Of a stretch of DNA of 44,058 nucleotides, positions 1-44,058 are shown piece after piece; the first letter of the stretch is position 1, and each line of letters opens with the position of its first letter. Source of the stretch: Bacteroidota bacterium (GTDB lineage: Bacteria > Bacteroidota > Bacteroidia > SXHM01); NCBI GenBank assembly GCA_947479755.1, contig CANKAM010000029.1, forward strand, positions 1-44,058, given 5' to 3'. The notes below the pieces were generated by a model that was not told where the DNA came from, ran no database searches, and saw only the letters and a list, made by a program, of their open reading frames with translations. Both the position numbers and the translations under genes were made by a program.

Positions 1-473
1 CATCTGCTTCTTATGGTTCAGCAAGAGATGAAGTAGTATATTCAGGTATTTATTCTTCAAATAATACATTTTATCTTGTGGGTTTTACAGAATCGCCTCT
101 TTGGAGTTCAGGCTTATCCGATGGAATGATTATTATTAGTGATACTATACTAAGCCCGATTCAGAATATTATTATTTATGACGATTTTACTCTTAGTGTT
201 GAAGAAAGTCCTCTATCATCTGCAAAACATCTAAATATTTATCCAAATCCATTTTCTGAAAATACAAGCATCTATTTCCCTCAGGAAATTAATGTATCAG
301 AAATCAGTCTTACAATATTTGATGCTATTGGTCGTGAAGTAAATTTCAATGAAACAATATTGAATAATCGCATTGATATCTCATTTAGGAATTTATCAGA
401 AGGAATTTATTTTATGTCTGTTTTTTCAACAGACAACATCTTGCTCGGAACTGGAAAGCTGATTGTCCAATAA
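1..473 (+). CDS. C-terminal part of a T9SS type A cargo protein (5' end outside window)
   Basis: The reading frame is open from base 3 to the TAA at 471-473, so the gene starts upstream of the window. The last ~85 residues are a type A T9SS sorting domain: an LNIYPNPF motif, an ISLTIFDAIGREV strand pair, an LSEGIYFMSV strand and a basic-hydrophobic end (GKLIVQ). In this family the tail directs a secreted protein through the type IX pore, after which it is usually cleaved or used for surface attachment. The visible upstream part (about 70 residues) contains no domain I can name. The next gene on the same strand starts only 7 bases downstream, so the two are probably co-transcribed. The identity of the cargo domain cannot be told from this fragment. 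Confidence 0.85.
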   Translation, partial: SASYGSARDEVVYSGIYSSNNTFYLVGFTESPLWSSGLSDGMIIISDTILSPIQNIIIYDDFTLSVEESPLSSAKHLNIYPNPFSENTSIYFPQEINVSEISLTIFDAIGREVNFNETILNNRIDISFRNLSEGIYFMSVFSTDNILLGTGKLIVQ

Positions 474-480
474 TCCCTCA

Positions 481-2061
481 ATGATTAATAGCACACTGTT
501 TGAAAAGCATGCACATTCTGCAATGCTTTTATTGTGCATAATAGCGGTTGTAATCTTTAAAATTCCTCATTTAAATTTACCGTTTTTCTGGGACGAAGCT
601 TGGGTTTATGCGCCAGCAGTCAAGTTAATGGGTGAAGGGGTGCCAAGTCTCATGCCGGATTCAATTCCGGTAAATTTTACCCGTGGTCATCCATTATTAT
701 TTCATTTTCTTGCATCAAGCTGGTTAAAGATATTTGGAGAAAGCAATTCCTCTTTACATTCATTTGCACTTCTTGTCTCTGTTTTTCTTCTGCTAGCAGT
801 CTATTATTTTGGCAAAAATATTTTCAATAAAGATGTAGCAATTGCTGCAACAGTTTTACTTTCTGTTCAATCAGTTTTTTTAGCACAAGCATCATTTTTG
901 CTTCCTGAGATATTGCTTTCGCTTTTTGTAATCCTTACTATTTATTATTTCTTAAAAGGAAGAAAGATTGGATATGTAATTTCTGGTTCAGCACTAATTT
1001 TAACAAAGGAACCAGGCATTATTCTCATTGCTTCACTTTCACTTTGGCTTATTATTGATGTTCTCTTGATTAAGAAAGACAAGATTAATTGGCTTGCCTT
1101 ATTTAAAGAGTTATCGATTCTTTCTCTTCCTGTTCTGTTATCTTCTATATACTTTATTGTACAATGGAAAAAAACTGGCTGGTTCTTCTATCCTGAACAC
1201 ATTGGCATGATCGATTTCTCTTATCAAAGTTTTCATAGAAATTTCAGGATAATTTACAATTTCATTTTTGAAGAACAAGGCAGAAGAGTATTAACTATTG
1301 GCTTTGTAATTATTTTTCTTCTTTTCTATAAGCCTATTTCTTTTAAATGGAGAGTATTTCTTTCATTTTCAATGTTGTCATGTGTGAAAATATTTTTTGG
1401 AGCATGGAAACTTCCTCCTGCTTTAACGCTAAGTGTATGCGGTTTAATAATTATTCTTCTATTCTATTTTATTTGTGTGAAAAAATATTCTGAAAAATTT
1501 TCTATTGCTGAAAAAGCAATTTGTGTTTTCTTTATTTTCTTTTTCTTATTTATGCTATTTTCTTCAGTAAATTTTCTTTCAAACAGATATCTGTTATGTC
1601 TGATGCCGTTATATGCATTAGCTATTCTTTATTTTGTGTTCATCTCATTCTCACAAGAAAAATGGTTGTTTATTACCATATCGGTTTTGGCAATATTTTT
1701 TAGTGCTTATAAATCAGCAGACATAAAACGTTCTGGCGATAATGACCTTTCTTATATTAATGTAATTGCTCTTCAAAAAAGTGTAATAGGTTTTATGGAA
1801 GACAATGATCTATATGATGAAAATATTCATGCTACTTTTCTTAACGTCTTTGAAATGACAAGCCCATATTCAGGCCTTTTAAAAAGTGAGAAAAGATTTA
1901 CAATGGTTTCAGATGATTTAACAGACAGCACTGAATATGCAATTATCACAAACTTCCAGGTTGATGATTTTTATGATAGTATTCCTAAATCTTCAAAATT
2001 TAGTGAAATCAAGAAATTTGAAAATGAAAGATTTTGGGCAAAAATTTATAAGAAAAAATAA
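481..2061 (+). CDS. GT39/ArnT-like membrane glycosyltransferase
   Basis: About 526 residues with many hydrophobic segments, polytopic throughout. Near the N-terminus, after the first membrane helix, is a WDEAW motif. An acidic pair in the first extracytoplasmic loop is the hallmark of the GT-C fold dolichyl/undecaprenyl-phosphate-sugar mannosyltransferase family (GT39/PMT/ArnT). The likely role is transfer of a lipid-linked sugar to protein or lipid A on the outer face of the inner membrane; the acceptor is not predictable. I chose ATG 481; a TTG at 463 in frame would overlap the preceding gene and has no advantage. The gene is very AT-rich, like the preceding gene and unlike those after 2100. 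A strong terminator follows immediately. Confidence 0.75.
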   Translation: MINSTLFEKHAHSAMLLLCIIAVVIFKIPHLNLPFFWDEAWVYAPAVKLMGEGVPSLMPDSIPVNFTRGHPLLFHFLASSWLKIFGESNSSLHSFALLVSVFLLLAVYYFGKNIFNKDVAIAATVLLSVQSVFLAQASFLLPEILLSLFVILTIYYFLKGRKIGYVISGSALILTKEPGIILIASLSLWLIIDVLLIKKDKINWLALFKELSILSLPVLLSSIYFIVQWKKTGWFFYPEHIGMIDFSYQSFHRNFRIIYNFIFEEQGRRVLTIGFVIIFLLFYKPISFKWRVFLSFSMLSCVKIFFGAWKLPPALTLSVCGLIIILLFYFICVKKYSEKFSIAEKAICVFFIFFFLFMLFSSVNFLSNRYLLCLMPLYALAILYFVFISFSQEKWLFITISVLAIFFSAYKSADIKRSGDNDLSYINVIALQKSVIGFMEDNDLYDENIHATFLNVFEMTSPYSGLLKSEKRFTMVSDDLTDSTEYAIITNFQVDDFYDSIPKSSKFSEIKKFENERFWAKIYKKK

Positions 2062-2095
2062 AACAGCCCCGATATATATCGGGGCTGTTTTATTT
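2061..2095 (+). terminator. Rho-independent terminator, probably bidirectional
   Basis: Stem AAACAGCCCCGATA pairs with its complement around a short TA loop and is followed by TTTTATTT. It overlaps the stop codon of the glycosyltransferase gene and sits between convergent genes, so it can also end the minus-strand gene at 2115. The same AAACAGCCCCG arm recurs in the terminator at 36976. Confidence 0.85.
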
Positions 2096-2114
2096 AAATG
2101 CTTACATCTTTTAG

Positions 2115-4535
2115 TTATTTCACCAGCATCTTTCTGGTCACAGTATTAAACTCATTGCCAATACTGATAAAGTAAATTCCTGCTGCTGCAAGGGTATTAA
2201 GTGAAAATGCATTAGTTCCTTTTCCGAAGTTGATGCCTTTACTAATAAGCGTTTTGCCAACTGCATCAATAACAGTAATTGTATAATTGCCATTATGCGG
2301 AGCGTTTACATTCAGGTTGATATTGCCCTGTTCGTCTGTAGTTGCAAATGAAATAGCCAATTCATCCTCAGCACCACCACAGCTGACAGAAATGATGTTT
2401 GAATATTTTGATGATCCATCATAATCCGTTTGTTTCAGGCGGTAGTACGAAGTGCCTGCCAATGGTTTGTCATCTGTTGTAGTGTAACTGATAATGTAAT
2501 TGCTGTTGCTTGATCCTGCGATTGTTTTTAATACTTCAAACGAACTGGCATCTGTGCTTCTTTCAATAGTAAAGAAGTTGTTGTTGGTTTCCGATGCAGT
2601 TGTCCACTGAATTTCGGTTCTGTCGTTTTGGCAAGTAGCGTTGAAAGCAAGCAACTCAATTGGTAATGGGTTGCTGTCGTCCATCAAAGTCCATACACCA
2701 TTGTAGTCTTCAATAGTGCCAAGCACTACAGAAATGGTATTTGTAGTAGGTTGTGAAAATGCAGGACTTGTCAACCAGTCTGTCCACTCGTGCGAATCCT
2801 CATTGTAAGCGCGTACAATTAAACGATCTTTTTCAATGTGGTTTTCAACGCTTGTTAAATCAGCATCATTGTATTTGAACACATATTCAATCTGAGGGTA
2901 CGTGCTGAATGCCATATTCTCAATATTGTTTTCAATTACCCAGAAACGGTCAACTGCGCGGTGGTAAACTTCTTTGCCGGCAGCATTAGTCAGTTGATTT
3001 ACACCATCAGGAAGTGGGTAATTTTGTGCATTGGTGGGGTAGGTGATAAACTGAACTCTTCCCATCATTGAGCCTGTTCCCAAGGTATTAATGTTGTATT
3101 TAAAAGTCATGTCAGCCGAAACGGTTTCGTTTGTTCCGAAGGGCAGAACATAACTGCCGATGCGGTGTCCGATGTTCCAGTCCACAACACCGTAAGAGCC
3201 CGGAAAAGTTTCGCTGATGATGCGTCCGTTTTGTGCGGTGGTAATGGCATTGTTCATTGGGTTTTCAACAAACAAGGTCATCGTGTTCAGTGAAAGGCTT
3301 GCATTTTGAATATGCAGATTATTCAAAATTTTTATGTTGTTATACAGCGATGTTCTTCCACCGTTCAGAACAAGATTATAGAATTCCGTTTCGTTGCCGC
3401 CACCAATTACATGGTCAACACCGTTGATATGAATAGTTGAATTTCCTGCGTTGAAATTTGCGGAAGTGTTAGTAAGCAAATTACCTGAAAGATTTAGTTG
3501 ATTATCTTCCATGCTGAATGAACCGGTACTTGATATACTTAGATTTCCTGCGACAGTTAGTGAAGCAGTTTCCTGCATTTCCAGGTTTCCGCCATCAATA
3601 TCAAGATTGCCGCATATTGCATTTCCAGATAAAATTTCAAGTGTGTTTAACGCATCTGCATCAACAACGATATCTGTGTTTTGTGATGGAACTGAAAGGT
3701 CGTCCCAATTAGCACAATCAAACCAATCGCGGCTTCTGCTGCCATTCCATTTTCCTGAAATAGTTGTTCCTTGAATTTGAGAAATAGTTAATCCTGAAGA
3801 ATAGTTATTTCCTGATGTTGCAAACTCTGTGCTTCCGGAAAATGCTTCCCAATTCAAACTGTTATTTACGCGTTCAATCCATTCTTTTTGTGAAGCCGCT
3901 GAAAGTGAGCCTGTATATTTTAAGAAGTCAGATGCAGCACCCGAAAAGCTAAAGCAATCGGTTCCGGGATAAAGATTAGATTGATTAGAGGACCCATCGG
4001 CCACCCAACCCGATGCGGTGCTGAAGGAGTGAATTACTTTTCCATTGTTGTAGCTTGCATTGTTCATTCCTGAAGAGTTAGTCCATGCGCCACCTTGTAG
4101 GAAGAAAATCTGGTCGCCACCATTATTGATGTCAAAAGCATTTCCGCCATTTAAGTCAGTAAATTGCCATGAATTATCGGGAGAAACAGCAGAATAACTT
4201 CCGAAAGCAAGTCGAAAAGTAATAACTGTTCCAGCAGGAATGTCTGAACCTGTGCGGGCAATACGAATGGCTCCTTCGTTATCGCCCCATTGATTAGGGT
4301 TCTGACGTTCCCAGCCGTTGTCGGTGATTTCAAAAACAGTTCCGTTGGTAATGTCTTTAAAACAAACGAAACTAAGCTCATCTTCGCCCGAAATACCTGA
4401 AACAAGACCGTTGTCGGCATTTACTGCCAAGACAAGAATGTCTCCTTTTTCAAGTAGAGTGGGATTAGCTAAAGCCCCGCTGAGCGTGGCTAAAAGTAAG
4501 AATGAAGCTGCTGAAAGTTTTGTAAAAATTTTCAT
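2115..4535 (-). CDS. Large secreted protein with T9SS type A sorting domain
   Basis: About 806 residues. A signal peptide (MKIFTKLSAASFLLLATLSGALA) precedes a ~190-residue domain rich in acidic and aromatic residues, with repeated ITDNGW, FTDLNGGNAF and GDQIFFLQGG patterns. This type is often seen at the N-terminus of Bacteroidota surface proteins. A WNGSRSRDWFDCANWDD segment then opens a beta-helix-like region of polar repeats, followed by a second beta region. The tail (about the last 70 residues) has the T9SS pattern YTITVIDAVGKTL, LAAAGIYFISI and a final RKMLVK. I prefer the ATG at 4535 (MKIF) to upstream in-frame starts because it begins a normal signal peptide. Probably an exported, surface-attached or released protein; the ligand is unknown. 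Monocistronic by position. Confidence 0.8.
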   Translation of the reverse strand: MKIFTKLSAASFLLLATLSGALANPTLLEKGDILVLAVNADNGLVSGISGEDELSFVCFKDITNGTVFEITDNGWERQNPNQWGDNEGAIRIARTGSDIPAGTVITFRLAFGSYSAVSPDNSWQFTDLNGGNAFDINNGGDQIFFLQGGAWTNSSGMNNASYNNGKVIHSFSTASGWVADGSSNQSNLYPGTDCFSFSGAASDFLKYTGSLSAASQKEWIERVNNSLNWEAFSGSTEFATSGNNYSSGLTISQIQGTTISGKWNGSRSRDWFDCANWDDLSVPSQNTDIVVDADALNTLEILSGNAICGNLDIDGGNLEMQETASLTVAGNLSISSTGSFSMEDNQLNLSGNLLTNTSANFNAGNSTIHINGVDHVIGGGNETEFYNLVLNGGRTSLYNNIKILNNLHIQNASLSLNTMTLFVENPMNNAITTAQNGRIISETFPGSYGVVDWNIGHRIGSYVLPFGTNETVSADMTFKYNINTLGTGSMMGRVQFITYPTNAQNYPLPDGVNQLTNAAGKEVYHRAVDRFWVIENNIENMAFSTYPQIEYVFKYNDADLTSVENHIEKDRLIVRAYNEDSHEWTDWLTSPAFSQPTTNTISVVLGTIEDYNGVWTLMDDSNPLPIELLAFNATCQNDRTEIQWTTASETNNNFFTIERSTDASSFEVLKTIAGSSNSNYIISYTTTDDKPLAGTSYYRLKQTDYDGSSKYSNIISVSCGGAEDELAISFATTDEQGNINLNVNAPHNGNYTITVIDAVGKTLISKGINFGKGTNAFSLNTLAAAGIYFISIGNEFNTVTRKMLVK

Positions 4536-4638
4536 GGGCATAGTATTAGGATGCTGCAAGTTACGAAAAATACTTCAAAGTCAAGTATTTCTGTAGAATT
4601 TTTTCAACAAGAACCAGCAGTTATTAACTGCCTGAAAA

Positions 4639-5727
4639 CTATTTCAGTTTGATTTCGTGCAGTATTCCACCGGTTGTTGAACCATAAATAGTTGCTGAAA
4701 CACTTCCATCGTTGTAAAAATCGAGACGAAAGAATCCATTTTCCATATCGTTCATAAAGCCTGCTTTGTAGCGGTTTTTGTTGATGTGCGTGCGTTTGCT
4801 GCCCGATCCGCTTACAATGTGGGTATTAGTTCCGTCTTCAAAGTATTGCAACGTATGTTCGTGTCCGGCAACCACAATCAGGTGCTCATATTTATTGAAA
4901 GTGTTCAGCAATTTCGTGCGCATTTTATGGTAACGCGGCTGCGGCATATCCTGAACCAGCATTCGGTTTAACCCGATTAATCCGAAAAATTGCAGCGGCA
5001 TAAAATTTACTAAAGAGCGCAATGGCTCTAAACGATTGGAGTGATGCCCGTTGGTGAACATAGGATGATGCGCAGCAATAACCACTTTCTCGTTGTTGTT
5101 TTTTGCAGCATTGAGAAGGCTGTCTAATTCGCGGTAAAATTTCGCGGTGGTTTGTTTCCGGTTCATGCCAACGGCCTTTTGTGTTTTATGAAAAAACTGA
5201 CTTTGTAGCCACCATTGGGTGTCGATGGCAATAAGGCGGATTTTTTCTGTAAGCATCACTGAATAAGGACCGGGAAAACCATTCTGTGGAATAAAAGTAT
5301 GCTCGTTGCGGTTGCTGACTTCAGTGGTTTTAAAATATTCTTCAACGTAGCGCGCTTCTTCTTTTATGTATTTCAGTCCTTGCCATTTTCCCTGTTTCCA
5401 ATCGTGGTTGCCGGGAACAAAATACACTTGCCCTTTATAGGTTTTCAAGGGTTCAACCTGAGATAATAATCTTTTTGTAGAGAGCCTGCGTTTCTTTTCT
5501 GATTTGCTCAATGTTTCCAGGCCCTGCGGATAAATATTATCGCCCAGAAAAAGAATGGCGCTGTTGGGTTTTGTCAGTGCGTCTTGTTGCAACAAGGTCA
5601 TCGTTTGATTGGTAACGGTATCGTTTCCGGCATCGCCAATCAGGTAAACGGAGAAGTCTGGTGTTTGGGCAAATAGTGAGAAAGTGAGAAGGAGAGAAAG
5701 TGAGAAGGTAAGAGAGGTGTTTTTCAT
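4639..5727 (-). CDS. Secreted calcineurin-like metallophosphoesterase
   Basis: About 362 residues with an N-terminal signal peptide ending near SLFAQ. The metallophosphoesterase signature motifs appear in order: GDAGN near residue 33, LGDNIYP near 62, PGNHDW near 107, AAHHP near 220 and AGHEH near 290. These are the dinuclear metal ligands of the family, so a phosphomonoesterase or diesterase activity in the periplasm or outside the cell is likely; the substrate cannot be assigned. I use the second ATG (MKNTS). Oddly, the DNA that encodes the signal peptide is a run of AGTGAGAAGG-type words (about 5676-5712, read on the plus strand), described as a separate observation. Confidence 0.85.
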   Translation of the reverse strand: MKNTSLTFSLSLLLTFSLFAQTPDFSVYLIGDAGNDTVTNQTMTLLQQDALTKPNSAILFLGDNIYPQGLETLSKSEKKRRLSTKRLLSQVEPLKTYKGQVYFVPGNHDWKQGKWQGLKYIKEEARYVEEYFKTTEVSNRNEHTFIPQNGFPGPYSVMLTEKIRLIAIDTQWWLQSQFFHKTQKAVGMNRKQTTAKFYRELDSLLNAAKNNNEKVVIAAHHPMFTNGHHSNRLEPLRSLVNFMPLQFFGLIGLNRMLVQDMPQPRYHKMRTKLLNTFNKYEHLIVVAGHEHTLQYFEDGTNTHIVSGSGSKRTHINKNRYKAGFMNDMENGFFRLDFYNDGSVSATIYGSTTGGILHEIKLK

Positions 5728-5761
5728 TTCCAATAATTAAGGCTGCAAACTTAGCCTTTCG

Positions 5762-5790
5762 TTTGCATTGATTTGCAATATCTATCTTTA
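5762..5790 (+). promoter_or_regulatory. Bacteroidota-type promoter of the DoxX-like gene
   Basis: TTTG at 5762-5765, a 17-nt spacer, then TATCTTTA at 5783-5790, matching the TTTG / TAnnTTTG pattern with one mismatch. Only GCAC separates the -7 box from the ATG, so the transcript is likely leaderless or nearly so. Confidence 0.6.
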
Positions 5791-5794
5791 GCAC

Positions 5795-6148
5795 ATGAAA
5801 AATATCAGTACCTATATTATTGGACTTGCATTTATTCTTGCGGGTGCAAACCATTTCTTTAATCCCGAATTTTATCTGCGCATGATGCCGCCTGTGCTTC
5901 CAGAACATGAATTGCTGAACTATGTAAGCGGTGTTGCTGAAATTATTCTGGGTGCAATGCTGTTTATTCCCCAAACAAAAGTTGTGGCTGCCTGGGGATT
6001 AATTATTCTGTTGATTGCAGTTTTTCCTGCCAACATTTACATGGCTATGGAAGCGGGGAAGTCAATTGATGTTTCACCTATTGTTGCGTATATCCGTTTG
6101 CCGTTTCAGTTTTTATTTATCTGGTTGGCGTATAGACAGACTAAATAA
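5795..6148 (+). CDS. DoxX-like small membrane protein
   Basis: 117 residues with four predicted membrane segments. The N-terminal segment reads IIGLAFILAGANHFFNPEFY; the pattern G-x-N-H-F-x-x-P-x-F-Y is the conserved start of DoxX-like (DoxD/MauE-related) proteins. The second helix pair begins at YVSGVAEIILGAMLF. Family members are four-helix inner-membrane proteins linked loosely to quinone or thiol redox chemistry, but no substrate is established for this subgroup. The gene stands alone between a divergent phosphoesterase and a plus-strand 2H phosphoesterase gene, separated from the latter by a word-repeat hairpin. Confidence 0.75.
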   Translation: MKNISTYIIGLAFILAGANHFFNPEFYLRMMPPVLPEHELLNYVSGVAEIILGAMLFIPQTKVVAAWGLIILLIAVFPANIYMAMEAGKSIDVSPIVAYIRLPFQFLFIWLAYRQTK

Positions 6149-6150
6149 TT

Positions 6151-6224
6151 TCACCGCAAAGACGCTAAGGCGCTAAGATTTTTCTCTGCGAAACTTTGCG
6201 CATACTTTGCGTTCTTTGCGGTTA
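6151..6224. repeat. Word-repeat hairpin element, family 1 (CGCAAAGACGC words)
   Basis: The left arm (6153-6177) is built of CGCAAAG / CGCTAAG words, and the right arm (6194-6222) of TTTGCG words. The outer ends ACCGCAAAGACGC and GCGTTCTTTGCGGT pair with one bulge. A single arm of the same family recurs at 17184-17206. Confidence 0.75.
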
Positions 6225-6231
6225 AAGAAAA

Positions 6232-6801
6232 ATGTCCTTAATCCAATCCCTTTACTTCATTGCCTTGTTGCCGCATCAGCAATTGGCAGAACGACTTACT
6301 ACAATCAAACATGATTTTGCACGTAATTACGGTTCCTCTGCTGCTTTGAAAACTATGCCGCATATTACATTGCAAAGTCCTTTTAAGCGCAGTCCCGATG
6401 CGGAAGTGGAGATGCACCTGCGCTTGCAGGAATTCTTTGAAAAGTATGCAGCGTTTGATATTGAGTTGAGCGGCTTCAACTGTTTCGACAACGCTTCCAA
6501 CAAAGTGATTTTTGCAGATGTGGTAAAGAACGATCAACTCTTTCATTTGCATAAAGCGCTGATGTATTTTCTGCAAACAGAATTGAAATTCACGCCCCGC
6601 GAAACTCCTTATTCTTTTCATCCCCACGTTACGCTGGCTTACCGCGACCTTATGGCTGATAATTTCAGAAAGGCTTGGGCGGTATATAAAGACAAACCTT
6701 TTAAAGGAACATTTACGGCAAATGCGGCTTATCTGCTGAAACACGATTACCGGCAATGGCAGGTGTTGAGCAGGTTTCAGTTGAAATCATTCACCACATA
6801 G
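6232..6801 (+). CDS. 2'-5' RNA ligase-like 2H phosphoesterase
   Basis: 189 residues with two H-x-T motifs, H44-I-T46 in MPHITLQSPF and H132-V-T134 in HPHVTLAY. These are the paired catalytic motifs of the 2H phosphoesterase superfamily (LigT/ThpR, CPDase). The spacing and the total length fit a single-domain member. Such enzymes cleave or join 2',5' or cyclic phosphodiester bonds in RNA or small nucleotides; the bacterial substrate is usually unknown. The last codons and the TAG stop lie inside the start of the next intergenic hairpin element (from 6793), so the C-terminus SFTT may have been set by insertion of that element. Confidence 0.8.
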   Translation: MSLIQSLYFIALLPHQQLAERLTTIKHDFARNYGSSAALKTMPHITLQSPFKRSPDAEVEMHLRLQEFFEKYAAFDIELSGFNCFDNASNKVIFADVVKNDQLFHLHKALMYFLQTELKFTPRETPYSFHPHVTLAYRDLMADNFRKAWAVYKDKPFKGTFTANAAYLLKHDYRQWQVLSRFQLKSFTT

Positions 6802-6874
6802 GCACATAGGGCACATAGAAAAATGCAAATAAAAATCTATGTGAAATTCCTATGTGTCTATGTGCCTATGTGGT
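6793..6874. repeat. Word-repeat hairpin element, family 2 (CACATAGG words)
   Basis: The left arm 6793-6818 starts ACCACATAGGCACATAGG. The right arm 6837-6874 ends CTATGTGCCTATGTGGT, the exact reverse complement of that start. Both arms repeat the CACATAG word. The left end overlaps the stop codon of the 2H phosphoesterase gene. Confidence 0.8.
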
Positions 6875-6917
6875 AAAAAAATAAACCCCTACCTTCGCAA
6901 TCCTAAATCAAAAAAAT

Positions 6918-8105
6918 ATGAATAAAATAATCCTTCTCCTTCTCACGTTCTCAATTTCTTACGCTCACACTTCTACTGCGCAAGAGATTGCCTTTGAAAC
7001 CGGAACATGGGCCGAGATAAAAGCCAAAGCCAAAAAAGAAAACAAACTCATTTTCATGGATGCCTTCACCACCTGGTGCGGTCCCTGCAAATGGATGTCT
7101 AAAAATATTTTTACCGATAAAACGGTTGCAGATTATTACAACGCTAATTTCATCAATGCCAAAATTGATATGGAAAAAGGCGAGGGGATTGATATTGCCA
7201 AAGAATACAAGGTTTCGTGCTATCCAAATCTTGTGTATATTGATGGTGACGGCAAACTGGTTCACCGCGCTGCGGGTTCTATGGAGGCTGCCGCTTTTAT
7301 TGACCTGGGCAAAACGGCTTACACTCCCGAAAAAGCGTTCTCGGCCTACCAGAATAAATACGATGCGGGCAATCGTAAACCTGAATTTTTAACTGCTTAC
7401 TTAGATGTGATGTCGCAAACCTGCCTGCCTACCACATCGGTAGCTACGGATTATTTTGCGTCTATAAAAGAAGAAGATATTTTGCAGCAGGGAAACTGGA
7501 ACCTCTTGTATCACCACATTGCCGATGTTACTTCTGCACCCTTTGTTTACCTGGTTAAAAACCGCAAAGCCTTTGAGGCTAAATACACGGCCGACAGCGT
7601 GAACCAAAAGATTTACGATACATACTTGCAACACGGCACAACCCTTATCCGTTCCAAAGAAGATGCTGCCGGAAAACTGAAAGCCTTTCAGCAGGAAATT
7701 GCTAATTCGGGAATAAACCGTGCCGAAGAGTTGACCGCAAACCTGAACCTTTCGTTTGCAAAATCGCAGTCAGACTGGACGGCATGGTTCTTTGCCGCAA
7801 AAACATTGTCAGAGAAATACTATGCAGAAGATGCCAGCTTTCTTAATAATGTAAGCTGGACTGCCTTTGAAAAAGTGGAAGACCCCAAGAAATTAAACGA
7901 AGCCGAACTATGGGCTAAAAAATCAACGGAACTGGATGCTCAATCCTACAACCTTGATACCTATGCCAACCTGCTCTTAAAAAACGGTAAAGCCGAACTG
8001 GCTTTAACCACCGAAAAAAGGGCGCTTGAACTGGCTAAGAAAGGTGGAGAAGACACCAAGCCGTATGAAGAGGTGATTGCTCAGATTGAGAAGGGGCTCA
8101 AGTAA
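6918..8105 (+). CDS. Secreted thioredoxin-fold protein with C-terminal helical repeat region
   Basis: 395 residues. A signal peptide (MNKIILLLLTFSISYA) is followed by a thioredoxin fold: active site W53-C-G-P-C57 in FTTWCGPCKWMS and a cis-proline strand near SCYPNLVYID. The N-terminal ~130 residues resemble the DsbD-gamma/thioredoxin_7 group, which act as thiol reductants or oxidants in the periplasm. The remaining ~250 residues are alpha-helical and end with TPR-like helices (LNEAELWAKKSTELDAQSY, LELAKKGGEDTKPYEEV). A possible promoter box TACCTTCG lies at 6890-6897. The partner protein is unknown, and no redox partner is adjacent. It converges on the minus-strand gene at 8196, with a hairpin element between. 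Confidence 0.8.
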   Translation: MNKIILLLLTFSISYAHTSTAQEIAFETGTWAEIKAKAKKENKLIFMDAFTTWCGPCKWMSKNIFTDKTVADYYNANFINAKIDMEKGEGIDIAKEYKVSCYPNLVYIDGDGKLVHRAAGSMEAAAFIDLGKTAYTPEKAFSAYQNKYDAGNRKPEFLTAYLDVMSQTCLPTTSVATDYFASIKEEDILQQGNWNLLYHHIADVTSAPFVYLVKNRKAFEAKYTADSVNQKIYDTYLQHGTTLIRSKEDAAGKLKAFQQEIANSGINRAEELTANLNLSFAKSQSDWTAWFFAAKTLSEKYYAEDASFLNNVSWTAFEKVEDPKKLNEAELWAKKSTELDAQSYNLDTYANLLLKNGKAELALTTEKRALELAKKGGEDTKPYEEVIAQIEKGLK

Positions 8106-8187
8106 AGCAAATAGCAAATTTAAAATAGATAATAGCAAATAGCACAGCCAATTTTCTGTTATCTATTTGCTATCATCTATTTGCTAT
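8106..8187. repeat. Word-repeat hairpin element, family 3 (AGCAAATAG words)
   Basis: The left arm 8107-8144 repeats AGCAAATAG / ATAGATAATAG. The right arm 8157-8185 repeats CTATTTGCTAT. It lies between convergent genes, so it may act as a bidirectional terminator, though neither side has a clear T-tract. Confidence 0.75.
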
Positions 8188-8195
8188 AAATATCT

Positions 8196-8957
8196 CTACA
8201 GCACTATCGTTTGCATCAGTTGCGTCCAGGGGCCGCTGTTGGCAGGGTTACTAAGGTTTACCCAGCGGGCATACAGCAGCAGGCGTTTGCCCGATGCGGT
8301 GCTGCCCAGTGCAATGGTGCTCAGTGCTTTTTTACTTACTACACTGTTGGTGCAGTCTTCTGGCAATACCATGCCAGTGGCTGCCGGTGTTGACGGGCTG
8401 CCGGGTGATGTTGTTGCAGGTGGTTTGGAGGTTCCTGCACTTTCGGGCACAATCAGGTATTTGTATTCAATACCGTCTGACGAAGGATGGCGACTGGCGC
8501 GGGTGGCATCTTCGCTGGTGCGCGAGCGCAATTTTACCTCGCCCAATCCCAACGGGGTTATTTGCACATAAGGTACATCGTTTATTTTTCCTTTTGGGGT
8601 GGGAGAGGTGTCTTTGAATACTACAAATTTAAGGTTGGTTTCATCGGCTGTAGTAGCAAAGCCGCACGAAGCCATTTTGTCTAATAAAGGGTTGGCAAAG
8701 GTGCGGAAGTCTTTCATAAATAACGACACATCTTTTACCACTGTTTTGGTACGCTGGTTCTCGTCTGCGTATTTCGGGTAAAGTGTGTCGCGCCAGAAAA
8801 CACGTTTTGTGTTCCATTGTGCCGACTCTGCTGCATTTAACGTAAGCCTTGTTCCGTTAGTGATAAGCGTTACCGGGTCAATAGTTTGCAGATAGGTGTC
8901 GGTGCTGTTGATGTAGCTGTTAAAAGCGGGGATTGTTTCGGGGATTCGAGCTGCCAT
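8196..8957 (-). CDS. Unrecognised protein with FN3-like C-terminal part, part of repeat-regulator module 1
   Basis: 253 residues, no signal peptide or membrane helix. I do not recognise the family. The N-terminal ~100 residues look helical (KRVFWRDTLYPKYADENQRTK is one run). After that comes a beta-rich part with a Pro/Thr-rich insert (KPPATTSPGSPSTPAATG) and a last strand set LLLYARWVNLSNPANSGPWTQ that resembles the end of a fibronectin type III-like domain. The gene follows a 21-bp-period repeat tract and a LytTR regulator on the same strand. This mirrors the layout of the 232-aa gene at 37086, which has the same helical-then-beta plan. Base composition is visibly more GC-rich than its surroundings, which suggests transfer. 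Function unknown. Confidence 0.7.
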   Translation of the reverse strand: MAARIPETIPAFNSYINSTDTYLQTIDPVTLITNGTRLTLNAAESAQWNTKRVFWRDTLYPKYADENQRTKTVVKDVSLFMKDFRTFANPLLDKMASCGFATTADETNLKFVVFKDTSPTPKGKINDVPYVQITPLGLGEVKLRSRTSEDATRASRHPSSDGIEYKYLIVPESAGTSKPPATTSPGSPSTPAATGMVLPEDCTNSVVSKKALSTIALGSTASGKRLLLYARWVNLSNPANSGPWTQLMQTIVL

Positions 8958-8979
8958 TTTTTTAGTTTTTAATTTATAG

Positions 8980-9267
8980 TTAGTAGTGAATGGTTAATTG
9001 TCTTGCGACAGAAGAACTCTGTTCAGCGACAGAGGTTTTCTGTCTTAAGTCAGCACTTTTCTGTCCTGCGACAGAAGAGCTCTGTCCAACGACAGAGGTT
9101 TTTTGTCTTAAGACAGCACTTTTCTGTCTCGCGACAGAAGTTCTCTGTCCAACGACAGAAGTTTTCTGTCTTAAGACAGAGTTCTTTTGTCTTGCGCTAT
9201 TTTCATTCTGCTGTATCATATTGTTTTTCTGCTTTGCACGAACAAAACTATGCCGGGCCGCAGCCAA
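8980..9267 (-). CDS. Possible heptad-repeat peptide encoded by the 21-bp repeat tract
   Basis: An open frame of up to 95 residues whose body is nine 7-residue repeats of the form (R/G)Q(K/R)(T/S)SV(V/A/L), for example RQKTSVV and GQSSSVA, with a three-heptad higher-order period. It ends 22 bases before the 253-aa gene start. Against a real gene: the only full-length start is TTG at 9267, the first ATG is at 9219, and the palindromic units give similar heptads on the plus strand too. So the open frame may be a by-product of a DNA- or RNA-level repeat. I list it because a matching frame exists in the second module (37829-38290). Confidence 0.3.
   Translation of the reverse strand: MAAARHSFVRAKQKNNMIQQNENSARQKNSVLRQKTSVVGQRTSVARQKSAVLRQKTSVVGQSSSVAGQKSADLRQKTSVAEQSSSVARQLTIHY
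9003..9196. repeat. Tandem repeat tract, 21-bp units in 63-bp higher-order copies
   Basis: About nine contiguous 21-bp units such as CGACAGAAGTTTTCTGTCTTA. Each contains a short inverted repeat CAGA..TCTG / GACAG..CTGTC. Three successive units form a ~63-bp block repeated three times (block starts near 9005, 9067, 9130). There are no spacers, so it is not a CRISPR array. 21 bp is two helical turns, so any protein bound to each unit would sit on one face of the DNA. Confidence 0.9.
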
Positions 9268-9301
9268 AACAATCCGCTAAGTAGGGAAGTGCTGTTTTGG
9301 T

Positions 9302-9343
9302 GGAGTGAAAACGTTGTTAAGCGGAGTGAAAACCGGTAAGCGG
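9302..9343. promoter_or_regulatory. Two GGAGTGAAAAC direct repeats 21 bp apart, candidate LytTR site
   Basis: GGAGTGAAAAC occurs at 9302-9312 and 9323-9333, exactly 21 bp start to start. LytTR regulators typically bind two ~9-bp direct repeats with about 21-22 bp between starts, and a LytTR gene ends at 9348. On the minus strand one copy reads AACGTTTTC, partly matching the LytTR half-site. The role is inference. Confidence 0.4.
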
Positions 9344-9347
9344 TATT

Positions 9348-9689
9348 CTATGCTTTATGCTGTGCAAAAAACTCTTCGCGAAATTCTTTGCTCAGGTAAA
9401 TATTACCCATATAATCATGCTCCAATAGCAAAAGGTGCTCATTGGTTATACCGTTTACAAACAGCAGGTTTATCATCTGGCTTTTGTTTGCGCGGATAAT
9501 ACCATCTTCGCGCAGTTGCGCCTGGTAATGCTTCAGCGTAAGTGACGAAGTAACCTTGCGGAACCTCTTTTCCTCTTTATCGTCAAGGATAATTAAATGC
9601 GAATACTTGTCGTCTGCCTCCAAACCGAAGATACGGTTGGGGAAAATACTAAGCGTTTCGTAAACGCCATGGATTGCAATTTTTTTCAT
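9348..9689 (-). CDS. Stand-alone LytTR DNA-binding regulator
   Basis: About 113 residues, almost entirely one LytTR domain. Visible landmarks are IFGLEADDKYSHLIIL (the usual start I-x-x-L-E-A-x-x-x-Y), then TSSLTLKHYQAQLREDGIIRANKSQMINLLFVNGI, which matches the L-x-x-x-x-F-x-R-x-H-x-S-x-x-V-N pattern with an N in place of H. No receiver domain or membrane anchor is present, so how it is controlled is unknown. I chose the ATG at 9689 (MKKIAIHG); the ATG at 9716 falls within a perfect hairpin. It is the first gene of module 1: the repeat tract and the 253-aa gene follow on the same strand. Confidence 0.75.
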   Translation of the reverse strand: MKKIAIHGVYETLSIFPNRIFGLEADDKYSHLIILDDKEEKRFRKVTSSLTLKHYQAQLREDGIIRANKSQMINLLFVNGITNEHLLLLEHDYMGNIYLSKEFREEFFAQHKA

Positions 9690-9710
9690 GTTCACATCAT
9701 GTTTAGGTTT

Positions 9711-9737
9711 TAACAAACCGGATTTTCCGGTTTGTTA
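9711..9737. promoter_or_regulatory. Perfect 12-bp inverted repeat upstream of the LytTR gene
   Basis: TAACAAACCGGA (9711-9722), TTT loop, then its exact complement (9726-9737). It lies 22-48 bases before the chosen start of the LytTR gene. It could be an operator in the promoter, or a 5'-UTR or attenuator hairpin. Confidence 0.6.
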
Positions 9738-9830
9738 AAAAGATAACGCAGGGTGGGGGTGGTTATTGTGTAGGAGGGAAAATATTTTTGGGAGGTTGTT
9801 AGGTTTTGGCAGAATAAGTGAATTTTTTAG

Positions 9831-9863
9831 TCCCTCTCGCCTTTTGCGAGGGGGATTTTTTTT
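9831..9863 (+). terminator. Terminator-like hairpin with T-run
   Basis: Arms around CCCTCTCGC and GCGAGGGGG (with one bulge), followed by ATTTTTTTT, so it points rightward. No plus-strand gene lies just upstream; it sits 3 bases before the ATG at 9866. Its role is unclear; attenuation of the downstream small genes is possible. Confidence 0.55.
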
Positions 9864-9865
9864 AC

Positions 9866-10018
9866 ATGAACTCCTACGAAATTTTCCTCTTAGTCTTTGG
9901 CATTTTCTTCTTCCTGCTCCATGTTATTATACTACTGGGGTGGATTTGGTATTGGAGGAAGGGCTATAAATTGCACCCCGATGAAAAGGTTAGTTTTTGG
10001 GATGTGGTTAGGTTTTAG
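9866..10018 (+). CDS. Small single-pass membrane protein, possibly frameshifted
   Basis: 50 residues from ATG 9866: a hydrophobic helix (FLLVFGIFFFLLHVIILLGWIWYW) followed by a cytoplasmic-looking RKGYKLHPDEKVSFWDVVRF and a TAG. Directly after the stop, the +1 frame continues as a membrane-like and very basic tail (FSPIKIFFLLLQNKVKPRKP, then KRGKKSRRKK) up to 10124. Skipping one base at TTT-TAG (10013-10018) would fuse the two into a ~85-residue protein, so this may be a frameshifted gene or a programmed shift. I do not recognise a family. It may be co-transcribed with the TPR-like gene at 10112. Confidence 0.4.
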   Translation: MNSYEIFLLVFGIFFFLLHVIILLGWIWYWRKGYKLHPDEKVSFWDVVRF

Positions 10019-10111
10019 TCCGATAAAAATATTTTTTTTATTATTGCAGAACAAAGTAAAACCCCGCAAGCCGAAAAGGGGAAAAAAGAGTAGGCGGAAA
10101 AAAATAAAAAT

Positions 10112-10621
10112 ATGGTTTTATTAAGTTCCAATGACCCTATGATACAGATTGTTGTTGCAGCAATGTGCGTTGCAGTCTTTTCAATTATTTCATGGATAGT
10201 GTCTTCCTCAAAAGAAAAAATTTCTGAAGTGAAATTTAATAATAATCCTAATGATATAAACCTTTTAGAGAAATTTGCTTTAAAAGATTTCGGGGAGGGC
10301 AAGATTGAAAATGCAAAAACAAAATTAGAACGATTACTTGAAAATGATAAAAACAATTTTACAGCTATAGTATACCTATCAATTATATATTACACTAATG
10401 GTGAATATGAAAAATCAAAAAAAATATTATACTATTTTGATGAGAATGTAGCAAAATATGTTACACCTGATATGATATCTGGTCAATTAAAAGTGGTAGC
10501 CATTGCTTGTTATTATTTAAGCCATTTTTATTTTTTGGATGGCAATAAAGAAAAATCAGAGGAATATAAAAATATTGCATTAGATGCTGATAAAGATGTT
10601 ATTAACACAAAACTTCATTAA
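10112..10621 (+). CDS. Membrane-anchored TPR-like protein
   Basis: 169 residues. An N-terminal hydrophobic helix (IQIVVAAMCVAVFSIISWIV) anchors a soluble domain made of helical hairpins with TPR spacing: LEKFALKDFGEGKIENAKTK, FTAIVYLSIIYYTNGEYEKS and VAIACYYLSHFYFLDGNKEKSEEY. TPR proteins mediate protein-protein contact; the partner is unknown. The gene is AT-rich relative to the preceding module. It lies downstream of the small membrane protein, and a repeat-rich non-coding stretch follows. No closer assignment is possible. Confidence 0.6.
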   Translation: MVLLSSNDPMIQIVVAAMCVAVFSIISWIVSSSKEKISEVKFNNNPNDINLLEKFALKDFGEGKIENAKTKLERLLENDKNNFTAIVYLSIIYYTNGEYEKSKKILYYFDENVAKYVTPDMISGQLKVVAIACYYLSHFYFLDGNKEKSEEYKNIALDADKDVINTKLH

Positions 10622-10654
10622 TCGTTATTTCCTCCGATGGGCGGCATCTTCGCT

Positions 10655-10703
10655 AAGCTGAATTTGCAATTCAGCTTGGAACACAAAGGAATTTACAATT
10701 CCT
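10655..10703. repeat. Two short TTxCAA-loop hairpins
   Basis: AAGCTGAAT-TTGCA-ATTCAGCTT at 10655-10677 and AGGAATT-TAC-AATTCCT at 10687-10703. The same style (GGGATT-TAT-AATCCC) closes the 100-bp repeat copies at 10822 and 12050. Confidence 0.65.
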
Positions 10704-10723
10704 GATTACAAACAAAGCCCCCC

Positions 10724-10822
10724 CCGCTGGTCGAGATTTGCAACTGCGTATCACTCTTGGATACCTTAAAAAAAAATTATCAATCCAAAATCTTGACCAA
10801 AGAGCCTGGGATTTATAATCCC
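10724..10822. repeat. 100-bp repeat, copy 1
   Basis: Starts CCGCTGGTC and ends GGGATTTATAATCCC. It is nearly identical to 11951-12050, with only a few substitutions and one or two length differences. Inside, GGTCGAGATTTG pairs with CAAAATCTTGACC (imperfect arms), giving an internal inverted repeat. It lies directly before a broken T9SS tail. Confidence 0.85.
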
Positions 10823-10924
10823 TTCAGGTATATGTTAGATATAAGCGCACTCAGCAAAGGCATATATTTACTAAGCCTTTTTGATGGCGAGCAGCAGGTG
10901 AACAGGAAGGTTGTAAAAGAGTAA
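10823..10924 (+). pseudogene. Remnant of a T9SS type A sorting tail
   Basis: From 10832 the frame reads MLDISALSKGIYLLSLFDGE and ends with a basic tail NRKVVKE and TAA at 10922-10924. LDISALSKGIYLLSL is the last beta-hairpin of type A T9SS tails. The upstream part of the tail (the YPNP motif and first strands) and any cargo domain are absent, because the 100-bp repeat starts where they should be. I read this as the 3' scrap of a lost secreted-protein gene, cut off by the repeat or a deletion. It is too short to be a working gene. Confidence 0.7.
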
Positions 10925-10931
10925 GCTATTC

Positions 10932-11027
10932 CTGCCTGCCTGCCGGCAGGTAAGAAGTAATAGGTAAGAGGTAATATTTATTGGCAGGCTGCCTGTAAAT
11001 ATTACCTCTTAAATTTTACATATTACT
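10932..11027. repeat. Word-repeat hairpin element, family 5 (GGTAAGAGGTAAT words)
   Basis: The left arm 10956-10980 (AGTAATAGGTAAGAGGTAAT, then ATTTA) pairs imperfectly with the right arm 10996-11027 (TAAATATTACCTCTTAA and following). The loop holds its own GGCAGGCTGCC hairpin, and CCTGCCGGCAGG precedes the left arm. Confidence 0.7.
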
Positions 11028-11064
11028 TTTTTAGAAAGCCATATATTTGTAAAAAATAAACAAG

Positions 11065-11310
11065 ATGAATATCCATTCAGAAAAAATCAATCTTATAGAA
11101 CGCATTACACATATTGATGATGTCAATATTTTAGTTCAGTTAAAAGAACTATTAGGAACAAAAGAGAACCCTATTGTAGGGTATGATATTGATGGAAACG
11201 CAATAACAAAATCAGCACTCAATAAAAGTTTAAAAGAGGCTAAAAAGCGATATAAATCCGGAAAATTTATTACGCAGGATGCACTGGAAAGTGCAGCTAA
11301 AAAATGGTAA
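11065..11310 (+). CDS. Antitoxin of a RelE/ParE-type toxin-antitoxin pair
   Basis: 81 residues. The N-terminal half is helical (LIERITHIDDVNILVQLKEL) and the C-terminal half carries a basic, extended segment (SLKEAKKRYKSGKFITQDAL) of the kind that wraps around RelE toxins in Bacteroidota antitoxins. A -7 box TATATTTG lies at 11042-11049. The stop TAA is followed directly by the toxin ATG, the tight antitoxin-toxin order typical of type II systems. The assignment rests mainly on size and on the unmistakable toxin next door. It is probably autoregulatory with the toxin; the flanking palindromes at 10932-11027 might include an operator. Confidence 0.75.
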   Translation: MNIHSEKINLIERITHIDDVNILVQLKELLGTKENPIVGYDIDGNAITKSALNKSLKEAKKRYKSGKFITQDALESAAKKW

Positions 11311-11616
11311 ATGAAAACGTTTACTGTTTTATGGGATGAGGTTGCAGTAAAAGAGTTAAAATCTATTTATGATTTTATTTATACCGATTCCCCATCTGCC
11401 GCAGCCAAAGTAAAAGATGAAATAGTGCGATGTGCAAAAGAGTTAAAAACAATGCCTCGAAAATTTCAGGTTTACGAATTTGCAAATGAAGTTACAGGAG
11501 AATACCGTTCAATTATAAGATGGCGTTACCGCATCATTTATGAGGTTATTAAAAATGATGTTCATATTGTTCGGATTATCCACACCAGCAAAGACCCATT
11601 GAAAATTATTTTATAA
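11311..11616 (+). CDS. RelE/ParE family toxin
   Basis: 101 residues, the full length of the family. Landmarks are the N-terminal strand FTVLWDEVAVKELKSIYDFI, the central region KELKTMPRKFQVYEFANEV, and the strand pair EYRSIIRWRYRIIYEVIKND followed by VHIVRIIHTSKDP. The R-x-R-I-I-Y-E core and the H-x-x-x-D/R-P end are characteristic. Family members either cut mRNA in the ribosomal A site (RelE) or poison gyrase (ParE); the sequence does not let me choose. It is immediately downstream of its antitoxin and is closed by a very strong terminator. The whole unit lies between two copies of a 100-bp repeat, suggesting a mobile or recombinogenic island. Confidence 0.85.
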   Translation: MKTFTVLWDEVAVKELKSIYDFIYTDSPSAAAKVKDEIVRCAKELKTMPRKFQVYEFANEVTGEYRSIIRWRYRIIYEVIKNDVHIVRIIHTSKDPLKIIL

Positions 11617-11632
11617 AAATAATTTTCGCAAC

Positions 11633-11670
11633 AGAAACCCAAACCCCGCGAAAGCGGGGTTTGGGTTTCT
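11633..11670 (+). terminator. Strong terminator after the toxin gene
   Basis: Perfect 17-bp arms from AGAAACCCAAACCCCGC around a GAAA tetraloop. It ends in TTTGGGTTTCT, so it may work in both directions. Confidence 0.85.
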
Positions 11671-11679
11671 ATAAAGGCG

Positions 11680-11687
11680 TATATTTG
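11680..11687 (+). promoter_or_regulatory. -7 box of the 68-aa gene
   Basis: TATATTTG, a perfect TAnnTTTG match, 20 bases before the ATG at 11708 and just after the toxin terminator. Confidence 0.55.
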
Positions 11688-11707
11688 CAGAAACAAAAAA
11701 CAAAACA

Positions 11708-11914
11708 ATGAATACTGTATTAGTTGCCAGTTTTGAAAACAAACAAGATGCTGCTGCTGCTGCTGCACGGCTTATAAAAAAATTCCACAGCACCGTAAAG
11801 GTAATGCGTGGCGAACTTTGGGAAGACTTATATCTTGCTAAAATGATAGATGAAGGCATGAAAGAAGAATGCGAAGTTCCCTTGGAGAAAATTCGGAAAA
11901 AGTTACGCAAATGA
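11708..11914 (+). CDS. Small protein of unknown function (possible orphan antitoxin-like)
   Basis: 68 residues, no membrane segment. The N-terminus MNTVLVASFENKQDAAAAAARLIKKF contains a GCT(GCT)n run coding for five alanines. The second half reads VMRGELWEDLYLAKMIDEGM, then a charged helix EVPLEKIRKKLRK. The E-x-W-E-D-x-x-L-x-x-x-I-x-E-G-M pattern is a recurrent small Bacteroidota protein that I believe resembles solitary antitoxins, but I cannot name a family. It has its own promoter and terminator boundaries, and lies between the toxin-antitoxin pair and the second 100-bp repeat. Confidence 0.6.
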   Translation: MNTVLVASFENKQDAAAAAARLIKKFHSTVKVMRGELWEDLYLAKMIDEGMKEECEVPLEKIRKKLRK

Positions 11915-11950
11915 TCATTTTTGTCCGGCTGGTTCGGATATGCGCGATAG

Positions 11951-12050
11951 CCGCTGGTCAAGATTTGCAACTGCGTAGCACTCTTGGATACATTTAAAAA
12001 AAAATTATCAATCCAAAATCTTGACCTAAGAGCCTGGGATTTTTAATCCC
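11951..12050. repeat. 100-bp repeat, copy 2
   Basis: Direct repeat of 10724-10822: it starts CCGCTGGTC and ends GGGATTTTTAATCCC. It carries the internal inverted pair GGTCAAGATTT / AAATCTTGACC. The outer flanks GCGCGATAG (11943-11951) and CGATAGCGC (just after the copy) are also inverted repeats. It lies immediately upstream of the bamD promoter. Confidence 0.85.
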
Positions 12051-12082
12051 GATAGCGCAAGTTTCTAAGTAATAAATAATTG

Positions 12083-12090
12083 TATCTTTG
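12083..12090 (+). promoter_or_regulatory. -7 box of the bamD operon
   Basis: TATCTTTG, six bases (CGCCCC) before the ATG at 12097. This implies a leaderless or near-leaderless transcript starting the core operon. Confidence 0.6.
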
Positions 12091-12096
12091 CGCCCC

Positions 12097-12924
12097 ATGT
12101 TAAAAAAGGGCTCTAAAATTCTGGTGTTTATGCTGCTGGTTTCGTTTGCATTTTCGTGCAAATACAACAAGCTGCTTAAGAGCACCGATTTTGACCTGAA
12201 ATACCGCATGGCCGTTGAGTATTACCAGAAGAAGGAATACAACAAAGCTTTTCCGCTTTTTGAGGAGTTGCTTACCCTTTACAAAGGCACCGGAAAAGCC
12301 GAAGACATTTACTACTACTACGCCTATACCAATTACCACATGGGTGATTATATTCTGGCAAGCTACCACTTCAATAATTTCGCAAAAACCTTCCCAAGCA
12401 GCACACGGGCGCAGGAATGCAGTTTTATGAATGCTTACTGCTATTTCCTTGATTCACCCGAAGCAAGTCTTGACCCCACCAATACGTTTAAAGCCATTGA
12501 CGAACTTCAGTTGTTCATCAATAAATACCCGCAAAGCGATAGTCTTGACCGCTGCAATATTCTGATTGACGACCTGCGCGGAAAACTGGAAGAAAAAAGC
12601 TACAAAGCTGCCATGCTCTATTTCAAAACAGAAGATTACCGCGCTGCCATTGTAGGTTTTAAAAATACGCTGAAAGATTTCCCGGATATTGCTTCACGCG
12701 AACAATTGAATTTTATGATTGTTAAGGCTAATTACCTCTTAGCCATCAACAGCATAGAAAGCAAGAAAGAAGAACGCTTGAAAAGCACTTCCGAAGCCTA
12801 TATCAAGTTTATTGATGCCTACCCGAAAAGTCAGTATCTGAAAGATGCCGAAGAAATTTATACAAGCACGCTTAAACAACTAAAAAAAAAAACAACTGAG
12901 CGAAGCGGTCTCATTGATTCCTAA
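12097..12924 (+). CDS. bamD: Outer membrane assembly lipoprotein BamD
   Basis: 275 residues. A lipoprotein signal peptide (VFMLLVSFAFSCKYN) gives a lipidated Cys near residue 24. A TPR array follows, with repeats such as YRMAVEYYQKKEYNKAFPLF, YYYAYTNYHMGDYILASYHF and FNNFAKTFPSSTRAQECSFM. Length and layout fit BamD/YfiO, which works with BamA to fold beta-barrel proteins in the outer membrane. It leads the cluster bamD-rpoZ-coaBC-porD-recN, a conserved order in Bacteroidota that supports the call. I chose ATG 12097 because the -7 box overlaps the upstream alternative start. Confidence 0.9.
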   Translation: MLKKGSKILVFMLLVSFAFSCKYNKLLKSTDFDLKYRMAVEYYQKKEYNKAFPLFEELLTLYKGTGKAEDIYYYYAYTNYHMGDYILASYHFNNFAKTFPSSTRAQECSFMNAYCYFLDSPEASLDPTNTFKAIDELQLFINKYPQSDSLDRCNILIDDLRGKLEEKSYKAAMLYFKTEDYRAAIVGFKNTLKDFPDIASREQLNFMIVKANYLLAINSIESKKEERLKSTSEAYIKFIDAYPKSQYLKDAEEIYTSTLKQLKKKTTERSGLIDS

Positions 12925-12970
12925 AAATAAAATTAACACATCAATAAATTCACAATCAATATAAACAACA

Positions 12971-13303
12971 ATGGAAGCTAAAAAATCAAAAACATCCTCT
13001 TCAACCATCACCCGCAACATTACACAGTTTGACGTAGAAACAAACAACGTGTACGAAAGCGTTGCCATCATTGCAAAACGTGCCAATCAGTTAAGTGCTG
13101 AGGTAAAAGAAGAGTTGAACGGAAAACTTGCCGAGTTTGCAAGCCACACCGACAACCTGGAAGAAATTTTTGAAAACCGCGAGCAGATTGAAATCTCTAA
13201 ACACTACGAGCGTATGCCTAAACCACATTTGGTAGCAATTCAGGAATTTCTGGATGGTGAGGTATATTACCGTAACCCGGCAAAAGAAGAAGCCGCTAAA
13301 TAG
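12971..13303 (+). CDS. rpoZ: RNA polymerase omega subunit, Bacteroidota type
   Basis: 110 residues. The core TNNVYESVAIIAKRANQLSAEVKEELNGKLAEF matches the Bacteroidota omega family (RpoZ), where the Y-E-S-V-x-I-I-A-K-R-A segment corresponds to the helix that clamps beta-prime. The N-terminus is Lys/Ser/Thr-rich and the C-terminus (EVYYRNPAKEEAAK) is typical of this phylum's longer form. It lies between bamD and coaBC, and its position is as informative as its sequence. A word-repeat hairpin separates it from coaBC. Confidence 0.85.
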   Translation: MEAKKSKTSSSTITRNITQFDVETNNVYESVAIIAKRANQLSAEVKEELNGKLAEFASHTDNLEEIFENREQIEISKHYERMPKPHLVAIQEFLDGEVYYRNPAKEEAAK

Positions 13304-13321
13304 TTGTAAGGCAATCAAAGT

Positions 13322-13384
13322 GATCGGTAATCGGTGTCGGCAGTCGGGTTTAAACTGATTACTGATAACCGGTTACCGATTACC
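13322..13384. repeat. Word-repeat hairpin element, family 4 (GGTAATCGG words)
   Basis: The left arm 13322-13347 is made of CGGTAATCGGTGTCGG words. The right arm 13355-13384 is made of CTGATTACTGATAACC then GGTTACCGATTACC. It fills the gap between rpoZ and coaBC. Confidence 0.75.
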
Positions 13385-13395
13385 ATTTTTAAAAG

Positions 13396-14601
13396 ATGTT
13401 AAAAGGAAAGAAAATTCTACTCGGTGTCTGCTCGGGAATTGCTGCTTACAAAGCTGCTTTTCTCACGCGATTGCTTGTAAAAGCAGGTGCTGAAGTGCAG
13501 GTGGTAATGACACCCGGAGCCAAAGAATTTATTACTCCTCTAACACTTTCAACACTTTCTAAAAAGCCTGTTTACACGGAGTTTACTTCCGGCACAAATG
13601 GCGAGTGGAACAACCATGTGGAACTCGGTTTAAAAGCAGATTTAATTCTTATTGCTCCTGCCACTGCCAACACCATTGCTAAAATGGCAAACGGCATGTG
13701 CGATAATCTTTTGCTGGCGGTTTATCTTTCTGCGCGTTGCCCGGTAATGTTTACTCCTGCCATGGATTTAGACATGCTGAAACATCCTGCCACGCAGAAA
13801 AATATGGATACGTTGAAATCATTCGGCAACATTCTTATTCCTTCCGGAACAGGTGAACTGGCCAGTGGTCTGCACGGTGAAGGCCGTTTAGCCGAGCCGG
13901 AAGAAATTCTGAAATTTGTTGAAGACTTCTTCAACCGAAAAAAAAAACTCTCGGGTAAAAAAATACTGATCAGTGCCGGCCCTACTTACGAAGCAATAGA
14001 TCCGGTGCGCTTCATCGGCAATCATTCTTCGGGTAAAATGGGAGTTGCATTGGCTGAAGAAGCGGCAGCAGAAGGAGCAGAGGTTTTTCTGGTTATAGGT
14101 CCCTCATCTGTAAAAATAAATCATCCACACATTAAACGCACGGATGTTACTTCAGCGCAGGAAATGTACGATGCGTGTACAGCGCTTTTCAAAAAAGCAG
14201 ATGTTGCTATTATGAGCGCTGCCGTTGCGGATTATCGCCCTGCAAAAGTTTCTGCGGTTAAAATAAAAAAGAAGAATTCATCGCTTACTATTGAGTTGGA
14301 ACCAACAAAAGATATTCTCGCACAACTCGGAAAAACGAAAAAGAAAAATCAATTGGTAATTGGATTTGCATTGGAAACCAATAACGAATTGGAGAACGCA
14401 AAGAAAAAGCTGCGCTCCAAGAACCTTGATTTTATTGTGCTCAACTCGTTACAGAATAAAAAAGCTGGTTTCCGCCACGACACCAACAAAATTTCAATCA
14501 TTGACAGCAACAATAAAATAAGTAATTTTGAGTTGAAAAATAAAGATGAAGTTGCACGGGATATTATTGCTCATCTGACTAAAAAAATAAAACATGCATA
14601 A
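13396..14601 (+). CDS. coaBC: Phosphopantothenoylcysteine decarboxylase / phosphopantothenate-cysteine ligase
   Basis: 401 residues, the usual length of the fused enzyme. The N-terminal ~190 residues are the FMN-dependent CoaC decarboxylase: the GVCSGIAAYKAA start, the PATANTIAKMANGMCDNLL motif and the PAMDLDMLKHPA substrate-binding loop are all present. The C-terminal part is the CoaB ligase: ISAGPTYEAIDPVRFIGNHS, SGKMGVALAEEA, and an AAVADYRPA segment followed by a KIKKKNSSLTIELEPTKDIL lysine region. Together they make 4'-phosphopantetheine from phosphopantothenate in CoA synthesis. The gene overlaps porD by 8 bases. Confidence 0.93.
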   Translation: MLKGKKILLGVCSGIAAYKAAFLTRLLVKAGAEVQVVMTPGAKEFITPLTLSTLSKKPVYTEFTSGTNGEWNNHVELGLKADLILIAPATANTIAKMANGMCDNLLLAVYLSARCPVMFTPAMDLDMLKHPATQKNMDTLKSFGNILIPSGTGELASGLHGEGRLAEPEEILKFVEDFFNRKKKLSGKKILISAGPTYEAIDPVRFIGNHSSGKMGVALAEEAAAEGAEVFLVIGPSSVKINHPHIKRTDVTSAQEMYDACTALFKKADVAIMSAAVADYRPAKVSAVKIKKKNSSLTIELEPTKDILAQLGKTKKKNQLVIGFALETNNELENAKKKLRSKNLDFIVLNSLQNKKAGFRHDTNKISIIDSNNKISNFELKNKDEVARDIIAHLTKKIKHA

Positions 14602-15496
14602 GCTACTGACGATAGTGTTCTTTCTTGCCTTCTTCTCTGCATCTGCGCAGGAACTCAACTGTCAGGTGCAGGTTGTTTCACAACAGGTTCAGCAAAGCGA
14701 CCGCAGAATATTTGAAACGCTGCAAAAAGCCATTTACGAATTTGTGAATACCACCAAATGGACTAACGATCAATATCAGTTAACCGAACGTATTGAGTGC
14801 AGCATGTTCATCAATATTACAGAGCGTGTTTCGGCTGATGAATTTAAAGCTACCATTCAGGTTCAGAGCCGCAGACCTGTTTACAAAACTTCTTATAACT
14901 CAACTCTGCTCAACACCAACGATCAGGATTTTCAATTCAAATACATAGAGTTTCAACCTTTGCAGTTTTCTGAGGCTACCATGCTTTCAAACCTTACATC
15001 TGTGCTGGCATTTTATGCGTATATGATTATTGCTGTTGATTATGAATCGTATTCACCAAATGGCGGAGAGATTTATTTTCAGAAATCATTGGCAATAGTA
15101 AACAATGCTCAAGGCGCGGTTGAAAAAGGCTGGAAGCAATTTGAAAGCACCAACAATCGCTATTGGTTTATTGAGAATTTTCTAAATCCTCGTTTTAAAC
15201 TGATGCGTGAAAGTTATTACAAATACCATCGTCAGGGTATGGATGTAATGACTGGCGATATGGAAACCGGAAGACAGGCAATAACAGAGTGTTTGGAGAA
15301 TATTAAGAAAGTAAGAACGGATCAGCAAAATGCTTATCTCCTTAGGCTTTGGTTCAATGCCAAATCCGATGAATTGGTAAATATTTACTCCAGCGCTTTT
15401 CCCGATGTAAAGGCAAAAGTGGTTGCCATTCTTTCTGAAACAGATCCGGGCAATATCGCTAAGTACAAGAAAATTCTGACAACTAACAGTCAGTAG
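14594..15496 (+). CDS. porD: PorD-like protein (DUF4835) linked to type IX secretion
   Basis: 300 residues with a signal peptide (LLTIVFFLAFFSASA) and the mature start QELNCQVQVV. Internal landmarks are TTKWTNDQYQLTERIECSMFINIT, an SRRPVYKTSYNSTLLN strand, a FQFKYIEFQPLQFS segment and the helical DVESYSP-like region YDYESYSPNGGEIYF-equivalent near residue 150. The family is widespread in T9SS-bearing Bacteroidota, and its members are called PorD; a precise mechanistic role is not firmly established. The window encodes at least five T9SS cargo proteins, so the pathway is clearly in use. It overlaps coaBC and is followed after 15 bases by recN. Confidence 0.8.
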   Translation: MHKLLTIVFFLAFFSASAQELNCQVQVVSQQVQQSDRRIFETLQKAIYEFVNTTKWTNDQYQLTERIECSMFINITERVSADEFKATIQVQSRRPVYKTSYNSTLLNTNDQDFQFKYIEFQPLQFSEATMLSNLTSVLAFYAYMIIAVDYESYSPNGGEIYFQKSLAIVNNAQGAVEKGWKQFESTNNRYWFIENFLNPRFKLMRESYYKYHRQGMDVMTGDMETGRQAITECLENIKKVRTDQQNAYLLRLWFNAKSDELVNIYSSAFPDVKAKVVAILSETDPGNIAKYKKILTTNSQ

Positions 15497-15511
15497 TTTT
15501 TTAGAAAATTT

Positions 15512-17170
15512 ATGCTGAAACATCTCTCCATAAGCAACTATGCACTTATAGATAAGTTAGATGTTGATTTTGGTGAAAGCCTGACCATTCTTACAGGCGA
15601 AACTGGTGCAGGGAAATCCATTGTTGTAGATGCCCTGTCTATGGTTCTCGGACAACGTGCAGATGCAGGTGTGTTGCAAGATAAAACAAAGAAATCCATT
15701 GTAGAAGCAGTGTTTGATGTTTCGCCTTATAAGTTGGAGAAGTTTTTCAGTAAGAATGAACTCGATTACGAAAAACTGACCACCATTCGCAGAGAAATAA
15801 ATCCCGAAGGCAAATCAAGAGCGTTTGTAAATGATACTCCTGTAAATCTGAATTTGCTGCGCGAATTAACCTCGCGACTGATTGATATTCATTCGCAGCA
15901 CGAGGCGCTCACCTTAAAAGAACATTCGTTTCGTGTTGATTTGTTGGATGCAATGGCAGGAAATGAAAAACTGATTTTGGAATTCAGAAATGAATTGAAT
16001 CAATTCCGTTCGCTTAAAAAAGAACTGGATGATTTGTTGCAAATACAGGAACAGGCAAAGCGCGATGAAGATTATTTCAGTTTTCAGTATAATGAACTGG
16101 ATGAAGCCAAACTCACAGCAGGTGAGGAGGAGAGTGTTGAAAATGAATTATCGGTTTTATCACATGCCGAAGAAATAAAACAGAGCCTTTCAAATGCTGT
16201 TCTGGCGCTTTCTTCCGCTGATGAAAACATTCTTGTTTCACTGGAACAGGTTAGAAGTTTAGTTGCTCAAAGTTCAAAATATAACACTGCACTTTCCCCG
16301 CTTGCAGAGCGGATAAAAAGCGTTTTGATAGAGTTGAAAGACATTGCTGATGAATTGGAAACAGCAGAAGCCGATACCATTTTTGACCCTGCAAAAATGG
16401 AAGAGTTGAATGACAGAATTAATGTCATCAATCATCTGTTAAGTAAACACAGGCTGACAACAGCAGAAGAATTACTGAACTTAAAAAGTGAATTGGAAGG
16501 AAAATTGAAAGACATTTCATCTTACGATGATAAGATTTCAAAACTTAAAACAGAGTGGGAGGTAAGCAGGAAAAAAGTAAATGAACTCGCAACAATACTT
16601 TCTGAAAAACGAAAGAAAATTGCACCGCAACTCGAAAAGAAAGTTTGTGAGTTACTTGCTAAATTGGGTATTCCCAACGCTAAACTGGAAATAAAAATTT
16701 CTGCAAAGCCCGAGCCTGATGATTACGGAAAAGACAATGTGCTGTTTGAGTTTTCTGCCAACAAAGGCGAAACACTAAAAGAGTTGGATAAGGTGGCATC
16801 TGGTGGTGAGCTTTCACGTTTGATGTTGTCTTTTAAATCAATTCTTGCCGAACATAAAAATCTTCCTGCTATTGTTTTTGATGAAATTGACACAGGAGTT
16901 TCCGGTGAAATTGCCGGTAAGATGGGCACAATCATGAAAGGTATGTCGGTAAATATGCAGGTAATTGTGATTACGCATTTGCCTCAGATTGCGGGCAAGG
17001 GAGAATTTCATTTGCAGATTTACAAAGAAGAAAAAGCAGGTAAAACGTATACCCGTTTAAAGAAGTTAAGCAAGGACGAGCGCATTCTGGAGATTGCAAA
17101 AATGTTAAGTTCAGGAACGCCAACCGAAGCAGCTATTAAAAATGCAAAGGAGCTTTTAGTAAAGAATTAG
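15512..17170 (+). CDS. recN: DNA repair protein RecN
   Basis: 552 residues, the family's normal length. The Walker A motif G29-E-T-G-A-G-K-S36 lies in an SMC-type N-terminal half. A long coiled-coil region follows (about residues 150-380), and the C-terminal half has the signature ASGGELSRLMLSFKSI and the Walker B AIVFDEIDTGVSGEIA. RecN is an SMC-like ATPase that holds and brings together DNA ends for recombinational repair. It is the last conserved member of the bamD cluster; fabI follows after a short gap that contains a single arm of word-repeat family 1. Confidence 0.93.
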   Translation: MLKHLSISNYALIDKLDVDFGESLTILTGETGAGKSIVVDALSMVLGQRADAGVLQDKTKKSIVEAVFDVSPYKLEKFFSKNELDYEKLTTIRREINPEGKSRAFVNDTPVNLNLLRELTSRLIDIHSQHEALTLKEHSFRVDLLDAMAGNEKLILEFRNELNQFRSLKKELDDLLQIQEQAKRDEDYFSFQYNELDEAKLTAGEEESVENELSVLSHAEEIKQSLSNAVLALSSADENILVSLEQVRSLVAQSSKYNTALSPLAERIKSVLIELKDIADELETAEADTIFDPAKMEELNDRINVINHLLSKHRLTTAEELLNLKSELEGKLKDISSYDDKISKLKTEWEVSRKKVNELATILSEKRKKIAPQLEKKVCELLAKLGIPNAKLEIKISAKPEPDDYGKDNVLFEFSANKGETLKELDKVASGGELSRLMLSFKSILAEHKNLPAIVFDEIDTGVSGEIAGKMGTIMKGMSVNMQVIVITHLPQIAGKGEFHLQIYKEEKAGKTYTRLKKLSKDERILEIAKMLSSGTPTEAAIKNAKELLVKN

Positions 17171-17183
17171 TAGGATTTGCTTT

Positions 17184-17206
17184 ACTTTGCGTCTTAGCGC
17201 CTTTGC
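17184..17206. repeat. Single arm of word-repeat family 1
   Basis: ACTTTGCGTCTTAGCGCC, then TTTGC, is the reverse complement of the CGCTAAGACGC-type arm seen at 6151-6224. No opposite arm lies nearby, so this copy is solitary or decayed. Confidence 0.6.
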
Positions 17207-17231
17207 TCAAAACATCAAATCATTCATTACC

Positions 17232-18032
17232 ATGACAAAAAATCTTTTACAAGGGAAAAAAGGAATAATCTTCGGAGCGCTGGATGAAAATTCAATTGCG
17301 TGGAAGGTAGCAATGAAATGCAAAGAAGAAGGCGCAACCTTCACACTCACCAATGCTCCTGTGGCTTTGCGCATGGGAACAATTAAGAAATTAGCTGAAG
17401 CATGTAACGCAGAAGTTATTCCTGCCGATGTAACATTGGATGCAGATATTGAAGCGCTGTTCACAAAATCTATGGAAGTTTTAGGAGGAAAAATTGATTT
17501 TGTACTTCACTCAGTTGGTATGTCGCCAAATGTGCGCAAAGGAAAACCTTACACGGATTTGAGTTATGAGTTCTTTCACAAAACCCTTGACATCAGTGCC
17601 ATGTCGCTGCACCGTGTTTTGCAGTGTGCAAAAAAAATGGATGCTATAAATGAGTGGGGTTCTGTTATTACGCTTACCTATATTGCAGCCCAGCGTGTGT
17701 TTCCTGATTATGGTGACATGGCTGATGCAAAAGCATTACTCGAATCAATTGTCCGTAGTTTTGGTTATCACTATGGTAAGGATAAAAAAGTGCGCATCAA
17801 TTCTATTTCTCAATCACCAACGTTTACAACAGCAGGAAGCGGTGTAAGTGGTTTTGATGATTTTTTCGGTTATGCCGATAAAATGTCGCCACTCGGAAAT
17901 GCAAAAGCCGAAGACTGCGCCAACTATTGTGTATCCCTGTTTTCTGATTATACACGCATGGTAACCATGCAAAATCTATATCACGATGGCGGCTTTTCGT
18001 CAGTCGGTATTAATGCAGCAGCACTGAAATAA
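17232..18032 (+). CDS. fabI: Enoyl-ACP reductase FabI
   Basis: 266 residues from ATG 17232. The Rossmann start is KKGIIFGALDENSIAWKVAM, the nucleotide-binding form usual in FabI rather than a plain GxGxxG. The catalytic pair is Y160 and K167 in DYGDMADAKALLE, the Y-x6-K spacing that separates FabI from ordinary short-chain dehydrogenases. RINSISQSPTFTTAGSGV matches the conserved loop after the active site. The enzyme performs the last reduction of each fatty-acid elongation cycle with NADH or NADPH, and is the target of triclosan-type inhibitors in other bacteria. A possible longer N-terminus from 17187 would begin inside a repeat and is unlikely. Confidence 0.9.
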   Translation: MTKNLLQGKKGIIFGALDENSIAWKVAMKCKEEGATFTLTNAPVALRMGTIKKLAEACNAEVIPADVTLDADIEALFTKSMEVLGGKIDFVLHSVGMSPNVRKGKPYTDLSYEFFHKTLDISAMSLHRVLQCAKKMDAINEWGSVITLTYIAAQRVFPDYGDMADAKALLESIVRSFGYHYGKDKKVRINSISQSPTFTTAGSGVSGFDDFFGYADKMSPLGNAKAEDCANYCVSLFSDYTRMVTMQNLYHDGGFSSVGINAAALK

Positions 18033-18053
18033 TTTCTCGTCTGCACAAAAACT

Positions 18054-19319
18054 ATGAACTTCTCAATATTTAATTTCAGCACTCAGCTTAACGAAGGGCT
18101 TGACAGCATGGGCTTTGAAAAAGCAACGCCTATTCAGGAAATGGCTATTCCCATTATTCAGCAAGGCAAAGATTTAATCGGTTGCGCGCAAACAGGAACC
18201 GGAAAAACAGCCGCTTTTCTCTTGCCTGTAATTGATAAGATTTTTAAAAATCACACGGGCGAAATCAATACCCTTATTATTGTTCCTACCCGTGAGTTGG
18301 CTTTGCAAATTGACCAGGCCATGCAGGGTTTTGCCTATTTCTTAAACATTCACTCCATTCCAATTTATGGAGGTCGTGACGGTATTTCTTGGGAACAGGA
18401 AAAACGTGCGTTGACGGAAGGTGCAGATGTGATTATTGCAACTCCCGGAAGATTAATCAGCCACCTGAACATGGGTTATGTAAAAGTCAATAATGTACAG
18501 CATTTGATTTTGGATGAAGCTGATCGCATGTTAGATATGGGCTTCTATGAAGATTTGATGAAGATTGTAAAAGCTCTTCCCGAGAAAAGACAAACACTGA
18601 TGTTCTCTGCTACGATGGCTCCTAAAATCAGAGAGCTTGCCAATAAAATTTTAAATAATCCCGAACGTATTGATATTGCTATTGCCAAGCCAGCTGCAGG
18701 TGTTGCGCAAAGCGCCTACCTGGTTTACGATACTCAAAAACCAGAACTGATAAAAACTATTCTTGCAAATAAAGCTTACCAAAGTGTTATTGTTTTCACT
18801 TCTAGGAAAATCAGCATTCGGGATATTGTTAAAGAGATTAAGAAAGTAACGCCCAATGTTATGGGTATTTCATCTGACCTTGAGCAAGATGAGCGCGAAG
18901 AAGTGTTGCGTAATTTCCGAAATCGCAAAACACAGGTTCTTGTGGCTACAGACGTGCTTTCGCGCGGTATTGATGTAGAGAATATTAACCTTGTTGTCAA
19001 TTACGATGTTCCGGGTGATGCAGCTGACTATGTTCACCGCGTAGGGCGAACAGCTCGTGCTGAAACCACAGGAGAAGCCATCACGTTCATTAATCAGTAT
19101 GATGTGGAGAAATTCATGGATATTGAAAAGTTGATTGAACTAGTAATTCAGAAAACACCTTTACCTGCACCCATGAGTAGCGGGCCAGAGTACATAATTA
19201 CCGGTGAGAAACCTTTTAAAAAGAAGTTTGGAAGCAGTACCGGTGGTAAGCCTCATTTCAGAAAAGACGGCAATTCAAATTCACAACATCGCGGAAGACC
19301 TAAGCCGCAAGGGAAGTAG
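18054..19319 (+). CDS. DEAD-box RNA helicase (RhlE-like)
   Basis: 421 residues with all family motifs: Q motif region ATPIQEMAIP, Walker A AQTGTGKT near residue 45, PTRELALQ, LDEADRMLDMGF near 152, the SAT motif in MFSATM, IVFTSRK, VATDVLSRGID and HRVGRTARA near 330. The C-terminal ~50 residues are basic and low-complexity (FKKKFGSSTGGKPHFRKDGN), typical of RhlE/CsdA-type helicases that remodel RNA in ribosome assembly, mRNA decay and cold growth. It starts 21 bases after fabI and may share its transcript. Confidence 0.92.
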   Translation: MNFSIFNFSTQLNEGLDSMGFEKATPIQEMAIPIIQQGKDLIGCAQTGTGKTAAFLLPVIDKIFKNHTGEINTLIIVPTRELALQIDQAMQGFAYFLNIHSIPIYGGRDGISWEQEKRALTEGADVIIATPGRLISHLNMGYVKVNNVQHLILDEADRMLDMGFYEDLMKIVKALPEKRQTLMFSATMAPKIRELANKILNNPERIDIAIAKPAAGVAQSAYLVYDTQKPELIKTILANKAYQSVIVFTSRKISIRDIVKEIKKVTPNVMGISSDLEQDEREEVLRNFRNRKTQVLVATDVLSRGIDVENINLVVNYDVPGDAADYVHRVGRTARAETTGEAITFINQYDVEKFMDIEKLIELVIQKTPLPAPMSSGPEYIITGEKPFKKKFGSSTGGKPHFRKDGNSNSQHRGRPKPQGK

Positions 19320-19326
19320 AATTTCC

Positions 19327-19334
19327 TATTTTTG
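19327..19334 (+). promoter_or_regulatory. -7 box of the carotenoid desaturase gene
   Basis: TATTTTTG ends six bases before the ATG at 19341, the same near-leaderless arrangement seen at bamD. Confidence 0.5.
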
Positions 19335-19340
19335 CCTTTA

Positions 19341-20807
19341 ATGAAAGGTAAATCCGCAGTAGTTATTGGTTCCGGAATTGCAGGCTTGGCTGCATCTATT
19401 CGCCTTGCCGTTAAAGGTTTTAATGTTACTGTGTTTGAAGCAGGCAGCGAACCGGGCGGAAAAATGGGCGAGAAATCTATTCTGGGTTATCGCTTTGATA
19501 CAGGACCTTCGGTTTTTACGATGCCTCACCTGATTGACGAACTTTTTGAGTTATGCGGAAAAAATCCACGCGATTATTTTAATTACAGCAAACTCGACCC
19601 CGTTTTTAATTATTTCTACGAAGACGGAACCGTCATCAATGCAGCGCATGGGGCTGAAAAATTTGCAGAAGAAATAGCGCTTAAAACATCTGAGAAAAAG
19701 GAAACTGTTTTGGATTATCTTGCTGCCTGCGAAACCAAGTACAAACTTACTCACAAGGTTTTTTTAGAGCGTTCGCTGCATAAGCCGGGCAATTACCTGA
19801 ATTATGAAACGCTTAATGGGATAGTGAATTTCAGAAAAATTCAGGCGTTCAAAACCATGAACGATGCCAACCATAAGCAATTAAAAGATCCGCGTGTGGT
19901 GCAGTTGTTCAATAGGTATGCAAGTTACAATGGATCTAACCCCTTTCATGCTCCGGCAACACTAAACGTTATTCCGTTTATTGAAATAGGAATGGGTGCG
20001 TATTTCCCTGAAGGCGGAATGTATGCTGTTATTTCATCTTTATTTAAGTTGGCTCAGGAACAGGGTGTTGAATTCAAATTCAATACAATGGTTACGGGAA
20101 TAATTACTGCAAACGGAAAAGCAACAGGAGTTCGCACTTCCGAGACAGCCTATTCGTTTGATGTGGTAGTTAGTAATATGGATGTTTTTAATACGTATCA
20201 GGATTTAATTCCTGATGCGCCAAAGCCAAAACTTACATTGCGACAGCCCAAATCAAGCTCAGTGATTGTGTTTTATTGGGGAATGATGAAAACCTTTCCA
20301 CAACTGGGGTTGCACAATATATTTTTCAGCCGCAGTGATAAGGAAGAGTTTAACTACGTGTTTGAAAAGAACCGCATTTTTGCTGACCCCACCGTTTATT
20401 TAAATATTAGTTCAAAAGCCAATGCTGCAGATGCACCTGAAGGTTGTGAAAATTGGTTTGTGATGGTTACAGTGCCTAATAACAGTGGTCAGGATTGGGA
20501 TAGGTTTGTTCGTCAGACAAAGAAAAATGTGCTTACTAAACTTGAAACGTTTCTAAATACCGACCTTAAATCATTGATAGGTTGTGAGGCCATACTTGAT
20601 CCGAGAAGAATTGAAACGGAAACATCGAGCGCTTTCGGTGCTGTTTTTGGAAATGCATCTAATAGCCCGTATTCGGCATTTCTGCGCCATCCGAACTTTA
20701 GTTCAAAAATCAAGAACCTTTATTTCTGCGGTGGCAGCGTGCATCCGGGACCAGGAATACCGCTTTGTTTGCTAAGTGCGAAAATTGCCACAGATCTGGT
20801 GAAATAG
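19341..20807 (+). CDS. CrtI/CrtD-type carotenoid desaturase
   Basis: 488 residues. The FAD dinucleotide fold is VVIGSGIAGLAASIRLAVKG, followed by FEAGSEPGGKMGE and the substrate-side signature GYRFDTGPSVFTMP. The C-terminal family signature is FCGGSVHPGPGIPLCLLSAK. This is the phytoene desaturase superfamily. In Bacteroidota, members that stand alone are often 1-hydroxycarotenoid 3,4-desaturases (CrtD), but phytoene desaturase (CrtI) is equally possible from sequence alone, so I give no symbol. No phytoene synthase, lycopene cyclase or other carotenoid gene is nearby. Its own -7 box lies directly upstream. Confidence 0.85.
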   Translation: MKGKSAVVIGSGIAGLAASIRLAVKGFNVTVFEAGSEPGGKMGEKSILGYRFDTGPSVFTMPHLIDELFELCGKNPRDYFNYSKLDPVFNYFYEDGTVINAAHGAEKFAEEIALKTSEKKETVLDYLAACETKYKLTHKVFLERSLHKPGNYLNYETLNGIVNFRKIQAFKTMNDANHKQLKDPRVVQLFNRYASYNGSNPFHAPATLNVIPFIEIGMGAYFPEGGMYAVISSLFKLAQEQGVEFKFNTMVTGIITANGKATGVRTSETAYSFDVVVSNMDVFNTYQDLIPDAPKPKLTLRQPKSSSVIVFYWGMMKTFPQLGLHNIFFSRSDKEEFNYVFEKNRIFADPTVYLNISSKANAADAPEGCENWFVMVTVPNNSGQDWDRFVRQTKKNVLTKLETFLNTDLKSLIGCEAILDPRRIETETSSAFGAVFGNASNSPYSAFLRHPNFSSKIKNLYFCGGSVHPGPGIPLCLLSAKIATDLVK

Positions 20808-20897
20808 CAAGGCTCAGGCCTTGTTGTTTTTCTTATTATTTTTCGTGTAACATTCAGCGCAGAAAAGAGTAAAACATTCCTGATTCTAAAAAAGAGA

Positions 20898-20905
20898 TAC
20901 ATTTG
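20898..20905 (+). promoter_or_regulatory. -7 box of the coiled-coil protein gene
   Basis: TACATTTG, three bases (CTT) before the ATG at 20909. Confidence 0.5.
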
Positions 20906-20908
20906 CTT

Positions 20909-23644
20909 ATGCACCTGAAAATTTACGCTTCAAGCAGTCTGAAAAAAATATTCCTGCTTCACAGCATTATTTTACTTTTTTCATTCAGCGTTTTTTCGCA
21001 AGACAGAGTGCTTACTATTTCGGGTATTGCAAAAGAGAACGGAAAAAATCTGGAAGGAGCAAAAATTACGTTATTTAAAAATGATAAAGCTGTAGGTAGC
21101 AATACTACCGCAGCTGTAGGTCGCTTTAATTTTAAACTGGATGTAAACAACGAGTATATTATTGAGGTAGCGAAAGAAGGTTATGTCGCTAAGAAAATAT
21201 ATTTCAATACTACAATGCCTGCCACCGACACGCTGGATGAAAACTTTGATTTTGTAGTGGAGCTTTTCAAAAACGTAGAAGGCTTGAATACTGCAGTTTT
21301 TGTGAACCCTGTTGCTAAGATTAATTACAATTCCAAGTTTAAGGATTTTGATTATGATCTGGATTATACCATGCAATTCCAGAAGGCGGAGGAAGAGGCC
21401 TTTGAGCAATTAGCAGAACAAAAAGCTGCTGAAATAAACATGGAGAAATCATTGGCTGAGCAGGCAAAAGCAGAGTCTGCTCAACAGGCAAAATTGGAAG
21501 CAGAGCGTAAAACAGCTGAGGCACAAGCTAAGCGTGATGCCGAAGCTCAAGCGAGATTAGAAGTGGAAGCTAAAGCCAAGGAAGCTGAACGTATGATTGC
21601 TGAGCAACAGAAGAAAATGGCAGAACTTGAAAAAGAGGCTGAGCGCAAAAAGGCAGAATATGAAGTTGCACAGAAAAAAGCAGCGGAAGATTTAAAGAAA
21701 AAAATTGAAGCAGAAGCTAAGGCAGAAGCAGATAAAAAAGCAGCCGAAGAAAAAGCCCGGGTAGAAGCTGAAAAACAGGCAAAGTTAGATGCAGAACGTT
21801 TGGCAGCTGAAGAAAAACAGCGAACTGAGGCAGAAGCAAAAATGAAAGCCGAAGCCGAAAAACTTGCAGCAGCACAGGCAAAAGCTGCCGAAGAAGCTGA
21901 AAAGCAAAGAAAGGTAGAACAACTGAAAGCATTGAAAGCTGCTGAAGAAGCAGAAGTAAAAGCAAAAGCTGAAGAAGAAAAACGTATTGCAGAAGAAGCC
22001 AAACGTGCCTCAGAAGAGGAGAAAGCAAGAGTGGCTGCTGAAGAAAAAGCAAAAGCAGTTGCAGCTGAAGAAGCCCGCAAACAGAATGAAGCTGCAGCTA
22101 AAGCTGAGGCAGAAGCAAGAAAAGCAGAAGAGCAGGCAAAAGCGAAAGCAGCAGAAGAAGCACGTAAAGCAGAAGAAGAAAAGTCCAAAGCAGAAGCAGC
22201 TAAGTTAGCTGCAGAAGCAAAAGCCAAAGAGGAGGCTGATGCAAATATCAGAGCCGAAGCAGAGAAGATTGCAGCAGAAAAACGCGCACAGGTTTTAGCA
22301 GAAGCTAAGGCAAAAGCTGAAGAAGAAGCTCGTCAAAAGGCAGAAGCGGAATCAGCCGCTGCAGAGCAAAAAGCAAAACAGGAAACAGAACTAAAAGCCA
22401 AGCGAGAAGAAGCTATTGAGGCTGCAAAAGCGCAGGCTCGTATGGAAGCAGAAGCACGAGCCCAACAACTAGCGGCTGAAGCTGCAAAGCAAGCTGAAGA
22501 AAGAGCTGCAATAGAACAAATAGAAAATGAAAAGCGTGAAAAACAGACCCAGGATTTACTGGCTCTGGAAACTGCAAAAGAAGAAGAACGAATTCGTATA
22601 GAAGCAGAGGCAAGAATAAGAGCAGAATTGCTTACAAAACAAAAAGTACAACAAGACTCAATTGCACAGGCAGAATCGGATAGACGAGAAGCAGAAGAGA
22701 TGGCTCGTCAGAAAGCAGAAATGGAAGCACGTAAGCTTGCTCAAATAGAAGCAAATAAACTTGCAGAAGAAACATCTAAAGCAAAAGCAGAAGCTGAAAA
22801 AGCAGCAAAAGCCGAAGCCGAAGCAAAACGTAAAGAAGAAGAAAATGCAAAAATAGAAGCAGCAAAAGCAAAAGCATTAGCTGAAGCTGAAGCACGTAAA
22901 GCTTCAGAGGAACAGGCAAAACAAGCTGCCTTGCAAGCAGAAGAACAGGCAAGAGTAAAATCAAAAGCCGAAGCTGAAGCAAGAAGACTGGAGCAGGAAG
23001 AAGCTAACCTGCGTGCACAGGAAGCAACAAAAACAAAAGCAGAAAAAGATAAGGCAGACAGAGAAGCTGCAGAAGCAGCATTTAAAGCAGCAGAGTTTGC
23101 CAAAGTAGAAGCCGCCAAACAAAAAGCAGAGCAGGACAGATTAGCCGCAGAGCAAAAACGATTGGATGAAGAAGCTGCTGCCGCGCGTGCTGCCGAAGTA
23201 GCAAAAGCTAAAGAGACGGAATCGGAATTAGCTCGAGAACAAGCTCGTCAAATTGAATTGCAGGAACGCAAAAGAAAAGAAGAGGAATTCAATTCAAAAA
23301 ATCAGTTTGAAGAAAAATCAAAAGAAATGGCAAAACAAATGGCTGAAATGAGCCGTGATGATATTTATGCAGAAGCAAGAAAAAAAGTTGAAGAGGAGAT
23401 TGCTTCAAATGGAAATGAGTATAAACCTGCAAAGGTTGAAGGTTCAGTGGAAAGTGAATATGCACCAGGTGTAACTGAGGAAACTTATTATGAGCAGGGT
23501 AAACAGATTACCAAGCTTGTTGTAAACAGGAATTATAAAGTAATAGAATATCAGAAAGTGAAATGGAACTGGGGTGGTATCTATTATTTTAGAGGCACAG
23601 AGAGCATTACAAAAGATATGTTTGACCTCGAAACCAAGCAGTAA
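20909..23644 (+). CDS. Periplasmic or surface protein with a ~600-residue Ala/Glu/Lys coiled coil
   Basis: 911 residues. A signal peptide (FLLHSIILLFSFSVFSQ) precedes a carboxypeptidase regulatory-like/CNA-B-type beta domain (RVLTISGIAKENGKNLEGAK, GRFNFKLDVNNEYIIEVAKEGYVAKKIY). From about residue 160 to 800 comes an uninterrupted Ala/Glu/Lys/Gln-rich helix made of repeats like AEAKAKAEEEARQKAEAE, TolA-like in composition. The C-terminal ~60 residues form a distinct domain (QITKLVVNRNYKVIEYQKVK, then WNWGGIYYFRG). The helix could span about 90 nm if a single extended helix, so a tether, spacer or cell-surface rod is plausible; this is inference. Near-repetitive codons make length change by recombination likely. 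I chose ATG 20909 from the promoter position. Confidence 0.75.
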   Translation: MHLKIYASSSLKKIFLLHSIILLFSFSVFSQDRVLTISGIAKENGKNLEGAKITLFKNDKAVGSNTTAAVGRFNFKLDVNNEYIIEVAKEGYVAKKIYFNTTMPATDTLDENFDFVVELFKNVEGLNTAVFVNPVAKINYNSKFKDFDYDLDYTMQFQKAEEEAFEQLAEQKAAEINMEKSLAEQAKAESAQQAKLEAERKTAEAQAKRDAEAQARLEVEAKAKEAERMIAEQQKKMAELEKEAERKKAEYEVAQKKAAEDLKKKIEAEAKAEADKKAAEEKARVEAEKQAKLDAERLAAEEKQRTEAEAKMKAEAEKLAAAQAKAAEEAEKQRKVEQLKALKAAEEAEVKAKAEEEKRIAEEAKRASEEEKARVAAEEKAKAVAAEEARKQNEAAAKAEAEARKAEEQAKAKAAEEARKAEEEKSKAEAAKLAAEAKAKEEADANIRAEAEKIAAEKRAQVLAEAKAKAEEEARQKAEAESAAAEQKAKQETELKAKREEAIEAAKAQARMEAEARAQQLAAEAAKQAEERAAIEQIENEKREKQTQDLLALETAKEEERIRIEAEARIRAELLTKQKVQQDSIAQAESDRREAEEMARQKAEMEARKLAQIEANKLAEETSKAKAEAEKAAKAEAEAKRKEEENAKIEAAKAKALAEAEARKASEEQAKQAALQAEEQARVKSKAEAEARRLEQEEANLRAQEATKTKAEKDKADREAAEAAFKAAEFAKVEAAKQKAEQDRLAAEQKRLDEEAAAARAAEVAKAKETESELAREQARQIELQERKRKEEEFNSKNQFEEKSKEMAKQMAEMSRDDIYAEARKKVEEEIASNGNEYKPAKVEGSVESEYAPGVTEETYYEQGKQITKLVVNRNYKVIEYQKVKWNWGGIYYFRGTESITKDMFDLETKQ

Positions 23645-23655
23645 TTTATTCTGAA

Positions 23656-23663
23656 TATATTTG
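23656..23663 (+). promoter_or_regulatory. -7 box of the esterase-like gene
   Basis: TATATTTG, four bases (AGAA) before the ATG at 23668. Confidence 0.5.
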
Positions 23664-23667
23664 AGAA

Positions 23668-25188
23668 ATGAATTTTCGCGCTGTTCTCATTTCTCTTTCC
23701 TTTTTTCTTCTTCGGAATTTAGCATTTTCCCAATCCTGTGACAATCAGCGTTATCGTGATTCTGTTTTTGATGTGGCGAAAACTTCTGATATAATTTTCG
23801 CCAATGTGCAAGCTATTCCTGCGGTGTATGTGAGCGAAAATGTAACGGTAAGCCAAAATCTTTTCATGGATATTTTTGAGCCGTCAGATGATACATTGTC
23901 AAAACGCCCGGTGGTTATTTTTGCTTTTGGAGGTGGTTTTCTTATTGGCGGAAAAGACGATGAAGATGCACAAACCTATTGTGATTCAATGGCGCATACA
24001 GGTTATGTAACCGTGTCTATAGATTATAGATTGGGAATGAACATTGCAAATCCGGCAAGCGCTGTGCGGGCCATTTACCGTGCTGCACAGGATTACAGTG
24101 CAGCTGTTCGTTTTCTGAAAGAATATGCTGAGCTATACCGTATCGATACCAATTACATTTTTACAGGTGGAGTAAGTGCCGGTTCTTTTTCCGCAATGAA
24201 CTTAGCGTATATGCAGGAAGCAGACCGCCCTGCAGAAACCTATGCATCGGGTGGATTAATCCCTTCACCCGACCTGGGTTGCCTGCATTGTTCCGGCAAC
24301 AGTTACAGTCACAATACCAAAGCTAAAGCATCGCTCAATTGCTGGGGTGCATTACTCGATACTTCATGGATGGAATTAAACGACAACACACCTTTGATTT
24401 CTTTTCATGGCAATGCCGATTTGATTGTTCCTTTCGGAACTGGTTTTCCTTTTACTGCTTTGTTTTTAATGCCTGAGGTTCACGGTTCAGAACCGATTAC
24501 CGAAAGGGCAAATCACATTGGTCTTTACAATCAGTTTCATCCGTTTGCAGGACAAGGGCATAATGTGTGGGGAACAGTAGTAAACAACAGTTTTGTTGGC
24601 GGACAAACTCCCTATTTCGACAGTATTTTTCAGGAAACGAAAGAGTTTTTCTATCCCTTTCTGCAACCTGCACCACCTCTGATTTCAGGTTCTTTTAATG
24701 TTTGTGTCGGTGATACAATTGTTTATTCCGTTGCTCAAAATCTGGGTTCAACTTGGTGCTGGGAAATTCAGGGAGGCATCATTATTTCGCCTAACATCCA
24801 GCAAAATCAGGTTTCAGTCGTTTGGCAAACTACTGGCACCGGCTCAGTAATAGCAAGAGAAATTAATCATTTACTTGCAATAAGTGATTCAACTTTACAA
24901 AGCGTAACGATTGCTGATTGTGTTACAGCTATAAATTCGCTTACTGACAATTATCCGTTTGTAATTTTTCCGAATCCTGTTCAATCTGGAGATGAAATAC
25001 AATTAGATTTACCGTCATGCAAATCAGTAACAATAAGAATAACTGATCTTCGAGGAAAGCTGATTATGGAGGAAGTTGGAATAGAGCAAACTTTAATTAA
25101 TACGTTGTTATTAGAGCCCGGTTTTTATACAGTTACTGTCTCAGATAAAGAAACATTTATCAAAACAACCAAGTTGATAGTGTATTAA
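23668..25188 (+). CDS. Secreted alpha/beta-hydrolase (carboxylesterase-like) with T9SS type A tail
   Basis: 506 residues. A signal peptide (LISLSFFLLRNLAFSQ) precedes an alpha/beta-hydrolase fold: oxyanion region VVIFAFGGGFLIGG, nucleophile elbow G-V-S-A-G in FTGGVSAGSFSAMN, a probable acid near SFHGNADLIVPFGTG, and a histidine in FAGQGHNVWG. The order and spacing fit esterases/lipases of the carboxylesterase or Est-type families. A ~75-residue PKD-like domain follows, then a T9SS tail (YPFVIFPNPVQSGDEIQLDL to FIKTTKLIVY). It is therefore an exported hydrolase, probably displayed on or released from the surface. The substrate is unknown. The next gene starts 3 bases after the stop. Confidence 0.85.
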   Translation: MNFRAVLISLSFFLLRNLAFSQSCDNQRYRDSVFDVAKTSDIIFANVQAIPAVYVSENVTVSQNLFMDIFEPSDDTLSKRPVVIFAFGGGFLIGGKDDEDAQTYCDSMAHTGYVTVSIDYRLGMNIANPASAVRAIYRAAQDYSAAVRFLKEYAELYRIDTNYIFTGGVSAGSFSAMNLAYMQEADRPAETYASGGLIPSPDLGCLHCSGNSYSHNTKAKASLNCWGALLDTSWMELNDNTPLISFHGNADLIVPFGTGFPFTALFLMPEVHGSEPITERANHIGLYNQFHPFAGQGHNVWGTVVNNSFVGGQTPYFDSIFQETKEFFYPFLQPAPPLISGSFNVCVGDTIVYSVAQNLGSTWCWEIQGGIIISPNIQQNQVSVVWQTTGTGSVIAREINHLLAISDSTLQSVTIADCVTAINSLTDNYPFVIFPNPVQSGDEIQLDLPSCKSVTIRITDLRGKLIMEEVGIEQTLINTLLLEPGFYTVTVSDKETFIKTTKLIVY

Positions 25189-25191
25189 TTT

Positions 25192-25677
25192 ATGCTGAAA
25201 GAATTTCTACATAGTATTAATAATACAGGATACGAAGTTCTTCTGGCTCTTGGACTTGCCAATGTTTTTGCGCAGTTTCTTAAACCATTTACCATAGCTT
25301 ATAAAAGAAAGAAGTTGGATTTTTCCATGCTTATTTCAACCGGAGGAATGCCCAGCAGCCATAGCGCAACAGTTACAGCGCTTGCTACTTCGGTTGGTAT
25401 TATTGATGGATGGCACTCCACAACCTTTGCAATTTGTATTTGCCTTGCATCGGTAGTGATGTACGATGCAGCAGGAGTGAGGCGTTCTGCCAGTCTGCAG
25501 GCACGTGCGCTAAATCAAATTATTAATGAGTTGCTTTCAAAAGAACATACGCTTAACAAACAAAAACTGAAAGAACTTTTGGGCCATACCCGCACAGAAG
25601 TAATTGCGGGTGGATTGTTGGGTAGTATGGTTTCATTTTTGTTTCACTGGTATATTACCGGAAACTGGAGTAATTGA
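25192..25677 (+). CDS. DUF212/YuiD-type divergent PAP2 family membrane protein
   Basis: 161 residues with several membrane segments. The conserved start is LANVFAQFLKPF, then the STGGMPSSHSATVTALATSVG motif, which resembles the PSGH phosphatase motif of PAP2 enzymes, and VMYDAAGVRRSASLQARALN, followed by a C-terminal GHTRTEVIAGGLLGS. These four blocks define the divergent PAP2 (DUF212) family. The likely activity is lipid or small-molecule phosphatase in the membrane, by analogy only. It starts 3 bases after the esterase gene, so co-transcription is probable. Confidence 0.85.
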   Translation: MLKEFLHSINNTGYEVLLALGLANVFAQFLKPFTIAYKRKKLDFSMLISTGGMPSSHSATVTALATSVGIIDGWHSTTFAICICLASVVMYDAAGVRRSASLQARALNQIINELLSKEHTLNKQKLKELLGHTRTEVIAGGLLGSMVSFLFHWYITGNWSN

Positions 25678-25679
25678 CT

Positions 25680-26051
25680 TCACAGGCTTTTCAGCCATTT
25701 AAGAGCTTCGTCTTTGCTGTTAAACATCTTAATAGGATAATCAGTTTTATTTTTAAACGATATGTAAAAGTTTGAAATAATACGCTGCGCAAGTGAGTTA
25801 ATAAGTATTGCTTCTCCTATGCAGTTTAATGTGCTCCTCTGACTGTATTCTCTTGCTTCTCGGGTTGCAGATGTATTTTCACCGGTAAGTATCAATAGTT
25901 TCAATCTCTTGTTTTCTGCTTCTTTGTTAAATATTGCGTGAAATTCAATAACATTATCCTCCTCAACTAAGTACTCATCTCCGAATTGGAGACACAAGAG
26001 ATCTTCTTCAAGATAAAATATTTTCCCCCAACTGAATTTATACTCTTTCAT
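25680..26051 (-). CDS. Small protein with a STAS/SpoIIAA-like fold
   Basis: About 123 residues, soluble. The layout is two N-terminal strands (KIFYLEEDLLCLQFGDEYLV), a helix with VIEFHAIFNKEAENKRLKLL, then the strand LLILTGENTSATREAREYS and helix-strand-helix NCIGEAILINSLAQRIISNF, ending in FNSKDEALKWLKSL. The last part (F-x-x-x-x-E-A-x-x-W-L) is the usual end of STAS/SEC14-like proteins found in Bacteroidota. The exact role is unknown; related proteins act in regulatory switches or as lone fold representatives. I use the ATG at 26051; the first codon at 26060 would be TTG. It converges on the DUF212 gene. Confidence 0.6.
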   Translation of the reverse strand: MKEYKFSWGKIFYLEEDLLCLQFGDEYLVEEDNVIEFHAIFNKEAENKRLKLLILTGENTSATREAREYSQRSTLNCIGEAILINSLAQRIISNFYISFKNKTDYPIKMFNSKDEALKWLKSL

Positions 26052-26239
26052 TACTTGCAATGCATTGATTGTGAATGCATAGGTATAATTATTCTTGGAT
26101 TAATCCAAATTTATTTGAGCGGAATATTTTTTTTAGATGGTAAAACAATTTCAACCAAGCGTTGTTTGAAAATATAGTTGACATAAAGTTGTTTTATTGA
26201 ATTATTAATTCCTAAATTTCGGAGATTTTAGTTTAACAA

Positions 26240-29200
26240 GTGATTACAAGACTACTTCTATTCTTCTCTGTTTTACTTATTTCTGTGCAGTTTGCACAGG
26301 CTCAGGCTATATTTCAAAATCCAAGTTTTGAAGGTCCTTCTCAGGCACACGTTGTTCCGGCTCCATGGGGCGCCTGCTTTGGTTCTCCTGATACTCAACC
26401 AGGTCAATGGGGATTTACTCAACCTGCTTCACAAGGTGGTTCATATATCAGTATGTTGCAGGGTGGTACTGCCGGTTCATATAATGAAGGTGCAAGCCAG
26501 CAATTAGTTCCCTGTCTTACTGCAGGAACAGAATATACGTTTGATATAGATATCGCTTTCAGTTCAGTATACAATACAGCAGAACCAGGCAATTGCTATG
26601 GTTCTATGGAAATACTTGGTGGTAATTCCTTATGCGGAACCGATGCAATTCTCTGGCAAAGCGGAAGTTTTATGAATACAGCATGGCAAACAACAACTGT
26701 CACATTTACCCCTTCTTCCAACTGGTGTTATATTACGTTTCACCCATATTGGATAAGCGATTGCAATGGTTATGTAAACTGCTCATTGGATAATATTTCA
26801 CCCATTGTTCCTGCAGTACCTCCTGAGCCAGGGATTAACATTACTTCACCAACAGCTAATGCTGATATGCCTTGTTCCTTCACCGTTACCGGAACTAATG
26901 ATACTGTAGCGCTTAACATTGCTGTAAGCGGTGATTTTGTTGGTTCGCCTCAGATGGCAACCTTGCTTACAGACTCAACATGGGAACTCGTTGTTAACTA
27001 TCCTGTCGGGTTTGATGGTAATACACAAATTATTGCAGGCGCTTTATTTGTTGATCAAACAACGGATGCCGATACCGTTGATTTCCAAATTGTGTTGCCA
27101 GCAGCAGATTTTACAGCAACCATTGTTTGCGAAGGCATTCCCACCATATTCACTGATTTAAGCACAGCAGGTTCAGGAAATATTACCACATGGGACTGGG
27201 ATTTTGATGACGGTAGTTCATCCAATGTTCAAAGCCCTACACATACATATGCCAATCCCGGAACATACAATGCCTCACTTACCGTTACTACTGATGCAGG
27301 TTGCACCGATACGTATAATGCTGATATTATTGTAAATCCAAATCCGCAGGTTGATTTTACTGCACCTGCAGTTTGTGTTGGAAACATTACATCTTTTCAA
27401 AATCTCACAACCATCTCTTCAGGAAGTGTAGTGCAATGGGACTGGAATTTTGGAGATGGAGTTGGAACCGATACGCAACAAAATCCAACTTATCAGTATG
27501 CCAATGTACAAAGCTATCCGGTAACACTTTCAGCAGTTTCAGACAGCGGCTGCACAGGAACAATTACTCATAACGTAGATGTAAATTCTCGCCCGGTTGC
27601 TGATTTCTCTTTTGTTTCTGGTTGCTCGCCTACAGTTCAGTTCACTGATTTAAGTTCTGTGCCAATCGGAAATGTAAACGCCTGGAACTGGAGCTTTGGT
27701 GATTTTGGAAGTTCATCTTTACAGGATCCATCTCACAATTATAGCTTTGCCGGAGCATTTTCAGTTAGACTTATTGCAGGTTCAGGTTTGGGTTGTACCG
27801 ATACCATGATACAGATTGTAAATGTTCATGCAGTACCTGTCGCTAATTTTTCATCACCTGATGTTTGCGAAGGAACAACTTCTGCTTTTCAGGATTTGAC
27901 AACGCTTTCATCCGGAAACATTATTAGCTGGGACTGGAATTTTGATGACGGCAATACTGATGTTGTTCAAAATCCGACTAATGTTTATGCTAATTACGGT
28001 GCCTATTCTGTTTCGCTTTCAGTTGAAACCGACAGCGGATGTGTTGATACTTATACACGCGATATTGAAGTGTTTGAAAATCCGGTTGCAGCATTTTCCG
28101 GACAGGATGTTTGTGCAGGAACGCCAATTAACTTCAATAACACAAGCTCAATAACAACAGGCAACATTGCCTTATGGCATTGGGATTTTGGAGACTTTGA
28201 ACTGATACCTGCTATTCCTAATTCTACTTCAACTGTTAATGAACCCGTGTTTACTTTTTATACAGAAGGCAATTTTATAGTTGAATTAATTGCCACATCC
28301 AACAACGGTTGCAAAGATACGGTTGAAAATCCTGTAGAGATTTTCCCTGTTCCCGTTGCAGGTTTTAGTACAGAAAATGTATGCTTTAGTTACGATGCAG
28401 TTTTTACGGATGAATCAATTATTACAGGTGGAGGTGTAATCACCGATTGGGATTGGGATTTTGGCGATAACCTGTCTTCTACGCAGCAAAGCCCTGTTCA
28501 TAATTATGCAAATACAGGCTATTATTCAGTAACGCTTACCGTTACTTCTGATAACAGTTGCACCGGAACATACACCGACAGAATTCGTGTTTATCCAAAT
28601 CCTGTTGCAGACTTTGTTGCCACCGAAGTTTGTGTGGGAACAACAACAGATTTTAACGACCAGAGTGTCATCAGTCTTGGTAATATTGTAACCTGGGAAT
28701 GGGATTTTGATGATGCGAACACTTCATTGTTACAGGATCCACAAAATCTTTATGCAGCATCAGGAATTTACGATGTTCAACTGGTTGTTACAAGCGACAG
28801 TGCTTGTACAGATACCATTGTTAAGCAGGTAGATGTGAATGGTTATCCGGTAGTGGATTTCAGAGTTAATCCGCTTGACGGGTGCGTCCCGCTTCAGGTA
28901 AATTGTGTTGACTTAAGCACTATTGAAGCAGGCGAAACGATTGCAACATATGATTGGGTATTCAGCGATGGAGGAACATCAACTATTCAGGATGCAGCGC
29001 ATATCTTCGGAACTGATGGAACATTCTCTGTAACGCTTACAGCAACTTCTGCTGACGGCTGCGCCACCACTAAAGACAGTATTGATATTATTGCAGTTTT
29101 CCCGAAACCATCTGCTGCATTTACCTATGGACCGCAGCCAACTAATATATTTGACCGGAATATCATCTTCACCGATTTAAGTTCGGGTGCAAATGAATGG

Positions 29201-29629
29201 GAATGGGACTTCGGAGACTTTTCAGGTGATAATATACAAAACCCTGTTCATTTATATCCCGATTCAGGGCATTATTTAGTAGAGCAGATTGTAACCAATC
29301 AGTTTGGTTGTAAAGACACCGTTGCACATTTAATTATTATTGACGGTGCTTTTGCATTGTATGTTCCGAGTGGATTTTCGCCCAACAGCGATGGTACTAA
29401 TGACAACTTCACACCAAACGGTTTCGGTTTTACCACTTTTGCATTCAGAGTTTATAACCGATGGGGTCAGCAGGTATTCTCAACCTTTACCTATGGCGAA
29501 AGCTGGGACGGGACTTTCCTGAATACGGGTAAAGAAGTACCCAATGATTTGTATGTCTATAACATTGAAGTTACCGACTTCAAAAACGAACGGCATAAAT
29601 ACAACGGAACGGTTACGCTGGTGAAATAG
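26240..29629 (+). CDS. Large secreted PKD-repeat protein with T9SS type B (gliding-associated) tail
   Basis: 1129 residues with a GTG start and a signal peptide (LLLFFSVLLISVQFAQAQ). The N-terminal ~190 residues form a carbohydrate-binding-like jelly roll (FQNPSFEGPSQAHVVPAPWG). Nine PKD domains then follow, each with a W-x-W-x-F-x-D core: WDWDFDDG, WDWNFGDG, WNWSFGDF, WDWNFDDG, WHWDFGDF, WDWDFGDN, WEWDFDDA, YDWVFSDG and WEWDFGDF. The C-terminal ~90 residues are the type B sorting domain (GFSPNSDGTNDNFTPNGF, FRVYNRWGQQVFS). Such proteins are exported by T9SS and stay attached to the surface, often in adhesion or gliding. A promoter-like TAAATTTCG lies near 26212-26220. Confidence 0.88.
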   Translation: MITRLLLFFSVLLISVQFAQAQAIFQNPSFEGPSQAHVVPAPWGACFGSPDTQPGQWGFTQPASQGGSYISMLQGGTAGSYNEGASQQLVPCLTAGTEYTFDIDIAFSSVYNTAEPGNCYGSMEILGGNSLCGTDAILWQSGSFMNTAWQTTTVTFTPSSNWCYITFHPYWISDCNGYVNCSLDNISPIVPAVPPEPGINITSPTANADMPCSFTVTGTNDTVALNIAVSGDFVGSPQMATLLTDSTWELVVNYPVGFDGNTQIIAGALFVDQTTDADTVDFQIVLPAADFTATIVCEGIPTIFTDLSTAGSGNITTWDWDFDDGSSSNVQSPTHTYANPGTYNASLTVTTDAGCTDTYNADIIVNPNPQVDFTAPAVCVGNITSFQNLTTISSGSVVQWDWNFGDGVGTDTQQNPTYQYANVQSYPVTLSAVSDSGCTGTITHNVDVNSRPVADFSFVSGCSPTVQFTDLSSVPIGNVNAWNWSFGDFGSSSLQDPSHNYSFAGAFSVRLIAGSGLGCTDTMIQIVNVHAVPVANFSSPDVCEGTTSAFQDLTTLSSGNIISWDWNFDDGNTDVVQNPTNVYANYGAYSVSLSVETDSGCVDTYTRDIEVFENPVAAFSGQDVCAGTPINFNNTSSITTGNIALWHWDFGDFELIPAIPNSTSTVNEPVFTFYTEGNFIVELIATSNNGCKDTVENPVEIFPVPVAGFSTENVCFSYDAVFTDESIITGGGVITDWDWDFGDNLSSTQQSPVHNYANTGYYSVTLTVTSDNSCTGTYTDRIRVYPNPVADFVATEVCVGTTTDFNDQSVISLGNIVTWEWDFDDANTSLLQDPQNLYAASGIYDVQLVVTSDSACTDTIVKQVDVNGYPVVDFRVNPLDGCVPLQVNCVDLSTIEAGETIATYDWVFSDGGTSTIQDAAHIFGTDGTFSVTLTATSADGCATTKDSIDIIAVFPKPSAAFTYGPQPTNIFDRNIIFTDLSSGANEWEWDFGDFSGDNIQNPVHLYPDSGHYLVEQIVTNQFGCKDTVAHLIIIDGAFALYVPSGFSPNSDGTNDNFTPNGFGFTTFAFRVYNRWGQQVFSTFTYGESWDGTFLNTGKEVPNDLYVYNIEVTDFKNERHKYNGTVTLVK

Positions 29630-29971
29630 TTAAATCACCCGAACACGATATCCTTCTTTCAATAGAATCTCTCCAACCTTTTTTCTGAAATCGCCTTGCA
29701 AAAGAATTTCTCCGTCTTTTGCGCTGCCACCAACTCCACACTTTGTTTTCAGCAGTTTGCCCAGTGCTTCCAAATCATCTTCACTACCAATAAAGCCGCT
29801 GATTAGTGTTACTGATTTACCTGCGCGGTTCTTTTTGTCTAACTCTACTCTCAGATTTTGTTTTTGATTTGGTAATGTTGATTGAGGCTCATCATCAGAG
29901 GAGTTGCTGATGTTGAAGTTGGGATTGGTAGAATAAACAAGCCCGTCTTTATTCTTGTTTTTGTTTGACAT
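29630..29971 (-). CDS. SUI1/YciH-type translation factor homologue
   Basis: 113 residues from ATG 29971. After a polar N-terminal extension (SNKNKNKDGLVYSTNPNF), the SUI1/eIF1 fold is clear: LRVELDKKNRAGKSVTLISG, LGKLLKTKCGVGGSAKDGEI and LLQGDFRKKVGEILLKEGYR. The CGVGGSAKDGEILLQGD block is diagnostic. eIF1 homologues bind the small ribosomal subunit and police start-codon choice; the bacterial role (YciH) is likely similar but not essential. Its -7 box TATATTTG lies four bases before the start. It converges on the PKD gene, leaving only a base between the two. Confidence 0.85.
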   Translation of the reverse strand: MSNKNKNKDGLVYSTNPNFNISNSSDDEPQSTLPNQKQNLRVELDKKNRAGKSVTLISGFIGSEDDLEALGKLLKTKCGVGGSAKDGEILLQGDFRKKVGEILLKEGYRVRVI

Positions 29972-29975
29972 GGAG

Positions 29976-29983
29976 CAAATATA
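29976..29983 (-). promoter_or_regulatory. -7 box of the SUI1 gene
   Basis: TATATTTG on the minus strand, four bases (CTCC) before the start codon at 29971. Confidence 0.55.
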
Positions 29984-29987
29984 AAAT

Positions 29988-30022
29988 GAAAAACCTTCAG
30001 GATTTAATCCTGAAGGTTTTTC
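29988..30022 (-). terminator. Terminator of the propeller gene
   Basis: Perfect 16-bp arms (GAAAAACCTTCAGGAT, TTA loop, complement). On the minus strand the stem is followed by ATTTTATATTT, the same stretch that contains the SUI1 -7 box, so termination of the upstream gene and initiation of SUI1 are packed together. Confidence 0.75.
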
Positions 30023-30038
30023 ATTCATGCTGTTGATT

Positions 30039-30092
30039 TGTCACTTCGAGCGTAGTCGAGAAGTTTGCTTCTCGACTACGCTCGAAGTGACA
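30039..30092. repeat. Perfect 25-bp inverted repeat with TTTG loop
   Basis: Left arm TGTCACTTCGAGCGTAGTCG (then AGAAG) and its exact complement at 30068-30092. A single-arm relative ending TTCAGTGTGACA lies at 33920-33951. Confidence 0.85.
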
Positions 30093-30098
30093 GCGTGC

Positions 30099-31346
30099 TT
30101 AAATCACGGCAAGGCGCATGGTATCAATCCTGTCTTTAAATCTAACCCACCAGATGTAAACACCGGCAGGTAATGTATTGGTGTCAAATTTTACCTCGTG
30201 TTTGCCGGCACCAACTTCTTCATTTAACAACGTACACACTTTTCTTCCTTGTATGTCATACAAAGCAAGTTCAGCCAGACCTGATTCGGTGGTGGTGAAG
30301 TTGAATTTCACTTCACCGTTTGCAGGATTAGGAAAAATGTTTAGTGTGTTTACGGCAGCCTCTGCACTTGCAACAGACAAGGCAACGCCTTCTGCATTAT
30401 AGATAGCCAAGCCGCCACCAGCAGTTGCTATCCACACATTCATATTGTCATCGATTGCTAAGGATCTTGCATCATTCACAGGCAGTGATGAGTTGTTGGT
30501 ACGATGATTGATCCAATGTGTGCCGTCATATTCTATTACTCCGTTATCGGTTGCAAACCAGATATCTTTACCGCAGCTGATATCATTAACTGACTGAAAA
30601 GGAAAGCCGGTTATGGAATAATTGATGTTGCTCCAAATGTTTCCTGTAATTCTAACAATTCCGTTTGCTGTTCCTATCCAGGTGTTGTTGTCTTTATCAA
30701 AAGCAATTGCTTTTACTTCGTTGCTTTGTAAGGCTGAGTTAGAGGTATTGTAAGTTGTCCAGTTGTCGTTTTCTAACACACCAATCCCGCTGCTGAAGGT
30801 GCCTACCCATATTATATCGTTACTATTGATAGTTACAGAGTTGATGCCGTTTGAAGGAATTTGTGAGTTTCCGGTGTTGAATACAGTCCAGTTGCTGTTG
30901 TCGAATTTCACAAGCCCACCTCCCCATGTTCCAATCCATTTGTTGCCTTCCGGGTCAATAGTGATGCAGCGGATGATATTTACTGGCAATGAAGAATTGC
31001 TGGTATTATAAACTGTCCACTCATGGTCATACAATTTAGCAAGCCCGTTTTCAGTGGCAACCCACAATGCTCCGTTTTCTTCACGTGCAATGTCATTTAT
31101 ATGATTGTGAGAAAGATCAGAGTTTTGTGTTGTTAGGGTTGTCCAGGATGTGCCGTTGAAATAGTTGAGACCAGCTGTTGTTCCTATCCAGGCGCTGTTG
31201 CCTGAAGTTGTAACAGCCAGTACTGAATTGCCTGCAAGCGGTGAATTGTTGGTGTTGTAAACTTCCCAATCTGATGTTTGGGCATTGGTGGCAGCGGTGA
31301 GGCTTATCAGCAACACACTGCACAGGAGGATTATTTTTGTTTTCAT
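30099..31346 (-). CDS. Secreted beta-propeller protein (two-component regulator propeller type) with T9SS type A tail
   Basis: 415 residues from ATG 31346. A signal peptide (IILLCSVLLISLTAATNAQ) precedes at least six blades with the motif W-I/V-G-T-x-x-G-L (AWIGTTAGLNYFNG, LWVATENGLAKLYD, KWIGTWGGGLVKFD, IWVGTFSSGIGVLE, TWIGTANGIVRITG and VWIATAGGGLAIYN). These match the reg_prop repeats of hybrid two-component sensors, but here the protein ends in a T9SS tail (LNIFPNPANGEVKFNFTTTE to LPAGVYIWWVRFKDR) with no kinase. It is therefore an extracellular propeller, possibly ligand-binding. Each blade joins by NTSNSSLPVN-type linkers of nearly constant sequence, a sign of recent internal duplication. 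Confidence 0.82.
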   Translation of the reverse strand: MKTKIILLCSVLLISLTAATNAQTSDWEVYNTNNSPLAGNSVLAVTTSGNSAWIGTTAGLNYFNGTSWTTLTTQNSDLSHNHINDIAREENGALWVATENGLAKLYDHEWTVYNTSNSSLPVNIIRCITIDPEGNKWIGTWGGGLVKFDNSNWTVFNTGNSQIPSNGINSVTINSNDIIWVGTFSSGIGVLENDNWTTYNTSNSALQSNEVKAIAFDKDNNTWIGTANGIVRITGNIWSNINYSITGFPFQSVNDISCGKDIWFATDNGVIEYDGTHWINHRTNNSSLPVNDARSLAIDDNMNVWIATAGGGLAIYNAEGVALSVASAEAAVNTLNIFPNPANGEVKFNFTTTESGLAELALYDIQGRKVCTLLNEEVGAGKHEVKFDTNTLPAGVYIWWVRFKDRIDTMRLAVI

Positions 31347-31523
31347 ATTATTATTTATTAGGGTTATTATTTTATTTCTGTTGATTAAAAATTTGTACTG
31401 CAAAGGACCGTCATTCAATTGTTAAATACGCTTAAAAAATCCTAATTAATGTTAAAAAAAGGACACACTATTGGCTGTCAGCCTTGCTAAAAGGCTTGTT
31501 TTTACTGTGTTTTTAACTTGTTA

Positions 31524-31868
31524 TTATTTACCGAAGCTGAACTCTATCTCAAACTCCTGTCCGGCTGATTCGGGAGTGATTGCTATTTTGGAATGATGCA
31601 ATTTGTTGCCTACATACTCGTTGAGAAAACTGTTTGTGCCCGAAACTTCTTTCACAATGATGAGGTTGTTTTCATTGATGGTGAATGTTACCGATACACT
31701 TGCAGGTTCTATTTTTTCTCTGCTTAGTTCAGGCATTCCGATTTTTTTAACAACCTGTTCGCGTACTGCTGATGCGGTTGTTTTGTTTGAGGTGTTTTTT
31801 GCTTCTACATTGCCGGTGCTTAATAGCAGGCTGGTGAAGAGGGTGATTATTATTGCTAAAGTTTTCAT
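31524..31868 (-). CDS. Small secreted protein of unknown function
   Basis: 114 residues with a clear signal peptide (LAIIITLFTSLLLSTGNVEA). The mature part has a helix (SAVREQVVKKIGMPELSRE) and a beta hairpin (ASVSVTFTINENNLIIVKEV) followed by FLNEYVGNKLHHSKIA and a final strand EFEIEFSFGK. Size and layout resemble small periplasmic TonB-C-like proteins common in Bacteroidota, but I do not see enough for a firm assignment. It lies between the propeller gene and the PspC operon, all on the minus strand. Confidence 0.6.
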   Translation of the reverse strand: MKTLAIIITLFTSLLLSTGNVEAKNTSNKTTASAVREQVVKKIGMPELSREKIEPASVSVTFTINENNLIIVKEVSGTNSFLNEYVGNKLHHSKIAITPESAGQEFEIEFSFGK

Positions 31869-31900
31869 TGTTTCTGTTTTTTAATTGTTGTTTTTTTGCT

Positions 31901-31943
31901 GAGATGCTGAAACATACCGATAGCTATCGGTATCAGCATGACG
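31901..31943. repeat. Palindromic intergenic element with GATAGCTATC core
   Basis: A 20-bp perfect palindrome ATACCGATAGCTATCGGTAT (31914-31933) is flanked by GAGATGCTGAAAC and CAGCATGACG. Relatives occur at 37036-37053 (TCCCGATAGCTATCGGGA) and 38311-38395. Confidence 0.75.
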
Positions 31944-32022
31944 TTTTGTTTTTGCTTAGACACACCTTTGGCTGTCCGGGGTGTTTTTCCGGATTTTTAA
32001 TTGTTTTATGTTTAGTTAAAAT

Positions 32023-33885
32023 TTAGAGAACCAGGTTTGTATCGGGATTCTTCAGTTCAAGATACATGCGGTTGAGTTTGCTCAGATGCTCATACTGTTC
32101 TCGTGATATTCGGATGTCAGCAGCTGCAGACTCTACCTTTTTCTTTTCCTTTTTTGCAGGTTCAGGGGGGGCAGGAGGTATCGGAGGCGTTGTAAGTTCC
32201 GGTGCTTCCGGTGCTTCGGTGTCCCAGTCTTCGCTGTCATCTTCATCATCAGAACTGATGTTTTTTAGGTTGTCGCAATCTACACAGGTTAAACCGTTCT
32301 CAGTCATTTTCCATCTGCGGTTTACCATATCGCTGTCCCAGGTATTGCTGGTATTGCCGATATCGTAAATGATGTGCTTCATGTCTCTGTTGAGGTAAAT
32401 GGTTTGTCCAACCGGTATGCGCAAAATCATTTTCACATCCTGCATGCGCCATTTATCTTTCTTGTCAAGACTCATGTATTTATCCAGTTGCAATACTGAA
32501 TCTTTCTGAGAAAATTTATAGCTCACTTTTTCTGCATTGCCAACGGCTTCTTTGCGGGTAAGTCCTCTTGAGTAGCGGATAACTTCCAGCTCAATGCTGT
32601 CGGTGCTGCTTTTTTCAATATCCAGTTCGGGAGTGCGGAACATTTGTTTTTCGTGTTCATCCAGATACACGTTCCATTCGCCCAACTCTGCACTCTGTTC
32701 TTCCAGCTCTTTAAAGTTATTATTCAGTTCAAGATACAACACTTCTGAAGTAACAGGTTTTGCAAGGTTATATTTTGCGCGCTGGGTGTTAAGCACTTTA
32801 AAATCTTTTGCAACCGATACGCCAACAATGATGGTGATTACTAATCCTGTTAACCATAGTATTGAGAATATCCAGCGGAAAGCTCTGTTGCGGGTTTTGA
32901 TACCGAAGATGATTTTCACGCCTGCAAAAACCAAGCCCAGCAACGGAATGCAAAGAACAAGTGCTGCACCAATGGTAGCCCAGTTAATCAGTTGCTGGCT
33001 GCCCAGAAAGGTGTACATGATTTCATTAAGCGTTAAGCGTATTTCATCGCCCTGGCCATTAATACTTACAAAGCCCGGCAGTCCAATCAGTGATGCTATT
33101 ACCACCACCAGCAATACGATACCGATCAGAAGAAATAGTACGCCTATTATTTTGCCGATAGCTTTAAATATCATTCTGAAAAGGGTGGCAATGAAGTCAA
33201 GCAATTCATGGATGCCGGTTCGTATTTTCCCGTCTTTGCGGCCAAGATCTTTTGCCTCGCCTGAAAGGTTGTTTAAACGGTCTTTCAAATCGTTCATTTC
33301 TTCGCGGATGGTTTTTTCAATGTTGTGCACATTCACTTTTTCACCGCGCATCTCTAATTTCTCAGTAGTTGTTTTTGCTTTAGGAATAATGATCCACAGG
33401 ATTAAGTAGAGCAGAAAACCGCTGCCGAAGACAAAGAAGGAGATGGCAAATATTCCGCGCAGGATGATAGGGTCAATATCAAAATAAGAGCTGATGCCTG
33501 AGCACACACCGCCCAGTATTTTTTCATCGGGGTCACGGAAAATTCTGCGTCTTCCTTTGCGTGCCGAGGAAGGTTCAGCCGCTGTAGCAGCGCTTTCGCT
33601 GTAACTGCCCGATACACCACCTTCGCCTGCAAAGGCTTCGGGCTGCCCCATTACGGCTATTACTTCGTCCACATCTTTCATGGTTACCACCTGTTTGGTG
33701 TTGCCTGTTTTTTCGCGGAACATTTCGGCTATGCGGGCTTCTATGTCGCCTATGATTTCATCACGGCCTTCGCTTTGTTTGAAGTAACCTTTGATAGTAT
33801 TAAGGTATTGGCTCAGTTTTTCGTATGCTATATCATCGATGTGGAAGATAAAGCCGCCAATGTTTGTTGTTATTGTCTTATTCAT
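32023..33885 (-). CDS. PspC-domain membrane protein, envelope stress operon
   Basis: 620 residues. The N-terminal ~85 residues (IGGFIFHIDDIAYEKLSQYL to VIAVMGQPEAF) form a helical domain typical of PspC proteins in Bacteroidota. The PspC domain follows at about 120-180: RIFRDPDEKILGGVCSGISS and YFDIDPIILRGIFAISFFVF, ending LILWIIIPKA. Several more membrane segments occur in the middle, and the C-terminal ~300 residues are largely extracytoplasmic, with a Pro/Glu-rich stretch (ELTTPPIPPAPPEPAKKEKK). It responds to or buffers inner-membrane stress by family analogy. It is directly downstream of a PadR gene (80-base gap) and shares its promoter, a common PadR-PspC arrangement. Confidence 0.85.
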   Translation of the reverse strand: MNKTITTNIGGFIFHIDDIAYEKLSQYLNTIKGYFKQSEGRDEIIGDIEARIAEMFREKTGNTKQVVTMKDVDEVIAVMGQPEAFAGEGGVSGSYSESAATAAEPSSARKGRRRIFRDPDEKILGGVCSGISSYFDIDPIILRGIFAISFFVFGSGFLLYLILWIIIPKAKTTTEKLEMRGEKVNVHNIEKTIREEMNDLKDRLNNLSGEAKDLGRKDGKIRTGIHELLDFIATLFRMIFKAIGKIIGVLFLLIGIVLLVVVIASLIGLPGFVSINGQGDEIRLTLNEIMYTFLGSQQLINWATIGAALVLCIPLLGLVFAGVKIIFGIKTRNRAFRWIFSILWLTGLVITIIVGVSVAKDFKVLNTQRAKYNLAKPVTSEVLYLELNNNFKELEEQSAELGEWNVYLDEHEKQMFRTPELDIEKSSTDSIELEVIRYSRGLTRKEAVGNAEKVSYKFSQKDSVLQLDKYMSLDKKDKWRMQDVKMILRIPVGQTIYLNRDMKHIIYDIGNTSNTWDSDMVNRRWKMTENGLTCVDCDNLKNISSDDEDDSEDWDTEAPEAPELTTPPIPPAPPEPAKKEKKKVESAAADIRISREQYEHLSKLNRMYLELKNPDTNLVL

Positions 33886-33919
33886 GATTTCTTGTTTTGG
33901 TTTGTTATTGTTTATGTTG

Positions 33920-33951
33920 CTTCTCGCACTTCGACTACGTTCAGTGTGACA
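33920..33951. repeat. Single arm of the TCGACTACG repeat family
   Basis: CTTCTCGCACTTCGACTACG followed by TTCAGTGTGACA, the same family as the inverted repeat at 30039-30092. It lies between padR and pspC. Confidence 0.65.
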
Positions 33952-33964
33952 GGCTCAATTTGGT

Positions 33965-34303
33965 TTAGTTGTTTTTCTTTGTGGTAGTATTTACTGCGTG
34001 TACCAGTTCTTCCCACGTTGTATTCATTTCATTTAAGAACGCCTGACCAACGGGTGTAAGGCGGTAATATTTACGCGGTGGACCTGAGGTTGATTCTTCC
34101 CAGCGGTATCCCAGCAGTCCGTCATTTTTTAATCGGGTGAGCAGGGGATAGAGGGTACCTTCCACTACAATGAGTTTTGCTTCTTTCAGTTTTGCTATAA
34201 TATCACTGGCATAAGCATCGTGTTGCGCCAGAATGGAGAGGATGCAATATTCCAGCACTCCTTTTCTCATTTGGGATTTTATATTTTCGGTATTGGTTGC
34301 CAT
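33965..34303 (-). CDS. PadR-family transcriptional repressor
   Basis: 112 residues, the length of the short PadR class. The winged-helix landmarks are RKGVLEYCILSILAQHDAYA, then IIAKLKEAKLIVVEGTLYPL and LLTRLKNDGLLGYRWEESTS, closing with GPPRKYYRLTPVGQAFLNEM. The P-x-x-Y-Y-x-L-T-x-x-G motif is diagnostic. The gene stands upstream of the PspC gene on the same strand. An imperfect 11-bp inverted repeat overlaps its promoter (see the site at 34352-34396), so it most likely represses its own operon and releases under membrane or drug stress. Confidence 0.9.
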   Translation of the reverse strand: MATNTENIKSQMRKGVLEYCILSILAQHDAYASDIIAKLKEAKLIVVEGTLYPLLTRLKNDGLLGYRWEESTSGPPRKYYRLTPVGQAFLNEMNTTWEELVHAVNTTTKKNN

Positions 34304-34351
34304 TTTATTTGTTTTTATTTCTGTTGCTGTCGTTGTGAATTATTGACGGCA

Positions 34352-34396
34352 CAAAGATAAAGACATATTATAGTACTATGCAACACATAGTACCAT
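34352..34396 (-). promoter_or_regulatory. padR-pspC promoter with PadR operator
   Basis: A -7 box TATCTTTG lies on the minus strand (34352-34359). Just upstream of it, ATAGTACTATG (34370-34380) and CATAGTACCAT (34386-34396) form an 11-bp inverted repeat with one mismatch around CAACA. The spacing puts the operator over the -33 region. The TAGTACTA-type core is like known PadR boxes. Confidence 0.7.
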
Positions 34397-34548
34397 AATT
34401 ATTGTAAAAATACTTGTAACTAATTGAAAAGCAATTATAATAAATTTAATGTTTTTATAGTAGTGGGCAGTACAAGGTAGTGTATTTTGATAAAACCGAG
34501 AAATCAAGCAGGTTGAAAAAGGAGGAAATAATCCGTTGTTATACTACT

Positions 34549-35763
34549 TCAGAAATCAAAATTGCGTGGCTCGCCTTTGAGTTCGCGACCCCGCAAAATG
34601 GTATTACGGTGCAAATCAAGTACGCTCTTCCATGATTCCATATTGGATACTTCAAATGCAAGTCCTGTTTGTATGCGCAGCATATAGTGCTCATAGGCAA
34701 GGGGCATGGCCTCAGCTGTTTTTTCAATGTAATACTTGTCCCATGCCTCTTTCAATGCCTCACGGAAATCGGGATTGGCCTTTACCGAAATAGTTTCAGG
34801 AGCCCGCTCCAGGTCATGCATAATACTCTCTATATTAAAACCAATAAAATCGTCAGACATATCATCGTCATCCTCATCATCATCGTCATCTTCATCGTTT
34901 TCTATGGCAAAGCGGTTTTCTTTATACAGTTTATAAAAGGCTTGTGATTGTTTATCTTCAAAGGTTGAAACAATAAAAGGGGTTTGTGTATCGGGAAAAC
35001 CAAAAATACTGGGACGTTTATCTTGCTTGGCATCCATGCTTGCTTTTATATTGCGATGATGTTCTTCGCGTGCCAGTTGTATGTATTCTTCTTCCTTTGG
35101 TCCGCGCAAATCGGGCAGCAGCATGTAAACCCCTGCTCCCTTGCGGCCATTATAAAAATCATACCATTCGGGAAAATTGCGGTTTTCATTTTCTGTCTGG
35201 TAGGCTTCTTTTATTCCTTCATAATCCTGCCAGCCTCCTGAAAATAGTTCCTGTTCATCTTCAAAATTGCCGGAGCGCATATAGAGGATATACAGATCCA
35301 CTTCCTCTTCGGTGATGGGTGGCAGAAAGGGACAATTCAAAATATTCACATACCCCCAGGAATTAAAATCGGAAGTGATAAACACATCGGGTAGCTCCAT
35401 TTTTTCGGCACGCCACTGACACTGTATATCGAATAATTTTTTCTGTTGTATTTCCTGCAGGCGTTGCATGGCTTCGGTTTCCCAGTGCAGGGCATAGCTT
35501 TCATTCCATTCTGCATATTGGGTATCATCGGTCATCCATTCGGCTTTAAGGGTAGCATAGTGCTTAATAAAGGCGGTAACCGAAGCGGGGTTGTAGTCTT
35601 TGAAATAGTCGCGTAGGCGGGCATCTGCTTCCAGCTCGCTGATGTATTGCGGTATCAGTATAAGTTTAAGGGCTGCACGTTCTTTATCACGGGTAAGATA
35701 ATCACCCAATGTTTTGAGAACGGGAGGTGTGTTTTGTTCGTTTTTATTTTCTTCTTCTGCCAT
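34549..35763 (-). CDS. Tandem paralogue B of an unrecognised cytoplasmic family
   Basis: 404 residues, no signal peptide or membrane segment. I do not recognise the family. It shares landmarks with the upstream gene (35770-36885) in the same order: LQEIQQKKLFDIQCQWRA against INAILQKKLFDIQCRWRA near residue 110, WYDFYNGRKG followed by a LLPDLRGPKEEEYIQLA block against WYDYHNRYTG with LLQLPDERGQAENFYINLA near 210, and the same end ILRGREL-x(4-5)-(D/N)F. An acidic run DEDDDDDEDDDD near 300 is unique to this copy. It is 6 bases downstream of paralogue A, so they are almost certainly co-transcribed. No function is proposed. Confidence 0.75.
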   Translation of the reverse strand: MAEEENKNEQNTPPVLKTLGDYLTRDKERAALKLILIPQYISELEADARLRDYFKDYNPASVTAFIKHYATLKAEWMTDDTQYAEWNESYALHWETEAMQRLQEIQQKKLFDIQCQWRAEKMELPDVFITSDFNSWGYVNILNCPFLPPITEEEVDLYILYMRSGNFEDEQELFSGGWQDYEGIKEAYQTENENRNFPEWYDFYNGRKGAGVYMLLPDLRGPKEEEYIQLAREEHHRNIKASMDAKQDKRPSIFGFPDTQTPFIVSTFEDKQSQAFYKLYKENRFAIENDEDDDDDEDDDDMSDDFIGFNIESIMHDLERAPETISVKANPDFREALKEAWDKYYIEKTAEAMPLAYEHYMLRIQTGLAFEVSNMESWKSVLDLHRNTILRGRELKGEPRNFDF

Positions 35764-35769
35764 GAGTTC

Positions 35770-36885
35770 TTAAAAATTAAGGTCAGGGGATTCATTGTTT
35801 AGTTCGCGCCCGCGCAGTATTTTTTTCAGGTCATTTTCAACACGTACATCAAAATGGTAGTGCGGGTCGGGATTTTCTTTGGGCTCACTGAAAAAGTCTT
35901 CGGCATATTGGTCCAGCGCTTCAGCCATTACCTCTCTGCGGTAGTATTCTGCTGCCCGTTTTACGGCTGCCCTCCAGTCATCATCTTCGTCAATGGGCAC
36001 TTTACGTCTGGCCTCGGCAAGCAGGTTTATATCCTCTTCAACAATGAGGTTTTTCTTGCGCATAAAGGGCTTGATAAAATCATTCTTTTCCCTGAATTTG
36101 GCATAGCTTTCTTTGCTGTCAAAATTCTTTGCCATGTATTCAATCAGCTTTTTATCGTTGATGTCTGCTGCCGGTAATGCGGGTGTTGGCGCTGCAGGTG
36201 GTTTGTTTTTATTTTCTTCGGCCTCGGCAAGGTTGATGTAAAAGTTTTCTGCCTGGCCCCGCTCATCGGGTAGCTGCAGCAGTTTGTTATTTCCGGTATA
36301 ACGGTTGTGATAATCATACCAGCTCTCAACATACTGGTTGCCTTTTGACGGTTCATTTTCCATGTACCACTTTTTTAGTGCTGGATAATATTGCCAGGGC
36401 AGGCTTGTATTGTAAAACAGGTGCAGCGGTTTTTCGTTAAGATAACGCTTGAACAGTTCTATATCGGCAGGACCAACGGAAAGTAGATGCCCGGCTTCAC
36501 TGATGTCATCTTCAAACGAGGTAAACATTTCAGAAATGGTGATGCCCGGAATTTTAAGCTCGCTGGCACGCCAGCGGCATTGTATATCAAAGAGTTTTTT
36601 CTGCAGTATGGCGTTTATGCACCAGAGAACACTATCAATGGTGCGTTTGTTTCCGGTTACTTTATTTCCGCCACGTGCAATAATATACCAGTACACTTTG
36701 TCAAAAGCATAGGAAGAGATGAAACGTTCAACTGTATCTGCTCTGAAGTTGTTGAAATAATTTACAAACCTTGGTTCGGTTTGCATTTCATGGACGATGA
36801 GTTTGTAAAACTCTTCTTTCCATTTATTTACTTCCAATTCATCATCAGAAGCAGGGCCGTTGTAGAGGGGGTGAAGCTGATCCAT
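35770..36885 (-). CDS. Tandem paralogue A of an unrecognised cytoplasmic family
   Basis: 371 residues from ATG 36885 (an upstream GTG at 36891 adds two residues). It is soluble, rich in aromatic and charged residues, with the family landmarks listed for its downstream partner: KKLFDIQCRWRASELKIPGI, ESWYDYHNRYTGNNKLLQLP and ILRGRELNNESPDLNF. A Pro/Ala linker (KNKPPAAPTPALPAADIND) divides the chain into an N-terminal part of ~230 and a C-terminal part of ~120 residues. The shared order of blocks shows an old duplication, not a repeat within one gene. A terminator separates the pair from the 232-aa gene upstream. Function unknown. Confidence 0.75.
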   Translation of the reverse strand: MDQLHPLYNGPASDDELEVNKWKEEFYKLIVHEMQTEPRFVNYFNNFRADTVERFISSYAFDKVYWYIIARGGNKVTGNKRTIDSVLWCINAILQKKLFDIQCRWRASELKIPGITISEMFTSFEDDISEAGHLLSVGPADIELFKRYLNEKPLHLFYNTSLPWQYYPALKKWYMENEPSKGNQYVESWYDYHNRYTGNNKLLQLPDERGQAENFYINLAEAEENKNKPPAAPTPALPAADINDKKLIEYMAKNFDSKESYAKFREKNDFIKPFMRKKNLIVEEDINLLAEARRKVPIDEDDDWRAAVKRAAEYYRREVMAEALDQYAEDFFSEPKENPDPHYHFDVRVENDLKKILRGRELNNESPDLNF

Positions 36886-36975
36886 AAACACAGTGTTTTA
36901 AAATGCATTAGCGGAGAAGAAAGCAAATTTATAAATTTTTTTTATTAAAAAGCTTAACAAGAAATGGGGATATAA

Positions 36976-37023
36976 AAACAGCCCCGCCTTATCCGCCACA
37001 GGCGGACAAAACGGGGCTGTTTT
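36976..37023. terminator. Terminator with nested hairpin
   Basis: Outer arms AAACAGCCCCG and CGGGGCTGTTTT enclose an inner TCCGCC..GGCGGA hairpin. T-runs flank both sides, so it can terminate in both directions; it ends the 232-aa gene. Its arms match those at 2061. Confidence 0.8.
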
Positions 37024-37035
37024 CATACCTTCAAC

Positions 37036-37053
37036 TCCCGATAGCTATCGGGA
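37036..37053. repeat. GATAGCTATC palindrome
   Basis: Perfect 18-bp palindrome TCCCGATAGCTATCGGGA, identical to one at 38360-38377 and related to 31914-31933. Confidence 0.7.
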
Positions 37054-37085
37054 CACTATTCCTTATTCGTTATTCTTTCCCTCTT

Positions 37086-37784
37086 TTACTCCACCACCTT
37101 CTTACTCGCCACCCCGCTCAAAATACTTACCCCTGCGGTGTTTGAAGCCCAGAAATAAACAAAGTAGGTAGTGCCTACCTGTAAATTTTTAAAGCTTTTC
37201 TTGCGTGCTTTGTTAAGGTCAAGAATAAATTTTATGCCCGATGCAGCTGCTGTTGGAGTAACAGGGCCATTTTCATCCACCACAATTTGTCCGCCATCGC
37301 TGATGATGATGTCTACGGGCAATTCCTCATCGGCTACCAGTATAGCACCGTTAAAGATAACCCCATCTGCCGGTGTGCAATCAGCAATTAATTCGCGACT
37401 GCTGCCACGCTCCAGCGTAACACCTATGGGCTGCGCAGGCGGGTTAGCATTGTTAGCATTTCCTTTGGTGGGTTCAAATCCACCTTCCAGAATAACAATA
37501 GGATTACCATCGGCAACCGTGGTTACATACGAACTGAGAATATCCAGCGCGGCTATCAGTGCTGCTCTTGATGCCAGCATATCGCCTTTTGAAATAGTGC
37601 GCTTTGTATAGCGGTCGTATTTATCAGCGAAATCAATTTTTAAGGCAAGCAACGCGGCTGCTGTAATGGGTGGTGTCATAAATACAACTATATTAACATA
37701 CAGTGTATTCAACACATTGTTAGCAAAGCCTGCAAGCAGACTTTTTGCTATGGTGCGGTAATTTACTTTGCTACGTATATTCAT
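37086..37784 (-). CDS. Unrecognised protein with FN3-like C-terminal part, part of repeat-regulator module 2
   Basis: 232 residues, no signal peptide. I do not recognise the family. The N-terminal ~110 residues are helical and hydrophobic in parts (LAGFANNVLNTLYVNIVVFM, LALKIDFADKYDRYTKRTIS, LASRAALIAALDILSSYVTT). The rest is beta-rich and ends with KNLQVGTTYFVYFWASNTAG and VSILSGVASKKVVE, the form of the last strands of a fibronectin type III-like domain. The protein at 8196 has the same plan (helical, then beta, ending in YxxYFxWxNxxG-type strands), although I see no clear stretch of sequence identity. It lies 45 bases after the second 21-bp repeat tract and downstream of a LuxR-type regulator on the same strand. 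Confidence 0.7.
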   Translation of the reverse strand: MNIRSKVNYRTIAKSLLAGFANNVLNTLYVNIVVFMTPPITAAALLALKIDFADKYDRYTKRTISKGDMLASRAALIAALDILSSYVTTVADGNPIVILEGGFEPTKGNANNANPPAQPIGVTLERGSSRELIADCTPADGVIFNGAILVADEELPVDIIISDGGQIVVDENGPVTPTAAASGIKFILDLNKARKKSFKNLQVGTTYFVYFWASNTAGVSILSGVASKKVVE

Positions 37785-37828
37785 TTTATTTAGTTTTTTT
37801 TAGATTAATAATTTAGTGAGTGAATTGG

Positions 37829-38290
37829 TTAATTTGATGAAACAAACGTTTCGATGACTGAAATGATTGCTTTGATGGTCGCAACATTCATTTCGATGAC
37901 TGAAAAGATTGTTTTGATGGTCGCAACATTCATTTCGATGACTGAAAAGATTGTTTTTATGGTCGCAACATTCAGTTCGATGACTGAAAAGATTGTTTTT
38001 ATGGTCGCAACATTCATTTCGATGACTGAAGAGATTGTTTTGATGGTAGCAACATTCATTTCGATGACTGAAGAGATTGTTTTGATGGTCGCAACATTCA
38101 TTTTGATGATTGAAAAGATTGTTTTGATGGTCGCAACATTCATTTCGATGATTGAAAAGATTGTTTTGATGGTCGCAACATTCATTTTGATGACTGAAAT
38201 GATTGTTTTGATTGATGAAGTAATTACTTCGGTAATTTGATAAAGCGACTTAACGCTTAAGTGATTTCTTTTAGTATTCCAGTATGTCAA
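37829..38290 (-). CDS. Possible heptad-repeat peptide encoded by repeat tract 2
   Basis: An open frame of 153 residues built of alternating heptads MNVATIK and TIFSVIE (about 17 in total), a pattern that would form an amphipathic helix. It ends 45 bases before the 232-aa gene. As in module 1, the only full-length start is TTG (38290), and the first in-frame ATG is well inside the repeats. The plus strand also has an ATG-started frame (37854-38240, repeats MTEKIVLMVATFIS). So a coding role is uncertain, and the tract may work as DNA or RNA. Confidence 0.3.
   Translation of the reverse strand: MTYWNTKRNHLSVKSLYQITEVITSSIKTIISVIKMNVATIKTIFSIIEMNVATIKTIFSIIKMNVATIKTISSVIEMNVATIKTISSVIEMNVATIKTIFSVIELNVATIKTIFSVIEMNVATIKTIFSVIEMNVATIKAIISVIETFVSSN
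37851..38210. repeat. Tandem repeat tract, 42-bp period of two 21-bp half-units
   Basis: Half-units ATGACTGAAAAGATTGTTTT(G) and ATGGTCGCAACATTCATTTC(G) alternate, with about eight to nine 42-bp copies and few substitutions. There are no spacers. The sequence is unrelated to the tract at 9003-9196 but has the same 21-bp base period and the same position relative to its gene. Confidence 0.92.
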
Positions 38291-38310
38291 AGAGCGCTGT
38301 CAACATCGTT

Positions 38311-38395
38311 ATGCTGAACTTGTTTCAGCATCTCTCTTCAAATCAAGACCCTGAAACGATCCCGATAGCTATCGGGACAGGGTGACGATGATTAA
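38311..38395. repeat. Palindrome-rich intergenic element
   Basis: ATGCTGAAC-TTG-TTTCAGCAT (38311-38331) is an imperfect hairpin. It is followed by AGACCCTGAAACGATCCCGA, the TCCCGATAGCTATCGGGA palindrome (38360-38377) and CAGGGTGACGATG, which partly pairs back with CATCGTTATGCTG. A relative is at 31901-31943. Confidence 0.65.
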
Positions 38396-38429
38396 TTGAC
38401 GGGACAAAGGAATGGGAAAAGGAAAAGAG

Positions 38430-38455
38430 AAACTGTCCCTGAAAAAGGACAGTTT
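38430..38455 (-). terminator. Terminator of the LuxR-type regulator gene
   Basis: AAACTGTCC (38430-38438) and GGACAGTTT (38447-38455) form a stem. On the minus strand it is followed by CTCTTTTCCTTTTCC. It lies 16 bases after the regulator stop, so the repeat tract and 232-aa gene are probably transcribed separately. Confidence 0.65.
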
Positions 38456-38470
38456 CGTCAGAGGCTGTGT

Positions 38471-38929
38471 TTAAGAAAACAGCAATCTGTTGCGCTGCAC
38501 AAAAAGAATAAGCTGTGCGCGGTCATGTACATTAAATTTTGGATACATACGCTGAATAGCTTTGTTAACGCTGTCAACCTCAATACCCAGTTGCGTGGCT
38601 ATTTCATCATCATCATGGCCTGCCAGCAACAGGCTAAGCAAATGATGCTGCCTGCGGGTAAGTTTAACTATTACATTGGCAGGCGGTATAGCCTCGGCAG
38701 CCTGTGCCGTTTGTTTCTGCAATATTTTGTAGCTGATACCGGGGCCCTTTACCTGAATGTTTACGGTGTATTCGGGCTCCGTAAAATTTAGTTTTTTAAT
38801 CAGCGGTATGGCCGATTGTAAAACTTCATCCATCTGCAATCCTCTTCCGGGTCTATAGGCTTGCAATTCATACCTGTCTTTTTGCTCGGGCAGTTCGCCC
38901 TCAATTTCATAAACAACTTTCGTAATCAT
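38471..38929 (-). CDS. LuxR-type HTH regulator without receiver domain
   Basis: 152 residues. The N-terminal ~85 residues (VVYEIEGELPEQKDRYELQA to EYTVNIQVKGPGISYKILQ) are a beta-rich domain I cannot name. The C-terminal ~65 residues are a GerE/LuxR helix-turn-helix: LTRRQHHLLSLLLAGHDDDE, IATQLGIEVDSVNKAIQRMY and FNVHDRAQLILFVQRNRLL. The pattern L-T-x-R-x-x-x-x-x-x-L-x-x-G-x-x-x-x-E-I-A-x-x-L is clear. No receiver or autoinducer domain is present, so the signal is unknown. It heads module 2. Promoter box TATCTTTG lies at 38962-38969 on the minus strand. Confidence 0.8.
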   Translation of the reverse strand: MITKVVYEIEGELPEQKDRYELQAYRPGRGLQMDEVLQSAIPLIKKLNFTEPEYTVNIQVKGPGISYKILQKQTAQAAEAIPPANVIVKLTRRQHHLLSLLLAGHDDDEIATQLGIEVDSVNKAIQRMYPKFNVHDRAQLILFVQRNRLLFS

Positions 38930-38961
38930 GTTTTCTTGAGTTTAATTGGTTTGTATACAAT

Positions 38962-38969
38962 CAAAGATA
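38962..38969 (-). promoter_or_regulatory. -7 box of the LuxR-type regulator gene
   Basis: TATCTTTG on the minus strand, 32 bases before the start codon at 38929. Confidence 0.55.
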
Positions 38970-39033
38970 TAATAATATTATTTTATCCTCCAAATCCTCC
39001 ATACATTAATTAAATTTATTTACATTTACCAAG

Positions 39034-39113
39034 CCTGACCTTTATCAGGCTTATCCGCCCAAAAACGGAGGGATAGGCCTGATAACGTCAGGGGTATATA
39101 CAAGTTAGGCGTA
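39034..39113 (+). other. attC-like boundary element 1 (right core clear)
   Basis: A long stem: CCTGACCTTTATCAGGCTTA (TCC follows) at 39034-39056 pairs with 39071-39092. About ten bases after the stem is the core GTTAGGCGTA (39104-39113). GTTAGGC fits the integron core GTTRRRY, and the ten bases are the exact reverse complement of TACGCCTAAC at 41318-41327. No matching left core is visible upstream of the stem, so this site may be partial or a secondary insertion site. Confidence 0.45.
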
Positions 39114-39161
39114 ATGCTAGGACGACCCCACAGTATAAAATTACTTAATGCTCTGACATAA

Positions 39162-39860
39162 ATGAATATGGAAAAAAGTGATAATGAAACCATAAAAACC
39201 ATCAGCAAAAATGAAGGAGAACTAGGTTTTCTTAACCTTTTAATTATTATACTGTCATTTTATGTTTTGAGCTCACTATTAATTGAAACTTTCTTTACCC
39301 TTCCAAAAGAAATTTCAAAAGTGCTGAACTATGTAGACAATTTAATTTGTGTAATCTTTTTATTTGATTTTACTCTTCGTTTTAAAAAAGCTGAAAATAA
39401 ATTAAAATTCATGAAATGGGGTTGGATTGATTTAATCTCAAGTGTCCCAACTTTTGATTTCATGCGAGCCGGCCGGCTGCTTAGACTTATTAGATTAATA
39501 AGACTTATTCGTGCATTTCGCTCTACTAGACATATTGTAGAACATGTATTTAAAAATAAAATGCAAGGGACATTAACTTCTGTAACTATAATTTCTGTGC
39601 TTATGCTTTTGTTTTCATCAATCGCAATTTTGCAGTTTGAAACTGCTCCAAATAGTAATATTAAAACTGCTGAAGACGCTATTTGGTTTTCTTATTCTAC
39701 AATAACGACAGTTGGCTATGGCGACAAATATCCCGTTACGACCGAAGGACGAATCATTGCAGCGATATTAATGACTGTTGGAGTTGGTCTATTTGGAACA
39801 TTTACAGCATTTGTATCCTCTTGGTTTGTTAAAAGTGACCAGAACAATAAAAAAATATAA
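39162..39860 (+). CDS. Voltage-gated-type potassium channel
   Basis: 232 residues with six hydrophobic segments. The fourth carries a regular arginine series (RAGRLLRLIRLIRLIRAFRS), a voltage-sensor S4. A pore loop follows with the K+ selectivity filter T-V-G-Y-G-D at about residues 183-188 (ITTVGYGDKYP), then the last helix. This is a complete Kv-like bacterial channel without a C-terminal RCK domain. It starts 49 bases after the right core of the boundary element, and the DUF4041 gene follows after 18 bases. The pair therefore makes one transcription unit, with an AT-rich composition unlike the regulator region before it. Confidence 0.85.
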   Translation: MNMEKSDNETIKTISKNEGELGFLNLLIIILSFYVLSSLLIETFFTLPKEISKVLNYVDNLICVIFLFDFTLRFKKAENKLKFMKWGWIDLISSVPTFDFMRAGRLLRLIRLIRLIRAFRSTRHIVEHVFKNKMQGTLTSVTIISVLMLLFSSIAILQFETAPNSNIKTAEDAIWFSYSTITTVGYGDKYPVTTEGRIIAAILMTVGVGLFGTFTAFVSSWFVKSDQNNKKI

Positions 39861-39878
39861 ACCTAAATAAATAACTAT

Positions 39879-41294
39879 ATGATTATAGCAATTATTATTC
39901 TAACAGCCTGTGTCGTATTAATGACTTTTCTGTTTTTCAAAAAAGCGCAAGGATTGAAGCAGACCGAAACCGACCTGAATAATTTTAAAAATCAATATAA
40001 AGGAATTATTGATGTTGAAAAAGAGGTTGAAAAAAAGAATACAGAATTAAACACACTTAATCTAAACATTTCAACTTTAAGTACTGACTTCGCAAAACAA
40101 AAAGAACAATTAGGCCAAGATTTTAAAGCCAAAAGAGATGTCTTTGAAAAACTTTTAAAAGAAATTTCAATCCTTGAAGAAAACCTTGAAGATATTTCAT
40201 TTGGCTTATATAAACCTCATTATGACTATAAATCTTCGGAGGAATTCAAACAAAAGCTTGATGCCTTAAGAGAAAAACAAAAAGAAATAATTAAAAATGA
40301 AAAAGCAACAATTCTACCGACTGGACTAACATTGGGCGGTAGCGAATCAGAAGGTAAAAAAATGTCGTTGCAATATTCCAAAATAATGCTTCGTGCATTC
40401 AATGGCGAATGTGATTCTGCCATTGCTAAAGTTAGTTGGAATAATATGTCAAATATGGAGGCTCGCATTGAAAAAGCATTTGAAGCAATAAATAAACTTG
40501 GGACAAAACTTGGAATTTCAATTGCACAAAATTATTATGAAATTAAATTGGAAGAATTAAGATTAGAATTCGAACTAGAGGAAAAAGTTTATCAAGAAAA
40601 AGAGGAGCAGAGAAAAATCAGAGAACAAATGCGTGAAGAAGAGAAGGTTTTGAAGGAAATTGAAAAGGCTCAAAAAGACGCAGAGGCGGAAGAAGTTCGT
40701 TATCAAAAAGCATTAGAAAAAGCAAAATCGGAAGTTGAAAAAGCAAAGGGAGCTGAACTTGACAAGTTGAATGAAAAAATAAAGCAACTAGAAGGTAGTT
40801 TAGAAAAAGCTCACGAACAAAAAGAAAGAGCAATTTCACAAGCTCAATTAACTAAATCGGGACACGTTTACATAATTTCAAATATAGGTTCGTTTGGCGA
40901 ACACGTTTATAAAATTGGAATGACAAGACGACTTGAACCACTTGATAGAGTTAAAGAACTTGGTGATGCATCTGTTCCATTTGACTTTGATGTACATGGA
41001 ATGATTTATTCAGACAATGCTCCAGGATTAGAAAATACATTACACAGACATTTAGAAAGTAAACGACTTAATTTAGTAAATAGTAGAGCTGAATTTTTCC
41101 AAACGACAATTGACGAAATTGAACAAATTATTAAAGAATTTAATCTTACAGTTACGTTGACAAAACTTGCAGAGGCGAGAGAGTATAGAGAAACTGTTGC
41201 GCTGCGACAAGCAAAAACTTCAAACGGTCAGGTGGGTGAAAACAAAACACAAATAGAAAAAGAGCTTCAAAAATTTCCAACTTCCCTCGACTAA
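39879..41294 (+). CDS. DUF4041 and GIY-YIG (T5orf172-type) protein with N-terminal membrane helix
   Basis: 471 residues. A hydrophobic N-terminal helix (IIAIIILTACVVLMTFLFF) anchors the protein. A coiled coil (about 30-95), the DUF4041 block (EENLEDISFGLYKPHYDYKS, MSLQYSKIMLRAFNGECDSA, GISIAQNYYEIKLEELRLEF) and a second long coiled coil follow. At ~325-430 comes a GIY-YIG nuclease domain of the T5orf172/MUG113 type: SGHVYIISNIG, VYKIGMTRRLEPLDRVKEL and LENTLHRHLESKRLNLVN, with the later EFF. DUF4041 with this nuclease is a common phage-linked or defence-island architecture. The membrane helix is an unusual addition. Confidence 0.85.
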   Translation: MIIAIIILTACVVLMTFLFFKKAQGLKQTETDLNNFKNQYKGIIDVEKEVEKKNTELNTLNLNISTLSTDFAKQKEQLGQDFKAKRDVFEKLLKEISILEENLEDISFGLYKPHYDYKSSEEFKQKLDALREKQKEIIKNEKATILPTGLTLGGSESEGKKMSLQYSKIMLRAFNGECDSAIAKVSWNNMSNMEARIEKAFEAINKLGTKLGISIAQNYYEIKLEELRLEFELEEKVYQEKEEQRKIREQMREEEKVLKEIEKAQKDAEAEEVRYQKALEKAKSEVEKAKGAELDKLNEKIKQLEGSLEKAHEQKERAISQAQLTKSGHVYIISNIGSFGEHVYKIGMTRRLEPLDRVKELGDASVPFDFDVHGMIYSDNAPGLENTLHRHLESKRLNLVNSRAEFFQTTIDEIEQIIKEFNLTVTLTKLAEAREYRETVALRQAKTSNGQVGENKTQIEKELQKFPTSLD

Positions 41295-41317
41295 TGGCCG
41301 ACCGAAGTAAAAGCACA

Positions 41318-41454
41318 TACGCCTAACACGGGTTTTGCGTTAGTGGGCGGACAGTGCGAATAGAAACATTTGAGCAATTAATAAACTTTGGTGCTGGCAG
41401 ACAGTTTTCGGTTTCAAAAGCCCACCAACGCAAAGCCCGAAACCGTTAGCAGAA
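41318..41454 (+). other. attC-like site between cassettes, complete
   Basis: 137 bp. The left side is TACGCCTAAC (41318-41327), then CGGGTTTTGCGTTAGTGGGC (41329-41348); the right side is GCCCACCAACGCAAAGCCCG (41420-41439), AAACC, then GTTAGCAGAA (41445-41454). The inner arms pair almost completely, while the bases between core and arm (A and AAACC) do not, like the unpaired central spacer of attC sites. GCCTAAC fits RYYYAAC; GTTAGCA fits GTTRRRY only in its first five bases. The left core complements the core of the element before it, and the right core complements the one after it. Confidence 0.6.
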
Positions 41455-41506
41455 ATTTTACGAACCATTAGCCCACATTAACACAGACAACAGACTTTAA
41501 GAAATA

Positions 41507-41581
41507 ATGAGAGACCCAAAGTACCCTGACGCGTATCTCTACTACGAAACCCATCAAAATAAAATTAAGATTATCTTTTGA
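41507..41581 (+). CDS. Short open frame at the head of cassette 2
   Basis: 24 codons from ATG 41507 (MRDPKYPDAYLYYETHQNKI, then KIIF and TGA). The biased Tyr/Pro content looks like coding sequence, and may be the truncated N-terminus of an older cassette gene or a leader peptide. I cannot assign it, and it may be chance. Confidence 0.2.
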   Translation: MRDPKYPDAYLYYETHQNKIKIIF

Positions 41582-41618
41582 ACCGTATTTGTAATTTCAC
41601 GAAGTTAAAAACAGATAA

Positions 41619-43511
41619 ATGACAAATTTTTTAGATAGATTTATTAGTGATTACTCTTCTGAAAAAAGTTTTGAAAAGAAGATTGATATTCTTTTGGAGT
41701 TTATTAATTACTATTATGATTCAGATTTTGAAAGGGTAAATATACTTCTTGAAAAAGAACTTGAGCTCTTTAAAAATAAAAACTCTAATAAGGACGGCCA
41801 GACTTTGATTCGGTTTATGTTTGCTTATTCTTACTTCGAGAGAGGTAACTTTAAAAGAGGCGAACAGGAAATGAAAGCTGTAATGGAAATTTTTGATAAT
41901 ATAAAGCATCCTGAAATAAAAGCACAGATATTACATTTTCTTGCCTTTTTTCATTCCCATCAGGGAAATTTTGATAAAGCATTTGAGTATTGTTATGCAT
42001 CTATAAAAGAAGGAGAGAAAGCAATCAGCAAAAAAAATGTGTATTGGGGACCTTACACTCTTGGTGTTTTATATTTTGATTTAAAAGACTTTGAGAATTC
42101 TGAAAAATTTTATAACGAAGCATTACAGGGGTTTATTAAATACGATAATCCGTATGGAGTAGCACGTAGCGAAACAGGATTGTCATCTGTATATATCCAA
42201 TATGAAAAATATATGGAAGCAGAAAAATTATTGCAGCGTTCGTTGGAATATTATACAGTAATTCAAGTCACATCAGGACAATCGCGCTCGCTAAATGACC
42301 TTGGTGTAATATCCCGTAAAACAGGAAAACCGGATAAAGCATTGGAATATTATAAACAGGCATTGAAGTTGAGAAAAGAAACCAACCATTCTCAGGGCGT
42401 TGCTACTTCTCTCAACGAAATTTCGGAAGTGCTTCTTGAAATGAAAGAGTACGGGCAGGCGGAGCAATATTTACTGGAAGCAAAGGAAGCCTGCGAAAAA
42501 ATACATAATAGAGCTAAACTATATCGTAATCATTATTTGTTTTCGCAATTATACAGGAATACCAATGAACCCTGGAAAGCTCTTGAACACTTTGATTTGT
42601 TTGAAAAATTAAAATCACAAGTTGTAGGAGAAGCTGCTAACAATAAAATAAAAGAGTTGCAAACCCGAATGGCAACTGAGAAAGCCGAAAATGAAAAAGA
42701 GATAGAACGTTTAAAAAATGTAGAAATAAAAAAAGCTTATGTCATTATTGAAGAAAAACAAAAAGAAATATTAAACAGTATAGAATATGCTTTGCGTATA
42801 CAAACCGCAATACTACCGCCACAACGCATGGTGAAACAATATTTAGAAAAGTCGTTTATACTTTATAAACCAAAAGACATCGTAGCTGGAGATTTTTATT
42901 GGATGGAAATCGTTAATGATTTGGTTTTATTTGCAGCTTGCGATTGCACGGGACACGGAGTGCCAGGGGCTATGGTTTCAGTAGTTTGTCATAATGCGCT
43001 TAACAGAGCAGTAAGAGAATTCGGTTTAACTCAACCAGCCGCAATACTTGACAAGACTGCGGAATTAGTAATAGAAAACTTTTCTAATAGCGAAGAAAAA
43101 ATAAAAGATGGAATGGATATTTCTCTTTGTGCTTACAACTCTAAAACAAAAACAATTCAATGGGCAGGGGCTAACAACGCTTTATGGTTATTACAAAACG
43201 GAGAACTCATAGTAACTAAAGCAGACAAGCAACCCATCGGAATGAATGATGACAAGAAGCCTTTTACAAACCATACATTCACGCTCAACAACGGAGATAC
43301 AATATATCTATTCACAGACGGTTTCGCAGATCAGTTTGGTGGTGACAAGAAAGAAAAAAAACTTACAAGAAAAAGATTTAAAGAACAGTTATTATTAATT
43401 CAAAACAAATCCTTGCAGGAACAAGGAATTGCGTTAGACAATTTCATAACAGAATATAGAAAATCAGTAGAACAAATAGACGACATACTTGTTATGGGCG
43501 TGAAAATATGA
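41619..43511 (+). CDS. TPR-SpoIIE (PP2C-type) serine phosphatase
   Basis: 630 residues, soluble. The N-terminal ~340 residues are TPR repeats (YSYFERGNFKRGEQEMKAVM, LGVLYFDLKDFENSEKFYNE, LSSVYIQYEKYMEAEKLLQR, LGVISRKTGKPDKALEYYKQ). A coiled coil (~350-400) precedes the SpoIIE phosphatase: RIQTAILPPQRMVKQYLEKS, LYKPKDIVAGDFYWMEIVND, ACDCTGHGVPGAMVSVVCHN, and a last motif DGFADQFGGDKKEKK. These hold the metal-binding D residues. It lacks the membrane sensors seen in many relatives, so input probably comes through the TPR part. It would dephosphorylate an anti-anti-sigma or similar partner, not found here. It is the only real gene of cassette 2. Confidence 0.88.
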   Translation: MTNFLDRFISDYSSEKSFEKKIDILLEFINYYYDSDFERVNILLEKELELFKNKNSNKDGQTLIRFMFAYSYFERGNFKRGEQEMKAVMEIFDNIKHPEIKAQILHFLAFFHSHQGNFDKAFEYCYASIKEGEKAISKKNVYWGPYTLGVLYFDLKDFENSEKFYNEALQGFIKYDNPYGVARSETGLSSVYIQYEKYMEAEKLLQRSLEYYTVIQVTSGQSRSLNDLGVISRKTGKPDKALEYYKQALKLRKETNHSQGVATSLNEISEVLLEMKEYGQAEQYLLEAKEACEKIHNRAKLYRNHYLFSQLYRNTNEPWKALEHFDLFEKLKSQVVGEAANNKIKELQTRMATEKAENEKEIERLKNVEIKKAYVIIEEKQKEILNSIEYALRIQTAILPPQRMVKQYLEKSFILYKPKDIVAGDFYWMEIVNDLVLFAACDCTGHGVPGAMVSVVCHNALNRAVREFGLTQPAAILDKTAELVIENFSNSEEKIKDGMDISLCAYNSKTKTIQWAGANNALWLLQNGELIVTKADKQPIGMNDDKKPFTNHTFTLNNGDTIYLFTDGFADQFGGDKKEKKLTRKRFKEQLLLIQNKSLQEQGIALDNFITEYRKSVEQIDDILVMGVKI

Positions 43512-43529
43512 CACGAAAAAAGACAAAAC

Positions 43530-43566
43530 TTCTGCTAACAGCGGGTTTAAGAAATTGGCGGTTCAG
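43530..43566 (+). other. attC-like boundary element 3 (left core only)
   Basis: TTCTGCTAAC (43530-43539), the exact reverse complement of GTTAGCAGAA at 41445-41454, is followed by AGCGGGTTTAAGAAATTGGC and GGTTCAGTGG, an arm like those of the complete site. I find no complementary right arm before the next gene, so the right half is missing or rearranged. Confidence 0.4.
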
Positions 43567-43696
43567 TGGTTAATAAGAAATGACAAAGCCGACAAACACG
43601 GAAACCTGTAAATTGCAACATTGTTGGAAATTAATTAAAAATAAACGGGGAAGCCGAAAACCGAACAGAGTAGGCAAAAAAAATAAACTCAACACT

Positions 43697-43969
43697 ATGC
43701 CTAAGTATGTAATTGAAAGAGAAATTCCGGGAGCAGGTAAATTAACTGCCGAACAATTGAAAGCAATTTCACAAACCTCTTGTGGCGTGTTAAGCAATCT
43801 GGGACCACAAATTCAATGGGTTCACAGTTACGTAACAACCGATAAAATCTATTGTGTTTACAATGCGCCAAACGAAGAAATGGTGCGTGAACATGCAAAG
43901 CAAGGCGGGTTTCCTGCAAACTCAATCAGCAAGGTATCAACAATAATAGACCCTACAACTGCTGAATAG
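43697..43969 (+). CDS. DUF4242 family small protein
   Basis: 90 residues from ATG 43697. The start MPKYVIEREIPGAGKLTAEQLKAISQTS and the core SYVTTDKIYCVYNAPNEEMV are the DUF4242 pattern, a ferredoxin-like alpha/beta fold known from a nickel-binding actinobacterial protein (SCO4226). The end GFPANSISKVSTIIDP is typical. The role in Bacteroidota is unknown. I use the ATG nearest to the conserved start; the frame is open 39 codons further upstream, but that sequence (Lys/Arg/Asn-rich) does not look conserved. The last ~90 bases of the window hold no gene I can support. Confidence 0.8.
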   Translation: MPKYVIEREIPGAGKLTAEQLKAISQTSCGVLSNLGPQIQWVHSYVTTDKIYCVYNAPNEEMVREHAKQGGFPANSISKVSTIIDPTTAE

Positions 43970-44058
43970 CCGGATTGAATACCCAGCGGGTCGTACGTGT
44001 ATGTGTGTTGGTTGGTCGTAGCGTCCCGCTAAGACCAGTTTAACTAGCAATCCCGATA

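Follow-up and report, generated by a model that had tools for sequence, protein, structure and literature searches.

The window, by which we mean the whole 44,058-nt stretch of Bacteroidota DNA that was analyzed, carries three ORFs set between boundary elements, all of them on the forward strand. The features of this region were as follows.

39021..39103, + strand: orphan attI (element 1), two hairpins and then TATATACAA immediately 5' of GTT
39104..39113, + strand: start core of cassette 1, GTTAGGCGTA, reverse complement of 41318-41327
39104..41444, + strand: cassette 1, with cross-paired ends, GTT after the attI and attC at its end (insertion point assumed to be G^TT)
39162..39860, + strand: ORF of 232 aa in cassette 1, ion-channel family (Ion_trans, Ion_trans_2)
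39879..41294, + strand: ORF of 471 aa in cassette 1, DUF4041 and a T5orf172/MUG113 nuclease-type domain
41318..41327, + strand: end core of cassette 1 (R''), TACGCCTAAC, cross-paired with 39104-39113
41323..41449, + strand: complete attC hairpin (element 2), 117 nt core to core; 114.1 bits with the covariance model R1, whose 33 training sequences include it
41445..41454, + strand: start core of cassette 2 (R'), GTTAGCAGAA, reverse complement of 43530-43539
41445..43534, + strand: cassette 2, with cross-paired ends
41619..43511, + strand: ORF of 630 aa in cassette 2, TPR repeats and a SpoIIE-type phosphatase
43530..43569, + strand: truncated attC (element 3), R'' (TTCTGCTAAC at 43530-43539) and left arm alone, right arm gone; 15.8 bits, E 0.85

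In both cassettes, the start and end cores were exact reverse complements over 10 nt. When the whole window was scanned for GTTAG...CTAAC pairs lying 100-5000 nt apart, these two were the only ones with at least 9 complementary nt, which confirms the exact complementarity across cassettes that an earlier note on this DNA had claimed. The three boundary elements that it described were present as well, but they are not of one kind: element 1 resembles an attI, element 2, which had been taken as attC-like, is a complete attC (114 bits, as a member of the training set), and element 3 is truncated, its left arm CTAACAGCGGGTTTAAGAAATTGGCGGTTCAGTG being identical to that of the complete attC L031:9882. 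No recombinase was found on the contig of the window, and the matches of the integron-integrase model fell on other contigs of the genome. The idea that there is no local integrase thus holds for the window, but not for the system, whose recombinases are encoded elsewhere. We read the window as an attI followed by two cassettes that lie apart from any integrase, with the last attC damaged. Because no recombinase is present there and the third site is truncated, this array may be inactive.

Two further features of the window were observed. Tandemly repeated, low-complexity ORFs lie near the attI (37829-38290), and ORFs of the same kind were seen near both intact recombinases (L002 227-727; L013 2848-3291). 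Additionally, the cis-regulatory Rfam motifs DUF805b and DUF805 were matched at 43644-43676 in the window, soon after the truncated attC, and at 14204-14271 in L068, between two attC sites. These motifs may be cassette-borne; they were absent from ten further loci examined.

We searched the genome of origin by model, DNA, pattern and family. It encodes two intact tyrosine recombinases, on contigs C38 and C57, each with an attI and a cassette start just downstream. The C38 gene stops about 100 nt 5' of TATATACAA-GTTAAGG, and downstream of the C57 gene is a cassette whose ends cross-pair over 9 nt. Furthermore, C25 and C105 each harbor the remnant of a recombinase together with an attI and a cassette that has a 10-nt cross pair, and C27 carries another cassette with a 10-nt cross pair. 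The attC model matched seven sites in this genome (the window, C27, C25, C101, C46, C105 and a shorter one on C15), of which only the window site belonged to the training set. The search that the earlier note had proposed, for further elements obeying the cross-pair rule and for tyrosine recombinases, was thus positive on both counts: such elements were found in the same genome and throughout the Bacteroidia, and the recombinases are accompanied by attI sites and cassettes. A pattern match on C36 lay inside a coding region and was discarded as chance. The recombinase on C46 was rejected as an array integrase, being part of an IS91-like element and separate in the tree. The same end of this type of element adjoins two attC bodies that differ from each other, with the junction falling precisely after ...GTGCAACA, as though the attC core were targeted (G000 C46:25443-25569, corresponding to L118 7444-7570, and C101:5350-5477, in L150); on C46, the element includes a transposase as well as a tyrosine recombinase of its own.

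Element 1 and the attI located directly 3' of an intact recombinase in L026 shared 90% identity over 97 nt. In a genome of the same genus (G003), the identity to the attI was 92% over 106 nt, and 97% over 86 nt in a second search, while the attI of C38 in the same genome as the window was 72% identical. Contig C1 of G003 carries a single attI copy followed by GTTAGTGGCAAGG where the window has GTTAGGCGTAATG, and contig C2 of G003 carries an intact recombinase with its attI and two cross-paired cassettes. By their sequences, contig C1 of G003 and the window represent one docking site with different cargo starting at the GTT; the proposed check in relatives thus revealed the attI of the window joined to another cassette within the genus.

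To define the site more broadly, we used 80 named Bacteroidota loci from one scan, three of them from two Ignavibacteria MAGs, plus four others, and looked for a TATAAACAA-like GTT 40-150 nt past the recombinase match. Such a site was found in 68 of the 84 recombinase loci, with TATAAAYRA^GTT about 100 nt 3' of the stop codon. The attI consensus was TATAAAYRA-GTTR, and position 11 of the cassette was an A in 98%. This is close to the end of the class 1 attI1 (CTAAAACAAA-GTTAGGC). As in canonical integrons, the attI adjoins the integrase gene and the cassettes are joined at GTT. The Cyclobacteriaceae genome ACE_BAC8 contains several near-identical attI sites, each next to a recombinase remnant and followed by a different cassette (L029, L091, L092, L093, L095 and L096).

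We then compared the recombinases with known families. With the integron-integrase model TIGR02249, the array recombinases scored 209.6 and 208.5 bits, below the cut-off of 265; with the XerA model NF040815, they scored 223.8 and 220.9 bits, a marginal pass at a cut-off of 220. The spacing between the GKGxKxR and HxLRH motifs was 58-59 residues in every array recombinase measured, compared to 100 residues in 9/9 IntI, IntI1 included. Judged from sequence, the array recombinases are missing the IntI-specific additional domain near patch III. In 28 aligned recombinases, R205, K230, H295 and H321 were invariant, and the HxLRH and IYTHV motifs were conserved. In the tree, IntI formed a single clade (100/99) with the array recombinases outside, and the latter formed a moderately supported group (93/86) that includes the tet(X3) and VEB fragments described below. 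Among solved structures, the predicted recombinase model (pLDDT 82.6) best matched the integron integrase 2A3V, a further likeness to integrons, with XerA second.

At the N terminus, the array recombinases also harbor an additional domain, about 60 residues long, in which F, WS and W are conserved. For 8 of 20 members, this domain resembles DUF5710 (best E 2e-4). The first solved-structure match of its predicted fold was the HARP domain of SMARCAL1 (E 0.68), which ranked fourth with the sequence profile (E 1.5); given these weak statistics, the prediction is only suggestive of a kinship to HARP.

The enzymes share with XerA-type recombinases (NF040815; 5HXY, 4A8E) a domain layout without the IntI insert and a score barely at the cut-off. 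However, they are tied to attI sites and cassette arrays and form a distinct group in the tree, and the adjacent attI and cassette arrays argue against action at a single chromosomal dif site, as in the XerA type.

The attC sites were obtained by chaining cassettes, and 33 of them were aligned. Their spacer lengths were concentrated at 114-121 nt, with a hairpin of about 117 nt between the cores. Compensatory changes were found at 18/18 predicted pairs, and 93% of the alignment cells were paired, compared to 58% when shuffled and 33-40% when the partners were slid. AACA and CGTT were invariant. The attC is thus an imperfect inverted repeat that is conserved in structure rather than in sequence, as in integrons. 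Since arm complementarity was used to choose the sites for the model, they are biased to high pairing; this concern is limited by the slid and shuffled controls and by the matches outside the training set. The latter numbered 56: 48 were on the recombinase strand and downstream, 5 were upstream and 3 were on the opposite strand, although more sequence was searched upstream (510 kb) than downstream (303 kb). No attC-like Rfam family matched here. In the second core, GTTR was found in 79/80 sites and GTTRRRY in 7/80, which bears out the departure from GTTRRRY noticed in the window. One attC-model match in L077 (15740-15867) is surrounded by pieces of group II intron sequence (15334-16766, minus strand), an arrangement that recalls introns inserting at attC.

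Compared with integrons such as the class 1 integron of R388, the system has an integrase gene, an adjacent attI, tandem same-strand cassettes, a 3' hairpin attC and insertion at GTT. Unlike in integrons, its integrase lacks the additional domain, falls under the IntI cut-off, bears the extra N-terminal domain and is encoded upstream of the cassettes on their strand; the second core is GTTR plus variable bases rather than GTTRRRY, and the cassette-end stem is extended, with an unpaired A at position 11. One could consider that the cassettes derive from an ordinary IntI that has since been lost (CALIN). The general architecture is indeed shared with canonical integrons, and canonical IntI occur in other classes of the phylum, with 84 of 296 genomes sampled phylum-wide over the cut-off. 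However, just one of these (G093) is labelled as the same class, and in the genome of the window, no canonical IntI passed the cut-off of the integron-integrase model. Moreover, the attC model gave no match at E<=0.1 beside canonical IntI genes, for which mostly short flanks were searched, or in R388; GTTRRRY cores are rare; and in dozens of loci the attI and attC sites accompany the recombinase without the insert. We consider an origin from a lost IntI very unlikely.

Still less probable are dif-type modules (pdif cassettes) that depend on the host XerC/XerD. The recombinase is simple and Xer-like, lacks the IntI insert and is narrowly over the NF040815 cut-off, as one would expect of such a system. 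However, pdif modules are distinguished by their boundary layout, having short dif-like sites, whereas here the boundaries are an attI or hairpins of about 127 nt and the attI is bound to a dedicated recombinase gene. The genome also encodes separate Xer-type proteins (C13, C2), and the C13 protein groups with E. coli XerC/XerD, away from the array recombinases.

We next analyzed the cassette ends. Cross-pair counts by trinucleotide core over all pairs were dominated by AT-rich cores, which left only a weak signal, and they were replaced by a partner test anchored at the attI, which covered the 43 attI starts with sufficient sequence. Of the 43 attI GTTs, 25 (58%) had a partner that was complementary over at least 9 nt and lay no more than 2.6 kb away, compared to 64 (2.6%) of the 2504 GTTs that served as controls from these loci. 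For the roughly 40% of tested attI starts with no such partner in this range, contig ends and long or eroded cassettes are possible causes. We then examined positions beyond those used for selection, the cassettes having been selected on positions 1-8 or 1-9 only. Position 11 paired rarely (4%), positions 12-15 had a mean pairing of 0.66 compared to about 0.35 with ends shuffled among cassettes (0/1000), and positions 16-18 were at background. Pairing of R'', the left core, with the R' of the next cassette was no higher than shuffled. Because positions 12-15 pair within the cassette and R'' pairs with the next R' only at the shuffled level, the complementarity belongs to the cassette circle. 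This is what integron-type insertion would predict, and it agrees with the earlier suggestion that complementarity across a cassette is the trace of such insertion. The reading of the hairpins as terminators or REP-like repeats with coincidental cross-pairing, to which their position 3' of genes on the same strand would lend itself, is refuted by the partner test, by the complementarity of positions 12-15, tied to the cassette rather than to the site, and by the same attI being followed by different sequence from the GTT on.

Chained cassettes form tandem arrays on the same strand, mostly with a single ORF, as in integrons. The longest ORF was on the array strand in 52 cassettes and on the opposite strand in 4, and 7 cassettes had none. 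The attC body of element 2 recurs in many Bacteroidia genomes, mostly with 90-99% identity, ending at or a few bases from the cores. In 12 copies that we compared (94-99%; other genera and families), the upstream ORFs were unrelated, and 8 of them had their own, different 10-nt core pair. Arrays were also found on plasmids in Chryseobacterium and Pontibacter. The Chryseobacterium plasmid array (L021) contains three copies, from 7140, 9235 and 11616, of a gene-less repeat of about 170 nt starting GTTGGGAAAAATCGCCC, each of which starts at a GTT boundary.

The sequences thus display an attI adjacent to the recombinase, tandem same-strand cassettes and covariation in the attC, as well as one attI with different cassettes and one attC with different genes. 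From this, we conclude with high confidence that the system works like an integron, and that the region is very probably (roughly 93%) a small array of cassettes, belonging to a Bacteroidia-type integron, that became detached from its integrase. We infer that the cassettes recombine with the attI and attC sites. In the proposed mechanism, a recombinase such as those of C38 and C57 would insert circular cassettes, each ending 3' in a single attC hairpin, at the G^TT of the attI about 100 nt 3' of its own gene. In the free circle, the left core of the attC and the cassette start would form a perfect stem of 9-10 bp, followed by an unpaired A11 and about 4 more pairs. Insertion at the GTT would then divide this stem between the two ends of the cassette, giving the complementarity across it, and the window would have been left with the attI and two cassettes, the last attC minus its right arm. 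Catalysis by the array recombinase, cleavage at this exact point and the use of a folded, single-stranded attC are presumed in this scheme.

One argument against such a Bacteroidia integron is that its recombinases lack the insert. A study of archaeal integrons (PMC9668308) describes integron recombination as requiring the IntI additional domain, and the title of Messier and Roy 2001 likewise calls the IntI-specific insert necessary. According to the archaeal study, these integrons resemble the present system in having an attI directly 3' of the integrase gene and arrays of hairpin attC, but their IntIs are reported to have the additional domain. Because the enzymes lack the IntI domain and the cores seldom match GTTRRRY, the system is set apart from canonical integrons, and the earlier guess of a divergent integron class fits these two properties. 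More tentatively, the Bacteroidia might possess a separate integron class of their own, in which the additional domain would be dispensable, folded attC sites would be recognized by other parts of the enzyme, possibly the HARP-like N-terminal domain, and from which resistance genes may have been delivered out of the Bacteroidota; this broader proposal is possible but doubtful.

Of 296 Bacteroidia genomes, 110 gave a recombinase match at E<=1e-70, as did 69 of 166 genera; these figures count recombinases and not arrays. We found no published description of this system in the open-access literature. Standard integron surveys would miss it, since its recombinase lacks the domain normally used for recognition. 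A 2008 survey picked integrases by the additional domain (PMC2426708), and IntegronFinder 2.0 gave for the Bacteroidetes a single complete integron, that of Salinibacter ruber, and apart from it only In0 elements (PMC9024848). In passages of a tyrosine recombinase survey, the insert is incompletely conserved in an integron-like subgroup (PMC8138268), so members without the insert are perhaps already in its data; the same passages give no attI, attC or cassettes for them. If our reading is correct, a cassette-capture platform in roughly one-third of the sampled Bacteroidia genomes has been overlooked, integron-type cassette capture would not require the IntI additional domain, and the arrays would represent a new reservoir of mobile genes.

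Fragments of array-group recombinases were also observed next to resistance genes on plasmids. On an IncC plasmid of Klebsiella michiganensis (L132), a recombinase fragment (3142-3753) is followed by about 75 nt, GTTAGCGGTAA and then blaVEB-3 (3864-4763); we looked for an attC after blaVEB-3 on L132 and found none. Similarly, Acinetobacter plasmids carry, immediately 5' of tet(X3), a truncated recombinase with 54% identity to C57 over 227 aa (fragment and gene at 1651-2316 and 2506-3672 in L131, and at 4151-4816 and 5006-6172 in L152); this is the known xerD-tet(X3) context. Because truncated enzymes lie directly upstream of tet(X3) and blaVEB-3, resistance genes may have left the Bacteroidota by way of this system. 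If our reading of the system is correct, the part of the adjacent xerD in mobilizing tet(X), a question posed in a passage of PMC7473080, becomes testable. Not all xerD-tet(X) neighborhoods fit, the xerD next to tet(X14) in E. stercoris being oppositely oriented. On the 3' side of tet(X3), the sequence CTAACAAGCAGTTTTGCAATAGTGGGGCAG... resembles the left half of an attC, with a weak model score (18 bits, E 0.26).
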